Assembly: GCF_041435215.1 (NCBI RefSeq)
Contig: NZ_CP108394.1
Span: forward strand, 5,828,001-5,892,000
Direction: 5' to 3'
Origin: Streptomyces sp. NBC_01314
GTDB taxonomy: Bacteria > Actinomycetota > Actinomycetes > Streptomycetales > Streptomycetaceae
Length of the DNA stretch: 64,000 bases
Position numbers and translations under genes: made by a program. Below, piece after piece: positions 1 to 64,000 of this stretch. Numbering within the stretch: the stretch's first letter is position 1; every line of letters starts with the position of its first letter. Under the pieces are notes generated by a model, which was not told where the DNA came from, ran no database searches, and saw nothing but the letters and a program-made list of their open reading frames with translations.

Positions 1-1
1 C

Positions 2-730
2 GGGCGGGCCAGTGTCTGGCTGGAACAGAAGGCGCGGGCCGGGCGGGGCGGGCAGCCGTCGGGGCTCGACCGGGAGCGGATCACCCGGACGGCCGTGCGA
101 CTGCTGGACGCGGAGGGGCTGGCCAGGTTCTCGATGCGCCGACTGGCGGCCGAGCTGAACGTGACGGCGATGTCGGTCTACTGGTACGTGGACACCAAGG
201 ACGACCTGCTGGAACTGGCGCTGGACCAGACGTTCGACGAGATGCGGCTGCCCGCGGCGGACTCCGGCGAGGACTGGCGGGACCAACTGCGCACGCTGGC
301 CGGGGAGTACCGGGCGGTCCTGGTCCGCCACCCGTGGGTGTCGCCCCTCGCCGGTACGTTCCTCAACATCGGCCCGCACGCGCTCGACTTCTCGCTCGCC
401 GTGCAGCGCGTCGTCCGCCGCACCGGGCTGCCCGCGCGCGGCCAGGCCGGTGCCATCGCGGCGGTCTTCCAGTTCGTGTACGGCTTCGGCACCATCGAGG
501 GCCACTTCGTGCAGCGCTGCGCCACCGCCGGGGTGACCCAGGAGGAGTACTTCCGCCAGGCCATGAGCGCGGTGGCCGAAAGCCCGGAACCCCACGAGGT
601 CATCCAGCACTCCGCGGACCTCATGGAGGCCCGCGGCGGCGACACGGTCGAGGAGATGCGCGAACGGGACTTCACCTACGCCCTGGAAACCCTCGTCGCG
701 GGCATCGAGGTGATGGCACAGCGGGGCTGA
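2..730 (+). CDS. TetR/AcrR-family transcriptional regulator, 5' end cut by window
   Basis: The frame is open from the first bases of the window with no start needed, so the gene begins upstream and the visible part is about 242 residues. The N-terminal helix-turn-helix is clear: a segment reading ITRTAVRLLDAEG, then FSMRRLAAELNVTAMSVYWY, the usual TetR recognition helix with its aromatic pair, followed by KDDLLELALD. The rest is a TetR_C-type ligand-binding domain. A GTG at 95 could be mistaken for a start, but it lies inside the DNA-binding domain. The stop at 728-730 directly abuts the stop of the convergent F420-dependent gene with no spacer. Ligand and target are unknown. Confidence 0.88.
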   Translation, partial: GRASVWLEQKARAGRGGQPSGLDRERITRTAVRLLDAEGLARFSMRRLAAELNVTAMSVYWYVDTKDDLLELALDQTFDEMRLPAADSGEDWRDQLRTLAGEYRAVLVRHPWVSPLAGTFLNIGPHALDFSLAVQRVVRRTGLPARGQAGAIAAVFQFVYGFGTIEGHFVQRCATAGVTQEEYFRQAMSAVAESPEPHEVIQHSADLMEARGGDTVEEMRERDFTYALETLVAGIEVMAQRG

Positions 731-1201
731 CTACTCCCCGGACACCAGCCGCGCCGGGAACCCGCCCGTGGCCACCGGCCCCCACTTCACCGGCGTGACC
801 CGGATGATCGACTTGCCCTGCTCGACCATGGCCGCCCGGTACTCGTCCCAGTCCGGGTGTTCCCCGGAGATGTTCCGGAAGTACTCCACCAGGGGCTCGA
901 CCGAGTCCGGTGAGTCGAGGACCTCCGCCATGCCGTCGATCTGGACCCAGGGGCCGTCCCAGTCGTCGCTCAGCACGACGAGGCTGACGCGCTCGTCCCG
1001 CTTGGCGTTCCGTGTCTTGGCGCGCTCGGGATACGTGGAGACCACGATCCGGCCCGAGTCGTCGACCCCGCAGGTCAGCGGGGAGGCCTGCGGGCTGCCG
1101 TCGGCTCGTCGGGTGAGGAGGAGCGCCCGGTGCCGGGGGCGTACGAAGCCGAGCAGTTCTTCGAGGGAGACCGAGGTGTTGGTCGCGATGTTCCGTGCCA
1201 T
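731..1201 (-). CDS. PPOX-class F420-dependent oxidoreductase
   Basis: A 156-residue single-domain split-barrel protein of the pyridoxamine 5'-phosphate oxidase-like superfamily. Visible family features are LLLTRRADGSPQASPL near residues 28-43, VVSTYPERAKTRNAKRDERV around 53-72 (phosphate/cofactor-contacting basic stretch), and a conserved C-terminal segment with IRVTPVKWG. Actinobacterial members of this size bind coenzyme F420 and reduce small hydrophobic substrates in the cytosol; the physiological substrate cannot be told from sequence. It ends exactly where the convergent TetR gene ends, so the two terminate tail to tail. Confidence 0.85.
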   Translation of the reverse strand: MARNIATNTSVSLEELLGFVRPRHRALLLTRRADGSPQASPLTCGVDDSGRIVVSTYPERAKTRNAKRDERVSLVVLSDDWDGPWVQIDGMAEVLDSPDSVEPLVEYFRNISGEHPDWDEYRAAMVEQGKSIIRVTPVKWGPVATGGFPARLVSGE

Positions 1202-1275
1202 GGCGGCCAGGGTAGGCCCTCACCCGGCCCGTGAGCCTGACCCTGCCATGCGTACCCACGCGCCCACGCCGACGT

Positions 1276-2139
1276 TCACACCTGCGGCAGCGTCTCGCCC
1301 CGCACCGCCTGCACGTCCAGCTCCACCTTCAGCGTCGTACCGATTGCCGCGATCCCCGCCCGCACCACCTGGTTGTAGTGCATGGCGAAGTCCTCGCGGC
1401 GGAGTTCGGCGGTGGCCCGGAAGGCGGCGCGCGTGCCGCCCCACGGGTCCGCGCCGGTGCCGAGGTACGCCAGGTCCAGGTCGACCGGCCGTACGACCCC
1501 GTGCATGCCCAGCTCGCCGTGGACCGTCCAGCGGTCCGGGCCGGCGGGGGTCAGGCCCGTCGAGACGTAGGTGATCTCGGGGTGCCGTTCGGCGTCCAGG
1601 AAGTCCGGGGACCGCAGATGCTGGTCCCGCGTCGCGTTCCCCGTGTCGATCGAGGCGGCCCGGATCACCGCCTCCACCCGGGACTTGGTCCCCTCGTCCG
1701 GGGCCGGGGCGATCTCGATCGTGCCCGAGAACTCGGTGAAGCGGCCGTGGACGCTGGACATGCCGAGGTGCTGGGCCATGGCGGCGACGGAGGAGTGGGC
1801 GGGGTCGACGGTCCAGGGGCCGGGCGGCGGCAGTTCCGTGCCGCCGAGCCGGGAGAGGGTGACCGTGCCGACCGCCGCCCGGCCTCCCCCACTCCTGGCT
1901 TCGCCCGAGTGGGAGGTACCCCCATCGGTCACCAGCGCACCGACGGCGAACGGCGCGTAGCCGACCGCCGTGACGATCACCGTGTACGCGCCGGGCGCGA
2001 GGGCCGTGGGGTCGTGCACACCGCCTTCGGTGTCCGCCTCGGCCCGCAGCACCTGCGCGCCGGCGATGTCGGTCACCGTGACGACCGCGTGCGACACGGC
2101 CCATCCGTCCCGGGTGCGGATCCTCGCGGTCAGTCCCAT
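1276..2139 (-). CDS. YceI-family lipid-binding-like protein with N-terminal carboxypeptidase-regulatory-like domain
   Basis: 287 residues from the ATG at 2139, chosen because a GAGGAG ribosome site lies 7-8 bases upstream; an upstream in-frame extension lacks one. Residues about 1-85 look like a transthyretin/carboxypeptidase-regulatory-like beta domain (AVVTVTDIAG, LAPGAYTVIVTAVGY). Residues about 105-287 are a YceI beta-barrel: PWTVDPAHSSV at its start, GRFTEFSGTI, then RDQHLRSPDFLDAERHPEI, the characteristic YceI block. YceI proteins bind polyprenoid-like ligands. No signal peptide is seen, unlike classical periplasmic YceI. It is followed downstream of the MFS pump on the same strand with a 69-base gap, so co-transcription with marR-MFS is plausible. 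Confidence 0.85.
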   Translation of the reverse strand: MGLTARIRTRDGWAVSHAVVTVTDIAGAQVLRAEADTEGGVHDPTALAPGAYTVIVTAVGYAPFAVGALVTDGGTSHSGEARSGGGRAAVGTVTLSRLGGTELPPPGPWTVDPAHSSVAAMAQHLGMSSVHGRFTEFSGTIEIAPAPDEGTKSRVEAVIRAASIDTGNATRDQHLRSPDFLDAERHPEITYVSTGLTPAGPDRWTVHGELGMHGVVRPVDLDLAYLGTGADPWGGTRAAFRATAELRREDFAMHYNQVVRAGIAAIGTTLKVELDVQAVRGETLPQV

Positions 2140-2208
2140 GTCGTCCAACTCCTCAGCATGCGAACCGGCCGGTGGAGCGGGGGGTGGCTCCACCGGCCGG
2201 TGGTCCAA

Positions 2209-4737
2209 CTACGCGCCGGGCTGCTCGCCGGGGTGGGCGAGTTCGATGTCGTGGCCGTCGACGCCGGGTCCGGCGACCGTCAGGGCCGTGGCCACGGGCG
2301 GGTAGCCGGTCGCGATGACCGTGTACTCGCCGCCGTCCAGGTCGGTGAAGGCGTACGCCCCGTCCGCGCCGGTGGTGGCCGTGCCGACCACGTTGCCCGC
2401 CGTGTCGACGAGGGTCACGCGGGCGTCGGCCAGAGCCCCGCCAGGCCCCCGTACGACCCCCTGGAGCCGGGCCCCGGCCTCCAGGTCGATCTCGATCCGG
2501 GTGACCCCGGTGCCGCCGACCTCGACGGGCAGGGCACGCGGCCGGAACCCGGCCGCGTTCACCGCGACGGTGACCCCGCCCGGCACCAGTTCGCCGAAGC
2601 CGAACTCGCCCTGCTCACCGGTGGTTCCGCCGGCCAGCACGTCCCCGCGCACATCGGTCACGACGACCATGGCGTCCTTGACGGGCAGCGCGGTACCGGC
2701 GGCCCGCACCACACCGCTCAGCCCGCTCGTACCGCTCAGCAGGATGTCGTACGAGACCGGCTCACCGTTCACGACGACCGTGGACGCGTGCGGCTGGAAG
2801 CCGTCGGCGGAGGCGATCAGGACGTACGACCCGGCGCCGGGCACGTCCACCGTGTAGGACCCGTCCGCCCCCGCGACCGATCGGCCGAGCTGTCGCCCGC
2901 CGAGCGAGATCAGGGTGACGGCGGCCCGGGGCACGGGCGCGCTCTCGGCGCCGCGGACGTGACCCGTCACGGGAATTCCGCCGCCACCGCTGCCCGATGA
3001 AGGGGCGGCGGCCACAGAGGCGGAGACCGGAGCCCGGGCCTCGTCGGAGGCCGCGGCCACCGAAGCCATGGCCATGACCGGCGCGGGCGACGCGTCCGGC
3101 ACGTCCGCGGTCCCGTCGGTCCCCGTCGTCCTGCCCTGTGCGGCCTGGGCGAGCGCCCCGGTGGTCCGCAGCGGGACCTCCTTGATGAAGAAGGAGAAGA
3201 CGAGCGCGAGGGCGGCGAAGGGGGCGGCGTAGAGGAAGACGTCTCCGATGCCGTGGCCGTAGGCGCTCTCGATGACCGTGCGGATCGGCGTGGGCAGCGC
3301 GTCCAGGTCGGGGATCTCGCCGTGGCCCGTGGAGGAGCCGGACACGCCCAGCTTGGCGAGGCCTTCCTCCGCGTAGTGCGTGATCCGGTGGCTCAGGACC
3401 GCGCCCAGCGCGGAGACGCCGATCGCGCCGCCGAGCGAGCGGAAGAAGGTGACGACCGAGCTGGCGGCGCCGAGGTCGCCCGGGGCCACCTGGTTCTGGG
3501 TGCACAGCACCAGGTTCTGCATCATCATGCCGACACCGAGCCCGAGCAGCGCCATGAAGATCGCCACGTGCCAGTACGGGGTGTCGTACCGGAGCGTGCC
3601 CAGCAGCCCGAGGCCCGAGGTCACCAGCACACCGCCGGCGAGCAGCCAGGCCTTCCAGCGGCCGGTGCGGGTGATGACCTGTCCGGAGACGGTCGACGAG
3701 ACGAACAGACCGGCGATCATGGGGATGGTCAGCACGCCGGACATGGTCGGCGACTTGTCGCGGGCCAGCTGGAAGTACTGGCTGAAGAAGATCGTGCCCG
3801 TGAACATCGCGACACCGACGAAGAGCGAGGCCAGTGAGGCCAGCGCGATCGTCCGGTTGCGGAACAGCCGCAGCGGCATGATCGGCTCGCTCGCCCTGGA
3901 CTCGACCAGCAGGAAGACCGCGAGCAGCGCGACCGTGCCGCCGACCATCGCGTACGTCTGCCAGGACACCCAGTCGTACTTGTCACCGGCGAAGGTCACC
4001 CAGACCAGCAGCAGGCAGACCGCGGCGGTGATGAGGAACGCGCCGGCCCAGTCGACCTTGACCTTGCGCCGGACGACCGGCAGGTGCAGGGTCCGCTGGA
4101 GCACGATCAGGGCGATGACCGCGAAGGGCACGCCGACGTAGAAGCACCAGCGCCAGCCCAGCCAGTCGGTGTCGGTGATGACACCGCCGACCAGCGGGCC
4201 GCCGACCATGGCGGTCGCGAAGGTGGCGCCGAGGTAGCCGTTGTACCGGCCGCGTTCGCGCGGGGAGATCATCGCCGCGAGGATGATCTGGGCCAGCGCG
4301 GAGAGCCCGCCCATGCCGACGCCCTGGACCGCGCGGAACGCGATCAGCGTCCCGGCGTTCTGGGACAGTCCGGCGGCGGCCGACCCGAGCACGAAGATCA
4401 CGAGGGCCAGCTGGATCAGCAGCTTCTTGGAGAACAGGTCGGCGAGCTTGCCCCACAGCGGGGTGGACGCGGTCATCGCGAGCAGCGAGGCGGTCACCAC
4501 CCACGTGTACGCGCTCTGCCCGCCGCCCAGGTCCTTGATGATGTCCGGCAGCGCGTTCGACACGATCGTCGACGACAGGATCGCCACGAACATGCCGAGC
4601 AGCAGCCCGGTCAGCGCTTCCATGATCTGCCGGTGCGTCATCGGGGCGTGGTCGCCACCGCTGTGGGGGGCACCCTTCGCGGTGCCTCCTCCGTGCTTGG
4701 CGTGAGCCCGCACACCGGTTGGTGTGGTCGTTGCCAT
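2209..4737 (-). CDS. MFS (DHA2, 14-TM) efflux transporter with C-terminal carboxypeptidase-regulatory-like repeats
   Basis: 842 residues from the ATG at 4737, which has an AAGGAAG ribosome site; the frame stays open much further upstream through marR but that is not coding. Residues about 30-540 are a drug:proton antiporter of the DHA2 family: GKLADLFSKK between TM2 and TM3, FRAVQGVGMGG (motif C region), and many hydrophobic segments ending in LALVFSFFIKEVPL. After an Ala/Pro-rich linker (about 545-600) come three repeats of a transthyretin/carboxypeptidase-regulatory-like domain, each with a GADGSYTVDVPGAGSYVLIA-type core. The pump is the likely target of the upstream MarR. The tail is unusual for this family. 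Confidence 0.88.
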   Translation of the reverse strand: MATTTPTGVRAHAKHGGGTAKGAPHSGGDHAPMTHRQIMEALTGLLLGMFVAILSSTIVSNALPDIIKDLGGGQSAYTWVVTASLLAMTASTPLWGKLADLFSKKLLIQLALVIFVLGSAAAGLSQNAGTLIAFRAVQGVGMGGLSALAQIILAAMISPRERGRYNGYLGATFATAMVGGPLVGGVITDTDWLGWRWCFYVGVPFAVIALIVLQRTLHLPVVRRKVKVDWAGAFLITAAVCLLLVWVTFAGDKYDWVSWQTYAMVGGTVALLAVFLLVESRASEPIMPLRLFRNRTIALASLASLFVGVAMFTGTIFFSQYFQLARDKSPTMSGVLTIPMIAGLFVSSTVSGQVITRTGRWKAWLLAGGVLVTSGLGLLGTLRYDTPYWHVAIFMALLGLGVGMMMQNLVLCTQNQVAPGDLGAASSVVTFFRSLGGAIGVSALGAVLSHRITHYAEEGLAKLGVSGSSTGHGEIPDLDALPTPIRTVIESAYGHGIGDVFLYAAPFAALALVFSFFIKEVPLRTTGALAQAAQGRTTGTDGTADVPDASPAPVMAMASVAAASDEARAPVSASVAAAPSSGSGGGGIPVTGHVRGAESAPVPRAAVTLISLGGRQLGRSVAGADGSYTVDVPGAGSYVLIASADGFQPHASTVVVNGEPVSYDILLSGTSGLSGVVRAAGTALPVKDAMVVVTDVRGDVLAGGTTGEQGEFGFGELVPGGVTVAVNAAGFRPRALPVEVGGTGVTRIEIDLEAGARLQGVVRGPGGALADARVTLVDTAGNVVGTATTGADGAYAFTDLDGGEYTVIATGYPPVATALTVAGPGVDGHDIELAHPGEQPGA

Positions 4738-4793
4738 GGGGCTTCCTTTTCCTGTCTGCTCTTTGCGGGTGTACGGGTTGTGGTGGTGGCCTC

Positions 4794-5285
4794 TTATGCG
4801 GGCGTACCGGTCGGCTGTTCGGGCGTACGGGTCCGCTGTACGGCCGTACGGGGCGGCGCGGCGGCGTCGAAGCTCTCGCGCAGCCGGCCCAGGAGCCGGG
4901 CGAGCTGTGCGACCTCGTCGTCGGTCCAGTCGCTGAGCCGGTCGGCCATCAGTCGGCTGCCGCGCCGGTCCAGCTCGGCGATCACGGCCCGGCCCTCGGG
5001 GGTCAGGCGCAGGATGCGTGAGCGTTTGTCCACCGGGTCGGGGAGGCGTTCGATCCAGCCCCGCTCGGCGACGTGGGCGACATGACGGCTGGTCACCGAC
5101 ATGTCGACCGAGAGCAGCTCGGCGAGCCTGCTCATCCGCATCTCGCCGTGCCGGCCGAGCAGGGCCAGGACTCCCGCCGATCCGCCGGGGCACTCGTACG
5201 GCAGCATCCTGGCGAGTTCGCGCTTCACGGCCCCGATGGCACTGAGCTGACGGACCAGCTCCTCGTGGTGCGCCTGCCCGGCCAT
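4794..5285 (-). CDS. MarR-family transcriptional regulator
   Basis: 163 residues from the ATG at 5285, preceded by GGGAGGGG. The winged helix is clear: GEMRMSRLAELLSVDMSVTS (helix-turn-helix), HVAHVAERGWIERLPDPVDKRS with the DxR-type wing motif, and LTPEGRAVIAEL. It ends 56 bases before the DHA2 pump gene on the same strand, so the pair forms the standard MarR-pump operon in which ligand binding relieves repression. An 8-bp inverted repeat just upstream is the probable operator. The last ~20 residues are a Thr/Pro-rich tail with no conserved feature. Confidence 0.9.
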   Translation of the reverse strand: MAGQAHHEELVRQLSAIGAVKRELARMLPYECPGGSAGVLALLGRHGEMRMSRLAELLSVDMSVTSRHVAHVAERGWIERLPDPVDKRSRILRLTPEGRAVIAELDRRGSRLMADRLSDWTDDEVAQLARLLGRLRESFDAAAPPRTAVQRTRTPEQPTGTPA

Positions 5286-5301
5286 GGAGCCCCTCCCGCG
5301 T

Positions 5302-5337
5302 TTGTTGCTTAGGGCAACCATAGGAGTGGATGGTTGC
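5302..5337. promoter_or_regulatory. Probable MarR operator (nested inverted repeats)
   Basis: GCAACCAT (5314-5321) and ATGGTTGC (5330-5337) are perfect 8-bp arms with an 8-base spacer. An overlapping second inverted repeat, GTTGC (5304-5308) and GCAAC (5314-5318), shares the central half-site. The cluster sits 17-52 bases upstream of the marR start, where autoregulatory MarR operators normally lie. Confidence 0.6.
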
Positions 5338-5457
5338 TACAGGCAAATGAAATCGGGCTTCCGCGGTCCAAGTCTTGGCAAAGGAGAACGTTCGCACGGT
5401 CGTGGGCGGACGCCCCCGCTTGGGCGCGTCCGCCCCGATTCGCTAAGGTCTCGGCCC

Positions 5458-5667
5458 ATGGCTGACAACGAGGGCCCCCAGGGCAACCACGACCCCGCGG
5501 GGAGCACGCAGATGTTCCGCGCCTTCGTCGACGAGACGCCTTCCGGCGGCCGCGCGGCCGCCTCGGCCGCGGCTGCCGGGTCCGCCGGCCCGCGGGTAGG
5601 TGTGATCGTCGGTGTGATCGCCGCGGTGGCTGTGGTGGCCGCCGTGGTGTGGCTCGCGATTATGTGA
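5458..5667 (+). CDS. Small single-pass membrane protein, unknown function
   Basis: 69 residues. The first ~45 are hydrophilic and Ala/Gly-rich (MADNEGPQGNH at the start), followed by one hydrophobic segment VGVIVGVIAAVAVVAAVVWLA that reaches the C-terminus, so a tail-anchored or single-TM topology is likely. The ATG at 5458 is preferred over upstream in-frame starts because TAAGGT (about 5444-5449), a good Streptomyces -10 box, ends 8 bases before it, which fits a leaderless mRNA. I do not recognise the family. It stands alone between the marR operon and the sigma genes. Confidence 0.6.
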   Translation: MADNEGPQGNHDPAGSTQMFRAFVDETPSGGRAAASAAAAGSAGPRVGVIVGVIAAVAVVAAVVWLAIM

Positions 5668-5717
5668 GTGCGCGGCCCGGTGGTCGAGTGCCTGCTCGTC
5701 TGCCGGGTTCTGTGATC

Positions 5718-5747
5718 CTGCGGCTGCGGCTGCGGCTGCGGCTGCGG
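5718..5747. repeat. Hexanucleotide tandem repeat CTGCGG x5
   Basis: Five perfect copies of CTGCGG in the intergenic region after the small membrane-protein gene. No reading frame of interest crosses it. Confidence 0.85.
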
Positions 5748-5761
5748 GTGGTGTGGGTGTG

Positions 5762-5904
5762 GTGGGGGCTGGTCGCGCGGTCCCCCGCGCCCCTGAGAGA
5801 CGCAGGCACCTGCGGGCTGAAGGGCACGGCCTCTTCGGGTGGAGAAGCACGGGGCGCAGCCCCTGCTTTCAAGGGGCGCGGGGCGCTGCGCGACGAGCCC
5901 CCAC
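5762..5904. repeat. Intergenic fold-back element (dispersed Streptomyces-type repeat)
   Basis: A long imperfect inverted repeat: the left arm at about 5762-5794 (GGGGGCTGGTCGCGCGG... CCGCGCCCCT) is the reverse complement of the right arm at about 5872-5904 (AGGGGCGCGGGG... GCGCGACGAGCCCCC). The interior carries further short hairpins. A related right-arm sequence recurs at about 7335-7400. Elements of this look are common between Streptomyces genes; function is unknown, possibly termination or mRNA stability. Confidence 0.65.
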
Positions 5905-5946
5905 CGGACCCGCACACACCCACTCGCTCACCCACACGTACGACCA

Positions 5947-5980
5947 CCGCCGGGGTGCCCCTGCAAGGGCACCCCGGCGG
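5947..5980 (-). terminator. Strong hairpin terminator downstream of sigma gene
   Basis: CCGCCGGGGTGCCC (5947-5960) pairs perfectly with GGGCACCCCGGCGG (5967-5980) around a 6-base loop. It lies 24 bases beyond the stop of the minus-strand sigma factor gene; no clear U-tract, as usual in Streptomyces. Confidence 0.7.
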
Positions 5981-6004
5981 TCACGTGTCAACGCATGGCC
6001 GGAC

Positions 6005-6925
6005 TCAGTCGGAGATCAGGCCCTCGCGGAGCTGGGCCAGGGTCCGGGTGAGGAGGCGGGAGACGTGCATCTGGGAGATGCCGACCTCTTCGCCGATCTG
6101 GGACTGCGTCATGTTCGCGAAGAACCGGAGCATGATGATCCGGCGCTCGCGGGGCGGCAGCTTGGCCAGCAGCGGCTTGAGGGACTCGCGGTACTCCACG
6201 CCCTCCAGCGCCGTGTCCTCGTAGCCGAGGCGGTCCGCGAGGGAGCCCTCGCCGCCGTCGTCCTCGGGGGCCGGCGAGTCCAGTGACGACGCCGTGTAGG
6301 CGTTGCCGACCGCGAGGCCGTCGACGACGTCTTCCTCCGACACACCCAGTACGACGGCGAGTTCGGCGACCGTCGGGGAGCGGTCGAGCTTCTGGGACAG
6401 CTCGTCGCTGGCCTTGGTGAGGGCCAGACGCAGCTCCTGGAGGCGGCGCGGAACCCGGACCGACCACGAGGTGTCGCGGAAGAACCGCTTGATCTCGCCC
6501 ACGACCGTCGGCATCGCGAACGTCGGGAACTCCACGCCCCGTTCGCAGTCGAAGCGGTCGATCGCCTTGATCAGGCCGATCGTTCCGACCTGGACGATGT
6601 CCTCCATCGGCTCGTTGCGCGACCGGAAACGTGCGGCGGCGTAACGCACCAGCGGGAGGTTGAGCTCGATGAGGGTGTCCCGCACATAGGCACGCTCGGG
6701 GCTGTTCTCGTCGAGTGCGGCCAGCCGCAGGAACAGGGAGCGGGACAGGGTGCGGGTGTCGATGTTCGCCGAGGCCGACGAGGCCGGAAGGTCAGTCACC
6801 GGAGGAGCCTGAGGACTGGGAAGGTCCTCAAGCGCCTGAAGGTCCTGAGGGGCCTGGAGAGCGTCGGGCGCGGTCTCGCTCTTCTCGAGCGTGAGCACCT
6901 TCGAGCTGCCCTGGTCTGCGGACAT
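6005..6925 (-). CDS. sigN: RNA polymerase sigma factor, SigF/SigB subfamily (probably SigN)
   Basis: 306 residues from the ATG at 6925, which is preceded by AAAGGGGGTGG. Region 2 is visible as [22 protein letters not shown] and TIGLIKAIDRFD; region 3 as FFRDTSWSVRVPRRLQELR; region 4.2 as [27 protein letters not shown]. This is the group 3 stress/sporulation sigma type. A Gln/Pro/Ala-rich stretch of about 55 residues precedes region 2. The neighbouring, similar gene at 7446-8333 and the order relative to upp fit what I recall of the Streptomyces coelicolor sigN-sigF pair, so the symbol rests on family plus position. A 520-base upstream region gives it its own promoter. Confidence 0.85.
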   Translation of the reverse strand: MSADQGSSKVLTLEKSETAPDALQAPQDLQALEDLPSPQAPPVTDLPASSASANIDTRTLSRSLFLRLAALDENSPERAYVRDTLIELNLPLVRYAAARFRSRNEPMEDIVQVGTIGLIKAIDRFDCERGVEFPTFAMPTVVGEIKRFFRDTSWSVRVPRRLQELRLALTKASDELSQKLDRSPTVAELAVVLGVSEEDVVDGLAVGNAYTASSLDSPAPEDDGGEGSLADRLGYEDTALEGVEYRESLKPLLAKLPPRERRIIMLRFFANMTQSQIGEEVGISQMHVSRLLTRTLAQLREGLISD

Positions 6926-7445
6926 GCCACCCCCTTTGGGTCGCGGACGGTCGCGGCGGACGCTCCGTCGTAAGGAACGCAGCCTCCACCTGAATACCGG
7001 CGGCGAGGCCACGGCAAACGCGCTGGGGAGAGAATGTCACACGTCGGCAACGCGATGTAGTGACATGTCGACATGGAGAGGGTGAATAAACCCTGGAAAC
7101 AGACGGTCTGATGGGATTTCAAAGCGAATAGGACTGAAAAAGCCTCAATGAGCGATTCGCTCTCACTGGTGACACCTCGACAGCGCATTCGGTCACGCCC
7201 ATGGCCTGCACACGCGTACCGCTGGCCGATTCTGTGCGCCCCGCCTGCCTTCGTGCGCCCCGCGTGCCCCACGGTCCGTCCGGGAAGGTGTGGGGGGTTT
7301 CTGGTTACCGAAGGTCACCCACCGCGCTCCGGGTGCAGCGCCTCGAAAGGGCGCGGGGAACTGTGCGACGAGCCACGACCGAACCCGCACCCGCGAACCG
7401 GAGAAACCCGGCAGACGAGTAGGCGGCCGGCATCGAGCGGAGCGC
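6926..7445. other. Intergenic region upstream of the first sigma gene
   Basis: No convincing gene. The part from about 7060 to 7150 is more AT-rich than its surroundings and should hold the sigma-gene promoter; it includes a perfect 12-bp palindrome CATGTCGACATG at 7064-7075. The part from about 7330 to 7420 carries a partial copy of the dispersed fold-back repeat. Confidence 0.5.
7330..7405. repeat. Partial second copy of the intergenic dispersed repeat
   Basis: AAAGGGCGCGGGGAACTGTG followed by CGACGAGCCACGACC and GAACCCGCA matches the right arm of the 5762-5904 element closely, including its CCGACCCGCA-like outer flank, but no matching left arm is present here. Confidence 0.5.
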
Positions 7446-8333
7446 CTACGCCTCGATCCGGTTGGCCGAGCGCAGCCGCGCGAAGCTCCGGGCCAGCAGG
7501 CGCGACACATGCATCTGGGAGACCCCGAGCTCCGCGCTGATCTGCGACTGCGTGAGGTTGCTGTAGTAGCGGAGCAGCAGGATCCGCTGTTCGCGCTCGG
7601 GGAGTTGGACGAGGAGATGCCGTACGAGGTCGCGGTGTTCGACGCCGTCGAGTTCGGGGTCCTCGTAGCCGAGCCGGTCGAGCAGCCCCGGCATCCCGTC
7701 GCCCTCCTGGGCTGCCTCAAGCGACGTCGCGTGGTACGAGCGGCCCGCCTCGATGCAGGACAGGACCTCCTCCTCGGTGATGCGCAGCCGCTCGGCGATC
7801 TCGGCGGTGGAGGGGGTGCGCCCGAAGGCGGTGGTGAGGTCCTCGGTCGCGCTGTTCACCTGGACCCACAACTCGTGCAGCCGGCGCGGGACGTGGACCG
7901 TGCGGACGTTGTCGCGGAAGTACCGCTTGATCTCGCCGATGACGGTCGGCATCGCGAAGGTCGGGAACTGCACGCCCCGGTCCGGGTCGAACCGGTCGAT
8001 GGCGTTGATCAGCCCGATGGTCCCGACCTGGATCACGTCCTCCATGGGCTCGTTGCGGGAGCGGAAACGGGCCGCCGCATAGCGCACGAGCGGGAGGTTC
8101 GCCTCGATGAGCGCCCCCCGCACGCGGTTGTGCTCCGGAGTGCCCGGCGTCAGATGCTTCAGCTCGCCGAACAGCACCAGGGTGAGGGCCCTGGTGTCGG
8201 CGCCGCGGCGTTTCTCCGGGGCGGGGGCGGTGGCCTGGGCTGTGACCTGGGCCGACGTGGGGTCGGGAGCCGGGACGTCTTCCTGGGGAGGCGCAGTACT
8301 GGCCGACACGGTCAACGCCACCTCTTCATCCAT
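7446..8333 (-). CDS. sigF: RNA polymerase sigma factor, SigF/SigB subfamily (probably SigF)
   Basis: 295 residues from the ATG at 8333; a TTG five codons upstream is possible but neither has a strong ribosome site. Region 2 ([37 protein letters not shown]), region 3 ([19 protein letters not shown]) and region 4 ([20 protein letters not shown] then MHVSRLL) are all present. It is about 60 percent alike by eye to the adjacent sigma gene, suggesting an old duplication. SigF is a late sporulation sigma factor in Streptomyces; identity here is by family and by position between its paralogue and tadA/upp. The N-terminal ~50 residues are Pro/Ala-rich. A minus-strand terminator upstream isolates it from the Dabb gene. 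Confidence 0.85.
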
Positions 8334-8455
8334 CAACTCAACCGTCAAAAGCGGTCATAGCATCACAAGACATGTGCTCTGTGATCAAGCACCGCATATG
8401 CCCGTGTTGAGGAGAGTTGAGGATAGGTGGGGGCGGGAATTGGCAATCGGGTGTA

Positions 8456-8483
8456 AAAAGCCCCGCACTGTTCGAGTGCGGGG
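8456..8483 (-). terminator. Rho-independent terminator after the Dabb gene
   Basis: CCCCGCACT (8461-8469) and AGTGCGGGG (8475-8483) form a 9-bp stem with a 5-base loop. On the minus strand the stem is followed by TTTTT (8456-8460), a real U-tract, so it ends leftward transcription of the Dabb gene before sigF. Confidence 0.8.
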
Positions 8484-8586
8484 GCGGAACGAGCGACGGT
8501 CCGCCCGGAGGCCGGCGGAACGCTCGGAGGCCGACCGGTTCGGCCGGTTCAGCAGGTCCGGACGTTCGGAAGGCTCGGCGTACGGT

Positions 8587-8880
8587 TCAGAACTCGTAGT
8601 CGGCGATGATCCACGTGGCGAACTCTCGCCACAGTGCCACGCCCGCCTGGTGGTCCGGGTGCTCGGCGTAGGTGCGCAGCGCGTCCACGTCGTCGAACGC
8701 GGAGTTGATCGCGTAGTCGTAGGCGATGGGGCGGTCGCTGAAGTTCCAGCCCAGCTCCCAGGAACGGATCTCCTCGATCCTGCCGTCGAGCGCGCGGAAG
8801 GCGTCCACGCCCTTGACGACCCGCGGGTCGTCGCGCTCGACGCCCTCGTTGAGCTTGAAGAGGACCAGGTGGCGGATCAT
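8587..8880 (-). CDS. Dabb-family (stress-responsive A/B barrel) protein
   Basis: 97 residues, the standard length of a single dimeric alpha/beta-barrel unit. It opens with MIRHLVLFKLNEG, the typical Dabb first strand, and carries WELGWNFSD, AYDYAINSAFDDVDALRTYA and HPDHQAGVALWREFATWI, matching family positions. These proteins are ferredoxin-like-fold dimers; activity is unknown in Streptomyces. A good terminator follows it. A small membrane-protein gene starts transcription upstream on the same strand with a 34-base gap. Confidence 0.9.
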   Translation of the reverse strand: MIRHLVLFKLNEGVERDDPRVVKGVDAFRALDGRIEEIRSWELGWNFSDRPIAYDYAINSAFDDVDALRTYAEHPDHQAGVALWREFATWIIADYEF

Positions 8881-8914
8881 GGGCGCTCCGGGAAGGTCGT
8901 ACGGGGTGCGGGGG

Positions 8915-9091
8915 CTACTCGGCGCCGTCGGCGATCCAGGTGAAGAAGTCGCCGATGGACTGGGCGGCGTTCGAGATGCCCTCGAACCCTATCTGGACGT
9001 AGTCGGCGGCTTTGGCCGGGTCCGTGATGATCACGTAGGCCACGAAGACCACGAGCACGAACAGCGCGATCTTCTTCCCTTGCACCGCCAC
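8915..9091 (-). CDS. Small conserved-type membrane protein
   Basis: 58 residues, starting at the second of two adjacent in-frame GTG codons (9091), because GGGGGAGG then sits at a suitable distance; the first GTG is at 9094. The sequence begins MAVQGKKIALFV and has one membrane helix (about residues 6-23), then a soluble part with DYVQIGFEGISNAAQSIGDF and FTWIADGAE at the end. I recall very similar short proteins at this position in many streptomycetes, but no function is known. It lies just upstream of and co-oriented with the Dabb gene. Confidence 0.7.
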   Translation of the reverse strand: MAVQGKKIALFVLVVFVAYVIITDPAKAADYVQIGFEGISNAAQSIGDFFTWIADGAE

Positions 9092-9204
9092 CACGGCCTC
9101 CCCCGCCTCTTGTGCCCGTGGGCCCTATCGGTCCCTCTTTGTCGGCGGCGAGTGTAACCCGATCATGCGTTCGGAGGAGAGATGGCAGAGCCTGGGGAAC
9201 GCAC

Positions 9205-9234
9205 GAAGGGCCCCGTCTGACGACGGGGCCCTTC
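9205..9234 (-). terminator. Terminator of the tRNA-Ser(CGA) transcript
   Basis: GAAGGGCCCCGTC (9205-9217) and GACGGGGCCCTTC (9222-9234) form a 13-bp perfect stem with a 4-base loop, six bases beyond the tRNA 3' end on the minus strand. Confidence 0.75.
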
Positions 9235-9239
9235 TTCGG

Positions 9240-9324
9240 CGGTAGCGGAGGGATTTGAACCCTCGGTGACTTGCGCCACACTCGCTTTCGAGGCGAGCTC
9301 CTTCGGCCGCTCGGACACGCTACC
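9240..9324 (-). tRNA. tRNA-Ser(CGA)
   Basis: 85 bases with a 7-bp acceptor stem GGTAGCG/CGCTACC, an anticodon stem CTCGC/GCGAG around the loop CTCGAAA (anticodon CGA, reading UCG), the long variable arm of a class II tRNA, and the T-loop GTTCAAATC. The discriminator base is G, as expected for tRNA-Ser. CCA is not encoded. Confidence 0.95.
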
Positions 9325-9400
9325 GAGGGAGACTTTACAGCAAGGTGGGGCGTGCTTTGAAATCGGTATTGCCGGGGGACTCAACGGTATTGCCGGGGCC

Positions 9401-9901
9401 TCAACGGGTGCGGAAGAAGTCGGTGAGGAGCCTGGCGCAGTCGTCGGCGAGGACGCCTTCGACGACCTCGGGGCGGTGGTTGAGGCGGCGGTCGCGTACG
9501 ACGTCCCAGAGGGAGCCGGTGGCGCCGGCCTTCTCGTCGCGGGCGCCGTAGACGACCCGGTCGACCCGGGACTGCACGAGCGCGCCCGCGCACATCGTGC
9601 ACGGTTCGAGGGTGACGACTAGGGTGCAGCCGGTCAGCCGCCACTCCCCGAGTTCGGCGGCGGCCCGGCGGACGGCCAGCACCTCCGCGTGGGCGGTCGG
9701 GTCGCCGGTCGCCTCCCGTTCGTTGTGCCCGGTGGCCAGTACGGTCGTGCCGTCAGGAGACAGGACGACCGCACCGACCGGGACGTCACCGCCCTCGGCG
9801 GCCCGCCCGGCCTCGGCCAGGGCGAGCCGCATGGCGGCCCGCCAGGGGTCGCGTACCGGATCGGTGCCGCCCGGTGCCTCCGCGTCGGTCGCGTCGGTCA
9901 C
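9401..9901 (-). CDS. tadA: tRNA adenosine(34) deaminase TadA
   Basis: Converts A34 to inosine in tRNA-Arg(ACG), allowing wobble decoding. The cytidine/deoxycytidylate-deaminase fold is complete: DPTAHAEVLAVRRAA carries the zinc-binding His and catalytic Glu (HAE), and TLEPCTMCAGAL supplies the two zinc Cys (PCTMC). The GTG at 9901 (166 residues) is chosen because it includes the N-terminal helix DPWRAAMRLALAEAG that aligns with other TadA proteins; an internal ATG at 9832 would give 143 residues. It lies 40 bases downstream of its associated gene on the same strand, forming a two-gene operon. Confidence 0.92.
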   Translation of the reverse strand: MTDATDAEAPGGTDPVRDPWRAAMRLALAEAGRAAEGGDVPVGAVVLSPDGTTVLATGHNEREATGDPTAHAEVLAVRRAAAELGEWRLTGCTLVVTLEPCTMCAGALVQSRVDRVVYGARDEKAGATGSLWDVVRDRRLNHRPEVVEGVLADDCARLLTDFFRTR

Positions 9902-9941
9902 CGGGGGAACGTCACCGATGGTCTCGGCGGAGTCGGCGGAC

Positions 9942-10490
9942 TCAGCGGACCGTCTCCAGGACCTCCGACGCCCCGAGGGCGTCGGCGATCGAACTGAGGG
10001 CGTCGTCGGCGTCGAGGGTGAGCAGTTCCTTCTCGCCCACCCCCAGGTCGTCGAGGATCTCGATGTCGCCGACGGGACTGTGCGGCACGGCCTCGGCGGA
10101 CGTGTCGTCTTCGTCGTCGGCATCGGACTCGCCGTCCTCGGTGCCGTCGAGGTCGAGGGAGTCCAGGTCGGCGTCGTTCTCGCCGGGTTCCCTTCCGAGC
10201 AGTTCGTCGGTGAGCAGGATCTCGCCGTAGCTGCTGCGAGCAGCGGCGGCGGCGTCCGACACGTAGATACGAGGGTCGTCCTCGCCATCGATGCGGACGA
10301 CGCCGAACCAGGCGTCCTCCTGTTCGATGAGCACCAGCACCGTGTCCTCGCCGGGCGAGGCTTCACGGGCCAGGTCGGCCAGATCCGACAGGGTTTCCAC
10401 ATCGTCGAGCTCTGTGTCGCTCGCTTTCCACCCGTCTTCGGTGCGCGCGAGCAGTGCGGCGAAGTACACCGTGACTCTCCCACTGGTCAT
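9942..10490 (-). CDS. TadA-associated protein (tRNA adenosine deaminase-associated family)
   Basis: 182 residues from the ATG at 10490. The first ~95 residues are a conserved domain with VYFAALLARTEDGW and DTVLVLIEQEDAWFG; residues about 100-145 are a low-complexity Asp/Glu/Ser region, and the C-terminal 40 residues (GDIEILDDLGVGEKELLTL) are conserved again. Actinobacterial proteins of this family are named only from their constant position before tadA; no activity is established. Confidence 0.85.
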   Translation of the reverse strand: MTSGRVTVYFAALLARTEDGWKASDTELDDVETLSDLADLAREASPGEDTVLVLIEQEDAWFGVVRIDGEDDPRIYVSDAAAAARSSYGEILLTDELLGREPGENDADLDSLDLDGTEDGESDADDEDDTSAEAVPHSPVGDIEILDDLGVGEKELLTLDADDALSSIADALGASEVLETVR

Positions 10491-10996
10491 AGGTGTGCCG
10501 GTTGGGGTTCCCCCCGGCGGAGGTTGTGGGTGGGGAGGTTTGCGGTCCGAGCCCCACCCACTCGGAATCGTGGCAGAAACAGAGCGCTCAGGGGACGTCT
10601 TCGGCTCGCTGTGTCCGGCTCTTTTGATCGCCGGTGGGTTCGCCGTTCACCTGCGCACCTGTTGCCGCCACGAGCGGATCGTACGCGGAGTTCCCGGCCG
10701 CATATGCGCGACCACCCCGTGAAGGCCCCACACATCCTCCACGAACTCGCCACATGGGCCACGCGGGAGCGTGGGGAACGGTCGACAGCGACGAGGGGAG
10801 CGGCGTGGCGGGAAGCAGGGAGCGGCTGAGGAAGAGGTGACGGTGCCACAGGGAGGGGGCGGGGAAGGGGGGATGGGGTTACAGGAGGGGCGAAGCGGGA
10901 GCGGAGCGTGGGCGGGCAGGAGGGAGGAGGGAGTTGGGGCAGAGCCCCGGGGAGGGGCTGAGGGAGGTGCTGAGGGCGAGGGCCGGTTCGCCGGGG
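10491..10996. other. Non-coding spacer, no supported gene
   Basis: The open frames here have no ribosome sites and read as low-complexity Gly/Arg or Pro-rich shadows. From about 10850 to 10990 the plus strand is a purine-rich G/A tract. Promoters of the tadA-associated gene should lie near 10491-10560. Confidence 0.5.
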
Positions 10997-11173
10997 CTAC
11001 CAGCGGAAGGTGCGCATGCGCATGGCGTGGCGGAGTCGGGCGGCCTTGGCGCGGCGCGGCTGGACCCGGTCGCGCAGCTCCCGCGCCTCCGTCAACTCCC
11101 GCAGGAACTGCGCCCGCCGCCGCCGACGCGCGGCATCGCTCTCCCGCCCGCCGCCCTGCACCCCACCAGCCAT
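10997..11173 (-). CDS. Small strongly basic protein, unknown function
   Basis: 58 residues from an ATG at 11173 with GAGGTG six bases upstream. It is very basic and predicted helical: AARRRRRAQFLRELTEARE, LRDRVQPRRAKAARLRHAM, ending MRMRTFRW. The frame stays open for more than 1 kb upstream, so a longer protein with an Ala/Gly/Arg-rich repeat N-terminus (AAQGADEVTRMAG, APQGAEGVTRAAG) is possible. I recall proteins ending in this RMRTFRW-like tail at this locus in streptomycetes, but no function. A nucleic-acid-binding role is only a guess from composition. Confidence 0.5.
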   Translation of the reverse strand: MAGGVQGGGRESDAARRRRRAQFLRELTEARELRDRVQPRRAKAARLRHAMRMRTFRW

Positions 11174-11676
11174 ACGCGTCACCTCATCGGCCCCCTGTGC
11201 TGCCCGGCCAGCCGCCCGTGTCACCCCTTCGGCTCCCTGTGGCGCTCCGCCGGACGCCCGTGCCGCTCCGGCGGACGCCCGTGCCGGCCGGTCGGCCGTC
11301 CGCCCGCGCTGTCCCACTGCCGGTCCGTGTCGCCCCGCCTGTTGTCCGGGGCGCTCCGCCGCCCTTTCGCGCCGTCCTGGTGGCCGTCCGCGCCGTGCCG
11401 CTGCTCGTGCGGGTCGGCTTGTCGGGCGGGTGGCCCCGTCCGGCAGGCTGTCGCTGGTCGGCGGTCGATATCCGGTCGGGCTCCCTGTCGGCGCTCCGTA
11501 GGGGTCGGGACGTGTTGGTCGGGTCTGGCATGGGCTCACCACCGTCAGGCGTCGGGTCGTTCCGTCGCCGCTCCGTTCATCCCATCCCACTTTCCCTCCG
11601 ACGGGGGGTTTGATGCCATCTGAAGGGTGCGGTGGGTGGTGGCCGGTGCGGGGGCGCTCGGGGGTGTGGCCCCGGT
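11174..11676. other. Low-complexity GC-rich spacer before upp
   Basis: Short degenerate repeats dominate (for example CCGGACGCCCGTGCCG-type units near 11240-11290). It could encode an N-terminal extension of the minus-strand basic protein; otherwise nothing is supported. Confidence 0.4.
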
Positions 11677-11682
11677 TACTGT
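11677..11682 (+). promoter_or_regulatory. -10 box of leaderless upp promoter
   Basis: TACTGT (TANNNT) ends 7 bases before the upp ATG, the spacing expected when transcription starts at or next to the A of the start codon. No ribosome site precedes the ATG. Confidence 0.55.
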
Positions 11683-11689
11683 TGTGGAC

Positions 11690-12325
11690 ATGCGCCTCCA
11701 CGTCGTCGACCACCCCCTGGTCGCTCACAAGCTGACCACGCTGCGCGACCAGCGCACCGACTCCCCGACCTTCCGTCGCCTCGCCGACGAGCTGGTCACC
11801 CTGCTCGCCTACGAGGCCACGCGGGACGTGCGCACCGAGCTCGTCGACATCACGACGCCGGTCTCCACGACCACGGGCGTCAAGCTCGCTCGCCCGCGCC
11901 CGCTCGTCGTGCCGATCCTGCGGGCCGGCCTCGGCATGCTCGACGGCATGGTCCGGCTGCTGCCGACCGCCGAGGTGGGCTTCCTGGGCATGATCCGCAA
12001 CGAGGAGACGCTTGAGGCCTCCACGTACGCCACCCGCATGCCCGAGGACCTCTCCGGGCGCCAGGTGTACGTCCTCGACCCCATGCTCGCCACCGGCGGC
12101 ACGCTCGTCGCCGCGATCCGTGAGCTGATCAAGCGCGGCGCCGACGACGTGACCGCCGTCGTGCTTCTCGCCGCACCCGAGGGCGTCGAGCTCATGGAGC
12201 GCGAGCTGGCGGGCTCCCCGGTGACGGTCGTGACCGCCGCCGTCGACGAGCGCCTCAACGAGCACGGCTACATCGTGCCGGGCCTGGGAGACGCGGGCGA
12301 CCGGCTGTACGGCGCCGCGGAGTAG
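11690..12325 (+). CDS. upp: Uracil phosphoribosyltransferase
   Basis: Salvages uracil: uracil + PRPP gives UMP + PPi. 211 residues from the ATG at 11690 ([15 protein letters not shown] is the standard N-terminus; upstream in-frame codons are not needed). The PRPP loop is seen as [13 protein letters not shown] at about 125-137, the uracil-binding C-terminal segment as [20 protein letters not shown] at about 186-205, and the flexible-hood region as TPVSTTTG. A 9-bp stem hairpin separates it from the convergent LytR-C gene. Confidence 0.97.
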
Positions 12326-12355
12326 CCCCGTACGAAACGGGTTCCTTACGGGGCT
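12324..12355. terminator. Bidirectional terminator between upp and the LytR-C gene
   Basis: AGCCCCGTA (12324-12332) pairs with TACGGGGCT (12347-12355). The hairpin overlaps the last bases of upp and lies 3 bases beyond the convergent gene, so it can serve both. Confidence 0.6.
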
Positions 12356-12358
12356 CGG

Positions 12359-13027
12359 TCAGCAGGTTTTCGCAGCGGTGGGCGTCGGCTCGGGACTGGT
12401 CAGATCGGCCAGGGCCTTGTCGGCGTCCTTCTGCTTGCTGAGGGCCTTGAAGCCGGTGCCGATGACGAGGTCCACCTCGGTGGCCTTCGTGCGGCTGTCG
12501 GTCTTCAGCCGCGCGCCGGTGAGCTGGGTGTTGAGGACGGGCAGCGCCGCGCTCTCGGCGGCCTTCGCGCCGAGCAGTATCGCGGCGCCCTTGACCTTCT
12601 TGTCGTACTCCTTGCTCGCGTTGCCCACGTTCCCGATGCGGAAGCCGCGCTTCTTCAGCTCGTCGGCGGTCTCCTTGGCGAGACCGGCGCGGGGCGTGGC
12701 GTTGAGGACGTTGACGGTGATCCTGCCGGGTACGGGGAAGCCCTTCACGGACGTCCCGGACTTCCCGGCCGGGCCGCTCGCTCTCGGGGACGGGCTCACC
12801 CGGGACGCGCAGTCCGCCTTGGGTCCGGCCGCGGCGGCCTGGTCCCCGTCACCGGTGAAGACATCGATGAGCTGCAGGGTGCCCCAGCCGAGGAGGCCCA
12901 GCGCGGTCACGGACGCGACGACCGCGAGGACGAGCCTGCGACGCCTCTTGGGCCGGCGCAGCCTCGGGTACTTGTCCCCCGTGATCCGGTACTGGCCGCC
13001 CATGCCAGGAGGGGTGAGCATGCTCAT
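12359..13027 (-). CDS. LytR C-terminal-domain membrane protein
   Basis: 222 residues: a short basic cytoplasmic N-terminus (RLRRPKRRRRL), one membrane helix (LVLAVVASVTALGLLGWGTL, about 31-50), a Ser/Pro/Gly linker, then a LytR_C domain with ITVNVLNATPRAGLAKETADEL and GFRIGNVGNA, which is the hallmark of that fold. It lacks the LCP catalytic domain, so it is not itself a wall-polymer ligase. A TACGCT -10 box (13034-13039, minus strand) six bases before the ATG suggests a leaderless transcript. The C-terminus ends in Cys. Confidence 0.85.
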   Translation of the reverse strand: MSMLTPPGMGGQYRITGDKYPRLRRPKRRRRLVLAVVASVTALGLLGWGTLQLIDVFTGDGDQAAAAGPKADCASRVSPSPRASGPAGKSGTSVKGFPVPGRITVNVLNATPRAGLAKETADELKKRGFRIGNVGNASKEYDKKVKGAAILLGAKAAESAALPVLNTQLTGARLKTDSRTKATEVDLVIGTGFKALSKQKDADKALADLTSPEPTPTAAKTC

Positions 13028-13204
13028 GGGCGCAGCGTAGTTGCCGTTGGACGGCGATGCCTACTAGATGATCATTCACCGCGCTGCAGTCCAACCCGAA
13101 AGGGCGAACGGGCGACCGTCCGGGCACGGGCCGATGCCACGGCGGCGCCGAGGATCTGTGGCGGATGGCCGGGGCGACCGCCTGCGGCGGCTTCCGGTGA
13201 AGGG

Positions 13205-13504
13205 CTAGTAGTCCAGTTCGAGGACGCGGGCGTGGAGCACCTGGCGTTGCTGGAGGGCCGCGCGGACCGCACGGTGGAGGCCGTCCTCCAGGTACAGATC
13301 GCCCTGCCACTTCACCACGTGCGCGAAGAGGTCGCCGTAGAAGGTGGAGTCCTCGGCGAGGAGGGTCTCCAGGTCCAGCTGCCCCTTGGTCGTCACGAGC
13401 TGATCGAGGCGGACCGGGCGCGGCGCGACGTCCGCCCACTGCCGGGTGCTTTCCCGGCCGTGGTCGGGGTACGGCCGGCCGTTTCCGATGCGCTTGAAGA
13501 TCAC
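13205..13504 (-). CDS. VapB-family-like protein, no toxin partner nearby
   Basis: 99 residues from a GTG at 13504, with TAGGCT a few bases upstream suggesting a leaderless mRNA. It starts MIFKRIGNGRPYPDHGRES and ends HARVLELDY. The middle, QLDLETLLAEDSTFYGDLFA and KWQGDLYLEDGLHRAVRAAL, is conserved among actinobacterial proteins that automated pipelines label VapB-type antitoxins. No PIN-domain toxin is beside it, so the antitoxin label is doubtful; it may be a stand-alone conserved protein. Confidence 0.75.
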   Translation of the reverse strand: MIFKRIGNGRPYPDHGRESTRQWADVAPRPVRLDQLVTTKGQLDLETLLAEDSTFYGDLFAHVVKWQGDLYLEDGLHRAVRAALQQRQVLHARVLELDY

Positions 13505-14013
13505 ACGGAAAGCCTACCGGTCGAGACGTTCCGGGCGCAGCCATGGCGACGGAGCGACACCCTGGAAAAGGCGCCGCGAAGTGGGGCGAAACGGTAATTC
13601 TGTGAGGGTCCGGTGGCGGTCATGGGTGCTCGCCGGGGTCCTTTCGAGGACGCGGGGAGTTCGCCGCGAGGCGTCGCCGGGGATTCTCCGGGATCGAGCC
13701 CCGGCCTTTCCGGGGCTTTCGGGGCTTCACCCGGATTTCTCCGGAGAGGCACCGCGATGCCGCCCGGATCGCAGGGATGCCTTCGCCGGGCGTCCGGCGG
13801 CTCTCCGGGGGCTGGCCGTCCGGGGGCTACGGGTCCGAGGTGAGTGACGATGAGTGACCACCAGCCCGAATCGGGGTCCGCGTGCGGGGCCGCCGTCTCG
13901 CCGGAGGTTCGGCGCGAGACGGTGCCCGGTGTTGGGCTCGCCCGTGCGGGGGCTTGTGTGTGGGGGGGGGCCTGTGTGGGGCGCCTGTGTGGTGGCAGGG
14001 GGAGGGTCGTCGG
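13505..14013. other. Intergenic region, no supported gene
   Basis: Possible frames have no ribosome site and biased composition. A run of nine G residues at about 13962-13970 and GTGTGG-rich sequence make this slippery low-complexity DNA; parts resemble GGGGCTTTC-type short direct repeats at 13700-13730. Confidence 0.45.
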
Positions 14014-14607
14014 TTACTCGCCGGAGGCCTTCGCCGCTTTGGCCGCTGCCTTCATCTCCTGTTTGTGGGCGCGGACCTTGGCCAGGGAGTCGGGGCCCTT
14101 GATGTCGGCCACGGAACGGAAGGAGCCGGGGTCGCCGTAGGAGCCGGCGGCTTCGCGCCAGCCGGTGGGGTGGACGCCGAGTTGTTTGCCGAGGAGGGCC
14201 AGGAAGATCTGGGCCTTCTGCCGGCCGAAGCCGGGGAGGGATTCGAGGCGGGAGAGGAGGTCTTCGCCGGTCGTCGCGTCCTGCCAGACCGCGCTCGCGT
14301 CGCCGTCGTGGTGGTCGACGAGGTATTGGCACAGCTGCTGGATCCGCTTCGCCATGGAACCGGGGTAGCGGTGTACCGCCGGTTTGGTGGACAGCAGCGC
14401 GACGAAGGCCTCCGGGTCCGTCGCCGCGATCTCGTGGGCGTCCAGGTCGTCGGCGCCGAGCCGCTGGGCGATGGTCCACGGGCCCTTGAACGCCCACTCC
14501 ATCGGCACTTGTTGGTCCAGCAGCATGCCGACCAGCGCGGCGAGCGGGCTGCGCCCGAGGAGCTCGTCCGCCTCGGGGTCCTGGGCGAGGTGAAGGGTGA
14601 CGTTCAT
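14014..14607 (-). CDS. HhH-GPD-type base-excision DNA repair protein
   Basis: 197 residues. It begins MNVTLHLAQDPEADELLGRSPL and includes LVGMLLDQQVPMEWAFKGPW, the conserved opening of this actinobacterial glycosylase-like family, and a helix-hairpin-helix LESLPGFGRQKAQIFLALLG at about 122-141 followed by VHPTGWREAAG. The C-terminal ~25 residues are Lys/Ala-rich. It should recognise damaged bases in DNA; the substrate is unknown, and the usual catalytic Lys of bifunctional glycosylases is not obvious. Confidence 0.88.
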   Translation of the reverse strand: MNVTLHLAQDPEADELLGRSPLAALVGMLLDQQVPMEWAFKGPWTIAQRLGADDLDAHEIAATDPEAFVALLSTKPAVHRYPGSMAKRIQQLCQYLVDHHDGDASAVWQDATTGEDLLSRLESLPGFGRQKAQIFLALLGKQLGVHPTGWREAAGSYGDPGSFRSVADIKGPDSLAKVRAHKQEMKAAAKAAKASGE

Positions 14608-14732
14608 GCCCCGATGATCGCTCGCCGGGCGGCACGCCGCAGTCCGGGTCCGGCCCCGGCGCCGTAGCCCTGAGTTCGGTCCAGGTGAGGGGTGCGTTTG
14701 TGCGGTGGCGTGGTGTGGCGCGGCGTGGACCG

Positions 14733-15560
14733 TTACGGGCGCCAGTAGCCCAGCGCGTGCATCCGTTGTTTCGGCAGGCCCAGTTCCTTGCGGAAGTACG
14801 CCGTCAGGGAGCGGGTCGTCGCGGTGTCGCAGGCGATCCAGACGTAGGGGTCGGGGGTGTTCTCCAGAAGGGCGGGGGCGTCGGTCCTCACCTGGGTGAG
14901 GAGACGGGCGCCGGCGTCCTGGCGGGGGACCGGGCGGAAGTCGTGGCGGGTGGGGTCGAGGCGGAGGGGGAGCCCGCCTGCCTCGGGGACTTGGACCAGG
15001 GCCCGGCCTTGGGCCGCCGCTGCCGCTGCCGCTGCCTCCGCCCCCACCTCAACCGCAGCCTCCGCCTCCACGTCCGTCTCCGCTTCCGCCGACGTCTCGA
15101 ACCAGATGGTCGCCGGGGCTGACGGCAGTGCGTCGAGGAGGGAGTTGATGGCTGGGAGGGAGGCCGGGTCGCCGATGGCGAGGATGTGGGAGGGGGCGGG
15201 GTCGGGGTCGGTGAAGGCGGTGCCGTGGACCGTGGCCTCGATGGTGTCGCCGGGCTTCACGGCGCGGGCCCAGTCGCTGGCGTGGCCGTCGTGGAGGGCG
15301 AACTCCAGGCTGAAGGTGCCGGCGGCCGGGTCGGGGTCGACGAGGGTGTACGCCCGCTGGTGCGGTTTGCCGGCGGCGTCGAACCAGAGGCGTACCCACA
15401 TCGTCGGGTGGACGCCGGTCACCGCGAGCATGCCGCCGTCGGTGAGGTGGACCCGGCGGTAGTGCTCGGTGACTTGTTCCGCACCGGCCACCGTGAGAAC
15501 GAAGTCCTTCCCGCGGAGCAGTTTGAGGACCGCTCCCTCCCAACCGTGCCCCTGCCCCAT
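14733..15560 (-). CDS. Siderophore-interacting protein (FAD-dependent ferric-siderophore reductase)
   Basis: 275 residues from the ATG at 15560, with GGAGGG upstream; a GTG at 15593 would add 11 residues. The FAD-binding barrel shows YRRVHLTDGG, QRAYTLVDPDPAAGTFSLEF (the RxYT flavin motif), and PGDTIEATVHGTAF; the SIP/NAD(P)H domain shows HILAIGDPASLPAINSLLDA and the C-terminal YFRKELGLPKQRMHALGYWRP. It releases iron from ferric siderophores in the cytosol. A near-perfect iron box lies just upstream. An Ala/Glu repeat insert (about 160-200: AEAETDVEAEAAVEVGAEA) in the linker between domains is unusual. Confidence 0.92.
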   Translation of the reverse strand: MGQGHGWEGAVLKLLRGKDFVLTVAGAEQVTEHYRRVHLTDGGMLAVTGVHPTMWVRLWFDAAGKPHQRAYTLVDPDPAAGTFSLEFALHDGHASDWARAVKPGDTIEATVHGTAFTDPDPAPSHILAIGDPASLPAINSLLDALPSAPATIWFETSAEAETDVEAEAAVEVGAEAAAAAAAAQGRALVQVPEAGGLPLRLDPTRHDFRPVPRQDAGARLLTQVRTDAPALLENTPDPYVWIACDTATTRSLTAYFRKELGLPKQRMHALGYWRP

Positions 15561-15600
15561 GGCTTCTGCACCCTCCACGTACGCTTTGATCACATATTGT

Positions 15601-15619
15601 TTAGGTAAGGCTAACCTAA
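15601..15619. promoter_or_regulatory. Iron box (DmdR1/IdeR-type operator)
   Basis: TTAGGTAAGGCTAACCTAA matches the actinobacterial iron-box palindrome TTAGGTTAGGCTAACCTAA at 18 of 19 positions. It lies in the divergent promoter region, 41 bases from the siderophore-interacting-protein start and 21 bases from the acylase start, so iron-bound DmdR1 could repress both directions. Confidence 0.88.
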
Positions 15620-15639
15620 TACGCGGACGGGGTGCGGAG

Positions 15640-18003
15640 ATGCGGGACAGTGGCAGGCGGGGGCATGTTCAGGGGAACGTTTTGAGCCACGGGCCAAACG
15701 GTTCGTGCGCTTCATGCGGTTCATCCGGGTCGTGCGCTTCATGTGGTTCGCACGGGACGTATCGCGACGCCTGGGGTATCCCGCACCTTCGCGCCGCCGA
15801 CGTCCGTGCGCTCGCCCACGCGCAGGGCCGGGTCACAGCCCTCGACCGCGCGTGGCAGCTGGAGGTCGAACGCCACCGCGTCCAGGGCACCTCGGCCGCC
15901 TTCCTCGGCGTCGGCTCCCTCGGCTGGGACCGGTTCGCGCGACGGGCGCGTCTGGAGGACACGGCCCGAAGATGCTTCGCCCGGCTGGAGAGAACGGACC
16001 CGGAGACCGCCGACTGGGTCCGGGCGTACGTCGAGGGTGTGAACGACGGGCTGGTCGAGGGCGGTCGGCGCGCGCCCGAGTTCGAGCGCGCCGGGATCGA
16101 ACCCGGGCGTTGGGAGGCCTGGCATCCGCTCGGTGTCTGGCTCGCCACGCACATCCTGTTCGCCGGGTTCCCGGCGAAGCTCTGGCGCGAGGAGGCCGTA
16201 CGGCATCTCGGCGCCGACGCGGTCGGGCTCTTCGCCACCGACGGGCCCGCCACCTCCGGCAGCAACGGATGGCTCGTCGACGGGTCCCGTACGACCACCG
16301 GGCAGGCCGTCATCGCCGGTGATCCGCACCGGTTCATCGAGGAGCCCGGCGTCTACCAGCAGATCCACCTCTCCTGCCCCGAGTTCGACGTCGTCGGCCT
16401 CGCCGTCCCGGGCATGCCCGGCATCGCCCACTTCGGTCACACCGGTGACGTGGCCTGGGCCATCACCAACGCCATGGCCGACTACCAGGACCTGTACCGG
16501 GAGCGACTGCGGTGCAGGGGCAGAGGCGGGGGCGGAGACGGGGACGCGGACGGGGACGTCGTCGAGGCGCTCGATCCGGACGGGGTGTGGCGGGCCGTGC
16601 ACCGGCGTGTGGAGATCATCGAGGTCGCGGGCGGGGAACCCGTCGAGGTGGAGGTGATCGAGACCCCGCGGGGGCCGGTCGTCATCGGGGGCCTGGATCC
16701 GCGCGCCCTCGACACGGTCGGCCCTCTCAGCCTCCGTTACCCGCCCCGTGTCACCGAGGACCTCGGGCTCAGCGCGCTTCTCCCCCTCCTCCGGGCCCGC
16801 GAAGTCGCCGATGTGGACCGGGCGTTCGATCGGTGGGCCGAGCCGGTGAACGTCGTGCAGGCCGCGGACACGCGGGGCGGGGTGCTGCACCGGGTGGCGG
16901 GACGGGTGCCGGTGCGGAGCCGGGACAACCGGACGCGGGTGGTCCCGGCGTGGGAGCCGGGGCACGAGTGGGAGGGGTGGCACGAGCCGCCGTACGGCAC
17001 GTTCGAGGACGGCGTCGCGGTGATGGCCAACCAGCGTGGTCCGGCGACCCCGTTGGGCGTCGAGTTCGCCCCGCCGCACCGAGCCGAACGCATCCGCACG
17101 CTGCTGAACGAGAAGCAGCTGTGGTCCGCCCCGGACATGCCCGCCCTCCACATGGACACCCATCTGGCCTCCGCCGGACCCCTGTTGGACCATGTGGCCG
17201 CCCTCGCCGACACCACCGACGCCACTGCCACCACCCACGCGTCTGCCACCACCGAGGGCGGTCCCGGGAGACCTGCGGGGCTCACCCCGGCCGCAGCCGC
17301 GCTGCGCGACCGGCTCCTGCGCTGGGACCGGCGGATGGAGGCCGAGAGCGTCGAGGCGGCGGCGTACGCGGCGCTGCGCGGGGCGGTCGTACGGCGGCTC
17401 GCGGCGGAGTCCGCCTTCGCGGCGCTGGCGGTGCCGCCGGCGTACCCCGAGGTCTTCCGGCCCTGGCTCTCGCTCACCGTTCGCATCGGCTTCGCGCTCG
17501 AACATCTGCTCAGGGTCGAGGAGTTGTACGGGATCGACCGGGCCGGGCTCGTGCGGGAGGCGCTGGAGGAGGCCGCCGGCACGGAATCCGGGCGCTGGGG
17601 TGACCGCCACCGGCTCGTGCCGTGGCGCGCGCTCCCGGACGACGACCCGGGCGCCCCCGACGAGCCGGGTCTCGCCGGGGACCACGACTGTGTGCTCTGC
17701 ACCTCCGCCGTCCCCGGCATCACCGACCTCAGCGCTCGCGGCCCCGCCGCCCGTTACGTCTGGGACCTGGCCCGGCGTGAGGACAGCCTCTGGGTGGTGC
17801 CGTTCGGGGCGTCCGGCGTGGGCGGATCGGCCCACCACCGCGACCAGCTGCCCCTGTGGCTCAGGGGAGACCTGGTACCGGTCGTCACCGACTGGAACCG
17901 CCTCACCCTCACCAAGGACGACGAGACCAACGAGACCAACGAGACCAACCAGAACAACAGCACGAACGAGCAGGGCAGCGAGGAGGAGTTCCATGACCGT
18001 TGA
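15640..18003 (+). CDS. Penicillin acylase-family (S45) Ntn-hydrolase
   Basis: 787 residues from the ATG at 15640; the true start could be a TTG near 15681. The alpha part has the conserved opening YRDAWGIPHLRAADVRALAH and AQGRVTALDRAWQLEVER. The autoprocessing site is TSGSNGWLVDG: Ser at about residue 208 becomes the N-terminal nucleophile of the beta subunit. Further S45 features are DPHRFIEEPGVYQQIHL, GMPGIAHFGHTGDVAWAITN and AADTRGGVLHRVAGRVP. Such enzymes cleave amides; PvdQ does so during pyoverdine maturation. The iron box upstream and the acetyltransferase downstream suggest a siderophore role, which is inference. No signal peptide is apparent. The N-terminus carries CASCGS repeats, and the C-terminus an NET-repeat tail. 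Confidence 0.88.
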   Translation: MRDSGRRGHVQGNVLSHGPNGSCASCGSSGSCASCGSHGTYRDAWGIPHLRAADVRALAHAQGRVTALDRAWQLEVERHRVQGTSAAFLGVGSLGWDRFARRARLEDTARRCFARLERTDPETADWVRAYVEGVNDGLVEGGRRAPEFERAGIEPGRWEAWHPLGVWLATHILFAGFPAKLWREEAVRHLGADAVGLFATDGPATSGSNGWLVDGSRTTTGQAVIAGDPHRFIEEPGVYQQIHLSCPEFDVVGLAVPGMPGIAHFGHTGDVAWAITNAMADYQDLYRERLRCRGRGGGGDGDADGDVVEALDPDGVWRAVHRRVEIIEVAGGEPVEVEVIETPRGPVVIGGLDPRALDTVGPLSLRYPPRVTEDLGLSALLPLLRAREVADVDRAFDRWAEPVNVVQAADTRGGVLHRVAGRVPVRSRDNRTRVVPAWEPGHEWEGWHEPPYGTFEDGVAVMANQRGPATPLGVEFAPPHRAERIRTLLNEKQLWSAPDMPALHMDTHLASAGPLLDHVAALADTTDATATTHASATTEGGPGRPAGLTPAAAALRDRLLRWDRRMEAESVEAAAYAALRGAVVRRLAAESAFAALAVPPAYPEVFRPWLSLTVRIGFALEHLLRVEELYGIDRAGLVREALEEAAGTESGRWGDRHRLVPWRALPDDDPGAPDEPGLAGDHDCVLCTSAVPGITDLSARGPAARYVWDLARREDSLWVVPFGASGVGGSAHHRDQLPLWLRGDLVPVVTDWNRLTLTKDDETNETNETNQNNSTNEQGSEEEFHDR

Positions 18004-18610
18004 GTCGTACGGCGGCCGTGCGGCCGTTCATGAGCAGGTGGTCGACGGGTTCGGGACCGTGCGGATCCTGCCGTTGGACGCGAAGGCCGATGCCGAGGTG
18101 GTCCATGGCTGGGTGAGTGAGCCGAGGGCCGGGTTCTGGGGCATGACCGGGCTCACGAAGGAGCAGGTGCGGGAGGTGTACGAGGGTCTGGAGGCCTTCG
18201 ACACCCACCACGCCTACCTCGCGGTGCACGACGGCGAGCCCGTCGGGCTGCTGCAGACGTACGAACCGGAGGCCGACCGGGTCGGTGAGTGCTACGAGGT
18301 CGAGCCCGGCGACCTCGGCGTCCATGTGCTGCTGGCTCCCGCCGGGGACGGCGGAGGGCGGCCGGGGTGGTCGTCCACGGTGCTGGCGGTCTTCACGTCG
18401 TACGTCCTGGTCGGGCTGGACCGGCCACGGGTCGTCGTCGATCCGGACGAGCGGAACGAGAGGGCGATCGCACGGTTCGCGCGGCAGGGGTTCCAGCGTG
18501 GGCCGGTCGTCGTACTGCCGGAGATCGATCTGCCGGAGGTGTATCTGCCCGAGAAGCGGGCCCGGCTGGCGTTCCTGCGGAGGGAGACCGTGTGCGGTCA
18601 CGGTCAGTAG
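17993..18610 (+). CDS. GNAT acetyltransferase of the siderophore (IucB/MbtK-like) type
   Basis: 205 residues; the ATG at 17993 follows AGGAGG and overlaps the acylase stop by 11 bases, so the genes are translationally coupled. Features of hydroxamate-siderophore acyltransferases are seen: VHGWVSEPRAGFWGM near 35-50, YLAVHDGEPVGLLQTYEPE, the acetyl-CoA region in a stretch around LGVHVLLAP and VVVDPDERNERAIARFARQGF, typical of the IucB family. It would acylate an N-hydroxy-diamine in the cytosol. No siderophore synthetase lies nearby, so it may act in trans or on another amine. Confidence 0.85.
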   Translation: MTVESYGGRAAVHEQVVDGFGTVRILPLDAKADAEVVHGWVSEPRAGFWGMTGLTKEQVREVYEGLEAFDTHHAYLAVHDGEPVGLLQTYEPEADRVGECYEVEPGDLGVHVLLAPAGDGGGRPGWSSTVLAVFTSYVLVGLDRPRVVVDPDERNERAIARFARQGFQRGPVVVLPEIDLPEVYLPEKRARLAFLRRETVCGHGQ

Positions 18611-18615
18611 CGTCT

Positions 18616-20859
18616 CTAGAACTCTGTGTGTGCCTGTGGTTTCCAGGCTTTTCGGGCGCGGCGTGGCCGTGTGCGGTTGCCGTCCGGTGGTCCGAACCTT
18701 GGGGTGAGGGGATGGACTTCGGTGGCGTGCAGGTGGTGGAAGCCGGTCCGCTCGGCGGCGCGGGTGCGCCGTCGACAGGTTCCGCGTGAGAGCCGCACCC
18801 GGCCGGACCGAAGAGGGTCTTCTTCGGTCCGGTGGGGTGCGGGTACTCCATGACCTGGCACCGGCCCGGGTGTGGCGGCTGGTGTCGTGGTGTCATGCCC
18901 CGCCGGACGCTGGACCGCCCCCGTGGTAGGGGTGGTGGCGGGGACCGTACGCACATCGGGCGTACGGCGGGAAGTCTTCTGGCCCGGGGCTGCGGCGGCG
19001 CGCCGGGTGTCTCGGCCGCGAGGGCCGGCGGGCCTGCTGGGGGTGGGGTGTCCCTTGCCCGCAGTGGTCTTCGGTCCGGCCGGGCGGGGCGGGGCCGTCT
19101 CGGCGCGGCGTTGGCGGCGCAGGCGGCGGGTGGTCTTCTTCGGCCGGCGCACCTGGGCCACGGTGCCCTCGATGGTGGTGCGGATGGTGCGGGCGTGGGT
19201 GGCGCGGTCGGTGACGGTGTGGCTCTGGGCGAGCAGGCCGCGCGAGACGATGCGGCGGGCGGCGGCGTGGTCGCGGTCCATGGACAGGTGGCAGCGGGTG
19301 CAGTGGGCCCATGTCCAGCCGCGCTCACCGAGCCGGTCGGGGGCGGGGTGGTGACCCAGCGGGCCGAGGCAGCCGGGACAGCGGGCGGAGGTGCCCCGGG
19401 CGGGGACGGTGACCACCGCGATGCCCGCCTTCGCGGCCAGGTGCCGCATCGCCTCGGCGACGGTGCCGCGGACCTGCCCGGACAGGCGGGCGTTGCCGCG
19501 CCTGCGGCCGCGCGCCTCCAGGGTGGCGAGGTCTTCGAGGTAGATGACGGTGGCGCCGAGCGCGGCGGCCTGGTCGACGGCCCAGCGGGCCGCCGACCAC
19601 GCCAGCGCGTCGTTCAGCTTCCGGATGCGGGCGCACACCCGCTCATGCTCGCTCTGCAGCACCGCGGCCTTGTCCAGGAGGCCGGCCCAGGCCAGGTGCG
19701 GGGCGCCGAGCCCGTCGGCCAGCGCCTGGTAGTGGTCGCGTTTGGCGGCGAGGTGTTCGCGGTGGCCGCGCAGCCGGTGCAGTTTCGCACTGATCGCGGT
19801 GGCGGCGAAGAGCAGGGGGCGGCCGTCGGTGATCACCCGCGCCGCCCCGCCACGCCCGGTCAGACGGCCCAGGGTGCCGGTGAGCAGGGTGTTCACCCCC
19901 CAGTCGAAACCCGCCGCCACGGTGTGCCCGGACGCCCTGGCGGCCGAGACGGGGCGCGTGTGCGGCAGGTCCACCGCGATCCGCCCACTGCCGGTGGGGC
20001 GCAGGGTGGGGGTGTGCAGGACCGCGTCCGGACCGACGGTGCCCGGCAGCCGCAGGTCGATCACATGCCAGGCCCACTCCCGCCCCGAGGCCGGGGCCGC
20101 GCACAGCGGGAGTTTCACCCGCAGCCGGGCCGTGGCCTCGTCCAGGCGCTGAAGGGTGACCTGCTGGCGGTCCATCGCCGCCAGCAGCACCTGCGCCGCG
20201 ATCCGGGGCGGCTCCTCCAGCTCGCACAGTCCGGCGGGCAGCTTCCCGTGCCCGGCCAGATGGGCGCGCACCTGGTGGGTGCGGTTGCGGATCTCCGCAC
20301 TGCTGACCCCGGTCGGCAGCAGCGCCCGCAGCGCGGCCCACTCCGCCCCGGTGCGCCGAACGGGGTCGGCGGGCCAGGCCGTGAGGATCGCGGCCACGAT
20401 GGTGCGCCGGTGCAGGGCCAGGCGCAGCATGCGTGCCGCGTACTCCTGGGCCGCCCGGCGCACCCGGTCCGAGACATACACCCCCTCGGCGGGCGCGGCA
20501 TCCCCCGCCCAGTGCAGGCGGCGCATGGCCATCCAGCCCTTGGACGGCAGATCCTCGCCCCGCCCGTCGAGGCCGGCGGCCAGTACGTCCAGCGAACCCT
20601 CGTCCCACCGGGAGGCCACCAGACGGCCGGTCGGTTCCCGGCACAAGGAGGCCAGGAAGGACACCCGCTCCCACAGCAGCCGCTGACCCACCTGCTCGCC
20701 ACTGCCCTCGACCACAGCACGAAAGGCGGTGCACGTGGCCGTCGCCACCAACCGGCCCACACCCACCACCCCCCTCCACGGCCCCGAACCGGGCACACAC
20801 CAGCACCCGATCGGCCTAACGACCGACTCCCGCACAAAGACACGCACCCAGGCAACCAC
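18616..20859 (-). CDS. TnpB-like (IS1341/IS605 OrfB-type) RuvC nuclease with long C-terminal extension
   Basis: Up to 747 residues; the start is uncertain (GTG at 20859, or GTG at 20760 or 20748). The core is a TnpB: RuvC-I GFDWGVNTLLTG with Asp about 319, RuvC-II VIYLEDLATLE with Glu about 442, a four-Cys zinc ribbon (C494, C497, C520, C523) and RuvC-III MDRDHAAARRI with Asp about 530, so all catalytic residues are present. The last ~200 residues are an Arg/Pro-rich tail without recognised domain. TnpB proteins are RNA-guided DNA nucleases whose guide (omega) RNA usually comes from the 3' end of the gene. No tnpA is present. It stands between two unrelated genes. Confidence 0.82.
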   Translation of the reverse strand: MVAWVRVFVRESVVRPIGCWCVPGSGPWRGVVGVGRLVATATCTAFRAVVEGSGEQVGQRLLWERVSFLASLCREPTGRLVASRWDEGSLDVLAAGLDGRGEDLPSKGWMAMRRLHWAGDAAPAEGVYVSDRVRRAAQEYAARMLRLALHRRTIVAAILTAWPADPVRRTGAEWAALRALLPTGVSSAEIRNRTHQVRAHLAGHGKLPAGLCELEEPPRIAAQVLLAAMDRQQVTLQRLDEATARLRVKLPLCAAPASGREWAWHVIDLRLPGTVGPDAVLHTPTLRPTGSGRIAVDLPHTRPVSAARASGHTVAAGFDWGVNTLLTGTLGRLTGRGGAARVITDGRPLLFAATAISAKLHRLRGHREHLAAKRDHYQALADGLGAPHLAWAGLLDKAAVLQSEHERVCARIRKLNDALAWSAARWAVDQAAALGATVIYLEDLATLEARGRRRGNARLSGQVRGTVAEAMRHLAAKAGIAVVTVPARGTSARCPGCLGPLGHHPAPDRLGERGWTWAHCTRCHLSMDRDHAAARRIVSRGLLAQSHTVTDRATHARTIRTTIEGTVAQVRRPKKTTRRLRRQRRAETAPPRPAGPKTTAGKGHPTPSRPAGPRGRDTRRAAAAPGQKTSRRTPDVRTVPATTPTTGAVQRPAGHDTTTPAATPGPVPGHGVPAPHRTEEDPLRSGRVRLSRGTCRRRTRAAERTGFHHLHATEVHPLTPRFGPPDGNRTRPRRARKAWKPQAHTEF
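18795..18840 (-). other. Strong hairpin in the 3' part of the TnpB gene, possible omega-RNA stem
   Basis: CCGGACCGAAGA (18803-18814) pairs with TCTTCGGTCCGG (18821-18832) around a 6-base loop, extended by GCACCC (18795-18800) with GGGTGC (18835-18840). It is transcribed inside the 3' end of tnpB, where omega RNAs of IS605-family elements map. The guide segment and element end cannot be fixed by eye. Confidence 0.35.
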
Positions 20860-20960
20860 GCCCGATTCATGCAGGAAAACGCAGCAAAATCGCCAACAGT
20901 TGAAGACCCTCGGCGGTGGCTTCGATCGGGGGTCCGGGCGGTGGGCGTAACCTCTGACGG

Positions 20961-21461
20961 ATGACTCCCGAAGACCTCATCGCGCACTACGGGCTGGAGC
21001 CCATACCGCGCGAAGGCGGCCGATTCCGTCAGACCTGGGCGGGGCCCGAGCGGGGCGACGGGCGGCCGGAGGGGACCGCGATCATCGCCCTGCTCACCAC
21101 CGAACCCGGCGACTACTCCGCGCTGCACCGGCTGCCCGGCGACGAGATCTGGCACTTCCATCTCGGCGATCCACTGCGGATGCTGCTCCTCGCTCCGGAC
21201 GGCTCCTCGCGGGTCGTCGTCCTCGGCCCGGACGTGCTCGACGGGCAGCACGTGCAGTACGTCGTGCCCGCGGGGACCTGGATGGGGGCGAGGGTCCTGG
21301 GCGGTGGCGGTGGCGGCGGCGGTGGTGGGGGCTGGACGTTGTTCGGGTGCACGATGGCGCCGGGGTTCACGTTCGAGGGGTACGAGCACGGGGACGCCGC
21401 TGAGCTGACCCGGCTGTACCCGGACCGGGCCGCCGAGATAAGGGAGCTGGGGCGGGCGTAG
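20961..21461 (+). CDS. Cupin domain protein (Cupin_5/DUF985 type)
   Basis: 166 residues. The start MTPEDLIAHYGLEPIPREGG and FRQTW are the normal opening of this small family, followed by AIIALLTTEPGDYSALHRLPGDEIWHFHLGDPL (cited in two parts: SALHRL and EIWHFHLGDPL), which supplies the double-stranded-beta-helix metal-site His/Glu pattern, then YVVPAGTWMGARV and FGCTMAPGFTFEGYE. Function is unknown; yeast and bacterial relatives have been linked to sugar binding or epimerase-like folds. A run of about ten Gly codons (21301-21330) interrupts the loop before the last strands. Confidence 0.88.
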   Translation: MTPEDLIAHYGLEPIPREGGRFRQTWAGPERGDGRPEGTAIIALLTTEPGDYSALHRLPGDEIWHFHLGDPLRMLLLAPDGSSRVVVLGPDVLDGQHVQYVVPAGTWMGARVLGGGGGGGGGGGWTLFGCTMAPGFTFEGYEHGDAAELTRLYPDRAAEIRELGRA

Positions 21462-21622
21462 GCCGGGGAGGCCCGGTGGGCCCGGTGGGCCCGGTGCGGA
21501 TCGCGTTGAACGCGGTGTTCGTGCCGTCCGTACCTGTTCGAGGAGTCCGAGAGCCGGCGACCGTGGATCCGGAGCACTACGTGGACCGAGGCAGGTACAG
21601 CGACCCAGTCGAGGACAGGGCC

Positions 21623-23839
21623 ATGGACAGCACCAACAGCACCATGGAGCGGGTCGTGAACAGCGGTAGAGGTAGAGACAATAGAGACAGCAGAGACAGC
21701 GGCACGAGGCGGCATGGTGGGACCGGCGGTGGCCGGGGCCGAGGGGTTCAGCGCCTGGTGCTGCTGGGCACCGTGCTGGTCCTGTTCCTCCTCGGCGGGG
21801 CGGGTACCGCGTCCGCGCACGCCGCTCTCAAAGGCAGCGACCCCGTCGACGGAAGCGTCCTCGACGCCGCTCCCCGGGACATCACCCTCCGCTTCACCGA
21901 GTCGGTAAGCCTCCTGCAGGACTCCCTCCGCGTCCTCGACCCGGAGAACCGGGCCGTCGACACGGGCAAGCCGGGACGCGCGGACGGCCGTTCCGACACG
22001 GCACGTGTCACCCTCCCCGTCGGCCTCGACGACGGCACCTACACGATCGCCTGGCGGGTGGTCTCGGCCGACAGTCACCCCATCTCGGGCGCCCTGCTCT
22101 TCTCGATCGGCGAGCCCTCCGCGACCGCCGCGGTCCTCCCGGCCGACCTCACCGAGGACCCGCTCACCTCCTCCCTCTACGACATCACCCGCTACTTCGC
22201 GTACGGCGCCCTCGCCCTGCTCATCGGCGTGACCTTCTTCTTGGCGGTCGTGCTCGGGGGCCCGAGCGAGGCGCTGCGCAAGCTGCTTGTGGCGGGGTGG
22301 CTGGCGCTGCTGCTCGCCTCGGCGGCTCTGCTGCTGCTCCGCGGACCGTACGAGCGGGGCACCGGCATCGGAGCCGCCCTCGACCTCTCCGTCCTGCGCG
22401 ACACGATGGTGAGCCGGCCGGGACTCGCGCTGCTGGCCCGGCTGGCGCTGCTCGCGGTGGCCCCCGTTCTTCTCGTCCTCGTCCTCGGCCGAGCACGCAG
22501 GCACAGGTCCGAGGGGAGGCAGGGGGAGCAGGAGGAGTGGGGGAAGGGCGCGCTCGTCAGTGGGGCGCTGCTCTCCGTCGGCCTCGCCGGGACCTGGGCG
22601 GCCGCCGAGCACGCCTCCGCCGGTATCCAGGTGCCGGTCGCGATGACCTCCTCGGTGCTGCACCTGCTCGCCATGGCCGTCTGGCTGGGCGGGCTGACCG
22701 CGCTGCTCACCGTGTTGTACCGGGCGCCGGACACCCTGTCGGCCGCCGTGGTCAACCGTTTCTCCCGGCTCGCCTTCGTCTCGGTGATCGTCCTCGTCGT
22801 CACCGGCGTCTACCAGTCCTGGCGCGGCCTCGGCTCCTGGTCCGCCTTCACCTCCACGGCGTACGGGGAGGTCCTCGTCGCCAAGCTGGTCGCGGTACTG
22901 CTCCTGCTGGTGGCGGCGGCGTTCTCACGCCGTTGGACGGGACGGCTGGGGGAGGCTTCGGCGGAGGCCGGTGCGGTGGATGTGGCCGCGGGGTCGGCAG
23001 AGGCCGCGGGTTCAGCAGAGGCCGCCGGGTCGGCCGAGGATGCCGCGTCGACGACGGTCGCCGAGTCCGTGAGGGCCGACGAGTCGGTGAAGGCCGGCGA
23101 GCCCGTGAAGGCCGGCGAGTCGGTGAACGCTGCGGAGTCGGTGCGGGCCGCCGGTCTGACCGAGGTCACCGAGCGGGCGGCCGTGGCGGTGGCGGCGCGG
23201 GTGCCCGAGCGGGTGGGGGCCATCGACAGCAAGGTTTCGGAGGGTGGCGCCGATGTGCTCTCCCGTGGCCAGGGAGACGGCGGCCGAGGCGGCGGTGGCC
23301 AGGGCGACGGGGTGGGCTCGGCGGCCGAGGGCTCCTCGGTGGCTGATGCGCGGCGCCAGGGCCTGCGGCGTTCCGTGCTCGCGGAGTTCACCATGGCCGT
23401 CGTCGTGCTGGTGATCACCACCGTGCTGACGGGGACCCTGCCGGGCCGGGCGGCGGCGGAGATCGCGAAGGAGAGCGCGGGCGCGGCTGCCGCTGAGGTC
23501 ACGGCCTCCTCGACGACGTTCCCCTTCGACGTCGGCACCCCGAACGGTCACGGCAAGGTCCAGATCGACCTGGGCCCCGGGCGCGTGGGCAAGAACTCCG
23601 TGCAGGCCGTGGTCTTCGGCCCCGACGACGGCATCGCGACCGTCCCCGAACTGCGTCTCACCTTCACCCTGCGGGCCCAGAAGATCGGCCCGATCGACGC
23701 GAAGCTCACCGACCGCGGCGGCTACTGGGTCACCGACGACCTCCAGCTCCCCCTGCCCGGCAAGTGGACGATGAAGCTCACGGTCCGTACGACGGAGATC
23801 GACCAGGTCACGGTGGAGAAGTCGGTACGGGTGAGCTAG
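21623..23839 (+). CDS. CopC/CopD copper-resistance fusion protein (YcnJ-like)
   Basis: 738 residues from the ATG at 21623 (a second candidate is 21644). A basic N-terminus precedes a signal/TM segment (LVLLGTVLVLFLLGG) ending near GTASAHAALKGSDP, whose His after cleavage is the CopC copper ligand. CopC domain: PVDGSVLDAAPRDITLRFTE and VVSADSHPISGALLFSIGE. CopD: about eight membrane helices with AAAEHASAGIQV and LHLLAMAVWLGGLTAL. After helix eight comes a ~150-residue low-complexity cytoplasmic insert (SAEAAGSAEAAGSAEDA, ESVKAGEPVKAGES), then a last helix and an exported YtkA-like domain. It probably imports or handles copper at the membrane. Confidence 0.9.
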   Translation: MDSTNSTMERVVNSGRGRDNRDSRDSGTRRHGGTGGGRGRGVQRLVLLGTVLVLFLLGGAGTASAHAALKGSDPVDGSVLDAAPRDITLRFTESVSLLQDSLRVLDPENRAVDTGKPGRADGRSDTARVTLPVGLDDGTYTIAWRVVSADSHPISGALLFSIGEPSATAAVLPADLTEDPLTSSLYDITRYFAYGALALLIGVTFFLAVVLGGPSEALRKLLVAGWLALLLASAALLLLRGPYERGTGIGAALDLSVLRDTMVSRPGLALLARLALLAVAPVLLVLVLGRARRHRSEGRQGEQEEWGKGALVSGALLSVGLAGTWAAAEHASAGIQVPVAMTSSVLHLLAMAVWLGGLTALLTVLYRAPDTLSAAVVNRFSRLAFVSVIVLVVTGVYQSWRGLGSWSAFTSTAYGEVLVAKLVAVLLLLVAAAFSRRWTGRLGEASAEAGAVDVAAGSAEAAGSAEAAGSAEDAASTTVAESVRADESVKAGEPVKAGESVNAAESVRAAGLTEVTERAAVAVAARVPERVGAIDSKVSEGGADVLSRGQGDGGRGGGGQGDGVGSAAEGSSVADARRQGLRRSVLAEFTMAVVVLVITTVLTGTLPGRAAAEIAKESAGAAAAEVTASSTTFPFDVGTPNGHGKVQIDLGPGRVGKNSVQAVVFGPDDGIATVPELRLTFTLRAQKIGPIDAKLTDRGGYWVTDDLQLPLPGKWTMKLTVRTTEIDQVTVEKSVRVS

Positions 23840-23977
23840 CCGGGCTCAGCCGGGCCGGGGCGATCGAGGCCACCGAGGTCTCCAGCGCCCCGTTCCCTCC
23901 GTCCTTCCCGGACGACTCCACCGCGCTTCGGGCGGTCCTCTCGCCCTCCGGCCGGCACTCCCCCTCCGGCCGGTCCG

Positions 23978-24991
23978 CTACCCGATCCGCTCGTGCAGCG
24001 GCGCGCCGCAGAGTGACTTCGACGGGGTGCCGTCGACGCCGACGGGTGGCTCCCCGGCGACCATGACGCGGTGCATGATGCGCGGGAAGTCCAGGTGGGC
24101 GGAGTCGCTGGGGGCGAGGTGGACGGTGGCACGGTTGTCCCAGAGGGCCACGGAACCCGGCTCCCAGCGGAAGCGGACCGTGTACTCGGGGCGAGTGATC
24201 TGCTCGACGAACATCTCCAGGAGGAGCCGGCTCTCGGCCCGGGTGACGTCGACGATGTTCTCGACGTAGTACGGGTTGACGTACAGGATCCGTTCGCCGG
24301 TCTCGGGATGGACGCGGACGACCGGGTGGACGGACGCGACCTGGTGGTCCTGGAGGTGGCGGAGGTAGGGGTCGGGGCCGGAGCGGGCGAGATAGCCGAC
24401 GCCGAGCCGGTGCTCGGCGCGCAGCCCGTCGGCGAACCGGCGCACCGGCTCGGACAGGCCCGCGTAGGCGGTGGCGAGGTTGGCCCACGTGGTGTCGCCG
24501 CCGTACGGGGGCACGCGCTCGGCGCGGAGCAGGGTCAGGGCGGGCGGGTCGATGCGCGCGGTGTGGTCGGCGTGCCAGCCGCGGAGGGTGGAGTGACGGC
24601 GGCGCTCCAGCCATTCGGCCTGGTCCATGCCGTGCTTGCGGCCCAGCTCCTGACGGTCGGCCGTCGTCTCGATCTCCGGGTACCCGGCCGGTGAGACCGA
24701 GCCCCTCGAACGCAGCCGGATCGGTTCCCCGAAACGACGCGCGAACGCGATCTGGCCGGCGTGGTCCAGCCGCTGCTCCCGGAAGAACACGACCTTCCAG
24801 CGGAGCAGTGCCGCGCGGATACCGGCGACGGTCCCGTCGTCGAGCGGGCCGGCGAGGTCCACACCGTGGATGTCGGCGCCGATGTGCCCGGAGGCCGGGC
24901 GCACGTCGAGCCCGCCCGTGGGTCCTTTCGGTCCCTCTGGTCCCTCTGGTCCTTCCGGTCCCTCCGAGGACGTGTTCGTGTCGGTGCTCAT
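23978..24991 (-). CDS. TauD/TfdA-family Fe(II)/2-oxoglutarate dioxygenase
   Basis: 337 residues from the ATG at 24991. The facial triad is present: GWHADHTARIDPP (His about 140, Asp about 142) and NRATVHLAPSD (distal His), with the 2-oxoglutarate-binding Arg in FPRIMHRVMVAG. VVFFREQRLDHAGQIAFARRFGEP matches the taurine-dioxygenase N-terminal core. It should hydroxylate a small, perhaps sulfonated or alkyl sulfate, substrate. The first ~30 residues carry a collagen-like GPEGPEGPEGPKGPTGG repeat before the domain. A 264-base region separates it from the divergent dehydrogenase gene. Confidence 0.9.
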   Translation of the reverse strand: MSTDTNTSSEGPEGPEGPEGPKGPTGGLDVRPASGHIGADIHGVDLAGPLDDGTVAGIRAALLRWKVVFFREQRLDHAGQIAFARRFGEPIRLRSRGSVSPAGYPEIETTADRQELGRKHGMDQAEWLERRRHSTLRGWHADHTARIDPPALTLLRAERVPPYGGDTTWANLATAYAGLSEPVRRFADGLRAEHRLGVGYLARSGPDPYLRHLQDHQVASVHPVVRVHPETGERILYVNPYYVENIVDVTRAESRLLLEMFVEQITRPEYTVRFRWEPGSVALWDNRATVHLAPSDSAHLDFPRIMHRVMVAGEPPVGVDGTPSKSLCGAPLHERIG

Positions 24992-25255
24992 CGCTCGCTC
25001 GCTCGCCCTTCGACGCCGGTCGTACGCTCGGCCGTGTGCCGGGTCGTATGCCGTGATGGCCCTGGTCGGCTGTCGTGGCCCGGTCTTCCCACGGTGCCGC
25101 CCGTGCATGCGGTTCGGCCGGGAAAGTGTCCTGATCGATCGACGGCCGCGTCACCTCGGCCGCCAAGTGGGTCCGCGCCCGGTGTCGTACCGCCTCCTGG
25201 CCCACCTTGGGCTGCGAAACTGCCAACGCACTGTACGCGGCAGGAAGTTGACGTC

Positions 25256-26161
25256 ATGACCGACAAGCTCACCGTAAGTGTCCTGGGTACCGGCATCATG
25301 GGCGCCGCGATGGCCCGCAACCTCGTCCGTGCCGGTCACGCCGTACGGGTGTGGAACCGCACCCGGGAGAAGGCCGAGGCGCTCGCCGCCGACGGCGCGC
25401 AGGTCGTCGACAGCCCGGCCGAGGCCGTGCGGGGTGCCGATGTGGTGCTCACCGTGCTGTACGACGCGGCCGCGGCCCTGGACGTGATGCGCGAGGCGGC
25501 ACCCGCGCTGAGCCCGGGCACGGCCTGGGTCCAGTCCACCACCGCCGGTGTCGAGGGCGTCGCCGAACTGGCCGCGTGGGCGAGCGGGCACGGGCTGGTC
25601 TTCTTCGACGCCCCGGTGCTCGGCACGCGGCAGCCCGCGGAGGCGGGGCAGTTGACGGTGCTGGCCGCGGGGCCGGTCGAGGGGCGGGGGACGGTGACTC
25701 CCGTCTTCGACGCCGTCGGCGCCCGTACCGTCTGGACCGGTGAGGACGGCGCGGCGGGCACCGCGACCCGGCTCAAGCTGGTGGCCAACAGCTGGGTGCT
25801 CGCCGCCACCAACGCGGCCGGGGAGGTCCTGGCCCTGTCCAAGGCCCTCGACGTCGACCCCCAGTCCTTCTTCGAGATCATCGAGGGCGGCCCGCTCGAC
25901 ATGGGCTACCTGCGCGCCAAGTCCGCGCTCATCCTCGAAGGCCGCCTCTCCCCTGCATCCTTCGCCGTCTCCACCGCCGCGAAGGACGCCCGCCTGATTG
26001 TCGAGGCCGGCCGGCAACACGGCGTACGCCTCGATGTCGCCGCCGCCGGAGCCGCCCGCTTCACCCGCGCCGCCGCCCAGGGCCACGCCGACGAGGACAT
26101 GGCCGCCGCGTACTTCGCCAGCTTCGACGAGGGCGAGGGCGAGGGAGAACGGGGAGAGTGA
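25256..26161 (+). CDS. NAD(P)-dependent beta-hydroxyacid dehydrogenase (3-hydroxyisobutyrate dehydrogenase family)
   Basis: 301 residues; AGGAAG lies 8 bases before the ATG at 25256. The Rossmann motif is VSVLGTGIMGAAMARNLVRAGH, cited here as GTGIMGAAMARNL, followed by VWNRTREKAEAL, which with Arg/Thr after the second strand favours NADP(H). FDAPVLGTRQPAEAGQLTVL is the substrate-binding DxPVxG region and KLVANSWVLAATNAAGE carries the catalytic Lys and Asn. The C-terminal all-alpha domain ends in a Glu/Gly-rich tail. The substrate is unknown; glyoxylate, succinic semialdehyde or imines are possible for the family. Confidence 0.9.
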   Translation: MTDKLTVSVLGTGIMGAAMARNLVRAGHAVRVWNRTREKAEALAADGAQVVDSPAEAVRGADVVLTVLYDAAAALDVMREAAPALSPGTAWVQSTTAGVEGVAELAAWASGHGLVFFDAPVLGTRQPAEAGQLTVLAAGPVEGRGTVTPVFDAVGARTVWTGEDGAAGTATRLKLVANSWVLAATNAAGEVLALSKALDVDPQSFFEIIEGGPLDMGYLRAKSALILEGRLSPASFAVSTAAKDARLIVEAGRQHGVRLDVAAAGAARFTRAAAQGHADEDMAAAYFASFDEGEGEGERGE

Positions 26162-26301
26162 AGGCAAGGTCAAGGGCTAGGTGTGGGCTAGGTGTGCTTG
26201 GCCGGGAGGTTGGCGACGCGGGGTGATGCGGGTGACGTGGCTACCTCGGCCGACGGCACCCCGGCCGAGGGCGACGCGAGGACCGGCCGCCGCGCCTCCC
26301 C

Positions 26302-27651
26302 TCACGTCCGGTCGGCCGCGTTCCGCTCGTCCAGCGCCTCGTGCGCTCCCGTCGGAGTCGGGGCCGGCGCGCTCCCCGCTCGCCGGCCACCTCCCGGGTC
26401 GGCCGTCGCGGGCCGGCGCAGGCGGGCGGTGAGCCAGACGGCCAGCGGCTCGGTCCAGCGCGCGGTCAGCGGGCCGGCGATGACCAGGATCAGGACGTAC
26501 GCGGTGGCCAGCGGGCCGAGGGACGGTTCGATGCCGGCGGTGACGGCGAGCCCGGCGATGACGATGGAGAACTCGCCGCGGGCGACCAGCGTGCCGCCCG
26601 CCCGCCAGCGGCCCTTCACCGAGATGCCGGCCCGCCGCGCGGCCCAGTACCCGGTGGCGATCTTCGTCAGGGCGGTGACGACGGCCAGGACGAGCGCGGG
26701 CAGGAGTACCGGCGGGATACTGGCGGGGTCGGTGTGCAGACCGAAGAAGACGAAGAACACGGCGGCGAACAGGTCCCGCAACGGCGCCAGTAGACTGTGC
26801 GCGCCCTCGGCGACCTCACCCGACAGCGCGATGCCCACCAGGAAGGCGCCCACCGCCGCCGACACCTGCAACTGCTGCGCGAGCCCGGCGACGACGAGCG
26901 TCACCCCCAGCACGACGAGCAGCAGTTTCTCGGGATCGTCGCTGGAGACGAACCGGGAGATGTGCCGCCCGTACCGCACCGCCACCAGCAGCACGATCCC
27001 GGCCGTACCGAGCGCGATGGCCAGGGTCGCGCTGCCCGCCGCCAGACCGACCCCGGCCAGCAGCGCGGTGACGATCGGCAGATAGACGGCCATGGAGAGG
27101 TCTTCCAGGACCAGGATGCTCAGCACGACGGGCGTCTCCCGGTTGCCGAGCCGCCCGAGATCGCCGAGCACCTTGGCGATCACCCCGGAGGAGGAGATCC
27201 AGGTGACGCCCGCGAGCACGACGGCGGCGACGGGTCCCCAGCCGAGCAGCAGTGCCATGGCCGCACCGGGCAGGGCGTTGAGGGCGGCGTCGACGAGGCC
27301 GGCCGGGTACTGGGTCTTGAGGTTGGAGACGAGATCGGTCGCCGTGTACTCCAGCCCGAGCATGAGCAGCAGCAGGATCACGCCGATCTCGGCGCCGATC
27401 GCCACGAACTCCTCACTGGTCCCCAGCGGCAGCAGCCCGCCCTCCCCGAAGGCCAGCCCGGCCAGCAGATACAGCGGTATCGGCGAGAGCCGGAACCGCC
27501 CGGCGAACCGCCCCAGCAGCCCGAGCCCGAGGATGATCGCGCCGAACTCGACCAGGAAGACGGCGGAGGAGTGCGTGGTGGGGGACTGTGCGAGGAACTG
27601 CGCGGCGGACGGCCCGGCGGACTGCGTCGCGGCCTGAGCGGAGGCGTACAC
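26302..27651 (-). CDS. Cation:proton antiporter (CPA2, KhtU/KefB-like)
   Basis: 449 residues from a GTG at 27651, preceded by GGGAG. About 12 membrane helices of the Na+/H+-exchanger fold are visible: VEFGAIILGLGLLGRFAGR, LSPIPLYLLAGLAFGE, GAEIGVILLLLMLGLE, VLAGVTWISSSGVIAKVL (the broken-helix region), VSAAVGAFLVGIALSG and ARGEFSIVIAGLA. No RCK domain is fused. The gene begins 7 bases after the stop of the TrkA-C-domain protein, a KhtT-KhtU arrangement in which the small subunit gates K+/H+ exchange. Confidence 0.92.
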   Translation of the reverse strand: MYASAQAATQSAGPSAAQFLAQSPTTHSSAVFLVEFGAIILGLGLLGRFAGRFRLSPIPLYLLAGLAFGEGGLLPLGTSEEFVAIGAEIGVILLLLMLGLEYTATDLVSNLKTQYPAGLVDAALNALPGAAMALLLGWGPVAAVVLAGVTWISSSGVIAKVLGDLGRLGNRETPVVLSILVLEDLSMAVYLPIVTALLAGVGLAAGSATLAIALGTAGIVLLVAVRYGRHISRFVSSDDPEKLLLVVLGVTLVVAGLAQQLQVSAAVGAFLVGIALSGEVAEGAHSLLAPLRDLFAAVFFVFFGLHTDPASIPPVLLPALVLAVVTALTKIATGYWAARRAGISVKGRWRAGGTLVARGEFSIVIAGLAVTAGIEPSLGPLATAYVLILVIAGPLTARWTEPLAVWLTARLRRPATADPGGGRRAGSAPAPTPTGAHEALDERNAADRT

Positions 27652-27658
27652 GGACCGC

Positions 27659-28144
27659 TCACTCCCGCCCGAGTATCGCCGCGGCCGTCTCCACACCCTC
27701 ACGGGTGCCGATCACGATGAGCGTGTCACCGCCGGCCAGCCGGAAGTCCGGTGTCGGCGACGGAATCGCCTCGGCCCGCCGCAGTACGGCCACGATGGAC
27801 GCGCCCGTTTCGGTCCGCATCCGGGTGTCGCCCAGCACGCGGCCGTTCCAGTGGGACGTCGACGCCAGCTTGATCCGCTCCGCCACCAGCCCCAGCTCCG
27901 TGGTGGACAACAGGTTCGGGCTGTGGTGGTCCGGCGTCAGCGCGTCGACCAGGGCGGTCGCCTCCCCCGACGTCATCCGCACCGACAGCGCACACGCGTC
28001 CGGATCGTCCTGCCGGTACGCGCTCAGTGTCCGCGCACCGTCCCGATGGGCGACCACCGAGATCCGCCGCTGCTCCTTGGTCGTGAGGTCGTAGCGGACG
28101 CCGATTCCCGGCAACGGCGTACTACTGAGGCGCGGAGCATCCAT
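27659..28144 (-). CDS. TrkA-C (RCK_C) regulatory subunit of the antiporter, KhtT-like
   Basis: 161 residues from the ATG at 28144, which follows a G-rich ribosome site. The N-terminal half reads LPGIGVRYDLTTKEQRRISV and RDGARTLSAY, the KhtT N-domain; the C-terminal half is a TrkA-C domain with GDTRMRTETGASIVAVLRR and FRLAGGDTLIVIGTREGVE. KhtT proteins bind nucleotides such as c-di-AMP and control KhtU. Seven bases separate it from the antiporter gene, so the two are one operon. Confidence 0.9.
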   Translation of the reverse strand: MDAPRLSSTPLPGIGVRYDLTTKEQRRISVVAHRDGARTLSAYRQDDPDACALSVRMTSGEATALVDALTPDHHSPNLLSTTELGLVAERIKLASTSHWNGRVLGDTRMRTETGASIVAVLRRAEAIPSPTPDFRLAGGDTLIVIGTREGVETAAAILGRE

Positions 28145-28320
28145 GGCTGGCCCCCCTGTCTGATTCGGATATGTCATCGGGCAACCGTCGGTGCCACCCT
28201 AACGAGACCCCGAAAACCGGCCGTTGGCCGCGAGGCCGGCACCCCGATGGAACAATCCCCCTTCAACCCCGGGCCGGCCCCCGCCCCGCCACCGGGGGAT
28301 GACCGAAAGGAACCATCGCC

Positions 28321-28557
28321 ATGATCCCAACGGGTGCCCCCACAACCCGTGCGGCGGACGCCCTCTCGACACGCGGAACGGGCGCCCCGACGACGGCCGA
28401 CGAACCGGCTGCGGCGGGTGCCCCCACGACGCGCGGCGCGGGTGTCCTCAAGCCCCACGCCATGGGGATACCCATTCCCTCCGGAGCACCCGAGGTGCCC
28501 GAAGGTCCCACTCCCCCCGGAGCGCACGCCCCCAAGGCCCCCGGAGCGTGCCCGTGA
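28321..28557 (+). CDS. Short Pro/Ala/Thr-rich protein, unknown
   Basis: 78 residues, low complexity with repeated GAPTT segments (GAPTTRAADALS, GAPTTADEPAAAGAPTTRGA). Support comes from AAAGGAACC at the correct distance from the ATG and from its stop overlapping the GTG of the next gene in a GTGA. No domain. It may serve mainly for translational coupling to the membrane-protein gene. Confidence 0.45.
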   Translation: MIPTGAPTTRAADALSTRGTGAPTTADEPAAAGAPTTRGAGVLKPHAMGIPIPSGAPEVPEGPTPPGAHAPKAPGACP

Positions 28558-29000
28558 TCCAGTGGGTGTCCCTGGGGACCGGCCCCCGGCCCGTTCCCCA
28601 GCCCGTGGCGACCCCCTTGGTGTGGGCCACGGCCTTCGCGGGCGCGATGTCTTTGGTGGCCGTCCTCAACGCGTTGGTCGGCACGGACCGTCCCGGCCTG
28701 GCGCTGACCGCGCTGTCCCTGCTCTCCGCGCTCCTGGGCGTGTACGCCCGCTTCACCGCGGCCCCGGGGACGGCCGCCCTGTGCTGGCTCTTCCTCAACG
28801 GGTTCGCCATCCCACCCGCCGGGGTCCTGACCTGGACCAACCCGCGCGACACCTTCTGGCTGGTCTGCCTTTTTACCGCGGCCCTCACCGGCACGACCCT
28901 CGCCCGCCTCCTCCAGGCCCGCGCCGCCTACCGCCGCCTCACCACGGCCCAGCCTCCCCCACCCACCCCCGAGTCACCGGACTGGCCCCCGGCCCACTGA
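28554..29000 (+). CDS. Four-helix integral membrane protein, unknown function
   Basis: 148 residues, starting at a GTG that overlaps the preceding stop. After ~20 residues come about four hydrophobic helices: VWATAFAGAMSLVAVLNALV, LALTALSLLSALLGVYARF, TAALCWLFLNGFAIPPAG and FWLVCLFTAALTGTTLARLL. The C-terminus is Pro-rich and cytoplasmic. The compact helical hairpin arrangement resembles the DUF4118/KdpD membrane domain, but that is only a resemblance. No neighbour gives a functional hint. Confidence 0.6.
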   Translation: MIQWVSLGTGPRPVPQPVATPLVWATAFAGAMSLVAVLNALVGTDRPGLALTALSLLSALLGVYARFTAAPGTAALCWLFLNGFAIPPAGVLTWTNPRDTFWLVCLFTAALTGTTLARLLQARAAYRRLTTAQPPPPTPESPDWPPAH

Positions 29001-29189
29001 CCACGCGGACCGCCGTCCGTACGGGCGGGCGGCGCCACTGCCGGGCGGGCATGGCATGAAGCTGAGTGAGCGTGTGCAGCAACCTGACACGATTCGCCGT
29101 CCTGCCTGCGGCTTCCGTTGGCAGAGTAGGGGGCACCGCGGGGGCACGACCGGCCCGGAACGCGGGGGAACAGCAAACGGGGGTACGTC

Positions 29190-29492
29190 GTGGGGTTCAA
29201 CGGGTTCGCCGGGTTCGCCGGGTTCAAGAAGGCAGCCGCGGTGGCGGGTGCGGCGCTCGCGCTCGCGGTGGTGGGTGGACAGGGGCCGGCGCAGGCGCAG
29301 GCTCAGGCACAGGTTCAGGCGCAGGTTCGGGCCGGGGAGGCGGGGGTGACCGCTCCGGCGGTCGTCGTCGATTCCATCGTCGAGCGCGTCTGCGCGACTC
29401 CGCTACCCATACGGCTGCCGCTCTGCGGCGAGCAGGGTGGCGGCACCTGGAAGCCCGTCAACGGGTGGCAGATCGAGAAGCCGAAGCCGTAG
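29190..29492 (+). CDS. Small secreted protein with Gln-Ala repeats
   Basis: 100 residues from a GTG at 29190 after a GGGGG ribosome site. A signal peptide is clear: a basic pair KK, the hydrophobic run AAAVAGAALALAVVGGQ, then AQA cleavage motifs. The mature N-terminus contains the repeat QAQAQAQVQAQV, and the C-terminal part has two cysteines (VCATPLPIRLPLCGEQ) likely to form one disulfide, followed by GGGTWKPVNGW. Not recognised; a strong terminator follows. Confidence 0.65.
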   Translation: MGFNGFAGFAGFKKAAAVAGAALALAVVGGQGPAQAQAQAQVQAQVRAGEAGVTAPAVVVDSIVERVCATPLPIRLPLCGEQGGGTWKPVNGWQIEKPKP

Positions 29493-29523
29493 GGACAGCG
29501 AGAACGGTTGGCAGCGGTACACA

Positions 29524-29560
29524 GGGGGTGCCCCGGCGGTCAGGTCGCCGGGGCACCCCC
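29524..29560. terminator. 15-bp stem terminator after the secreted-protein gene
   Basis: GGGGGTGCCCCGGCG (29524-29538) and CGCCGGGGCACCCCC (29546-29560) are perfect complements with a 7-base loop. It ends rightward transcription and may also stop leftward read-through from the RiPP regulator. Confidence 0.8.
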
Positions 29561-29569
29561 TTCGTCGTA

Positions 29570-29607
29570 TTACTAACGCTTACTACTGTTACTAACGCTT
29601 ACTACTG
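29570..29607. repeat. Two tandem copies of a 19-bp AT-rich unit
   Basis: TTACTAACGCTTACTACTG occurs twice head to tail (29570-29588, 29589-29607). It marks the boundary between the terminator and the RiPP regulator gene. Confidence 0.85.
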
Positions 29608-29679
29608 CGGGCTACTGCCTCGTGCTGCGCCCAGGGTCCTGCCCCGGTCCTACTGTTGCGCCCAGGGTTCGGCCCGGTC

Positions 29680-30705
29680 TCACACCCAGCCGCGCTCCCG
29701 TGCGAGGAGTGCCGCGTGCGCCCTGCTGCTCGCGCCCAGGATGCGCAGTACGTCGGCGACATGCCGGCGGTACGTCCGCACCGACACACCCAGCGTGCGC
29801 GCCCCCGATTCGTCCTTGCCGACGTGGCACATCGCTTCCAGGACCTGCTGCTCCATCTCCGAGAGCCCGCCGCCCGCCGCCCCTGCCCGCTCGTCGATGA
29901 GCACGGTGAGATCGGTGGCCTGGTCCCAGATCTTCTCGAACAGCGCCAGGATGTTCGCGACCAGCCCCGCCTCCCGGGCGAGCAGCGCGCCGCGCCGGGT
30001 GTCGGCCGGGTCGACCGGGACGAGCGCTGTCCGGCGGTCGTAGACGAGGAGCCGTTCCGCGATGGTGTCCGCGACCCGGATCTGCGCGCCGAGCGAGGTG
30101 AGGTCGCGCAGATAGCCGACGGTCGGCGGATGGTCCAGGGCTTCGCGCAGTACGACGTTGCGTATCCGTACCCCGCGCCGCAGGCAGCGGGTGTCGAGCG
30201 GCCGGGCGTGCTCGATGTTCGCCGGGGTCAGCTCGGTGTACGGCTCGACCGAGAGGATCTCCTCGCGGGCGAAGAACGCCAGGTCGTCGATCCGGCCCCG
30301 GATCTGGCCGAGATCCTCCAGGCGCTCGATCCTCCCGGAGTCGGGCGGCTCCTTCAGGCTTTGCTCGGCGCGCAGGCCGGCTATCAGGTGCCGGGACTGG
30401 GTGACCTGCTGGAGCTGCTGGTGGAGTTCGCGCAGCCGCAGGTCGGTGAGCCGGTCCACGGCGGTCTCGGGGTCGGCGGCGGAGATCACCTCGGGCCCGC
30501 CGTCCGTTCCGGGTCCGGTCCTGGTCCCTTCCGTTCCGTGCAGCAGGCCGAGCTCGGACAGGCGCTCCAGCGCGCTCCCGATCTCGTCCAGCGGGACATG
30601 CAGCAGCAGCTGGATGTCCTCGGCGGTCGTGCCGGGGTTCCGTAGAAAGTGCCGGTAGATGCCCTCTTCCGTATCGGTGAGTCCGAGTACGGACAATTCC
30701 CCCAT
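29680..30705 (-). CDS. LuxR-type transcriptional regulator with TrmB-like N-terminal domain (RiPP cluster regulator)
   Basis: 341 residues from the ATG at 30705, preceded by GGAGGC. Residues about 1-55 form a TrmB/HTH-like segment (LTDTEEGIYRHFLRNPGTTA, then DEIGSALERLSELGLL). A middle domain of about 200 residues includes EEILSVEPYTELTPANIEHA and ERLLVYDRRTALVPVDP, typical of actinobacterial TrmB-LuxR regulators. The C-terminus is a LuxR helix-turn-helix, MEQQVLEAMCHVGKDESGA and LGVSVRTYRRHVADVLRILG. It is divergent from the RiPP operon with a 282-base shared promoter region, so it probably controls it. No kinase receiver domain is present. Confidence 0.85.
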   Translation of the reverse strand: MGELSVLGLTDTEEGIYRHFLRNPGTTAEDIQLLLHVPLDEIGSALERLSELGLLHGTEGTRTGPGTDGGPEVISAADPETAVDRLTDLRLRELHQQLQQVTQSRHLIAGLRAEQSLKEPPDSGRIERLEDLGQIRGRIDDLAFFAREEILSVEPYTELTPANIEHARPLDTRCLRRGVRIRNVVLREALDHPPTVGYLRDLTSLGAQIRVADTIAERLLVYDRRTALVPVDPADTRRGALLAREAGLVANILALFEKIWDQATDLTVLIDERAGAAGGGLSEMEQQVLEAMCHVGKDESGARTLGVSVRTYRRHVADVLRILGASSRAHAALLARERGWV

Positions 30706-30940
30706 GGTGCCTCCGTGCACAACTCAATCGGTCGCCGGGTGCAAGTCGGCGCGCTGGTCGGGCGCGAGGACGGCCTGAATCCGGCGGTGTGATCCCTGTG
30801 AGGGTACCTGCAACAAGCTGCACGGTCACTGGCAGCAAGTAGCGCCCTGGAACTGCCCGATGACGTGCTCCGGTTTGGCATTGTTCTCCGTGTCGGAACG
30901 AACGAACGCCGACAGAAGAAAGAGAAACGCAGGACAAGCA

Positions 30941-30991
30941 GTGCCGAGCAGCATCAACGAATTACTTCGCGAAATGGAGGACAGGGCATGA
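30941..30991 (+). CDS. Candidate tiny coupled leader ORF with a TTA codon
   Basis: A 16-residue reading frame, MPSSINELLREMEDRA, with AGGA six bases before its GTG (30941); a GTG at 30890 would give 33 residues. Its stop TGA overlaps the ATG of the LLM gene (ATGA), the hallmark of translational coupling. One codon is TTA, which in Streptomyces needs the bldA tRNA. Whether it is translated is unproven. Confidence 0.35.
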   Translation: MPSSINELLREMEDRA

Positions 30992-31971
30992 CTTCTTATT
31001 CCGTACTCCTGCCCTTTCTTCCGCGCCGGCCGGAGCAAATCCTTCCGTATGCCGGACTGGTGCACTGGAGCAACGCGAGCCGCCTCTGGCAGGGGCAGTC
31101 CGTGATGATCGAGCCGCACCAGGGATTCGTCGCGGCGGCGGGAGCGGGATTCCGTGTGCCGACCGGCCTCGGCGTCACGCTCATGCCGCTCCGCCACCCG
31201 TACGAGGCCGCTCTCCAGGCCCGCTCGCTGGCGATGGCCACCGGGCAGCCGGTGATCGCCGGATTCGGGCCCGGCGGCCGGCCGTTGCAGCGGTCGCTGC
31301 TCGGCGAGGCGTACCGCAGTCCGCTCACGGCGGCGCGCGAGTACCTCTCGATCGTGCGCGGACTGCTGGCGGGCGAGACGGTCGACACCCGGGGCGAGTA
31401 CTTCAGCTGCCGGGCCGAGATGCCTCGCTACCCGGTGCCGGGCGTCGAGATCGGGCTCGGTGTGCTGCGGCCCGGCATGGCGAAACTCGCGGGTGAGGTC
31501 GCCGATGTCGCCGTGACCTGGCTGACTCCGGCGCACTATCTGCGGGACACCGTGCTCCCTGCGATGCGCGAGGGCGCGGCGAACGCGGCGGACGGCAAGG
31601 GGGGCAAGGGGCGTAGGACCCCGAGGCTCACCGCCATCGTGCCGCTCGCCCTCGCCCGGCCCGACCGCGAACCCGCCGAACTGGCGCTCGCGAGCAACGC
31701 CGCCCATCTCCAAGGCGCCCACTACATCGACATGTTGCGACGGTCCGGGACGGATGTCGCCGGTGACGACCCGGCGGCGAACGCCAAGGCGCTCGTCGAC
31801 GGCGGGGCGTTCCTCAGCGGAGACCCGGACGAACTCGTCGGAAAACTGGGCGCGTTCCGCGAGGCAGGGGTGGACGAGGTCGTCCTGAACCTGACCGGCG
31901 TTTGCAATCTGTACGGCCCACAAGCGGCCCTGGACGAAACGAAGCGAATTCTGGCCGCCCTGGCCGCCTGA
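30988..31971 (+). CDS. LLM-class (luciferase-like, probably F420-dependent) oxidoreductase of the RiPP cluster
   Basis: 327 residues with GGAGG seven bases before the ATG. It is a luciferase-like TIM barrel: SYSVLLPFLPRRPEQILPYA at strand 1, GLGVTLMPLRHPYEAALQAR at the cofactor-proximal strand, GFGPGGRPLQRSLLGEAY, REYLSIVRGLLAGETVDTRG, and the C-terminal FLSGDPDELVGKLGAFREAG typical of F420 LLM enzymes. In other lanthipeptide clusters LLM enzymes reduce dehydroalanine/dehydrobutyrine to D-Ala/D-aminobutyrate. It is the first gene of the presumed operon. Role here is inferred from its partner LanKC and the Ser/Thr-rich precursors. Confidence 0.88.
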   Translation: MTSYSVLLPFLPRRPEQILPYAGLVHWSNASRLWQGQSVMIEPHQGFVAAAGAGFRVPTGLGVTLMPLRHPYEAALQARSLAMATGQPVIAGFGPGGRPLQRSLLGEAYRSPLTAAREYLSIVRGLLAGETVDTRGEYFSCRAEMPRYPVPGVEIGLGVLRPGMAKLAGEVADVAVTWLTPAHYLRDTVLPAMREGAANAADGKGGKGRRTPRLTAIVPLALARPDREPAELALASNAAHLQGAHYIDMLRRSGTDVAGDDPAANAKALVDGGAFLSGDPDELVGKLGAFREAGVDEVVLNLTGVCNLYGPQAALDETKRILAALAA

Positions 31972-31991
31972 CCGTGGGGGAATACGAAACA

Positions 31992-33068
31992 ATGGCTGAT
32001 CTGAAAGAGCGGCTCATCCGCTGGGGGACTGGCACGGCCAGTTCCGGTACCAGAACCAGTATTAGTGCCGGTGAATTCAGGTACGACGGCGTGGAAACCG
32101 TCGTACTGGAAAGCCGGGAACACCTTACGGCGATGCTGAATTCCGGCGTCGTCGGAACGGACACGCTGGTACTCGTGCCCGGTGCGGCCGCCGGACCCGG
32201 CGAGGACACGACGGCGGACGGCCGCCGCGTCGTCGGGATCGTCGGGTACGAAGGGTCGCTGGCCGGGGCCGGCGGGGAGTTCTCACCGGGCGCGGGCTTC
32301 TACCTCCAGATCCAGGGCTACGGCATCAGCGAGTACATGTCCGTCGCCGGGCCGACCCTTGTCCGGATCGCCGACGACACGGACTTCGACGTCTTCCTCG
32401 CCGACGCCGACCGGGCCCTGCTCGACGGCACCTTCCCCGACTTCCTCACCCACCCCGCCATCCAGCTCGCCGACCTCCCCGGCCTGGGCGCCGGCCGCAC
32501 ACCGGCCGCCGGACCCCGGTACCGGCTGTACGTCGACGCGGACGGGGCGGTCTCCACCACGCCGGGCGGTACCCGCCTCGGTACGGCGGGCGACGGGCCC
32601 GAACTCCTCGACGCGCGGTGGCAGCGGCTCAACAGTGGCGCACAGACAACCTGCGCGGTGTGCCTGGGGACGGTCGTGGACCACGACCTACGGCGTACGG
32701 AACTGGCCGCGAGGCCCTGGCTCGGGCGCTACCTGGCCGCCCTCGGCGCGATCCGGGCCCTGCGTGCCCGGGGCGTGGACGGCAGCATCCGGGTCTCCGG
32801 CTTCGGCGGGCGGATCACCGACGCGCTGGCCGCCGACGCGGACGCCGACGCCGATCTGCGGGACGAGGACGCGCCGTTCCTCCTCTGGACCGACCAGGAC
32901 ATGTACGTCCACGCCCCTGCGCCCAGCCGCACCTTCAGCGTGGAACGGTCCGCCGCCACGCCGGTCGAGGCGCTGCTGGCCTGCGGTTCGGCCGAGGCGG
33001 CGGCGGAGTACGCCGATCCGGACCACACCGTACGCATCGAGCGGTTCCTCGCCCGGGCCGGAGTGTGA
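31992..33068 (+). CDS. mpaB: Daptide-type RiPP recognition protein (MpaB-like)
   Basis: 358 residues from the ATG at 31992 with GGGGGAA upstream. No catalytic domain is visible. Position first among the daptide enzymes, size and architecture match MpaB, the RRE-containing partner that in the Microbacterium mpa system is needed with MpaC for oxidative decarboxylation of the precursor's C-terminal threonine. Recognisable parts are FRYDGVETVVLESREHLTAM, a central TTCAVCLGTVVDHDL with a CxxC, and a C-terminal alpha/beta half (WLGRYLAALGAIRALRARG, EDAPFLLWTDQDMYVHAP). The RRE fold itself cannot be proved by eye. Its stop is followed after 5 bases by the methyltransferase start. Confidence 0.72.
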   Translation: MADLKERLIRWGTGTASSGTRTSISAGEFRYDGVETVVLESREHLTAMLNSGVVGTDTLVLVPGAAAGPGEDTTADGRRVVGIVGYEGSLAGAGGEFSPGAGFYLQIQGYGISEYMSVAGPTLVRIADDTDFDVFLADADRALLDGTFPDFLTHPAIQLADLPGLGAGRTPAAGPRYRLYVDADGAVSTTPGGTRLGTAGDGPELLDARWQRLNSGAQTTCAVCLGTVVDHDLRRTELAARPWLGRYLAALGAIRALRARGVDGSIRVSGFGGRITDALAADADADADLRDEDAPFLLWTDQDMYVHAPAPSRTFSVERSAATPVEALLACGSAEAAAEYADPDHTVRIERFLARAGV

Positions 33069-33073
33069 CCACG

Positions 33074-33940
33074 ATGACCACCCTGACCACCCTGACCAGC
33101 CCGACGGCACCGCCCACCCCGACGGCACCGCCCACCATCCCCGGACGAGCCGGGGAGCTGCTCGCCGAGCTCGGCTCCCGCGCCGTCACCGGCGACCTCT
33201 ATGCCGAAGCGGGCGCGCAGGTCTACCACGACGTGGCCGGCCGCAGCACCCACGAGGTACGTGAACTGACCGGCCTCGTAAGGACCTTGCCCGGCGATGT
33301 CCTCGACCTGGCGGCCGGCTCCGGGCGGCTGACCATGCCGCTGCTCGCGCTGGGCCGCCACGTCACCGCCCTCGACCTCTCCCCGTACATGCTGCGGCTC
33401 CTGGAAGACCGGCTGGCCGCAGCGCCCGCCGCCCTGCGTGAGCGTTGCACGGTCGTCGAGGCCGACATGAGCGCCTTCGCGCTCGGCCGCACCTTCCCGG
33501 TGATCGTCCTCGGCACCACCTCCGTCTCGCTCCTCGACGAGCGCGGCCGGACCGGTCTCTACCGGGCCGTACGCCAACACCTGGCGCCTGGCGGCCGGTT
33601 CCTTCTGTCGACCGTCGGCATGGACACGGACTCCGGCCAGCCCGCCGAAGCCGAACTGGTGGTGGAAGCCGAAGCCGGCCGCGCCTACCGGATGTACGAG
33701 CACTGGGCGGTCGGCGACAGCGCCCGCACGGTCACCGTCTTCCCGGCCCGGATCCCGGACGACGACAGCCCCGTCCAGGTCACCACGACCAGCGTCGGCG
33801 TGCTGCCCGCCGCCCTCCTCGAAGCCGAGCTGGGCGCCGCCGGATTCGCCGTCCGCGCCCGGCACCCGCTGCCGGCCGTCGGCTCCCGCCATCACGACGT
33901 ACTGCTCGAAGTACTGCTCGAAACGGAGGTCACGCCATGA
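33074..33940 (+). CDS. mpaM: Daptide-type SAM-dependent N-methyltransferase (MpaM-like)
   Basis: 288 residues from the ATG at 33074; a GTG at 33065 overlapping the previous stop is an alternative. After a Thr/Pro-rich N-terminus (LTTLTSPTAPPTPTAPP) comes a class I methyltransferase: motif I GDVLDLAAGSGRLTMPLL, an acidic residue after strand 2 in HVTALDLSPYMLRLL, CTVVEADMSAFALGRTF (motif II), and YRAVRQHLAPGGRFLLSTVG. In daptides this enzyme dimethylates the amine made by MpaD to give the dimethyl-propanediamine terminus. It overlaps the aminotransferase start by 4 bases. Confidence 0.88.
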   Translation: MTTLTTLTSPTAPPTPTAPPTIPGRAGELLAELGSRAVTGDLYAEAGAQVYHDVAGRSTHEVRELTGLVRTLPGDVLDLAAGSGRLTMPLLALGRHVTALDLSPYMLRLLEDRLAAAPAALRERCTVVEADMSAFALGRTFPVIVLGTTSVSLLDERGRTGLYRAVRQHLAPGGRFLLSTVGMDTDSGQPAEAELVVEAEAGRAYRMYEHWAVGDSARTVTVFPARIPDDDSPVQVTTTSVGVLPAALLEAELGAAGFAVRARHPLPAVGSRHHDVLLEVLLETEVTP

Positions 33941-35244
33941 GTCCCGTACACACGAAGAACACGAAGAACGCGCTGTGGCCGTCCCTCCTGGCCCCCGCCC
34001 TGCACGGCTCGGACGCGCTCTGCGCGGTCTCCGCGCACGGAGTACGGGTCCGGTACGCCGACGGCAGCGAACTCCTCGACGCCTCCAGCGGGTTGTGGAA
34101 CACCAACATCGGCTACGGCAACGAGGCCATCGCCCGGGCCGCCGCCGACGCGCTCCGCGAAGCCTCGTACCTGAGCGTCTTCCGCTACGAGAACACCTAC
34201 GCCCGTGCCGCGGCCGCCGCCCTCGTCGAGCTGTGCGGCGCCGACAGCTACGGCCGGGTCCTCTTCTCGACCTCCGGCGGCGCCGCCAACGACCTCGTCA
34301 TGAAGCTCGCCCGCCACTACCACGCCCTGCGCGGCGAGGACCGCCGCAAACTCGTGGTCGGGCTGCGCGGCAGCTACCACGGTCTGACGTACGGCAGTTT
34401 CGCGCTGACCGGCGAGGACCTCGGACAACAGGTGTACGGCGTCGACCAACGGCTCATCCGCCACGTCGACCCCAACGACCCGGTCGGCATCCGTACCTTG
34501 ATGGAGCGTCAGGGCGCGATGGTCGCGGCCGTCGTCGTCGAGCCGGTGCTCGGCTCGGGGGCGGTACCGCTCACCGAGGAGTACGTCGACGAGCTGCTGC
34601 GGCTGCGCGAGGAGTACGGCTTCCTGCTGGTCGCCGACGAAGTGGCCACCGGCTTCGGCCGTACCGGCGACTTCTTCGCCTCCCAGCGCTGGTCCGCCCG
34701 GCCCGACCTCCTGGTGACCTCCAAGGGGCTCACCAACGGTACCGGCGCCGCCGCCGCCGTCATCGCCTCGCACACGGTCGCGGACGCCTTCGACACGGCG
34801 GGCGCCATGCTGACCCACGGCGAGACCCAGGCCGGCACCCCCGTCACCTGTGCCACCATCCTGGCCACCATCGCCGAGATGCGCCGCCTGGACGCGGTCG
34901 CCCTCGGCCGGGCCCTGGGCGAGCGGCTGGACGCGGAGCTGTCCGGGTTGGTCGACGAGCACCCCTGGGTGACGGGTACCACCGGTGTGGGCTGTTTCCG
35001 GTCACTGCGACTGACCACCCCGGACGGGGAACCGCTGCCGCAGGCACGCGTCCCGGAGCTGGTCGCCGCGATCCGTACGGCGGGTGCCATCGTGCACCCT
35101 GGCGTCCACGGCATCCAGCTCTTCCCCGCGCTGACCTACACCGACGCGGAACTGACCGAACTGATGGACCGCATCCGCACCGGACTGGCCCTGTTCACAA
35201 GCCGGTCGGCGCAGGCGGAAGCGCGCACAGAGGTACCGGCATGA
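33937..35244 (+). CDS. mpaD: Daptide-type class III aminotransferase (MpaD-like)
   Basis: 435 residues; its ATG overlaps the methyltransferase stop (ATGA). Class III PLP-aminotransferase features are complete: LLDASSGLWNTNIGYGNEAI, SGGAANDLVMKLARHYH, GLRGSYHGLTYGSFALTG, LLVADEVATGFGRTGDFF with the PLP Asp, and DLLVTSKGLTNGTGAAAA with the Schiff-base Lys. In the daptide pathway it aminates the methyl ketone left after decarboxylation of the precursor's terminal Thr. Its stop overlaps the start of the dehydrogenase gene, so the enzymes are made from one message. Confidence 0.9.
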   Translation: MSPVHTKNTKNALWPSLLAPALHGSDALCAVSAHGVRVRYADGSELLDASSGLWNTNIGYGNEAIARAAADALREASYLSVFRYENTYARAAAAALVELCGADSYGRVLFSTSGGAANDLVMKLARHYHALRGEDRRKLVVGLRGSYHGLTYGSFALTGEDLGQQVYGVDQRLIRHVDPNDPVGIRTLMERQGAMVAAVVVEPVLGSGAVPLTEEYVDELLRLREEYGFLLVADEVATGFGRTGDFFASQRWSARPDLLVTSKGLTNGTGAAAAVIASHTVADAFDTAGAMLTHGETQAGTPVTCATILATIAEMRRLDAVALGRALGERLDAELSGLVDEHPWVTGTTGVGCFRSLRLTTPDGEPLPQARVPELVAAIRTAGAIVHPGVHGIQLFPALTYTDAELTELMDRIRTGLALFTSRSAQAEARTEVPA

Positions 35245-36485
35245 GCTACGGCCGGGGCGGACCGACCCGGGCGCTGATCGGTCCCGACGCACTCACGGCA
35301 TGGCTCCCCGACGGGGCGGGCCGCACGGCCGCCCTCCTCGTGGACAGCGCTGTCGCGACGGCGGCGATCACGGCCTTGGTACGGGACCGCCTCGGCCGGG
35401 CCCACTGGCGGACGACCCAGACACCACTGACCACCGGCCCCGGTGATCTCGGCGCGGCCGCCGCGATCGCCGAAGGCCTCGCCGACACGTCGGCCGGCGT
35501 CGGCCTGGTGGTCGCCATAGGCGGCGGATCGGTGCTCGACCAGGCGAAGATCGCGGCCCTGCTGCGGGCCAACCCGGTCGCGTACACCCGCCTCACCGTG
35601 CCCCAGCGCGGCGGCCTGATGGGCCTGCCGGGCGAGGTCACCCGTACCGTCCCGCTGCTCGCCGTACCGACCACCCTCGGCACCGGCAGCGAGCTGAGCG
35701 CGGTCGCCTGCCTGGCGTACCCGCAGGGCAAGCGGCTGATCCTCGGCGGCGTACTGCGGCCGGAGGCGGCGCTGCTCGATCCGTCGGCCACCGCCACACT
35801 GCCCTACGAGCTGGTCGTGGAGGGCGTCCTGGAGGCGCTGTTCCGGGCGGTCAGCCCGTACGCCGGTGACCACCGGGACGACCGCCGCACCGAGGACCGT
35901 CTCACGGAGACGGTCGCCCGGAGGCTCGTCCAGCTGGGCTACGAGGCGGTACGGGAAGGAAGGCCGAGCGACGCGCTCCGCCTCGACATCGCGAAGCTCA
36001 GCGGGCTCACGCACGGTGAATGGCTGCACCAGGGCCGCGACCCGTACGCGGTCAAGGGCTGGCTCATCGCCAACGAGATGTCGTCGGCCCTGGGCGTACG
36101 GAAGATGACGGCCGTCGCCGCGCTGCTGCCGCACCTGTGGCGGGCCGTGCTCGACGGGGAGCCACGGCTGGGCTCCGCGCCGCGGCTGCACCGGATGTGG
36201 GCGGGGCTGCGCGACGCCGCACCACAGGACCGGGCGCGGGCCCTGCCCGAGGACCCGGCCGACGGGATCGCCGCCCTGATGGACGACTGGCGGGTGGGCC
36301 GGCGGCTCACCGCCGACGGCCCGGGGCAGATCGAGGCCCTGGCCGAGCGGACGGTACGGGCCTGGGGCGCCGGGCTGCCGATGCTCGGCGGGCTCCGGGC
36401 GGAGGATGTGCGCCGCCTGCTGGACGCGGCGCTCGGCGCGACCACCGCGCACGCCACGCCCGCCGCGTACGCCGCGCACACCTGA
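35241..36485 (+). CDS. mpaC: Daptide-type oxidative decarboxylase, iron-alcohol-dehydrogenase fold (MpaC-like)
   Basis: 414 residues, ATG overlapping the aminotransferase stop. The NAD-binding part of the group III alcohol dehydrogenase fold is intact: VVAIGGGSVLDQAKIAALL and LLAVPTTLGTGSELSAVACL. The metal site looks altered: where typical enzymes read DALTH, this protein reads EALFR, and the later HG.A/H region reads as RKMTAVAALLPHLWRA. MpaC catalyses oxidation of the Thr hydroxyl with loss of the C-terminal carboxylate; a metal-free NAD mechanism would fit the altered residues. The two precursors follow 79 bases later. Confidence 0.85.
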   Translation: MSYGRGGPTRALIGPDALTAWLPDGAGRTAALLVDSAVATAAITALVRDRLGRAHWRTTQTPLTTGPGDLGAAAAIAEGLADTSAGVGLVVAIGGGSVLDQAKIAALLRANPVAYTRLTVPQRGGLMGLPGEVTRTVPLLAVPTTLGTGSELSAVACLAYPQGKRLILGGVLRPEAALLDPSATATLPYELVVEGVLEALFRAVSPYAGDHRDDRRTEDRLTETVARRLVQLGYEAVREGRPSDALRLDIAKLSGLTHGEWLHQGRDPYAVKGWLIANEMSSALGVRKMTAVAALLPHLWRAVLDGEPRLGSAPRLHRMWAGLRDAAPQDRARALPEDPADGIAALMDDWRVGRRLTADGPGQIEALAERTVRAWGAGLPMLGGLRAEDVRRLLDAALGATTAHATPAAYAAHT

Positions 36486-36563
36486 GACTTCCGCTCCCGG
36501 TCCCGGGAGCGGGCGGAAAGAGAGCAACGGCTCTCAACACTCATGAGAAAAGGGGGAGTTCCC

Positions 36564-36737
36564 ATGCAGGAGAACTTCGACAACAACGACTTCAGCTCCG
36601 CCCTGGAGCTGGGTATGCAGGAGCTCGAGGCGATGGAGGCCCCGGGCTGGTGGACCGCTGGTGGCGTCGTCGTGGGCGCGACCGTCGTGTCGGCCGTCGG
36701 CGTCTCGACGGGCGTCGCCGTCTCGATCATCACCTGA
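36564..36737 (+). CDS. Daptide-type precursor peptide A1
   Basis: 57 residues from the ATG at 36564, with AGGGGGAG 8 bases before; an ATG at 36543 lies before this ribosome site. The leader contains ALELGMQELEAMEAPG, shared almost letter for letter with the second precursor. The core that follows, from WWTAGG to the end VAVSIIT, is hydrophobic and Gly/Val-rich with seven Ser/Thr and no Cys, Lys or Arg, so it should be membrane-active. The C-terminal Thr is the class-defining substrate residue. The exact cleavage site, probably near APG, is inferred. Confidence 0.88.
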   Translation: MQENFDNNDFSSALELGMQELEAMEAPGWWTAGGVVVGATVVSAVGVSTGVAVSIIT

Positions 36738-36812
36738 TTCACTCGACTGCATCTCGACTCGATTCAGTCCCATCAGTCTCATCAGTCTCAACTCAACGGG
36801 AGGGGAACAGAT

Positions 36813-36968
36813 ATGAAGGACATCGCCACGCAGGAGCCGACCGGCTTCGAGGCATCGCTGGAGCTGGGCATGCAGGAGCTGGAGGCCATGGAGGCCCCGG
36901 GCTTCTGGAGCGGTTTCAAGACCGGCGTCGTGATCAGCACCGTCGCCAGCGCGGTCATCGCCACCTGA
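36813..36968 (+). CDS. Daptide-type precursor peptide A2
   Basis: 51 residues; the ribosome site is GGGAGGGGAA before the ATG at 36813. The leader motif LELGMQELEAMEAPG is identical to A1. The core reads FWSGFKTGVVISTVASAV then IAT, again without Cys and ending in Thr. It has an aromatic pair (FW against WW in A1) directly after APG. Two paralogous cores in one cluster suggest a two-peptide product or two variants. It is followed by a 9-bp tandem repeat and a large hairpin. Confidence 0.88.
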   Translation: MKDIATQEPTGFEASLELGMQELEAMEAPGFWSGFKTGVVISTVASAVIAT

Positions 36969-36975
36969 TCCGGCC

Positions 36976-37051
36976 GATCGACCGGATCGACCGGATCGAC
37001 CGGATCGACCTGATCCACCGGATCCACCGGATCCACCGGATCCACCGGATC
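36976..37051. repeat. 9-bp tandem repeat downstream of precursor A2
   Basis: Eight 9-base units plus four bases: GATCGACCG three times, GATCGACCT once, GATCCACCG four times, then GATC. The unit switches variant in the middle, suggesting expansion by slippage. Each unit contains GATC. Confidence 0.9.
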
Positions 37052-37074
37052 AGCGGCAACTGAACCGCATACGG

Positions 37075-37130
37075 ATTTCCGCGGCGGCGTCCCTGGGACC
37101 TCAGAGGACCCCGGGCCGCCACCGCGGAAT
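37075..37130 (+). terminator. Hairpin between the precursors and the export genes, possible partial terminator
   Basis: ATTTCCGCGGCGGC (37075-37088) is nearly complementary to GCCGCCACCGCGGAAT (37115-37130), with a GC-rich inner stem, followed by CTTCGTTTTCC. A leaky terminator here would raise precursor mRNA above that of the downstream genes. Confidence 0.5.
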
Positions 37131-37195
37131 CCGCGCTTCGTTTTCCGCCACCTCCCCCCACCTGAGTCCCACCAAGTCCGACCAAGGAGTCCAGC

Positions 37196-37393
37196 ATGGC
37201 CAACAGCCGGGACAAGGCAGCGGCCGAGAACAAGAACCTCGCCTTCGCCTGCGCGCTCATCCCGCTCGGCATGGCGGTCGCGACCACGCAGCTGACGGGC
37301 GGCCTCGAGATCTTCGTCATGGCCGGCCTCGGCGCCGTCATGCTGAGCTGCCTGGTCCGGATCGGCGCCAACCTCCGTAAGGCACGCCGTTGA
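37196..37393 (+). CDS. Small two-helix membrane protein of the RiPP cluster
   Basis: 65 residues, AGGAG six bases before the ATG. It starts MANSRDKAAAENKN, has two hydrophobic segments (FACALIPLGMAVATTQL and FVMAGLGAVMLSCLV) and a basic C-terminus RIGANLRKARR. It overlaps the ABC ATPase start (TTGA) and so is probably a component of export or self-immunity. No homologue is recognised. Confidence 0.65.
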   Translation: MANSRDKAAAENKNLAFACALIPLGMAVATTQLTGGLEIFVMAGLGAVMLSCLVRIGANLRKARR

Positions 37394-38175
37394 GTACCGC
37401 GAACGCACCGAGCACCGGCGCCGCCCCCGTCGTCGCCCTGCGCGGCCTGACCAAGCGCTTCGGCGAGGTCACGGCGGTCGACGACCTGACGTACGAGGTG
37501 CAGCCCGGCCGGATCGTCGGCCTCCTCGGCCGCAACGGAGCCGGCAAGACCACCTCGCTGCGGATGCTCCTCGGCCTCTGCCGGCCGACCTCAGGCGAGG
37601 CGACCGTCTTCGGCCGCCCGTACGCCGAACTGCCTCACGCCGCCCGCCGGGTGGGCGTCAGCATGGACGCCGTAGGACCGCTGCCGGGAGCCAGTGCCCG
37701 ACGCGAACTCACCATCTGGGCCAGGACCCTGGGCCTGCCCAAGCAGCGCGTCGAGGAGGTCCTCGAACTGGTCGGCCTGGCCGACGGCGGTGCGGCCTCC
37801 CGCCCCGTCAAGGGCTACTCGACCGGCATGAAACAGCGCCTCGCGCTCGCCACCGCCCTGCTCCCCGACCCCGAACTCCTCGTCCTGGACGAGCCCGCCA
37901 ACGGCCTCGACCCGGACGGCATCCGCTGGCTGCGCGGCCTGCTGCGTGGCCTGGCCGACGAGGGCCGGACCGTCCTCGTCTCCAGCCATCTCCTCTCCGA
38001 GGTGGAACAGACCGTGGACGACGTCGTGATCATCCAGAGCTCGCTGCGGTACGCCGGTCCGCTCGAAGGACTCGTCGGCGCGGGCGCCGGGGAACGCCTC
38101 GAAGACCGGTTCTTCTCCCTGGTCGGCACCGCGACGACCGCGTCATCCGCTGTCGGAGGAAAGAACCATGCGTAA
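37390..38175 (+). CDS. ABC transporter ATP-binding protein (RiPP export)
   Basis: 261 residues, starting at a TTG that overlaps the previous stop. Walker A is GLLGRNGAGKTTSLRML, the signature is GYSTGMKQRLALATALL, Walker B is LLVLDEPANGLDPDG, and the switch His is in TVLVSSHLLSEVE. This is the CcmA/BcrA-like class commonly paired with ABC-2 permeases that export or give immunity to peptides. It overlaps the permease gene by 8 bases. MpaT-like role in exporting the mature peptides is inferred. Confidence 0.92.
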   Translation: MSTANAPSTGAAPVVALRGLTKRFGEVTAVDDLTYEVQPGRIVGLLGRNGAGKTTSLRMLLGLCRPTSGEATVFGRPYAELPHAARRVGVSMDAVGPLPGASARRELTIWARTLGLPKQRVEEVLELVGLADGGAASRPVKGYSTGMKQRLALATALLPDPELLVLDEPANGLDPDGIRWLRGLLRGLADEGRTVLVSSHLLSEVEQTVDDVVIIQSSLRYAGPLEGLVGAGAGERLEDRFFSLVGTATTASSAVGGKNHA

Positions 38176-38914
38176 CCTGCTCGCCGGCGAATGGGCCAAG
38201 GCCTGGACCGGCCGCGGCTGGCTGATCCTGGCCGGGTGCGGCGTCCTGATGTCCCTGCTCGGTGCCCTCGGTTACGCCTCCCAGGGTGCCGCGGCCATCG
38301 AGGAGGGCACCATGGGCCGGGCCGCCGTCACCGATGACATCGTCCGCTCCTGGTTCATGATGTCGCTCTTCACCTCTCTCTTCGGCGCGATCTTCGTGTC
38401 CCGCGAGTACACCTCGGGTGCCATCGGCCGCTCCGTCCTGATGAGCGGCGGCAGCCGTACCCGCCTGCTCGCCGCCAAGGTGCTGACCGCCACCGCCGTG
38501 GGCGCCCTCGCCGCGCTGCTCACCGCCGCGCTGTCCCTCGCCTCCGCCTGGGGAACACTCGCCGCCAACGGGGCCGAGCCCGCGTGGCACGGCGAGACCT
38601 GGCTGATCCTGCTGGGCGTCTTCGCCGTCAACACGCTCGCCGCTCCCTGGGGCGCGCTGATCGGCTGGATCGTCCGGCACCAGGTCGGGGCCGTCGTGAC
38701 CGTCGTCGCGCTGACCCTGGTCGTCGATCCGGCGGTGCAGGTCCTGGTGCCGGAGGCCGGCAGGTACCTGATGACGATCGCCCAGAGCTCCGTCTACCGG
38801 GACACGAAGCCCGAGCTGCTGTCCACGCCGCTCGCGCTGCTGGTGATCGCGGGCTGGCTGGCGGCCGCCGGGCTGCTCGCCCGGAAGCTGTTCACCGCCC
38901 GCGATGTCGTCTGA
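38168..38914 (+). CDS. ABC-2-type permease (RiPP export)
   Basis: 248 residues, six membrane helices by eye: GWLILAGCGVLMSLLGALGY, SWFMMSLFTSLFGAIFVS, VLTATAVGALAALLTAALSL, WLILLGVFAVNTLAAPWGAL, VGAVVTVVALTLVV, and LALLVIAGWLAAAGLLA. SREYTSGAIGRSVLMSGG is the typical BcrB/NatB-type cytoplasmic loop. It starts inside the ATPase gene, so the two are made together as a half-transporter pair. Confidence 0.88.
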   Translation: MRNLLAGEWAKAWTGRGWLILAGCGVLMSLLGALGYASQGAAAIEEGTMGRAAVTDDIVRSWFMMSLFTSLFGAIFVSREYTSGAIGRSVLMSGGSRTRLLAAKVLTATAVGALAALLTAALSLASAWGTLAANGAEPAWHGETWLILLGVFAVNTLAAPWGALIGWIVRHQVGAVVTVVALTLVVDPAVQVLVPEAGRYLMTIAQSSVYRDTKPELLSTPLALLVIAGWLAAAGLLARKLFTARDVV

Positions 38915-39004
38915 CGTCGACCGAGCCCGCTGAAGCCCGCCACGTCCCGCCGTCCTGAGCCCGTCCTGAGCCCGACCCCGAACTCCGTGAGGAGAGAACC
39001 AGGC

Positions 39005-40672
39005 ATGCCCAGCACACCCGCCGGTGCCGTACTACTGGCCCCCGAGCGGCTGGCCCGACCCCGCCTCGCCACCGATGTGGTGGTCCACGAGCCGGCCGAG
39101 CCGGGCGCGCCCTGGGTGGTGCAGCGCGGCAGCCACCAGTACTTCCGCCTCCAGGAGGACCTGGCCCGCCTCGTCCGGGCCGTGGACGGCGTACGTGACC
39201 ACGACGACCTGGCCGACGCCCTCGGCGCGCCCTGGACCCAGGCCGACGTCGGCTCGGCGGTGCGGACACTCGCCGGGGCGAAGGTGCTGGACGACGGGGT
39301 GCCGAAGAAGGACCGGAGTTCATGGTTCCGGTTCGTCCCGCCGCTCACCCTCCAGTTCACCCTCCTCAAGCCGGACCGGCTGCTGGCCCGGCTCGCCCCG
39401 CTGGTGGCGGCCGCCGCGAACCGTAAGGCCGCCGTGGCCGCCTCGGCCGTCACGATCGGCGGACTGCTCGCCCTGGCCCTCCGAACGGCCGATCTCCAGG
39501 GTGCGTTGGGGCGCCCCTTCGCGCCCCTGCTCTACCTCTGCGTGATCGGCGCGGTGCTCGCCACCACCGCCGTCCACGAGATCGGCCACGGCGCGGTCCT
39601 CACGTACTACGGCGGACGGCCGACCCGGATGGGCATGATGCTCTTCTACATGTCGCCGGCCTTCTTCTGCGATGTGTCCGACGGCTGGCGGCTGCCGCGC
39701 AAGGAGCAGCGGGTACGGGTCGCACTCGCCGGAATCGCCACCCAGACCGTCATCGCCGGGGGCGCCGCCCTCGCCACCCTCTTCATGGGCGACTCGGCGG
39801 CGCGCGACGGGGTCCTCGTGTACGCCGTCGTCACCTACCTCTCCGGCATTCTCAACCTCCTGCCGTTCGTGAAACTGGACGGCTACATCGCGCTGATGAG
39901 CCACCTCGACATCCCGCATCTGCGCGACCGGGCGATGACCGACGCCCGCAGATGGCTGGCCCGCCTGCTGATCGGCGGCACCGGCTACCGCCGCGAACTG
40001 CATGGCGTGCGCTGGGCGGTCCCCTTCGGCCTGCTCTGCATGACCTTCCCGCTCTACATCGTGGCGGGCGCGATCACCCTCTGGTCGGACAGCCTCCAGC
40101 GCCTCGGCGCCCTGGGCGCGCTCCTCGTGCTGTGCGGCATCGGCTACTTCCTCCACCACCTGGCGCGTGGCGTACGCCGCTTCGCCCGCGAGGCCCGTAC
40201 GGCGGGCGGGCGCCCCTGGCGCCTCGGCGCGGTGCTCGCCCTCGCCGCTGCCACCATCGCCGTACTCGGGCAGCTGGTCCAGGTCCCGTACACCGTCAAC
40301 GGCGGCTATACGACGGCCGAGGACGGCCGGATCACGCTGCTCCTGCCCCTCTCCACCGACCCTGCGCTGATCGAGGCCGGTGCCCCGGTCCGCCTCTACC
40401 GCGCCGGCATCGCGACCCGCGAGCAGACCGGCGCCGCGACGGTCGCCGTCGACGGGGCGGACGGCACGGACGCCATGGCCCCGCTGTCGGCGCTGATCCC
40501 GGTCAGCAGCGACGCCCTGCCGACCCCGGCGCTCGGCCTTCCGCTGGAGGTACGCCAGGCACGGGGCCAGGCTCCCGCCGACGCTTCGGGCACGGCCCAG
40601 CTGGACGCGGGCAGCCGGCCGGGCTGGGAGTGGCTCTACACCAAGTACCTCGCGCCTGCCTGGCGCTGGTAG
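39005..40672 (+). CDS. mpaP: Daptide-type intramembrane M50 metalloprotease (MpaP-like)
   Basis: 555 residues from the ATG at 39005, preceded by GAGGAGAG. The N-terminal ~100 residues are soluble, with SHQYFRLQEDLARLVRAVDG and DLADAL resembling a PqqD-like/RRE fold. The site-2-protease active site is TAVHEIGHGAVL (His 191, Glu 192, His 195), completed by NLLPFVKLDGY. Around ten hydrophobic segments follow, then a C-terminal exported domain. In daptide clusters this enzyme is taken to remove the leader peptide at the membrane. The order export genes then protease supports coupled maturation and release. Confidence 0.88.
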   Translation: MPSTPAGAVLLAPERLARPRLATDVVVHEPAEPGAPWVVQRGSHQYFRLQEDLARLVRAVDGVRDHDDLADALGAPWTQADVGSAVRTLAGAKVLDDGVPKKDRSSWFRFVPPLTLQFTLLKPDRLLARLAPLVAAAANRKAAVAASAVTIGGLLALALRTADLQGALGRPFAPLLYLCVIGAVLATTAVHEIGHGAVLTYYGGRPTRMGMMLFYMSPAFFCDVSDGWRLPRKEQRVRVALAGIATQTVIAGGAALATLFMGDSAARDGVLVYAVVTYLSGILNLLPFVKLDGYIALMSHLDIPHLRDRAMTDARRWLARLLIGGTGYRRELHGVRWAVPFGLLCMTFPLYIVAGAITLWSDSLQRLGALGALLVLCGIGYFLHHLARGVRRFAREARTAGGRPWRLGAVLALAAATIAVLGQLVQVPYTVNGGYTTAEDGRITLLLPLSTDPALIEAGAPVRLYRAGIATREQTGAATVAVDGADGTDAMAPLSALIPVSSDALPTPALGLPLEVRQARGQAPADASGTAQLDAGSRPGWEWLYTKYLAPAWRW

Positions 40673-40710
40673 CCGAGAAGCCGAGACGGAGAGGTACAGG
40701 GAGAACGATC

Positions 40711-43467
40711 ATGGATCTCCGGTATGTGACTTACTGCCAGGCGGGCAACGCGTTCTACGAGGATCCTGCGACCGCCGCCGCCACCACCGAGCCCGCTGAC
40801 GTCCTGGCGGAACCCCCCGTCGGCTGGACCCGGACCGTCAACGGCGACTGGGTGGTGCTGACCCCGCCGCACACCGAACTCCCCGGCCAGGGCTGGAAGA
40901 TCCATGTCTCGGCGACCCGGGACAACGCCGACCGCATCCTCGACGTCGTACGCGCCTACTGCGTACGTGAGCGGCTCACCTTCAAGTACATCCGCAGCGC
41001 CAAGGCTTTGAACCGGCGCAACAGCAAGTACGGCGACCGCGGCGCGAGCGGCAAGTTCATCACCGTCTACCCGCCGGACGAGCCCCAGCTGGAGCGGGTG
41101 CTCGTCGAGCTGGACGCCGAGCTGGGCGGCGAGCCCGGCCCGTACATCCTCAGCGACCTGCGCTGGCGTTCCGGCCCGCTCTACGTCCGTTACGGCGGCT
41201 TCGTCGCCCGCCTCGGCCGGGACGCGAAGGGCGACCCGGTGCACTGCATCGAGGACCCGGACGGCCGCCTCGTCCCCGATGTACGCGGCCCCGGCTTCCG
41301 GCCGCCCGCGTGGGTGACGCTGCCGGACTGCCTCGCCGAGTCGCTGGCGGCCCGTAACGCGAGCACGATGGGCGACTTCCCGTTCCGCGCGGTCAGGGCG
41401 CTGCACTTCTCCAACGGGGGCGGCGTCTACGAGGCCGAGGACCTGCGCCAGAACCCCGGTACGGAATCCTCCGCCTCCGTGCTCCTCAAGGAGGCCCGCC
41501 CGCTGGCCGGCCTCGACGAGGAGGGCGAGGACGCGGTGGCCCGGCTGGAGCGGGAGCGCTGGGCGCTGGAGCGGCTGGCGGGACTGGACTGCGTACCGCC
41601 GCTGATCGACTACCGCAAAGGCCGCGAACACTACTTCCTGGCACGGGAGTTCGTGCCGGGTGCCTCGCTCCACACCCGCATCCACGAGTCCAACCCGCTG
41701 CTGAACCCGGATGCCGACGCCTCCCCCGAGTCGTTCGCGGCGTACACCTCCTGGGCCCTGTCCGTCATCGACCAGATCGACGCGGGCGTGCGGGCCATGC
41801 ACGCCCGGGGCGTGGTCTTCGGTGATCTGCACCCCAACAACGTCCTGGTCCGGCCGGACGGCTCGATCGCCTTCATCGACCTGGAGACGGCGAGCCCCGT
41901 CGACGACGCGGCACCTCAGACGATCGGCGCGCCCGGCTTCCGCGCCCCGGCCGGTTACGTGGGCCCGGCGGTCGACCGGTACGCGCTCGGCTGCCTGCGG
42001 CTCGCGGTGTTCCTCCCGCTGACGGTGGTGCTGAGCTGGGGCCGGGAGAAGACGCAACAGCTGATCGCGCTGGTGACGGAGAACTTCCCGGTACCGGCGG
42101 ACTTCGCGGAACGGGTGGAGACGGATCTGGCGAGCCCGGAGACCGCCGAGACGGCCGAGGCCACCGAGACCGGCGCGGACGCTGAGATCGCAGTGAGTGC
42201 TGGGGTCATCGAGGCGGGTGCGGATGCTGTGACCGCCGTGAGCGCCAGGGCCGTTGAGGCCGGCGCCCGCGACGAGACTGCCGTGGCTGTCGGCGTCGGC
42301 GTCGGCGTGGCCGTGGCCGTGGCCGACGCGGGCGTCGAGCTCGCCGCTGCCCCGGTCTGGCCCGAGACCCTCACCCCCGCCGACTGGCCGTCCCTGCGCG
42401 CGTCACTCTCGGCCGGAATCCTGGCCGCCGCGACCCCGGACCGCGAGGACCGTCTCTTCCCCGGCGACATCGCCCAGTTCACCGCCCCGGGCGGCGGCCT
42501 CAACCTCGCCCACGGCGCCGCCGGAGTCCTCTGGGCGCTGGGCAGCGCGGGTGCGGAGATCCCGGCCGCGCACGTGGACTGGCTGACCGAGCGCGTACGC
42601 CGCTGGCCCGAGCCCCGCCCCGGCTTCTACGACGGCCTGCACGGCATCGCGTACGCCCTCGACGCCCTGGGCCGTACGGCCGAGGCCCGTGAAGTCCTGG
42701 ACCGGGCCCTCGCCCTGCCGATGGACGACCTTGACGGCTCCCTCTTCGCCGGCCTCCCCGGCATCGGCCTCTCCCTGCTCCACTTCGGCCACCTCGACGC
42801 GGCCGAACGCCTCGCGGAGCTGGTCGCGGACCGTACCCCGGGCGGCTACGCGGCCCGCCCACGACCGGGCCTGCTGTACGGGGCGACGGGCGCGGCGCTG
42901 TTCCTGCTACGGCTGTACGAGAAGACGGGCGACCGGAAACTGCTGCACGGAGCGGTGGAGGCGCTGCGTCACGACCTCGCCGAGTTGTCGTCCGGGCCGG
43001 GCATCAGCCGCATGCCGTACCTGGCGGTGGGCGGGGCGGGAGTGGCGATGGTCGTGAGCGACGTACTCCCTCATCTCCCATCCCCAGACCCGGAGTTGAG
43101 AGACGCCCTCCCCGTCCTCCACTCATCGGTGACGGCTCTCTACCAGGCCCAGACGGGCCTGTTCCAGGGCCGCGCCGGGGCAACCCTCGCCCTGCGTCAC
43201 CTACGCGCCAGAACGCCGGAGCCGGGGCGGGAGTCGAAGCCAGGGCTGGAGTCGGAGACCGAGGCCGCGGTACGCCGCCACCTGGTGGCCTTCGGCTGGC
43301 ACGCCATCCCGTACGCGGGCCACCCCGCCTTCCTCGGCGACCAGACCCTGCGCCTGTCGACCGACCTCGCCACCGGCACGGCCGGGGTCCTGCTCGCCCT
43401 TGACGAAGCACTCGGCTCGGGCGGGGGCCTGCCGTTCTTCCCGTCCTCCAGCCGCCGCACTTCATGA
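40711..43467 (+). CDS. lanKC: Class III lanthionine synthetase LanKC
   Basis: 918 residues, AGGGAG before the ATG. Three domains: an N-terminal phosphoSer/Thr lyase-type region (RYVTYCQAGNAFYEDP at the start, FKYIRSAKALNRRNSKYG, GKFITVYPPDE); a Ser/Thr kinase with Lys 260, FGDLHPNNVLV (catalytic Asp 372) and FIDLETASPV (metal Asp 390); and a C-terminal LanC-like cyclase region (HGAAGVLWALGSAG, GFYDGLHGIAYALDALG) lacking the zinc Cys/His ligands, so class III, not IV. A Glu/Ala/Val low-complexity linker (about 470-550) joins kinase and cyclase. It phosphorylates and eliminates Ser/Thr; ring formation is impossible with Cys-free precursors of this cluster. Confidence 0.93.
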   Translation: MDLRYVTYCQAGNAFYEDPATAAATTEPADVLAEPPVGWTRTVNGDWVVLTPPHTELPGQGWKIHVSATRDNADRILDVVRAYCVRERLTFKYIRSAKALNRRNSKYGDRGASGKFITVYPPDEPQLERVLVELDAELGGEPGPYILSDLRWRSGPLYVRYGGFVARLGRDAKGDPVHCIEDPDGRLVPDVRGPGFRPPAWVTLPDCLAESLAARNASTMGDFPFRAVRALHFSNGGGVYEAEDLRQNPGTESSASVLLKEARPLAGLDEEGEDAVARLERERWALERLAGLDCVPPLIDYRKGREHYFLAREFVPGASLHTRIHESNPLLNPDADASPESFAAYTSWALSVIDQIDAGVRAMHARGVVFGDLHPNNVLVRPDGSIAFIDLETASPVDDAAPQTIGAPGFRAPAGYVGPAVDRYALGCLRLAVFLPLTVVLSWGREKTQQLIALVTENFPVPADFAERVETDLASPETAETAEATETGADAEIAVSAGVIEAGADAVTAVSARAVEAGARDETAVAVGVGVGVAVAVADAGVELAAAPVWPETLTPADWPSLRASLSAGILAAATPDREDRLFPGDIAQFTAPGGGLNLAHGAAGVLWALGSAGAEIPAAHVDWLTERVRRWPEPRPGFYDGLHGIAYALDALGRTAEAREVLDRALALPMDDLDGSLFAGLPGIGLSLLHFGHLDAAERLAELVADRTPGGYAARPRPGLLYGATGAALFLLRLYEKTGDRKLLHGAVEALRHDLAELSSGPGISRMPYLAVGGAGVAMVVSDVLPHLPSPDPELRDALPVLHSSVTALYQAQTGLFQGRAGATLALRHLRARTPEPGRESKPGLESETEAAVRRHLVAFGWHAIPYAGHPAFLGDQTLRLSTDLATGTAGVLLALDEALGSGGGLPFFPSSSRRTS

Positions 43468-43733
43468 CAGGCCGCCGCGTCGTCCTGATCGAACCCCGCT
43501 CCACCGAGGTGGCCGGTGCCCCGGAACTCGCAGCCGTACGGTTCATCTCCCTGCTGCCCGAAGACTGGGACTACGAACCGGAGTTCGCGGGCAAACGCTT
43601 CACCGTTCGCCTTGGTTGCCCTACGAAGACGGACCTGGACCTGGACCTGAAAATGGCCCGGGCGCTGGACCGGATCTTCACCGACTCATCCCTGCGCGCC
43701 TGGCGCTGGACCGACATCACGCACCACACGTGA
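43464..43733 (+). CDS. Small protein at the end of the RiPP operon, unknown
   Basis: 89 residues; the ATG overlaps the lanKC stop (ATGA), so translation is coupled. It begins MTGRRVVLIEPRSTEVAGAP and has FISLLPEDWDYEPEFAGKRF, TDLDLDLKMARALDRIFTDS and WRWTDITHHT. It is soluble, mixed alpha/beta by composition and has no recognised domain. Its coupling to LanKC suggests an accessory role in dehydration or leader binding. Confidence 0.7.
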   Translation: MTGRRVVLIEPRSTEVAGAPELAAVRFISLLPEDWDYEPEFAGKRFTVRLGCPTKTDLDLDLKMARALDRIFTDSSLRAWRWTDITHHT

Positions 43734-43997
43734 GGAGGGACCACACGTGAGGAGACGTAGCCGGTGCGGTGCCGTAGCGGAGATATCCGACGTCGAACGT
43801 CAGGACAGCCCGGCGATCCGCTCACGCCGAAGTCGGCAACCCGATGCCCGCGCCGGAAACGCTCGACGCACCGAACACCATCGTCAAAGACGCCGCCCGG
43901 AAGACCGACGAAGCCACATGGCCCCCGGAACCCCCCTGTGGACAAAATGCAGGACAACGGCGTCTGCGAACCACGACGAAGGGCCCCTCGAATTCGC

Positions 43998-46427
43998 CTA
44001 CGCGGGCATCACGCCATGGATGCGGGAGAGAGTGAAGACGCGTTCCGCTTCGCGCAGGTGGCACCAGGCGTCGAGGTAGGGCGGGTCGAGTTCCAGGTCG
44101 CTGAGGGTGCGTACGGTCCGGTTGCCCGAGGTGGCGATGTACTCGACCGTGATGGCCGCACCGGTGTCGATGGCATGGGCGACCTGGCGGACGTCGCTGT
44201 ACGAGAGGTGCTTCGCGTATCCGGCGACGATCTCCTCGGTGTCCGTCGCGAAAGGCACCCCGCTGCCGAACGGGTCGGGTTCCGGTGTCGTCGGCGGGGA
44301 CTTGAGCAGCCGGTCGGCCAGGACGTCCATCCCGGCGTCGGTGGGCATGTCCGAGGCGCGGGTTGCGATGGTCCGGGGGCTGCGCCGTCCGACGTTCCCT
44401 CGCGGGGGCGGGACTGCAGCGGCGGCCCTCTGCGGCAGGCGCTTTTCGATGCGTACCGTTCCCCCGGCTGTCTCGGCGACCGGGGCGTAGCCCGCGGCAC
44501 GGAGCGCGGCGAGAGTCGTCGCGGGCGGGCTGCCGCTGACCAGGACCGTCGGGGCGAGCTGCCGCAGGGCGAGCTTGGACAGTGCGCGATGGGCGGCGAG
44601 TTCGGCCAGGAGCGCGGGTTCGTCGCCGTGGAGGACACAGGCCGCGGGGGCGATGCGCACCCGTCCGTGACCTCGTGCGGTGTCGGCGATGAGATAGGTC
44701 AGCGGCTGTGGCAGGGCTGTGGCGGAGCCGACTGCCAGGTCGGCTGTGATGTCGTCCGGGGTGCGGCCGGCGTCCAGGGCCCGGCGGACACTGCCGGCAC
44801 TGAAGCGCCACACCGACGCCGTGCCACTGGTCTCCCGGTCGGCCATCGAATCCAGCAGTGCTGCGAGTCGCGCGGACGGGGTGCCGGTGACGACGGCGGT
44901 GAGGTCGGCGCCGATCCGGGCCGTCGTGGTCGCGGGGGGCAGCAACCGCCGGGCTGTGATGTCGAGTTCTTCGTCGGCGTGGGCCGCCAGGTGGGCACCG
45001 AGCGGGGACAGCGCACCCCGTGCCAGCACGCCCAGCAGTTCGCCTTCGCGGATCACGGTGCTGAACGGTGCCGTGTCCTGGGGCGAGGCGTCGTCGGCGA
45101 GCGGACGGTGCCAGGCCACGAGCGGCCCCAGCTCCGAAGCGACCTTCACGCCCTGTCCTGCCGGGAGCCCCGCTGCCGCGGTGAGCAGCCCGTGGCGGGC
45201 CTGCAGACAGCCGCCGCAGTCAGGCGCACCGGCGAGCGCGGGAAGCGCCTTGTTGTCTTCGTCGCGCGCCCGGGTGGGGGTGAGCGGCAGGTCCCGCCAT
45301 GCCCGGAGCAGTACGGCGAGCTGTTCTGCGGGCTCCTGCTCGGCCCAGGCGTCGTACGCCTCGGTGGGAGGTACGCGATCGCCGTCGCGAGCCAGCAGTC
45401 CGGCGGCGTACGCGGTCTCCAGGGCGATGCGTACGACGGCGTCGTCCGCTTGGGCGGCCTTGCCGAGCCGGGCCAGTTCACGCGCGCCGATCCCGCCCGA
45501 CTTCAGCCGGGTCGGTGGAGCGGTCGCGCACGCCGAAAGGACGGAGGCGGCATGGGCCGCGAACGCGGTGGCGGCCGCCGCGGCCTCCCGCTCCACCTCC
45601 GAGGAGGTGATGGGCACCAACTGCGGGACGGGCGGCAGAGGTTCGAACGGAGCGTGCCAATCGGGGCCCCGCAGAGCCAAGGCCACCTCGACCGGCATCC
45701 GGACGGGCCCGTACCGGTGACGGTCCTGGAGCAGAAGCCCGCGGTCGAGTGCCCAGCGGGCGCCTGGTTGGAGGTCGTGGTCAGGAGCCCCGAACGCGAC
45801 GAACAGTGACTGTCGCGGCGTGGACCTGGCGCTCTGCTCAAGCAACTTCCGTGTGGCCGCCGGTGCCCCCGCCGCCAACGCGGCGACCCGTTCCGCGTCA
45901 GTGTGATGCTCCACCAGAGCCGCGAGTCGCTGCTGCTTGGTGCCGGGTGGCTTGATACCCAGGACCGCCAGCATGCCGCGCAGTTCCTCCGAGGTGGTGC
46001 CGGTCAGCAGCTCTTCCAGCGGGGCGTCGAGTCCCAGGGGCGTGCTCCACGCCTGCCGCAAGGGCGTAGGCATGCGGAGTGCCTCGTTGCCGTCATGCCA
46101 CACGAGCGCCCGATCCGACAACGCCTCCAGGGTCGCGTCCAGCGCGTGCACCGCCGCAGGGGACGTCGAGCCGAGCAACTCCGCGAGGCTGTCCCGGGTC
46201 GCTCGTGTTCCCAGGGCTGCCAGCGCCTCGGCGGCCTGCAAGCACGGCAGCGTGAGTCGCGGCAGGACGAGTGCCACGGACCCCGGACGTTGGAGACGGT
46301 CCGCCAGTTCCCCCACCGAGCGTGGTTCCGGAGAGGAAGCTGCGTCTTTCCGCATGGCGAGTACGCGTGCCAGGCGGGAACCGCCGAGTTCGCTCAGCCA
46401 AGTCGCAAGCGTCGATCGGGACTTCAT
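43998..46427 (-). CDS. Helicase-associated (XPB/Ssl2-like) and WYL-domain protein
   Basis: 809 residues from the ATG at 46427 with GAGGTG upstream. The N-terminal ~150 residues contain winged-helix segments (LATWLSELGGSRLARVL, VGELADRLQRPGSVALVL, LRQAWSTPLGLDAPLEELL). The middle includes the family block RYGPVRMPVEVALALRG and GIGARELARLGKAAQADDAV, then VWRFSAGSVRRALDAGRT (helicase-C-like). The last ~60 residues are WYL-like, ITVEYIATSGNRTVRTLSDL and AERVFTLSRIHGV. Walker motifs are absent, so it is not a helicase itself. Related actinobacterial proteins are of unknown function. Confidence 0.88.
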   Translation of the reverse strand: MKSRSTLATWLSELGGSRLARVLAMRKDAASSPEPRSVGELADRLQRPGSVALVLPRLTLPCLQAAEALAALGTRATRDSLAELLGSTSPAAVHALDATLEALSDRALVWHDGNEALRMPTPLRQAWSTPLGLDAPLEELLTGTTSEELRGMLAVLGIKPPGTKQQRLAALVEHHTDAERVAALAAGAPAATRKLLEQSARSTPRQSLFVAFGAPDHDLQPGARWALDRGLLLQDRHRYGPVRMPVEVALALRGPDWHAPFEPLPPVPQLVPITSSEVEREAAAAATAFAAHAASVLSACATAPPTRLKSGGIGARELARLGKAAQADDAVVRIALETAYAAGLLARDGDRVPPTEAYDAWAEQEPAEQLAVLLRAWRDLPLTPTRARDEDNKALPALAGAPDCGGCLQARHGLLTAAAGLPAGQGVKVASELGPLVAWHRPLADDASPQDTAPFSTVIREGELLGVLARGALSPLGAHLAAHADEELDITARRLLPPATTTARIGADLTAVVTGTPSARLAALLDSMADRETSGTASVWRFSAGSVRRALDAGRTPDDITADLAVGSATALPQPLTYLIADTARGHGRVRIAPAACVLHGDEPALLAELAAHRALSKLALRQLAPTVLVSGSPPATTLAALRAAGYAPVAETAGGTVRIEKRLPQRAAAAVPPPRGNVGRRSPRTIATRASDMPTDAGMDVLADRLLKSPPTTPEPDPFGSGVPFATDTEEIVAGYAKHLSYSDVRQVAHAIDTGAAITVEYIATSGNRTVRTLSDLELDPPYLDAWCHLREAERVFTLSRIHGVMPA

Positions 46428-46679
46428 CTGAAGGGTGCACCTCGACAGACAGGAAACGTCACAGGCGGGCCGAAGCCGCTTCGGCGCCAAGGTCAAGGAT
46501 GGCGCAGTTCCATGATCCGCGGATGCCGTACGAAGACAGAGTCCGGGGCGCCTCCCCGCCGCTGGCCCAGCCCGACGAGACGAGCCGACGGCAGTAGAAG
46601 ATACGGGCTACCCGCTCGCCGAAATATCCTTAATGGGCGCATGTGAATGCAACCAAAACTGCAACCAGCTGGGGCTTGA

Positions 46680-46859
46680 TCACGGGTTGGGAGCCTGGGG
46701 GAGCGACCCCGGATGCGCGCCCGGTACATGCACGTGACGGGGACCATGCTCCGCAAGGTCGCGCAGCAGATCGGCGACGCTCTCTGGGAGCCGCCGGGAG
46801 GCGGCGGGACTACCGGGACTACCGAACCCGACGGGAAGCCGGACGGAAAACCCAACTGA
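46680..46859 (+). pseudogene. C-terminal remnant of a tyrosine site-specific integrase
   Basis: An open segment after an in-frame stop at 46677-46679 encodes RARYMHVTGTMLRKVAQQIG then DALWEPPGGGG. RYMHVT matches the Y-x-HVT box that contains the catalytic Tyr of phage-type integrases, and the rest fits the usual last helix. Everything upstream is lost. It lies 80 bases from the 3' end of tRNA-Ser(GGA), the kind of site where Streptomyces integrative elements insert. Start codons at 46713 or 46728 exist, but an independent function is unlikely. Confidence 0.5.
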
Positions 46860-46883
46860 GACGGAAAGTGAGACGGAGCACGA

Positions 46884-46917
46884 CGAAGGGCCCCACCGCG
46901 AACGGTGGGGCCCTTCG
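46884..46917 (-). terminator. Terminator of the tRNA-Ser(GGA) transcript
   Basis: CGAAGGGCCCCACCG (46884-46898) and CGGTGGGGCCCTTCG (46903-46917) form a perfect 15-bp stem with a CGAA tetraloop, 22 bases past the tRNA 3' end. Confidence 0.8.
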
Positions 46918-46938
46918 ACATCGTGCCCGGTGAGGCAC

Positions 46939-47026
46939 TGGCGGAGGATACGAGATTCGAACTCGTGAGGGTGTGAACCCAACACGCTTTCCAAGCGTGC
47001 GCCCTAGGCCTCTAGGCGAATCCTCC
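46939..47026 (-). tRNA. tRNA-Ser(GGA) with encoded CCA
   Basis: Acceptor stem GGAGGAT/ATCCTCC, anticodon stem CACGC/GCGTG around loop TTGGAAA (anticodon GGA), long class II variable arm, T-loop GTTCGAATC, discriminator G, and CCA encoded at the 3' end (46939-46941). The preceding core without CCA is 85 bases. Confidence 0.95.
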
Positions 47027-47148
47027 GCCGGGAACATTACATGACGTCGGAGGGTGGTTGCGAACCCGTTCGACCGCGGGTGATCGATGAGGGAGGCAGG
47101 GGTGGGGAGGCGGCTCGGTGGCCGCCGGGGATCGGGTACGCTGGGCTC

Positions 47149-47237
47149 AGCCCCTCACGCGGCGCTATCTGACTGAACTCCCCCAGGGCCGGAAGGCAGC
47201 AAGGGTAGGTTGGCTCTGGCGGGTGCGTGAGGGGTCT
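47149..47237 (+). ncRNA. ffs: SRP (4.5S-type) RNA
   Basis: CCCCTCACGC (47151-47160) pairs with GCGTGAGGGG (47225-47234), enclosing a rod with the Ffh-binding motif CCAGGGCCGGAAGGCAGCAA (near 47183-47202), where GGAAGGCAGCA is the conserved symmetric/asymmetric-loop region. A TACGCT -10 box at 47137-47142 places the transcript start close to 47149. It works with Ffh in co-translational targeting. Ends are approximate. Confidence 0.9.
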
Positions 47238-47421
47238 TGTGCATCCGGGCCCGCCCCGAGCCGAGGCCCCGAGGCCCCCACGTTGAGCCGATGGCTCGCG
47301 CTCCGGGCCGATGATCGCGAGCCGATCGCCGAGAGGCCTGTCGACGCTCAGGCGCCGCTTCGGCCCTGGTCTGCTTCCGCGGCGGTCCGTGTTGTCAGTG
47401 GGCGCCTATAACCTCGTAGGC

Positions 47422-49872
47422 GTGTCGTCTCTCGCGCTGTACCGCCGCTATCGCCCGGAGTCGTTCGCCGAGGTCATCGGGCAGGAGCATGTCACCGACC
47501 CGCTGCAGCAGGCGCTGCGGAACAACCGGGTCAATCACGCGTACCTGTTCAGCGGGCCGCGTGGGTGCGGGAAGACGACCAGCGCGCGGATCCTCGCCCG
47601 GTGTCTGAACTGCGAGCAGGGGCCCACGCCGACGCCGTGCGGAGAGTGCCAGTCCTGCCAGGACCTGGCACGGAACGGACCGGGGTCGATCGACGTGATC
47701 GAGATCGACGCCGCATCGCACGGTGGTGTGGACGATGCCCGTGACCTGCGCGAGAAGGCATTCTTCGGACCGGCGGGCAGTCGGTACAAGATCTACATCA
47801 TCGACGAGGCCCACATGGTCACGTCGGCCGGTTTCAACGCGCTGCTGAAGGTCGTCGAGGAGCCGCCGGAGCACCTCAAGTTCATCTTCGCGACCACCGA
47901 GCCCGAGAAGGTCATCGGCACGATCCGGTCGCGTACGCACCACTATCCGTTCCGGCTGGTGCCCCCCGGCACGCTCCGGGAGTACCTCGGCGAGGTCTGC
48001 GGCAAGGAGAAGATCCCGGTCGAGGAGGGTGTCCTCCCGCTGGTCGTGCGCTCCGGAGCCGGCTCCGTGCGTGACTCGATGTCCGTCATGGACCAGCTGC
48101 TGGCGGGTGCGACGGACGAGGGCGTGACGTACGCCATGGCCACGTCGCTGCTCGGTTACACGGACGGGTCCCTGCTGGACTCGGTCGTCGAGGCCTTCGC
48201 CTCGGGGGACGGGGCCGTGGCCTTCGAGGTCGTCGACCACGTCATCGAGACCGGCAACGATCCGCGGCGGTTCGTGGCCGACCTGCTGGAGCGGCTGCGG
48301 GACCTGGTGATCCTGGCCGCCGTGCCGGACGCCATCGAGAAGGGCCTCATCGACGCCCCCGTCGAGGTCCTGGAACGGATGCAGGCCCAGGCCGGCGTGT
48401 TCGGTGCCGCCGAGCTCAGCCGCGCCGCCGACCTCGTCAACGAGGGCCTCACCGAGATGCGCGGAGCGAACTCGCCCCGCCTCCAGCTCGAACTGATCTG
48501 TGCCCGTGTGCTCCTCCCCGCCACCTACGGCGACGAACGATCCGTCATGGCCCGCCTGGACCGCCTGGAGCGCGGGGTGAACTTCTCGGGCGGCGGCGCC
48601 GGACCCGCCATGGGGTACGTGCCCGGCCCAGAAGCGCACGGAGGAGCCGCCGCCCCGCCCATGGGCGCGCCTCCGCAGGCCCCACACGCCCCACACGTTC
48701 CGCAACCCGCGCAGGTCCCGCCCGGCGGTGGGCCCGCGGCGGCTCGGGCCGCGGTCCGGGGCACCGCGGGCGACGGAACAGGGGCCCCGGGCGCGCCGGG
48801 CCCCCGTCCGGATGCGTACGGTGCCGGGGGCGCCGTCGGCGGACAGCCGTCCCCGGGCGGGGCGGCTCCGGCTGCCCCACCTGAGGCCGCGCCGATCGCC
48901 CCGGCCGCCGCTTCGGCCACGCCGCCCACCGCCCCCGCGCACGCCAACCAGGGCGCGAACCCCACCCACCCGCCACACCCGGCCCCCGCACACCCCAACG
49001 CGCCCGCCTCCGCGCCGGGCGCCCTTGGCGGCTCCGCCCCAGGCTCCTGGCCCACCCCGGCCGCCGCGGGCAGTGGCCGCCGGCCCGGCGGGTGGCCGAC
49101 GGCCGCGCCCGCCGGCGGTGGCCCCGGGACCCCGGACGCGCCCGGCCCGACCACGCCCCCCGCACCGGGCCCGCCCGCCGCCTACGCCCAGCCCGGCCCT
49201 CCGGCCGCGGCCCAGGCCCCCGCCGCCCACAACCCGGCCCCCGGCGGACCCGACCCCCGCACGCTCTGGCCGAACATCCTGGAGACGGTGAAGAACCGCC
49301 GCCGCTTCACCTGGATCCTGCTCAGCCAGAACGCGCACGTGGCCGGGTTCGACGGCACGACCCTCCAGATCGGCTTCGTCAACGCGGGCGCCCGGGACAA
49401 CTTCGCGAGCAGCGGCAGCGAGGACGTACTGCGGTCGGCCCTGGCCGAGCAGTTCAACGTCCACTGGAAGATCGAGGCGGTCATCGACACCTCGGGCGGC
49501 TCGACCCCACCGGGCGGCTACGGGTCTCCCGCGCCGGCCGCGGGTGGCTACGGCGGCGGCGGTGGCACGGGCGGCGGATACGGAGGTGGCGGCTCCGCGG
49601 GTGGCTACGGCGGCTCCCCGGCCCCGGCGTCCCGTCCGGCCGCGCCCCAGGCCTCGGCGGCCCCCCGTCCGGCCACGTCCCACCGGTCGACCCCGAGCGC
49701 CCCGCCCGTCTCCGCCGGGCCACCGTCGGCCCCCGAACCCCCGCCCGTCTCCCCTGAGGACGACACCCCCGAGGACGACGATCCCGACCTCGACGAATCG
49801 GCCCTCTCCGGCCACGACCTGATCGTGCGGGAACTGGGGGCGACGGTGGTGGAGGAGATCGTGAACGAGTAG
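47422..49872 (+). CDS. dnaX: DNA polymerase III subunits gamma and tau
   Basis: Clamp-loader ATPase, 816 residues from a GTG at 47422 (VSSLALYRRYRPESFAEVIG is the standard N-terminus). Walker A is LFSGPRGCGKTTSARIL, the zinc module is CLNCEQGPTPTPCGECQSCQ, Walker B/DExx-like is IYIIDEAHMVTSAGFNALLK, and the SRC-like box follows at TEPEKVIGTIRSRTHHY. Residues about 400-620 and 700-790 are Pro/Ala/Gly-rich linkers (for instance YGGGGGTGGGYGGGGSAGGYG in short blocks), with a conserved tau-type domain in between (LWPNILETVKNRRRFTWILL). SRP RNA lies just upstream, as in other streptomycetes. Confidence 0.96.
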   Translation: MSSLALYRRYRPESFAEVIGQEHVTDPLQQALRNNRVNHAYLFSGPRGCGKTTSARILARCLNCEQGPTPTPCGECQSCQDLARNGPGSIDVIEIDAASHGGVDDARDLREKAFFGPAGSRYKIYIIDEAHMVTSAGFNALLKVVEEPPEHLKFIFATTEPEKVIGTIRSRTHHYPFRLVPPGTLREYLGEVCGKEKIPVEEGVLPLVVRSGAGSVRDSMSVMDQLLAGATDEGVTYAMATSLLGYTDGSLLDSVVEAFASGDGAVAFEVVDHVIETGNDPRRFVADLLERLRDLVILAAVPDAIEKGLIDAPVEVLERMQAQAGVFGAAELSRAADLVNEGLTEMRGANSPRLQLELICARVLLPATYGDERSVMARLDRLERGVNFSGGGAGPAMGYVPGPEAHGGAAAPPMGAPPQAPHAPHVPQPAQVPPGGGPAAARAAVRGTAGDGTGAPGAPGPRPDAYGAGGAVGGQPSPGGAAPAAPPEAAPIAPAAASATPPTAPAHANQGANPTHPPHPAPAHPNAPASAPGALGGSAPGSWPTPAAAGSGRRPGGWPTAAPAGGGPGTPDAPGPTTPPAPGPPAAYAQPGPPAAAQAPAAHNPAPGGPDPRTLWPNILETVKNRRRFTWILLSQNAHVAGFDGTTLQIGFVNAGARDNFASSGSEDVLRSALAEQFNVHWKIEAVIDTSGGSTPPGGYGSPAPAAGGYGGGGGTGGGYGGGGSAGGYGGSPAPASRPAAPQASAAPRPATSHRSTPSAPPVSAGPPSAPEPPPVSPEDDTPEDDDPDLDESALSGHDLIVRELGATVVEEIVNE

Positions 49873-50291
49873 CGGGCGAGCGAGCCACGAGCGCGGAGGG
49901 CCACAACCGCAACCGCGGAGGCCAACCGTGAGGCTCCGGCCAGAGCCCCGGCTGACGCTGCGGTGCGGGGCGCTGCGGTGCGGGCGGCAGGCATACCGTC
50001 GGGTGCCGGGACCAGTCCGGCTGGGCCCGGCCAGTTCTCACTCACCGATCTCACTCACCGATCCCACTCGCCTATCTCATTCACCGAGGCCGGCCGCACC
50101 GTTGGCCGATGGCGGGGCCACCTGGGAAGAAGCCTGTTCGCCCTCGCCCTCGCTCCGCCGACGCGGGGCCGCAACCGAGGGTTCCCGCCCCCGCACCCCG
50201 CCTCACCTTCGTGTGATCCGACAAACCCCCGCCGTCCCACTCTTCGGAAGCCCCCACAAAGTCGCCCGCCCCCTCCGGCTAGGCTGGCACC
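49873..50291. other. Spacer between dnaX and purD with short direct repeats
   Basis: No supported gene. A pyrimidine-rich direct repeat TCTCACTCACCGATC-type, about three imperfect units, lies at 50036-50096. The purD promoter must be near 50250-50291. Confidence 0.5.
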
Positions 50292-51545
50292 GTGAAGGTC
50301 CTTGTCATTGGTACCGGTGCTCGTGAGCACGCGCTGTGCCGTTCGCTGTCCCTCGACTCCGATGTCACCGCACTCCACTGCGCGCCCGGCAACGCCGGCA
50401 CCGCGGAGGTGGCCGAGTCGCACCCGGTCGACGCGCTGGACGGCGCCGCCGTGAGCGCGCTGGCCACGCGGCTGGAAGCCGACCTGGTGATCGTGGGGCC
50501 GGAGGCCCCGCTGGTCGCGGGTGTCGCCGACGCCGTACGCGAGGCGGGCATCCCGGTGTTCGGTCCGTCCGGTGAGGCCGCGCGCCTGGAGGGCTCCAAG
50601 GCCTTCGCCAAGGAGGTCATGGCCGGGGCCGGTGTGCCCACCGCGCGGTCGTACGTCTGCACCACCGCCGAGGAGATCGACGAGGCGCTGGACGCGTTCG
50701 GCGCGCCGTACGTCGTGAAGGACGACGGCCTCGCGGCCGGCAAGGGTGTCGTCGTGACGGCGGACCTCGCCCAGGCCCGTGAGCACGCGCTCGCCTGCGG
50801 CCGGGTCGTCATCGAGGAGTTCCTGGACGGCCCCGAGGTCTCCCTCTTCGCCGTCACCGACGGTGTCACCGTCGTCCCGCTCCAGCCCGCGCAGGACTTC
50901 AAGCGCGCGCTCGACGGCGACGATGGCCCCAACACCGGCGGCATGGGCGCGTATTCGCCGCTCCCGTGGGCCGACCCGAAGCTGGTCGACGAGGTCCTGC
51001 AGACCGTGCTGCAGCCGACGGTCGACGAGATGCGGCGCCGCGGCACCCCCTTCTCCGGCCTGCTCTACGCGGGCCTGGCGATCACCAGCCGAGGCGTACG
51101 GGTGATCGAGTTCAACGCGCGGTTCGGTGACCCGGAGACCCAGGTCGTCCTCGCCCGCCTCAAGACCCCGCTGGCGGGTGTTCTGCTCGCCGCCGCCAAC
51201 GGCACCCTCGGCGACCTCGAACCCCTCCGCTGGAGCGGCGACGCGGCCGTCACCGTGGTCGTGGCCTCGCACAACTACCCCGGCTCGCCGCGCACCGGCG
51301 ACCCCATCACCGGCCTCGACGAGGTCGCCGCCGTGGACGCCCCGCACGCGTACGTCCTGCACGCCGGCACCAAGCGCGCCGGCGACGACGTCGTCAGCGC
51401 CGGCGGACGCGTCCTCTCCGTCACGGCCACCGGCAAGGACCTCACCCAGGCCCGCGACCGCGCCTACACCGCCGTCGCCCGCATCGGCCTCGACGGCTCC
51501 CAGCACCGTTCGGACATCGCGGCGAAGGCGGCAGCCGAGGCGTGA
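50292..51545 (+). CDS. purD: Phosphoribosylamine-glycine ligase
   Basis: Second step of purine synthesis: phosphoribosylamine + glycine + ATP gives GAR. 417 residues from a GTG. The N-domain is [20 protein letters not shown] with [20 protein letters not shown]; the ATP-grasp part has [46 protein letters not shown] and the metal-binding [15 protein letters not shown]; the C-domain ends [21 protein letters not shown]. purC, purS, purQ and purL lie downstream in the same window. Confidence 0.98.
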
Positions 51546-51960
51546 CCGACTGACCGCCGACCTTCCACGCCCTCCAACGCCCCTCCACGCCTTTCCGTAC
51601 GCAGCCGTGCAGTCGTACGCACAGCCGTGCAGCCGTACGCCGCCGTGCAGCTGTACGCATCGATTCACATCCGCACGCATCCGCCCCCTTCGCGACATCC
51701 GCATGCGAAGCACCATCAACGGGTACGAACCCCAGGCCCCGGAATCCCTCGGAGACCCCAGGAACCCCTGGAAAATCCGTCGGAATCCGGGGCCCGATCC
51801 TTGCCCAGCGTCATCCACCTCTCCCCAAAGCCATTCCATCGAGTGAGCGATGGCCTATCCGGCTGACGGCGGCCGGGGCCCCAACTAGGGTGCGGCGCAA
51901 GTGTTCCGGCACTTGGCTCACCGGCATTGCGATGTCGGTGGGCGGTGCCACAGTGGGGGA
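51546..51960. other. Spacer after purD with imperfect tandem repeat
   Basis: 51596-51660 holds about three and a half copies of a unit like CGTACGCAGCCGTGCAGT. No gene is supported. The sarA-like gene and its leader ORF begin at 51961. Confidence 0.5.
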
Positions 51961-52065
51961 GTGAACAACGTCAGGGCATTCGGCGGCGACCACTGTGACA
52001 AGCAGTCGTCGCAGGCGTCGCGGTGTGCGCCGCACGGGACAGCAGGGGGTGACGTCGGGCCGTGA
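51961..52065 (+). CDS. Candidate short leader ORF coupled to the sarA-like gene
   Basis: 34 residues from a GTG preceded by GGGGGA (MNNVRAFGGDHCDKQSSQAS then RCAPHGTAGGDVGP). The stop overlaps the next gene's GTG in a GTGA. Two Cys and two His are present but no domain is recognised. Short length makes coding status uncertain. Confidence 0.35.
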   Translation: MNNVRAFGGDHCDKQSSQASRCAPHGTAGGDVGP

Positions 52066-54164
52066 CCGGTATGGCAGGTGGTGAGGAGGCGGGCGCGCAG
52101 GGCGCGCGCGCACGGGCCCTCGCCGTGCTGCGTGTCCGCAGCAGGGCGCTGGCCGTGGCAGTGCTGCCCGCGGCCGTTGCCGTCGTCCTGCTGGCCGGCG
52201 GGGTGACCGGCCATCTGACCGGCCCCGGCTGGTCCATGGCGAGCCGGGTCGTGTCCGGCCTCGCCCTCGTCGTGCTGCTGGCGGCCGCAGGCATCGCGCT
52301 CGTCGTCGCCCGCGCCCGGCCCGCCGTGAGCCCCACGGTCCCGGTCACCGAGAAGGCCGCGCCCGATCTCTACCGCCTGGTGCGGGACCTGGCCGACCGC
52401 CTCGACGTCCCGGCCCCCTCCGCGATAGCGCTCACCCCGGACTGCGACAGCTGGCTGGAGGACCGCACCCATCCGTCCCACAACACGCCCCCCGTGCCCC
52501 GGCCCGCCCACTCCTCGACCGACGGGTCCGACGGGGCGGACGCGGACGGCAGGGGACCAGGCGTGGCCGGCGGCCCCGGTGGCGAGCGGGCCGACGAGAT
52601 GCCGGGTGCCGGCGGATCGTCGTCCGGACCGCAGTCCCGTCTGCAGTCCGGTCCGGAGTCCGGACTCTCCTCTCACCGGCGGCACCGCGCGCCGATCGCC
52701 CCCGTGCTCGTCATCGGCTCGCCCTTCCTGTGGTGGATGCGGGTCGGTGAGCTACGGGCGGTGCTGGCACCGGTCGTCGCGGGTACGGGCCCGTCGGCGC
52801 ACCCGGACATAGCCGCGGCCCGCCGTTTCGTCCGCGGGCTGGACGCCGCCGTGGCCGTCACCTCGGCCCCGACGCGCGGCCCGCTCGTCCGTACGGTGCT
52901 GGCCGGTGTCGGCTGGGTGACCCGGCTGCTCCTGCGCGGCTGCCGGGGGCACGCGGCCGAGATGGAGCGCGGGGTCGCCGCCGCGGCGGCCGAGCGTGCA
53001 CAGGCTGTGGACTACGGTCTGCGGATCGTCGCCCAGGAGCAGGTCGGCCTGGCCTACGCGGGCTGGGACCGTCTCCTCACCCGGGTCGCGCTGCCCGCCT
53101 GGCGGATGGGCCGCTGGCCGTCCCGCCTGGACGCGGGTGTCGTCGCCGCGCTCACGGAGCTGTCCCGCCGCGACCGCCTCGCCGAGGGCTTCGCCTCCCG
53201 GCTGGGCGAGCGCCCCGCCTGCGACCTCCTCGAAGAGCCCGGCACGATCGACGAGGCCGCGTCCCTCCTCGCCGCCCGCCTCTTCCACGGCGGCCCCGCC
53301 GAGTCCGGCCCCGACTGGTCCCCGGTCGACTGGCACGAGTACCCGGACGAGGTCGTCGACCGCAAATGGCGCACCGACGCGGCCCGCCTCCACCGCGTCC
53401 TCGACGCGCTGGGAGTCCGCCACACGACTGGCGACGCGAGCACCGACCCCACCGGCCCGGCCCTCGGTGGCCCCACCCTCTCCCGCGTACTGAACCACCT
53501 GACCACCCCGCCCAAGACCCTCGCCCCCGCAGCCCCCACCGCCCCCGTGCCGCCCCCCGAAGCCCCTCAAGGCCGGGAGCACGAGCACAACCCCGACCAA
53601 GAGCCGAACGGGCCCCACATATCCCATCGTGGCCACGGCGCCGGCGACGGCCATGGGCACGGCGACGGCCACGGCGCCACCGAAAGCCACGGTGACAGCG
53701 ATGACGGTGTCGGTGTCGATGTCGGTGACGATGACGAGCCCGGTCTCGCCAACGCCCAGTCCGCCGCTCTCGCCGCCGCGCTGACCGCCGAGCTGGCTCG
53801 GGAGGAGGCGGCGGCCCCGGCTGCCGTGCCCACCACGGCCGGGGGAGCCGAGACGCAGGGGCCGGACCGGGCGCTGTGGGACGACGACCTGCTGCCGCTG
53901 TTCCCGATGCAACCGCCCCGCACGGACCGCGAGCTGCTGACGGAGCACGTCGCCGCGATGGTGTGCTGCGCGGCGATGGACACGGCGGGTGCGAACCCGG
54001 GCCTGGACTGGCTGGACGGCCCCTCCCTCCTCGTCGACGGCGTACGGGCGGCCGACCTCGCCCCCCAAGTCCTGACCCTCGTGGAGGACGGCGACCCCGC
54101 CCCTCTCCGCGACTGGCTCCGCCGCCTCGGCGTCCGCCCGGAGAAACCGGTCCGCCTGGTGTGA
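52062..54164 (+). CDS. sarA: Membrane protein with degenerate M48-like domain, probably SarA
   Basis: 700 residues from a GTG. Two helices (LAVAVLPAAVAVVLLAGGV and VVSGLALVVLLAAAGIALVV) open the protein, then VTEKAAPDLYRLVRDLADRL and VPAPSAIALTPDCDSW, the usual lead into an M48 peptidase. Where M48 enzymes have the HExxH helix after the aVla strand, this has GELRAVLAPVVAGTG, so zinc binding is lost. A His/Gly/Asp-rich tract (GHGAGDGHGHGDGHGATESH) lies at about 525-555. Its position between purD and purC matches the S. coelicolor gene I recall as sarA, which influences sporulation and antibiotics; that identity is by synteny. Confidence 0.72.
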   Translation: MTGMAGGEEAGAQGARARALAVLRVRSRALAVAVLPAAVAVVLLAGGVTGHLTGPGWSMASRVVSGLALVVLLAAAGIALVVARARPAVSPTVPVTEKAAPDLYRLVRDLADRLDVPAPSAIALTPDCDSWLEDRTHPSHNTPPVPRPAHSSTDGSDGADADGRGPGVAGGPGGERADEMPGAGGSSSGPQSRLQSGPESGLSSHRRHRAPIAPVLVIGSPFLWWMRVGELRAVLAPVVAGTGPSAHPDIAAARRFVRGLDAAVAVTSAPTRGPLVRTVLAGVGWVTRLLLRGCRGHAAEMERGVAAAAAERAQAVDYGLRIVAQEQVGLAYAGWDRLLTRVALPAWRMGRWPSRLDAGVVAALTELSRRDRLAEGFASRLGERPACDLLEEPGTIDEAASLLAARLFHGGPAESGPDWSPVDWHEYPDEVVDRKWRTDAARLHRVLDALGVRHTTGDASTDPTGPALGGPTLSRVLNHLTTPPKTLAPAAPTAPVPPPEAPQGREHEHNPDQEPNGPHISHRGHGAGDGHGHGDGHGATESHGDSDDGVGVDVGDDDEPGLANAQSAALAAALTAELAREEAAAPAAVPTTAGGAETQGPDRALWDDDLLPLFPMQPPRTDRELLTEHVAAMVCCAAMDTAGANPGLDWLDGPSLLVDGVRAADLAPQVLTLVEDGDPAPLRDWLRRLGVRPEKPVRLV

Positions 54165-54453
54165 ACGCGACCGACCACAGCACCGGCCTGCTCCCGGGCG
54201 CAGAGTCCTCCCACAACACCCCACGACCACCCCACCACGAACCCACAACCACCGCCGACCACCCCCGCCGGGCCCCCGGCTCAGCCCAGCTCACCCCCGC
54301 TCTCCCAACTCCCCATCCGGAGTCCACTGTTCCACTCTCGTCCATTCGCGACGAACGGTGACGGAGTGCGTGCTTAATGTGATGTGCTGGGACCGATCGC
54401 GTACGTAGCAAGGGCTTGCGACAGCTCACGGGGGACGAGGGAGGGGAGAACTC

Positions 54454-55959
54454 ATGAGCTCGGAGCACCACCACATCCGCCGCTGGGAATCGGGCGCCCT
54501 CGCCCACGCCGTGACGGACCCTTTCGGCCAGGGCCCGGTCCCCTGGCTACGGGGCAATGTGACGTACTTCGACGACACCGGCCACGTGGTCCCCTGGTAT
54601 GTGGAGCCGGGCCCGCCCGAGCCCCACGCGCCGGCCAAAGGCGCCCGCGTCCCCGCACCCCGCACCCCGCCGGGCCCCCGCTCCGCCGACGACGTGCACC
54701 GCCAGATCAAGGGCTTCACGGCGACCGGAGCGGCCGCCCCCGGCCAGTCCATCGACTTCCACATCACCGTGGACCCGCCCCAGGAATTCGGCGTCGACAT
54801 CTACCGCATCGGCCACTACAGCGGTGTCGGCGCGGCGAAGATCACCACCAGCCCCCGCCTCTCCGGCATCGTCCAGCCCCCGCCCCTCACCGCCGACCGC
54901 ACGGTCTCCTGCCACCACTGGTGGCTCTCCTGGCGGCTGCAGATCCCGAGCTACTGGAACGTCGGCGCGTACGTGGCGGTCCTGACCACCGCCGACGGCT
55001 ACCGCTCCCACGTGCCGTTCACCATCCGCGACGACCGCCAGGCCGACCTGCTGCTCCTGCTCCCGGACATCACCTGGCAGGCGTACAACCTCTATCCGGA
55101 GGACGGCCGCACCGGCGCCAGCCTCTACCACGCCTGGGACGAGGACGGCCGGCTGCTCGGCGAGTCCGATGCCGCGACGACCGTCTCCTTCGACCGTCCG
55201 TACGCCGGTGCCGGCCTCCCTCTCCACGTCGGCCACGCCTACGACTTCATCCGCTGGGCCGAGCGCTACGGCTATGACCTCGCCTACGCCGACGCCCGCG
55301 ACCTGCACTCCGGCCGCGTCGACCCCAGCCGCTACCGGGGGCTGGTCTTCCCGGGCCACGACGAGTACTGGTCACCGCAGATGCGTCGCACCACCGAACT
55401 CGCCCGCGACACCGGCACCTCGCTGGTCTTCCTCTCCTCCAACACCATGTACTGGCAGGTGGAGCTGAGCCCCTCCCCGTCCGGTGTCCCCGACCGCCTC
55501 CTCACCTGCCGAAAACGCCGGGGCCCCGGCAAACCCGCACTGTGGCGCGAAATCGACCGTCCCGAACAGCAGTTGATGGGCATCCAGTACGAGGGCCGGG
55601 TCCCCGAACCCCACCCCCTGGTCGTGCGCAACGCCGAGCACTGGCTCTGGGACGCGACCGGCGCCCACGAGAACGACGAGCTGGAAGGCATGGTCGCCGG
55701 CGAGGCCGACCGCTACTTCCCCCGCACCCCGCTCCCCGAGCACCAGGGCCGCATCCTCCTCGCCCACTCCCCCTACCGGGACAAGGACGCGATCGTCCGC
55801 CATCAGGAGACCTCCCTGTACCGGGCCCCCTCCGGTGCCTGGGTCTTCGCATCCGGAACGTTCGCCTGGTCCCCCGCTCTGGACCGGCCTGGCCACGTCG
55901 ACACGCGGGTCCAGCGAGCCACGGCAAACCTCCTGGACCGCATCTGCAAACGCGACTGA
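54454..55959 (+). CDS. N,N-dimethylformamidase beta-subunit-like domain protein
   Basis: 501 residues. It begins MSSEHHHIRRWESGALAHAV. The DMFase beta-like C-domain is recognised by VPFTIRDDRQADLLLLLPDI, TWQAYNLYPEDGRTGASLY, YDFIRWAERYGYDLAYADA and LVFPGHDEYWSPQMRRTTEL, then FLSSNTMYWQVELSPSPSG. Known members fold like a glutamine-amidotransferase-like alpha/beta protein; only true DMFase acts on dimethylformamide. No alpha subunit is encoded beside it, so the substrate is unknown. It sits between the sarA-like gene and purC. Confidence 0.88.
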   Translation: MSSEHHHIRRWESGALAHAVTDPFGQGPVPWLRGNVTYFDDTGHVVPWYVEPGPPEPHAPAKGARVPAPRTPPGPRSADDVHRQIKGFTATGAAAPGQSIDFHITVDPPQEFGVDIYRIGHYSGVGAAKITTSPRLSGIVQPPPLTADRTVSCHHWWLSWRLQIPSYWNVGAYVAVLTTADGYRSHVPFTIRDDRQADLLLLLPDITWQAYNLYPEDGRTGASLYHAWDEDGRLLGESDAATTVSFDRPYAGAGLPLHVGHAYDFIRWAERYGYDLAYADARDLHSGRVDPSRYRGLVFPGHDEYWSPQMRRTTELARDTGTSLVFLSSNTMYWQVELSPSPSGVPDRLLTCRKRRGPGKPALWREIDRPEQQLMGIQYEGRVPEPHPLVVRNAEHWLWDATGAHENDELEGMVAGEADRYFPRTPLPEHQGRILLAHSPYRDKDAIVRHQETSLYRAPSGAWVFASGTFAWSPALDRPGHVDTRVQRATANLLDRICKRD

Positions 55960-56044
55960 GCCCAGTCAGTACAACCCCTGGCCAAGATCGGTTCCCCGCG
56001 TACGGGAGAATCGAGCCACTTGGACATCACCACGGGGAGGAACC

Positions 56045-56944
56045 GTGTCCGGATTCGTAGAAAAGCCCGAGCCGATCCAGGTTCCGGGCCTGGTGCATCT
56101 GCACACCGGCAAGGTGCGCGAGCTGTACCAGAACGAGGCGGGCGACCTCGTGATGGTCGCCAGCGACCGAACGTCCGCGTTCGACTGGGTGCTGCCGACG
56201 GAGATCCCCGACAAGGGGCGTGTCCTCACGCAGCTGTCCCTCTGGTGGTTCGACCAGCTCGCCGACCTGGTCCCGAACCACGTATTGAGCACCGAACTGC
56301 CGCAGGACGCCCCCGCCGACTGGGCGGGCCGCACCCTCGTCTGCAAGTCGCTCAAGATGGTCCCGGTGGAGGCCGTGGCCCGCGGCTACCTCACCGGCTC
56401 GGGCCTGCTGGAGTACAACGACTCCCGTACGGTCTGCGGCCTCGCCCTCCCCGAGGGCCTGGTCGACGGCTCGGAGCTGCCCGCGCCGATCTTCACCCCG
56501 GCCACCAAGGCCGCCGTCGGCGAGCACGACGAGAACGTGTCGTACGAGGAGGTCGCCCGCCAGGTCGGCGCGGAGACTGCCGCCCAGCTGCGCCAGACGA
56601 CCCTCGCCGTGTACGGCCGCGCCCGGGACATCGCCCGTGCCCGGGGCATCATCCTGGCCGACACCAAGTTCGAGTTCGGCTACGAGGACGACACCCTGGT
56701 TCTCGCCGACGAGGTCCTCACCCCGGACTCGTCCCGCTTCTGGCCGGCCGACCTGTGGGAGCCGGGCCGCGCCCAGCAGTCCTTCGACAAGCAGTTCGTC
56801 CGCGACTGGCTGACCTCGGACGCCTCCGGCTGGGACCGCGCGAGCGAGCAGCCCCCGCCGCCGCTGCCCGAGGAGATCATCGCCGCGACCCGCGCCAAGT
56901 ACGTGGAGGCGTACGAGCGACTGACGGGCATGCGCTGGAGCTAG
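56045..56944 (+). CDS. purC: Phosphoribosylaminoimidazole-succinocarboxamide synthase
   Basis: Makes SAICAR from CAIR and aspartate with ATP. 299 residues from a GTG at 56045 after GGGGAGGAA. SAICAR synthetase features are HTGKVRELYQNEAGDLVMVA, SDRTSAFDWVLPTEIPDKG, MVPVEAVARGYLTGSG, PIFTPATKAAVGEHDENVSY, IILADTKFEFGYEDD and LADEVLTPDSSRFWPADLWE. A strong terminator follows and the next genes are minus strand. Confidence 0.98.
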   Translation: MSGFVEKPEPIQVPGLVHLHTGKVRELYQNEAGDLVMVASDRTSAFDWVLPTEIPDKGRVLTQLSLWWFDQLADLVPNHVLSTELPQDAPADWAGRTLVCKSLKMVPVEAVARGYLTGSGLLEYNDSRTVCGLALPEGLVDGSELPAPIFTPATKAAVGEHDENVSYEEVARQVGAETAAQLRQTTLAVYGRARDIARARGIILADTKFEFGYEDDTLVLADEVLTPDSSRFWPADLWEPGRAQQSFDKQFVRDWLTSDASGWDRASEQPPPPLPEEIIAATRAKYVEAYERLTGMRWS

Positions 56945-56951
56945 GCGCACG

Positions 56952-56986
56952 AAGAAGGCCCCGGTCCAGTGGACCGGGGCCTTCTT
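56952..56986. terminator. Terminator after purC, shared with the tRNA-Gly gene
   Basis: AAGAAGGCCCCGGTCC (56952-56967) and GGACCGGGGCCTTCTT (56971-56986) form a 16-bp perfect stem with a 3-base loop and a short T-run. It lies between purC (plus) and tRNA-Gly (minus), serving both. An identical copy is at 61119-61153. Confidence 0.85.
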
Positions 56987-56997
56987 TCGATCTCAAG

Positions 56998-57070
56998 AGC
57001 GGACGACCAGGTTCGAACTGGCGACCTCAACCTTGGCAAGGTTGCGCTCTACCAACTGAGCTACGTCCGC
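56998..57070 (-). tRNA. tRNA-Gly(GCC), copy 1
   Basis: 73 bases: acceptor GCGGACG/CGTCCGC, D-arm GCTCAGTTGGTAGAGC, anticodon stem CAACC/GGTTG around TTGCCAA (anticodon GCC), T-arm with GTTCGAACC, discriminator T. Identical to the second copy at 61159-61231. Confidence 0.95.
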
Positions 57071-57093
57071 GCTGCGCCGTGGCGCGAGGCCTA

Positions 57094-57735
57094 CTATACC
57101 CAACCCCGCTCCCGTGCGAGACGTACCGCCGCGTGCCGGTTCTCCACCCCGAGCTTGGACGTGGCCGACGACAGATAGTTCCGGACAGTCCCCTGGGACA
57201 GCGCGGCCCGCTCGGCGATCTCCGCGACGGGCGCCCCGTCGGCGGCGAGCTCGAGGACCTCGGCCTCCCGCGCGGTGAGCGGGGAGTCGCCGGAGGAGAT
57301 CGCGTCGGCCGCCAACTCCGGGTCCACATAGCGGTTCCCCGCATGCACGGCCCGGATGATCTCCGCGAGCCGCTGCGCGCTGACGGTCTTGGGGACGAAC
57401 CCGCGCACACCTGCCGCAAGCGCCCGCTTCAGATGCCCCGGTCGGCCGTGACCGGTCACGATCAGTACGCGGCAGCCCGGCAGTTCGGCCCGCAGCGATG
57501 TGGCGACCCTCACACCGTCGGCCCCCGGCATCTGCAGGTCCAGCACGGCCACGTCCGGCGTGTGCGCCAGCGCCATCGCCAGCGCCTCCGGCCCGCTCGC
57601 CGCCTGCGCGACCACCAACAGGTCGTCCTCCAACGCCAGCAACGCGGCCAGCGCCCCCCGGATCAGATGCTCGTCGTCGGCGAGCAACAGCCGCACGGGC
57701 CGCCCGTCCGCCGCCGCCTCCGGTACGCCCGTCAT
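57094..57735 (-). CDS. LuxR/NarL-type response regulator (DesR-like)
   Basis: 213 residues from the ATG at 57735, which overlaps the kinase stop (ATGA). The receiver domain has LLLADDEHLIRGALAALL (acidic pair), DVAVLDLQMPGADGVRVA (phosphorylated Asp), VLIVTGHGRPG and GFVPKTVS with the conserved Lys. The C-terminal helix-turn-helix is SPLTAREAEVLELAADGA and VRNYLSSATSKLGVENRH. It is the last gene of an ABC-ABC-kinase-regulator operon and should control that transporter. Confidence 0.93.
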   Translation of the reverse strand: MTGVPEAAADGRPVRLLLADDEHLIRGALAALLALEDDLLVVAQAASGPEALAMALAHTPDVAVLDLQMPGADGVRVATSLRAELPGCRVLIVTGHGRPGHLKRALAAGVRGFVPKTVSAQRLAEIIRAVHAGNRYVDPELAADAISSGDSPLTAREAEVLELAADGAPVAEIAERAALSQGTVRNYLSSATSKLGVENRHAAVRLARERGWV

Positions 57736-59066
57736 GACGCGGCCCGTCGTACGACCGCCGGGCCGACCGTGGCCGACGTACCCCTCGAAGCCGAGTCCGC
57801 TGGAGAAGCCGAGCCCGAGTTCTCGGCGGACGCCGACCCGGCCGAGGCCAGCGGCACCCGCGCCACCACCCGGAACACCTCTCCACCCGCCGGCCCCGCC
57901 TCCAGCGTCCCGTCCACCACCGCCAGCCGCTCCCGCAGCCCGGCGAGCCCGGACCCGGCGCCGACGGAACGCCCGGCGTCCTCCTCCGCACCCGCCGCCC
58001 GTATCCCGTCGTTCTCCACGGTCAGCACCACTTGCCCCTCCGTCACCTTCAATACCACCGCGCACCGCACGGCGTTCCCGTGCCGGAGCACGTTCGTCGT
58101 CCCTTCCCGCACCACCCAGGCGAGCGCGGACTGCACCTCGCCGGGCAGCCCGGCGGTGTCCGCCCCGTCGACCGAGCAGGTGATGCCGGCCGCCGCCAGC
58201 ACGCCCCGCGCACCGGAGAGTTCGACCCCGAGGTCGGCCTCCCGGTATCCCCGTACGACATCCCGCACCTCGCGCTGCGACTCCTGCGCGATCCGCTGGA
58301 CCTCGATCATCTGCTCGACCGCCTCGGGCCGTTCCCGGCGGGCCAGCTGGACGGCAAGCTCGCTCTTCAGGGCGATGACCGCGAGGTTGCGGCCGATCAC
58401 GTCGTGCAGGTCGCGCCCGAAGCGGAGCCGCTCCTCGGCGACCGCGAGCCGGGCGCGGGTCTCGCGGGCGTCGGCGAGTTCGTAGACGGCCGTGAGGAGC
58501 CAGACGGAGAAGACGGAGGTGAGGGCGAGGGAGGTGGTGCCGATCAGCACCACCACCAGGGCCGCCAGTGCGGAGCTCCCGCCGGCCCCGGCGCCGAGGG
58601 CCGAAGCCCCGCCGCCCGTGGCGAAGGCCACGATCACGGCCGCCAGGCGACGGCGGCTGCGGACACCGAGCGCGATGGTACCGACGCCGAAGATCAGCAC
58701 GCCCCCGAACGTCGCGAACAGCGCCGCACGGGGGTCGTCCCCGAGGGACGCGCTGCTGGCGAGCACCATCGCCGCGCAGCCGACCAGCGCGGTGACGACC
58801 CCGATGGTCCAGAGCAGGCGTACGGGCTGCTCACGGCGGTCGCGCACCCAGTCGAGCGCCCGGGAGACCGCGACCGAGCAGAGCGCGCCGTGCACGGTCA
58901 CCAGGGCGAAGACCCAGCCTGCGTACCGCAGGGGTATCTGGCCGAAGAGCGGTATCCCGAACCCGCCGACCTCGATCAACGGGAAGGTCTGGAACGACCA
59001 CCGCGTGTACGTCTCCACCTTCGCCGGTGTGCTCTTCGTCCGCCACCAAGCCCCCGGCCCTCGCAT
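57732..59066 (-). CDS. Sensor histidine kinase (HisKA_3, DesK-like)
   Basis: 444 residues from the ATG at 59066 after GGGGGG. About five or six membrane helices occupy residues 45-190 (YAGWVFALVTVHGALCSVAV, LLWTIGVVTALVGCAAMVL, LIFGVGTIALGV, LAALVVVLIGTTSLALTSVF). The HisKA_3 box is ERLRFGRDLHDVIGRNLAVI with the phosphorylated His, followed by EVRDVVRGYREADLGVEL, and the ATPase has WVVREGTTNVLRHGNA (N box) and GSGLAGLRERLAVVDG (G box). No extracellular sensor domain, so it probably senses a membrane state. Its stop overlaps the response-regulator start. Confidence 0.93.
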   Translation of the reverse strand: MRGPGAWWRTKSTPAKVETYTRWSFQTFPLIEVGGFGIPLFGQIPLRYAGWVFALVTVHGALCSVAVSRALDWVRDRREQPVRLLWTIGVVTALVGCAAMVLASSASLGDDPRAALFATFGGVLIFGVGTIALGVRSRRRLAAVIVAFATGGGASALGAGAGGSSALAALVVVLIGTTSLALTSVFSVWLLTAVYELADARETRARLAVAEERLRFGRDLHDVIGRNLAVIALKSELAVQLARRERPEAVEQMIEVQRIAQESQREVRDVVRGYREADLGVELSGARGVLAAAGITCSVDGADTAGLPGEVQSALAWVVREGTTNVLRHGNAVRCAVVLKVTEGQVVLTVENDGIRAAGAEEDAGRSVGAGSGLAGLRERLAVVDGTLEAGPAGGEVFRVVARVPLASAGSASAENSGSASPADSASRGTSATVGPAVVRRAAS

Positions 59067-59079
59067 GGCTCAACCCCCC

Positions 59080-59898
59080 TCATCGGCGCGGTTCCCAGCG
59101 GAACCACCGCCGTACAGCAAACACCGCGAGCACGGTCCAGGCCAGCGCGGTGGCGAGGGCGCCCAGGGCGTCGTACGCGGACAGGTCGCCGGTCCAGCCG
59201 CCGCGCACCAGCGTGATCACGGGGCTGAGCGGCAGCAGTTCGCAGACGGACGCCACCCGGTCGGGCAGCACTTCGAGCGGCACGGTGATGCCCGACCCGA
59301 GCAGGGACACGAGCATCAGCGGCAGGCTGGTGAGCTGCGCGCTCTCGGCGGTACGGCTGAGGCTCGCGGTGACCGCCGCCAGCGCCACGCACAGGACGAT
59401 GCCCAGCAGGACCCCCAGCACGGCCAGGTGCGGCGCGGGCGGCGCCCCGACGTCGAGCAGGACCGTGCAGCCGATCGCGAGGAGCACGCACTGCGCGAAC
59501 CCGATGCCGGCGGCGGGCAGCGCGGCCCCGGCCAGGATCTCCGGGTCGCGCAGCTCACCGGTCCGCAGCCGCTTCAGGACGAGTTCCTCGCGGCGTACGA
59601 CGTAGATGTTGGTGAGAGCGGTGTAGATCGCGAAGAGCAGCGAGAAGCCGATGGCGGCGGGGAGGATGACCGTCCCGATGCTCAGCCCGGCCTTCCCCAG
59701 GTCCATCTGGTCCGTCGCCGACCGCACACTGAGCGGCAGCAGCAACGGCATGAGCAATGCCGTGAACATCGTGGCCCGGCTCCGCCCCAGGAGCGTCAGC
59801 TCGGCGCGGGCGAGCGCGGTCATCCGGCTCCTGAGAGTCGTCGTCCCGGCCCTGACGACCGCCTCCGCCCCCGCCGTCGTACCCGTGGTCGTGCTCAT
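59080..59898 (-). CDS. ABC-2-type permease
   Basis: 272 residues from the ATG at 59898, which overlaps the ATPase stop (ATGA). Six helices: TMFTALLMPLLLPLSV, GTVILPAAIGFSLLFAIYTA, FAQCVLLAIGCTVLLDVGA, LAVLGVLLGIVLCVALAAVT, LPLMLVSLLGSGITVPLEVL, and ALGALATALAWTVLAVFAV. Between them is VVRREELVLKRLRTGELRD, the cytoplasmic loop typical of drug-export ABC-2 permeases of the DrrB type. It ends 13 bases before the kinase gene. Confidence 0.9.
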   Translation of the reverse strand: MSTTTGTTAGAEAVVRAGTTTLRSRMTALARAELTLLGRSRATMFTALLMPLLLPLSVRSATDQMDLGKAGLSIGTVILPAAIGFSLLFAIYTALTNIYVVRREELVLKRLRTGELRDPEILAGAALPAAGIGFAQCVLLAIGCTVLLDVGAPPAPHLAVLGVLLGIVLCVALAAVTASLSRTAESAQLTSLPLMLVSLLGSGITVPLEVLPDRVASVCELLPLSPVITLVRGGWTGDLSAYDALGALATALAWTVLAVFAVRRWFRWEPRR

Positions 59899-60968
59899 GC
59901 CGCCACCCCGTTCTTGCGCGATCCCTTGCCCGCACGCGGTCCCTTGCCCGTACGCGATCCCTTGCCCCCACGCGGTCCCGTGTCGGTACGGGATTCCGTA
60001 TCCGCACGCGCCGCCTCCGCCGACTCCCGGGCGATCCGCAGGAACGCCTCCTCCAGCGAGGCCGACCGCACCTCGAGGCGCCGGAACTCGACCCGTGCCC
60101 GCTCCGCCCACACCAGCAGTCCGGTGGCCGCCCGCTGCAGTTCGTGCGTGCGCAGCACCACCACGCGGTCGTGCTCCTCGTGCCCGGTGACACCCAGCTC
60201 GCCCAGCGGCGGCAGGTCGCCCAGGAAGTACCCGGCGGGCAGTTCGAACGAGATGCGGGACGGCTGGGAGGCGGTCACCTCGGCCGGGGTGCCGGTCGCG
60301 GCGACGGCGCCCTCGTGGAGGATGGCGAGCCGGTCGGCCAAATCCTCCGCCTCCTCCAGGTAGTGCGTGGTGAGCAGCACGGTCGTTCCCCCGTCGCGCA
60401 ACTCCCGCACCAGTTCCCACGTGTCCTGGCGGCCCTCCGCGTCGAGCCCGGTCGTCGGCTCGTCCAGGAAGAGGACCTCGGGGCGCCCCAGGAGCGCGAG
60501 CGCCAGGTCGAGGCGCCGCTTCTCACCCCCGGACAGCTGCTTGACCCGTACGCCGGCCCGCCGTCCGAGCCCGACGATCTCCAGCGCCTCTCCGACGGGC
60601 CGCGCCCCGCTGGTGCAGCCGGCCCACATCTGTACCGTCTCCGCGACGGTCAGTTCGGAGGGGAAGCCGCCCTCCTGCAGCATCACGCCGATGCGGGGGC
60701 GTACGGCCGCGCGCTCCCCGTAGGGGTCGTGCCCGAGGACCCGCACCCGGCCGCCGGACGGCGGTGCGAGTCCTTCCAGCAGTTCGACCGTCGATGTCTT
60801 GCCCGCGCCGTTGGTGCCCAGGAGCGCGAAGAGTTCTCCCCGGCCGACGGAGAACGTGATCCCCCGCACGGCCTCGAAACCGCCCCCGTACACGCGCCGC
60901 AGGTCGGTGACCTCGATCACGTTCTCGTGATCGTGGGTGCTCACGCCCTCGTGCCCGTTCGTCTTCAT
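59895..60968 (-). CDS. ABC transporter ATP-binding protein (DrrA-like)
   Basis: 357 residues. Walker A LFALLGTNGAGKTSTVELLE, signature VKQLSGGEKRRLDLALALLG, Walker B EVLFLDEPTTGLDAEG, and the switch His in VLLTTHYLEEAEDLADR. The C-terminal ~80 residues after the ATPase include a DrrA-type extension and a short Gly/Lys/Arg repeat tail (GPRGGKGSRTGKGPRAGKG). First gene of the four-gene operon with the permease, kinase and regulator; the usual role is export of a drug or lipid under two-component control. Confidence 0.92.
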   Translation of the reverse strand: MKTNGHEGVSTHDHENVIEVTDLRRVYGGGFEAVRGITFSVGRGELFALLGTNGAGKTSTVELLEGLAPPSGGRVRVLGHDPYGERAAVRPRIGVMLQEGGFPSELTVAETVQMWAGCTSGARPVGEALEIVGLGRRAGVRVKQLSGGEKRRLDLALALLGRPEVLFLDEPTTGLDAEGRQDTWELVRELRDGGTTVLLTTHYLEEAEDLADRLAILHEGAVAATGTPAEVTASQPSRISFELPAGYFLGDLPPLGELGVTGHEEHDRVVVLRTHELQRAATGLLVWAERARVEFRRLEVRSASLEEAFLRIARESAEAARADTESRTDTGPRGGKGSRTGKGPRAGKGSRKNGVAA

Positions 60969-61022
60969 GCCTTCAGCGTCTCGTCGGCAAGGGCCGGAGG
61001 GCAGTGCGCGGTGTCATCACTC

Positions 61023-61038
61023 GACATGACAAATGTCA
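61023..61038. promoter_or_regulatory. Candidate operator upstream of the ABC/two-component operon
   Basis: GACAT (61023-61027) and ATGTC (61033-61037), within GACATGACAAATGTCA, form an inverted repeat with TGAC/GTCA arms 54 bases before the ATPase start. Such TGACA-type palindromes are typical sites for NarL-like regulators of this type of operon. Confidence 0.45.
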
Positions 61039-61118
61039 GACGCGGGAGTCATGAAGGGGGAGTTGTGACCGCGGGAGACGTGAACACTGGAGCCGTGAAC
61101 GCGGGAGTCGGGATCACG

Positions 61119-61153
61119 AAGAAGGCCCCGGTCCAGTGGACCGGGGCCTTCTT
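61119..61153. terminator. Second copy of the AAGAAGG... terminator
   Basis: AAGAAGGCCCCGGTCC (61119-61134) and GGACCGGGGCCTTCTT (61138-61153), identical to the hairpin after purC, here 6 bases beyond the 3' end of tRNA-Gly copy 2 on the minus strand. Confidence 0.85.
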
Positions 61154-61158
61154 TAACG

Positions 61159-61231
61159 AGCGGACGACCAGGTTCGAACTGGCGACCTCAACCTTGGCAA
61201 GGTTGCGCTCTACCAACTGAGCTACGTCCGC
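61159..61231 (-). tRNA. tRNA-Gly(GCC), copy 2
   Basis: Base-for-base the same as copy 1 at 56998-57070, with anticodon GCC and canonical T-loop. It precedes the atypical Gly(UCC)-like gene on the minus strand, so both could be in one transcript. Confidence 0.95.
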
Positions 61232-61310
61232 ATTGCCTCCGACCGGCTCCCACCGATCGGCGCGAGGACTACTTTACCTGATCCACAACAGTGGTCGGTA
61301 AGTGATCCAG

Positions 61311-61382
61311 AGCGGGTGACAGGAATTGCACACTGCGCCTTCCCCCTGGAAGGGGGATGTTCTACTACTGAACTACACCCGC
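61311..61382 (-). tRNA. tRNA-Gly(UCC)-like gene with atypical T-arm
   Basis: 72 bases with acceptor GCGGGTG/CACCCGC, D-arm GTTC/GAAC, anticodon stem TCCCC/GGGGA around CTTCCAG (anticodon UCC). The T-arm reads CAGTGTGCAATTCCTGT, in which the usual GTTC of the T-loop is GTGC and the 5-bp stem does not form well. It lies 80 bases upstream of, and on the same strand as, tRNA-Gly(GCC). It may be the functional GGA-reading tRNA, or specialised. Confidence 0.7.
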
Positions 61383-61542
61383 GTGACTCCGGTGAGCCGG
61401 ACCTTTCGGCCTTGCCCCTCGGCGTGCTCCAGACTCTAGCTGATCCGCCCGGGGGCAACGCAAGTCGGTTGTCCCCGGGGGCCAAGTCGGCCGCCCCCGG
61501 GGACCGCTGACGAATCCTGAGGGCCGGCCGGCGGGAGCGGCG

Positions 61543-61860
61543 CTACTGCGCCTCGGCGAACGCCTCGTAGACCCTCTTGGGGATCCGGCCGCGTGCGGGG
61601 ACCTCCAGCTTGTTGGCCTGGGCCCAGGCGCGGACGGCCGCCGGGTCCGGAGCGATCTGGGTCTGCCTGTACGCCTTGCCCGACCTCGACCGCTTGCGGC
61701 CGGCGTCCACGTAGGGCGCGAGCGCCTTACGCAGTTTCTTGGCATTGGCTTCGTTCAGGTCGATCTCGTACGACTTGCCGTCGAGTCCGAAGGCGATCGT
61801 CTCCGCTGCTTCCGAGCCGTCGATGTCGTCGGAGAGAGTGACTACGACACGCTGCGCCAC
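61543..61860 (-). CDS. lsrL: Lsr2-family nucleoid protein (LsrL paralogue)
   Basis: 105 residues. The N-terminal dimerisation domain begins MAQRVVVTLSDDIDGSEAAE and includes FGLDGKSYEIDLNEANAKKL; the C-terminal DNA-binding domain has PDPAAVRAWAQANKLEVPAR and the AT-hook-like RGRIPKRVYEAF. Lsr2 proteins bind AT-rich DNA in the minor groove and silence foreign genes. Streptomyces has two; the copy next to purS is, as I recall, LsrL rather than the main Lsr2. Its upstream region is strikingly AT-rich. Confidence 0.9.
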   Translation of the reverse strand: MAQRVVVTLSDDIDGSEAAETIAFGLDGKSYEIDLNEANAKKLRKALAPYVDAGRKRSRSGKAYRQTQIAPDPAAVRAWAQANKLEVPARGRIPKRVYEAFAEAQ

Positions 61861-62201
61861 GAATATCGGTCCCTTCGTGCGACATCTCTCCGTTGACGTG
61901 CCCTGACGTCAGGAAGATGTCGACTGTCCGGCTGTTATTTGGGCAAAGTATCGGCTATTGCCAATTTATTTGTACAGTGCCCGGCATTGCAATGTGAAGA
62001 CAGACTTAATCCGCCCGTGTGTCCCTCACGCAATAGGGATACGGGATCTTTCCCGCAAGTTTTCGCGAGGGTGATCACCTGATGCCGGATCGTGACCGCC
62101 GTCACCCGGAATCCCTGTAGTTTCCTACGAATCTACCCGCGTAGAAATTTCGTACGGGTAGTCTGAAGGAACCTGCTCAGCACCACACACCGGGAGTGCC
62201 A
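61861..62201. promoter_or_regulatory. AT-rich divergent promoter region between lsrL and purS
   Basis: The stretch 61938-61985 includes CTATTGCCAATTTATTTGTA, far below the window's GC level and a plausible Lsr2-type binding site. CTGACGTCAG (61903-61912) is a palindrome near the lsrL start. For purS, CTACCCG (62133-62139) and CGGGTAG (62155-62161) flank AAATTT, and TAGTCT (62159-62164) can be the -10 box. Confidence 0.55.
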
Positions 62202-62465
62202 GTGGCACGCGTCGTAGTCGACGTCATGCTCAAGCCGGAGATCCTCGACCCCCAGGGCCAGGCGGTGCAGCGCGCGCTGCCGCGCCTCGGTTTCGAGGGC
62301 GTCTCCGACGTACGTCAGGGAAAGCGATTCGAACTGGAAGTTGACGGACCGGTGGACGACGCCGCGCTCGCCCGCATCCATGAGCTGGCGGAATCCTTCC
62401 TCGCCAACACCGTGATCGAGGACTTCACCGTCAAGGTCGAGGAAGTCGCGGAGGCGGGAAAGTGA
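62202..62465 (+). CDS. purS: Phosphoribosylformylglycinamidine synthase subunit PurS
   Basis: 87 residues from the GTG at 62202 (GGGAG at good distance; another GTG at 62196 is less likely). It begins [20 protein letters not shown] and has [20 protein letters not shown] and KRFELEVDG, typical of PurS. As a small dimer it channels ammonia from PurQ to PurL in the FGAM synthase complex. The stop overlaps the purQ start by 4 bases (GTGA). Confidence 0.96.
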
Positions 62466-63166
62466 CCGCTCGTATTGGCGTCGTCACCTTTCCCGGCAGC
62501 CTGGACGACCGGGACACGCAGCGTGCGATCAGGCTCGCCGGTGCCGAACCCGTCGCTCTCTGGCACAAGGACAAGGACCTCCACCAGGTCGACGCCGTGG
62601 TGCTGTGCGGCGGTTTTTCCTACGGTGACTATCTGCGCGCCGGAGCCATCGCGCGTTTCTCGCCGGTGATGGAGACGGTCATCGAGCAGGCGAAGGCCGG
62701 ACTGCCGGTCCTCGGCATCTGTAACGGCTTCCAGATTCTCACCGAGGCCCATCTGCTCCCCGGCGCGATGCTCGGCAACGACCACCTCCACTTCATCTGC
62801 CGCGACCAGAAGCTGCGGGTGGAGAACGCGGAGACCGCCTGGACGACCGACTACACGGCCGGCCAGGAGATCCACATCCCGCTGAAGAACATGGACGGCC
62901 GGTACGTCGCCGACGAGTACACGCTCGACAAGCTGGAGGCGGAGGGCCGCGTCGCGTTCCGTTACGTCGTCAGCGGCGAAGCCACAGACGGATGCGGCAA
63001 CCCGAACGGCTCGCTCCGCGACATCGCCGGCATCTCGAACGAGGCCGGGAACGTCGTGGGTCTCATGCCGCACCCGGAGCACGCCGTCGAACCCCTCATC
63101 GGGTCCGGCCGCACCGACGGCCTCCCCTTCTTCACCTCGATCCTCAAGAAGCTGGTCAACGCATGA
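62462..63166 (+). CDS. purQ: Phosphoribosylformylglycinamidine synthase subunit PurQ (glutaminase)
   Basis: 234 residues, class I glutamine amidotransferase. It starts [20 protein letters not shown]; the oxyanion/FSYGDY region is [20 protein letters not shown]; the nucleophile Cys is in [20 protein letters not shown]; the catalytic His/Glu are in [14 protein letters not shown]. It supplies ammonia for FGAM formation. Start overlaps purS, stop overlaps purL, so the three are strictly coupled. Confidence 0.97.
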
Positions 63167-64000
63167 GCCGGACGCCTCTGGACACGGTCGAGCACGCGGC
63201 CGCGACCCCCGACGTCGAGCTGCCCTGGGCCGAGCTGGGCCTGAAGAAGGACGAGTACGAGCGGGTGGTGGAGATCCTCGGCCGCCGCCCGACCGGCGCC
63301 GAGCTCGCCATGTACTCCGTCATGTGGTCCGAGCACTGCTCGTACAAGTCCTCCAAGGTGCACCTCCGCCAGTTCGGCGAGAAGGCCCCGCACTCCGACG
63401 CCCTGCTCGTCGGCATCGGCGAGAACGCCGGCGTCGTCGACGTCGGCCAGGGCTACGCGGTCACCTTCAAGGTCGAGTCGCACAACCACCCCTCGTACGT
63501 CGAGCCCTACCAGGGCGCGGCCACGGGTGTCGGCGGCATCGTCCGCGACATCATCGCGATGGGTGCCCGCCCGGTCGCCGTCGTCGACCCGCTCCGCTTC
63601 GGTGCGGCCGACCACCCGGACACCAAGCGTGTCCTCCCGGGCGTCGTCGCCGGCATCGGCGGCTACGGCAACTGCCTGGGCCTGCCGAACATCGGCGGCG
63701 AGGTCGTCTTCGACGCCTGCTACCAGGGGAACCCGCTGGTCAACGCCGGTGCCATCGGCGTCATGCGGCACGAGGACATCCACCTCGCGAAGGCCTCCGG
63801 CGACGGCAACAAGGTCATCCTCTACGGCGCCCGCACCGGCGGCGACGGCATCGGCGGCGCCTCGATCCTCGCCTCCGAGACCTTCGACGACGCCAAGCCC
63901 TCCAAGCGTCCCGCCGTCCAGGTCGGCGACCCCTTCCAGGAGAAGCTCCTCATCGAGTGCACCCTGGAGGCGTTCAAGGAGAAGCTGGTCGTCGGCATCC
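63163..64000 (+). CDS. purL: Phosphoribosylformylglycinamidine synthase subunit PurL, 3' end cut by window
   Basis: First ~279 residues of an expected ~750. It starts [20 protein letters not shown] at an ATG overlapping the purQ stop. Family motifs: [79 protein letters not shown] and [20 protein letters not shown]. It uses ATP to convert FGAR to FGAM with ammonia from PurQ. The end lies beyond the window. Confidence 0.97.

Follow-up and report, generated by a model that had tools for sequence, protein, structure and literature searches.

Genes and layout of the cluster

The window, a stretch of 64,000 nucleotides from Streptomyces sp. NBC_01314, contains a compact cluster at positions 29680-43733 in which every gene reported by an earlier, sequence-only reading was confirmed to be present. 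Beside a divergent regulator, the plus strand encodes, in order, an LLM-class reductase, DapB, DapM, DapD, DapC, the precursors A1 and A2, a 65-aa protein, an ABC ATPase, an ABC permease, DapP, LanKC and an 89-aa protein. The features are as follows (NCBIfam figures are score/curated cut-off).

29680..30705, minus strand: divergent regulator at the cluster edge, with a TrmB-like N-terminus and a weak LuxR-type C-terminus
30988..31971, plus strand: LLM-class F420-type reductase, putative LanJC/DapJ role (Pfam PF00296)
31992..33068, plus strand: DapB, daptide RRE recognition protein (NCBIfam NF041823, 416.9/150)
33065..33940, plus strand: DapM, SAM methyltransferase (NCBIfam NF041820, 335.8/175)
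33937..35244, plus strand: DapD, PLP aminotransferase (NCBIfam NF041821, 657.7/450)
35241..36485, plus strand: DapC, oxidative decarboxylase of the iron-ADH family (NCBIfam NF041822, 484.4/300)
36564..36737, plus strand: precursor A1, 57 aa (NCBIfam NF041808, daptide_123, 33.4/25)
36813..36968, plus strand: precursor A2, 51 aa (NCBIfam NF041808, daptide_123, 41.2/25)
37072..37135, plus strand: strong hairpin between the precursor and transporter genes, with a U-rich stretch behind it (-45 kcal/mol, z -4.78)
37196..37393, plus strand: small hydrophobic protein of 65 aa, encoded first in the exporter block (no family match)
37390..38175, plus strand: ABC exporter ATPase, DapT1 (best NCBIfam match a gallidermin-type protection ABC family, 178.4, below its cut-off of 309.75)
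38168..38914, plus strand: ABC exporter permease, DapT2 (assigned by position and by homologues behind T1 in related loci)
39005..40672, plus strand: DapP, RRE-fused intramembrane metalloprotease (NCBIfam NF041824, 529.7/300)
40711..43467, plus strand: LanKC (DapKC), putative Ser/Thr dehydratase (NCBIfam NF038151, 914.3/575)
43464..43733, plus strand: 89-aa protein whose start codon overlaps the LanKC stop (no family at cut-off)

Six adjacent gene pairs overlap by 4 to 8 bases, and the largest intergenic gap, of 227 bases, lies 3' of A2. The same gene order was found again in related loci, and the cluster is therefore no chance assembly; it is a genuine, intact-looking cluster of the daptide type tailored by LanKC/LanJC. 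The edge regulator scored 31.0/25.6 against Pfam TrmB and 18.0 against GerE, below the cut-off of 23.5, and copies that are 94-96% identical sit upstream of the LLM gene in the related loci L009-L011.

The sequence-only reading had placed the daptide enzymes, a complete LanKC, an LLM reductase and two Thr-ending precursors in one run and had proposed profile searches as a check. These bore it out: DapB, DapC, DapD, DapM and an actinobacterial-type DapP each scored above the NCBIfam equivalog/curated cut-off, as did both precursors and LanKC. The enzyme set behind its Mpa-style names likewise stands, with the letters corrected to the published scheme, in which B is the RRE protein, C the dehydrogenase and D the aminotransferase (Ren et al. 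2023, PMC10036551). An HExxH motif is present at residue 191 of DapP. In DapC, counting along an alignment to YqhD, the four positions that we take to be the metal ligands of iron-containing alcohol dehydrogenases read Glu198, Arg202, Asn278 and Lys288. All four ligand residues thus appear to be replaced, which agrees with the metal-independent activity reported for TfDapC (Dommaraju et al. 2025, PMC12338566). No YcaO family match was found among the 14 window proteins scanned, A1, A2 and the two ABC proteins being scanned with NCBIfam only.

The LLM protein passed the Pfam Bac_luciferase profile (PF00296, 94.2/27.9) and reached the cut-off of no NCBIfam LLM subfamily, the best being TIGR03564 (95.7/234.25). 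Given that these subfamily cut-offs were all missed, its use of F420 is deduced from distant relatives: when a profile of 19 LLM homologues was compared with solved structures, the F420-dependent enzymes Mer and FGD ranked first and FMN enzymes lower. The genome encodes the F420 gene cofH (536.9 against a cut-off of 374.1), and on this gene F420 is taken to be available in the host. The reductase is encoded together with LanKC, as in LanKC/LanJC tailoring, and by analogy it most likely reduces dehydroalanine (Dha) to D-Ala and perhaps dehydrobutyrine (Dhb) to D-Abu.

LanKC itself is complete, with lyase, kinase and LanC-like domains, and a profile of 18 daptide LanKCs aligned over almost its whole length with solved class III LanKCs, including 8sao. 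It is the only protein of its genome to pass the family cut-off; a partial match, confined to the N-terminal 87 positions, was seen at C1:1397553-1397846. At least one LanKC over cut-off was found in 44 of 61 genus members searched, the window's own genome included. Repeats at window positions 42139-42329 encode a long linker, rich in Ala, Val and Glu, between the kinase and cyclase domains, and this linker exceeds the length found in most of 17 aligned homologues.

Close relatives of the 65-aa protein number five in the protein database; L010 and L011 hold copies, and L023 matches weakly. The permease matched no family at cut-off in the NCBIfam scan. Of 19 genomes searched, four hold a homologue of the 89-aa protein, namely those of S. 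europaeiscabiei, S. stelliscabiei, S. scabiei and Streptomyces sp. APSN-46.1 (the last at 41%), and the protein database has 11 such proteins, itself included. The sequence of the hairpin at 37072-37135 is kept, with changes, in L010 and L011, and it is possible that this element acts as an attenuator favouring precursor mRNA. A scan for consensus promoters and terminators gave counts near those of shuffled sequences (1 vs 0.5 and 2 vs 2.6, respectively); one terminator-like match coincides with the 3' end of this hairpin. Directly behind A2, at 36961-37051, lies a 9-base repeat in ten copies. By eye, neither L010 nor L011 shows this array at the equivalent position, where L010 has other repeats.

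Daptide loci and their LanKC/LLM pair

DapB was found in 23 of 392 Streptomyces genomes searched; among 394 genomes sampled from the class, 17 had it over cut-off (19 at an E-value of 0.001). The window's own genome is included in both sets. Altogether 66 loci were read, 26 from named genomes and 40 from genome regions. Removal of 12 duplicates and one region without DapB gave 53 loci, the window not being counted; fragmentary or sub-cut-off matches (G146, G438, G672 and a second place in G124) were left out. In this set, whose sampling is uneven because a single pattern, tuned to relatives of the window, served to find the named loci, 38 loci encode both LanKC and the LLM enzyme, 10 neither, four the LLM enzyme alone and one LanKC alone. 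In all five single-gene loci, a contig or locus end truncates the sequence. Streptomyces contributes 39 of the 53 loci, with both genes in 35 and one gene in four (cut), and the 10 loci lacking the pair all come from other genera. The nearest relatives of the cluster are in S. europaeiscabiei, S. stelliscabiei and S. scabiei 87.22. The gene mix that had seemed striking is the usual form of an established kind of daptide cluster in Streptomyces and no rarity.

Nor are such hybrids new, as the sequence-only reading had thought possible: they have been published, with one product characterised (Ren et al. 2023; Dommaraju et al. 2025), so that the cluster itself is of limited surprise. LanKC/LanJC pairs occur among the daptide clusters described by Ren et al. 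(2023, PMC10036551). There, expression of the sca cluster of Streptomyces capuensis NRRL B-3501 is reported to yield a peptide with a Dmp end and five Ser converted to Ala, and Marfey's assay showed D-Ala; the host for sca, and likewise for mpa, was Streptomyces albus J1074. The window resembles sca, by published description rather than by sequence, in its primary daptide enzymes and its LanKC/LanJC pair. The tfDap cluster of Thermobifida fusca, reported in a study that counted 1,034 putative daptide clusters, comprises DapBCDMPT1T2 with DapKC and DapJ (Dommaraju et al. 2025, PMC12338566). Compared with the window, the locus of T. fusca NBRC 14071 (L019) is 45% identical in DapB and 66% in the LLM enzyme; unlike the window, tfDap is described as having five precursors and a YcaO protein that makes an imidazoline end (PMC12338566). 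The mpa cluster of Microbacterium paraoxydans is similar in its core daptide enzymes and precursor architecture but differs in having been chosen by Ren et al. as a cluster of primary enzymes only (PMC10036551). A Microbacterium locus in our set (L034, M. algeriense) is without LanKC and the LLM enzyme.

The LanKCs of daptide loci were compared with those found elsewhere in Streptomyces. Here, the daptide set consisted of the window and the 23 loci with a closed reading frame. In a quick unrooted tree (LG+G4, 77 sequences) with several long branches flagged, these 24 were split from 53 other Streptomyces LanKCs by a branch with an SH-aLRT of 99. Loss of the cyclase general base was considered as a mark of daptide LanKCs and rejected, there being no contrast with the other Streptomyces LanKCs. 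Cyclisation by ThurKC is reported to require Phe770 and Asp771 (PMC10604976). An Asp at the position of Asp771 was counted in 0 of 24 daptide LanKCs and 4 of 53 others, in a register inferred along the printed chain, offset by 3 from the paper's numbers, and with row L024 badly aligned at this point.

Precursor cores and a possible composite leader

The core of A1 has 30 residues, with three Ser, three internal Thr and a C-terminal Thr; that of A2 has 22 residues, with three Ser, two internal Thr and again a C-terminal Thr. Neither contains Cys. An RBS-like GGGGGAG lies upstream of A1. Both leaders carry the ELEAMEAP motif, which together with the terminal Thr marks A1 and A2 as daptide precursors. 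Precursors were found in 48 of the 53 loci (five yielded none), and Cys occurs in 0 of their 116 cores. Because the search pattern required Thr at the C-terminus, a leader end of daptide type and core hydrophobicity, these features are not independent findings; Cys was not selected against. A search of the window's genome with A2 at an E-value of 0.1 matched A2 and A1 only. The Cys-bearing precursor of a class III lanthipeptide is therefore found in neither A1, A2 nor the related cores, no (methyl)lanthionine or labionin can form within A1 or A2, and LanKC has no thiol to join. Judged from these Cys-free precursors, the product is not a LANTHIPEPTIDE.

Core composition differs with the presence of the pair. 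Ser makes up 16.5% of residues in 92 cores from 37 loci with both genes against 2.7% in 20 cores from nine loci without the pair, an approximately 6-fold higher content, and Thr, excluding the last residue, 8.1% against 1.8%. At the locus level, Mann-Whitney tests that ignore kinship gave p values of 4e-6 for Ser and 2.5e-4 for Thr. To map the state of the pair, a quick DapD tree was used in which the window joined 52 loci (53 rows in all), with four cut loci scored as pair-bearing and long branches flagged as unsure; the state changes at least two times, and strongly supported branches force one change only. Given so few state changes, the Ser, Thr and leader contrasts do not represent independent events. 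The Ser/Thr contrast amounts to roughly a single evolutionary event and is compatible with the proposed mechanism rather than proof of it.

An even spacing of Ser in the cores, as a possible D,L pattern, was considered and is not claimed, since it fades with stricter clustering. After an initial look with other clustering, which left 41 cores, clusters at 80% identity gave 127 even against 61 odd pairs (36 cores; 0 of 1000 shuffles as high) and clusters at 60% gave 36 against 22 (10 cores; 15 of 1000, or 81 of 1000 when small residues alone were shuffled); at 50% (5 cores; 128 of 1000 shuffles) the pattern was absent.

Sequence comparison revealed a second, class III-like box in both leaders.

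36609..36629, plus strand: leader box LGMQELE of A1, overlapping ELEAMEAP
36864..36884, plus strand: leader box LGMQELE of A2, overlapping ELEAMEAP

With a relaxed definition ([LIVM]x[LMIV]Qx[LMIV] within the last 32 leader residues), such a box (LxMQxL) overlapping the daptide box was present in all 96 precursors of the 39 pair-bearing loci (two of them cut, with one gene visible) and in none of the 20 from nine loci without the pair. The two leaders of L034 are among those lacking the box. Loosening the definition, so that Phe is allowed before Gln and the last position is free, brought in 3 of the 20 precursors of pair-less loci; a stricter form with an acidic residue or Asn last missed three of the 92 precursors whose loci have both genes. 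In these three, from L022, L026 and L027, a box LAMQEL is separate from the daptide box EELEGMEAP. Class III precursors encoded beside other Streptomyces LanKCs carry boxes such as LLDLQTIE and ILNLQQLE. Among 50 control loci, 27 gave an open reading frame with a labionin-type core and xLQ, of which 23 fit the strict box in a listed open reading frame; as xLQ was required by that search, this displays the box and is no test of it. Class III lanthipeptides (RamS-like precursors; ThurKC) share with the cluster the LanKC architecture and an LxLQxL leader box; the cluster differs in precursors without Cys, and so without thioether rings, and in the added daptide ELExMEAP box and LLM reductase.

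Published experiments bear on how the overlapping boxes might be read. Mutants of MpaA, which lose decarboxylation, point to Leu(-7) and Met(-4) as the residues recognised by DapB (Ren et al. 2023, PMC10036551), and TfDapBC is reported to remain active after truncation of the leader to residue -10 (Dommaraju et al. 2025, PMC12338566). On this reading, LanKC would be the main user of Leu(-12), Met(-10) and Gln(-9). With ThurKC and its substrate ThurA1, substitution of the leader residues Val(-19), Leu(-18) or Leu(-16) is described as stalling dehydration, Q(-15)A as stalling a reaction that can yet finish, and L(-13)A as without effect (PMC10604976). Given the latter, at a position seemingly equivalent to the shared Leu(-7), that Leu need not matter for LanKC. 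A single composite leader may serve both enzyme sets, on an association that rests on one or two evolutionary changes.

Proposed pathway and alternatives

The individual reactions set out here are deduced from characterised relatives; the gene identities and the absence of Cys are read directly from the DNA. A1 and A2 would be bound through one composite leader. DapB and DapC would oxidatively decarboxylate the C-terminal Thr to a ketone, which DapD would transaminate and DapM dimethylate to give Dmp. LanKC would phosphorylate Ser, and probably some internal Thr, and eliminate phosphate to leave Dha or Dhb; with no Cys available, no thioether ring would follow, and LanKC most likely acts here as a dehydratase only. 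The F420-type LLM enzyme would turn Dha into D-Ala, and possibly Dhb into D-Abu; DapP would cleave after the conserved Pro, and the ABC pair would export a hydrophobic, doubly amino-ended and partly D-configured peptide. For cleavage at that Pro, the calculated [M+H]+ of A1 is 2783.582 with Dmp only, 2735.597 with its three Ser also turned into Ala and 2687.612 with three internal Thr turned into Abu as well; the corresponding values for A2 are 2181.243, 2133.258 and 2101.268 (two internal Thr), and Ser dehydrated but not reduced would give 2729.550 for A1 and 2127.211 for A2. By analogy with the characterised systems, we consider it very probable that this is a LanKC/LanJC-tailored daptide cluster making Dmp-ended, D-Ala-bearing peptides without thioether rings from A1 and A2. 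Two chemistries would then probably meet on one peptide, as the sequence-only reading had proposed, with Ser probably becoming D-Ala and the tail end an amine; its description of the hybrid product as a lanthipeptide fails, given the lack of Cys in A1 and A2 for any (methyl)lanthionine or labionin.

A true lanthipeptide-daptide hybrid bearing such rings is suggested by the completeness of LanKC, in which the LanC-like domain is retained and whose score is that of a class III synthetase, but is very unlikely: neither precursor nor any of the 116 related cores supplies a Cys, the genome search with A2 offered no further precursor, and the published sister sca turns Ser into Ala (PMC10036551). 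The ring-free part of the pathway could also stop at dehydration, giving a hominicin-like Dha/Dhb daptide while the LLM enzyme does something else or acts partly. Hominicin, which has been recognised as a daptide, is reported to retain its dehydrobutyrines (PMC10036551), and LLM enzymes are diverse, that of the window falling below the subfamily cut-offs. Against such decoupling, 38 of 53 loci have both genes, the only single occurrences being those in the five cut loci, and D-Ala was found in the sca product (PMC10036551). We consider this outcome improbable, if somewhat less so than a ring-bearing hybrid.

Least probable of all, to the point of being nearly negligible, is a LanKC that just lies beside the daptide genes or is in decay and acts on some other precursor encoded far away. 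As the sole LanKC over cut-off in the genome, it would be needed by any other class III precursor encoded there. LanKC nevertheless sits after DapP in related loci, the daptide LanKCs stand apart from the 53 others on the tree, and the class III-like box appears in daptide leaders only where the pair is present.

Within the preferred reading of a LanKC/LanJC-tailored daptide cluster, the division of the leader can be drawn more finely, albeit as a tentative proposal that is rather more apt to fail than to hold. Here, Leu(-12), Met(-10) and Gln(-9) would form the dock for LanKC and Leu(-7) and Met(-4) that for DapB and DapP, internal Thr would also be converted, and the product would combine D-Abu, D-Ala and Dmp. 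On the same tentative footing, the daptide leader would have acquired its class III box by grafting, along with the enzymes and the rise in core Ser and Thr. No statement of a composite leader was found in the parts of PMC10036551, PMC12338566 and PMC11002830 that were covered, a scope mostly outside subscription journals and supplements, nor one of internal Thr conversion in the corresponding parts of Ren et al. (2023) and Dommaraju et al. (2025). The composite leader and the possible D-Abu are the new points added by this analysis, and both are testable. If the proposal is true, the LxMQxL box predicts which daptide precursors are LanKC substrates, a simple and testable rule for how one leader could serve two RiPP enzyme sets; genome miners could then predict D-amino-acid daptides, and engineers could join D-Ala formation to C-terminal amine formation.

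Outside the cluster, the window also contains a bacterial small SRP RNA at 47146-47242 and tRNAs at 9240-9324, 56998-57070, 61159-61231 and 61311-61382.
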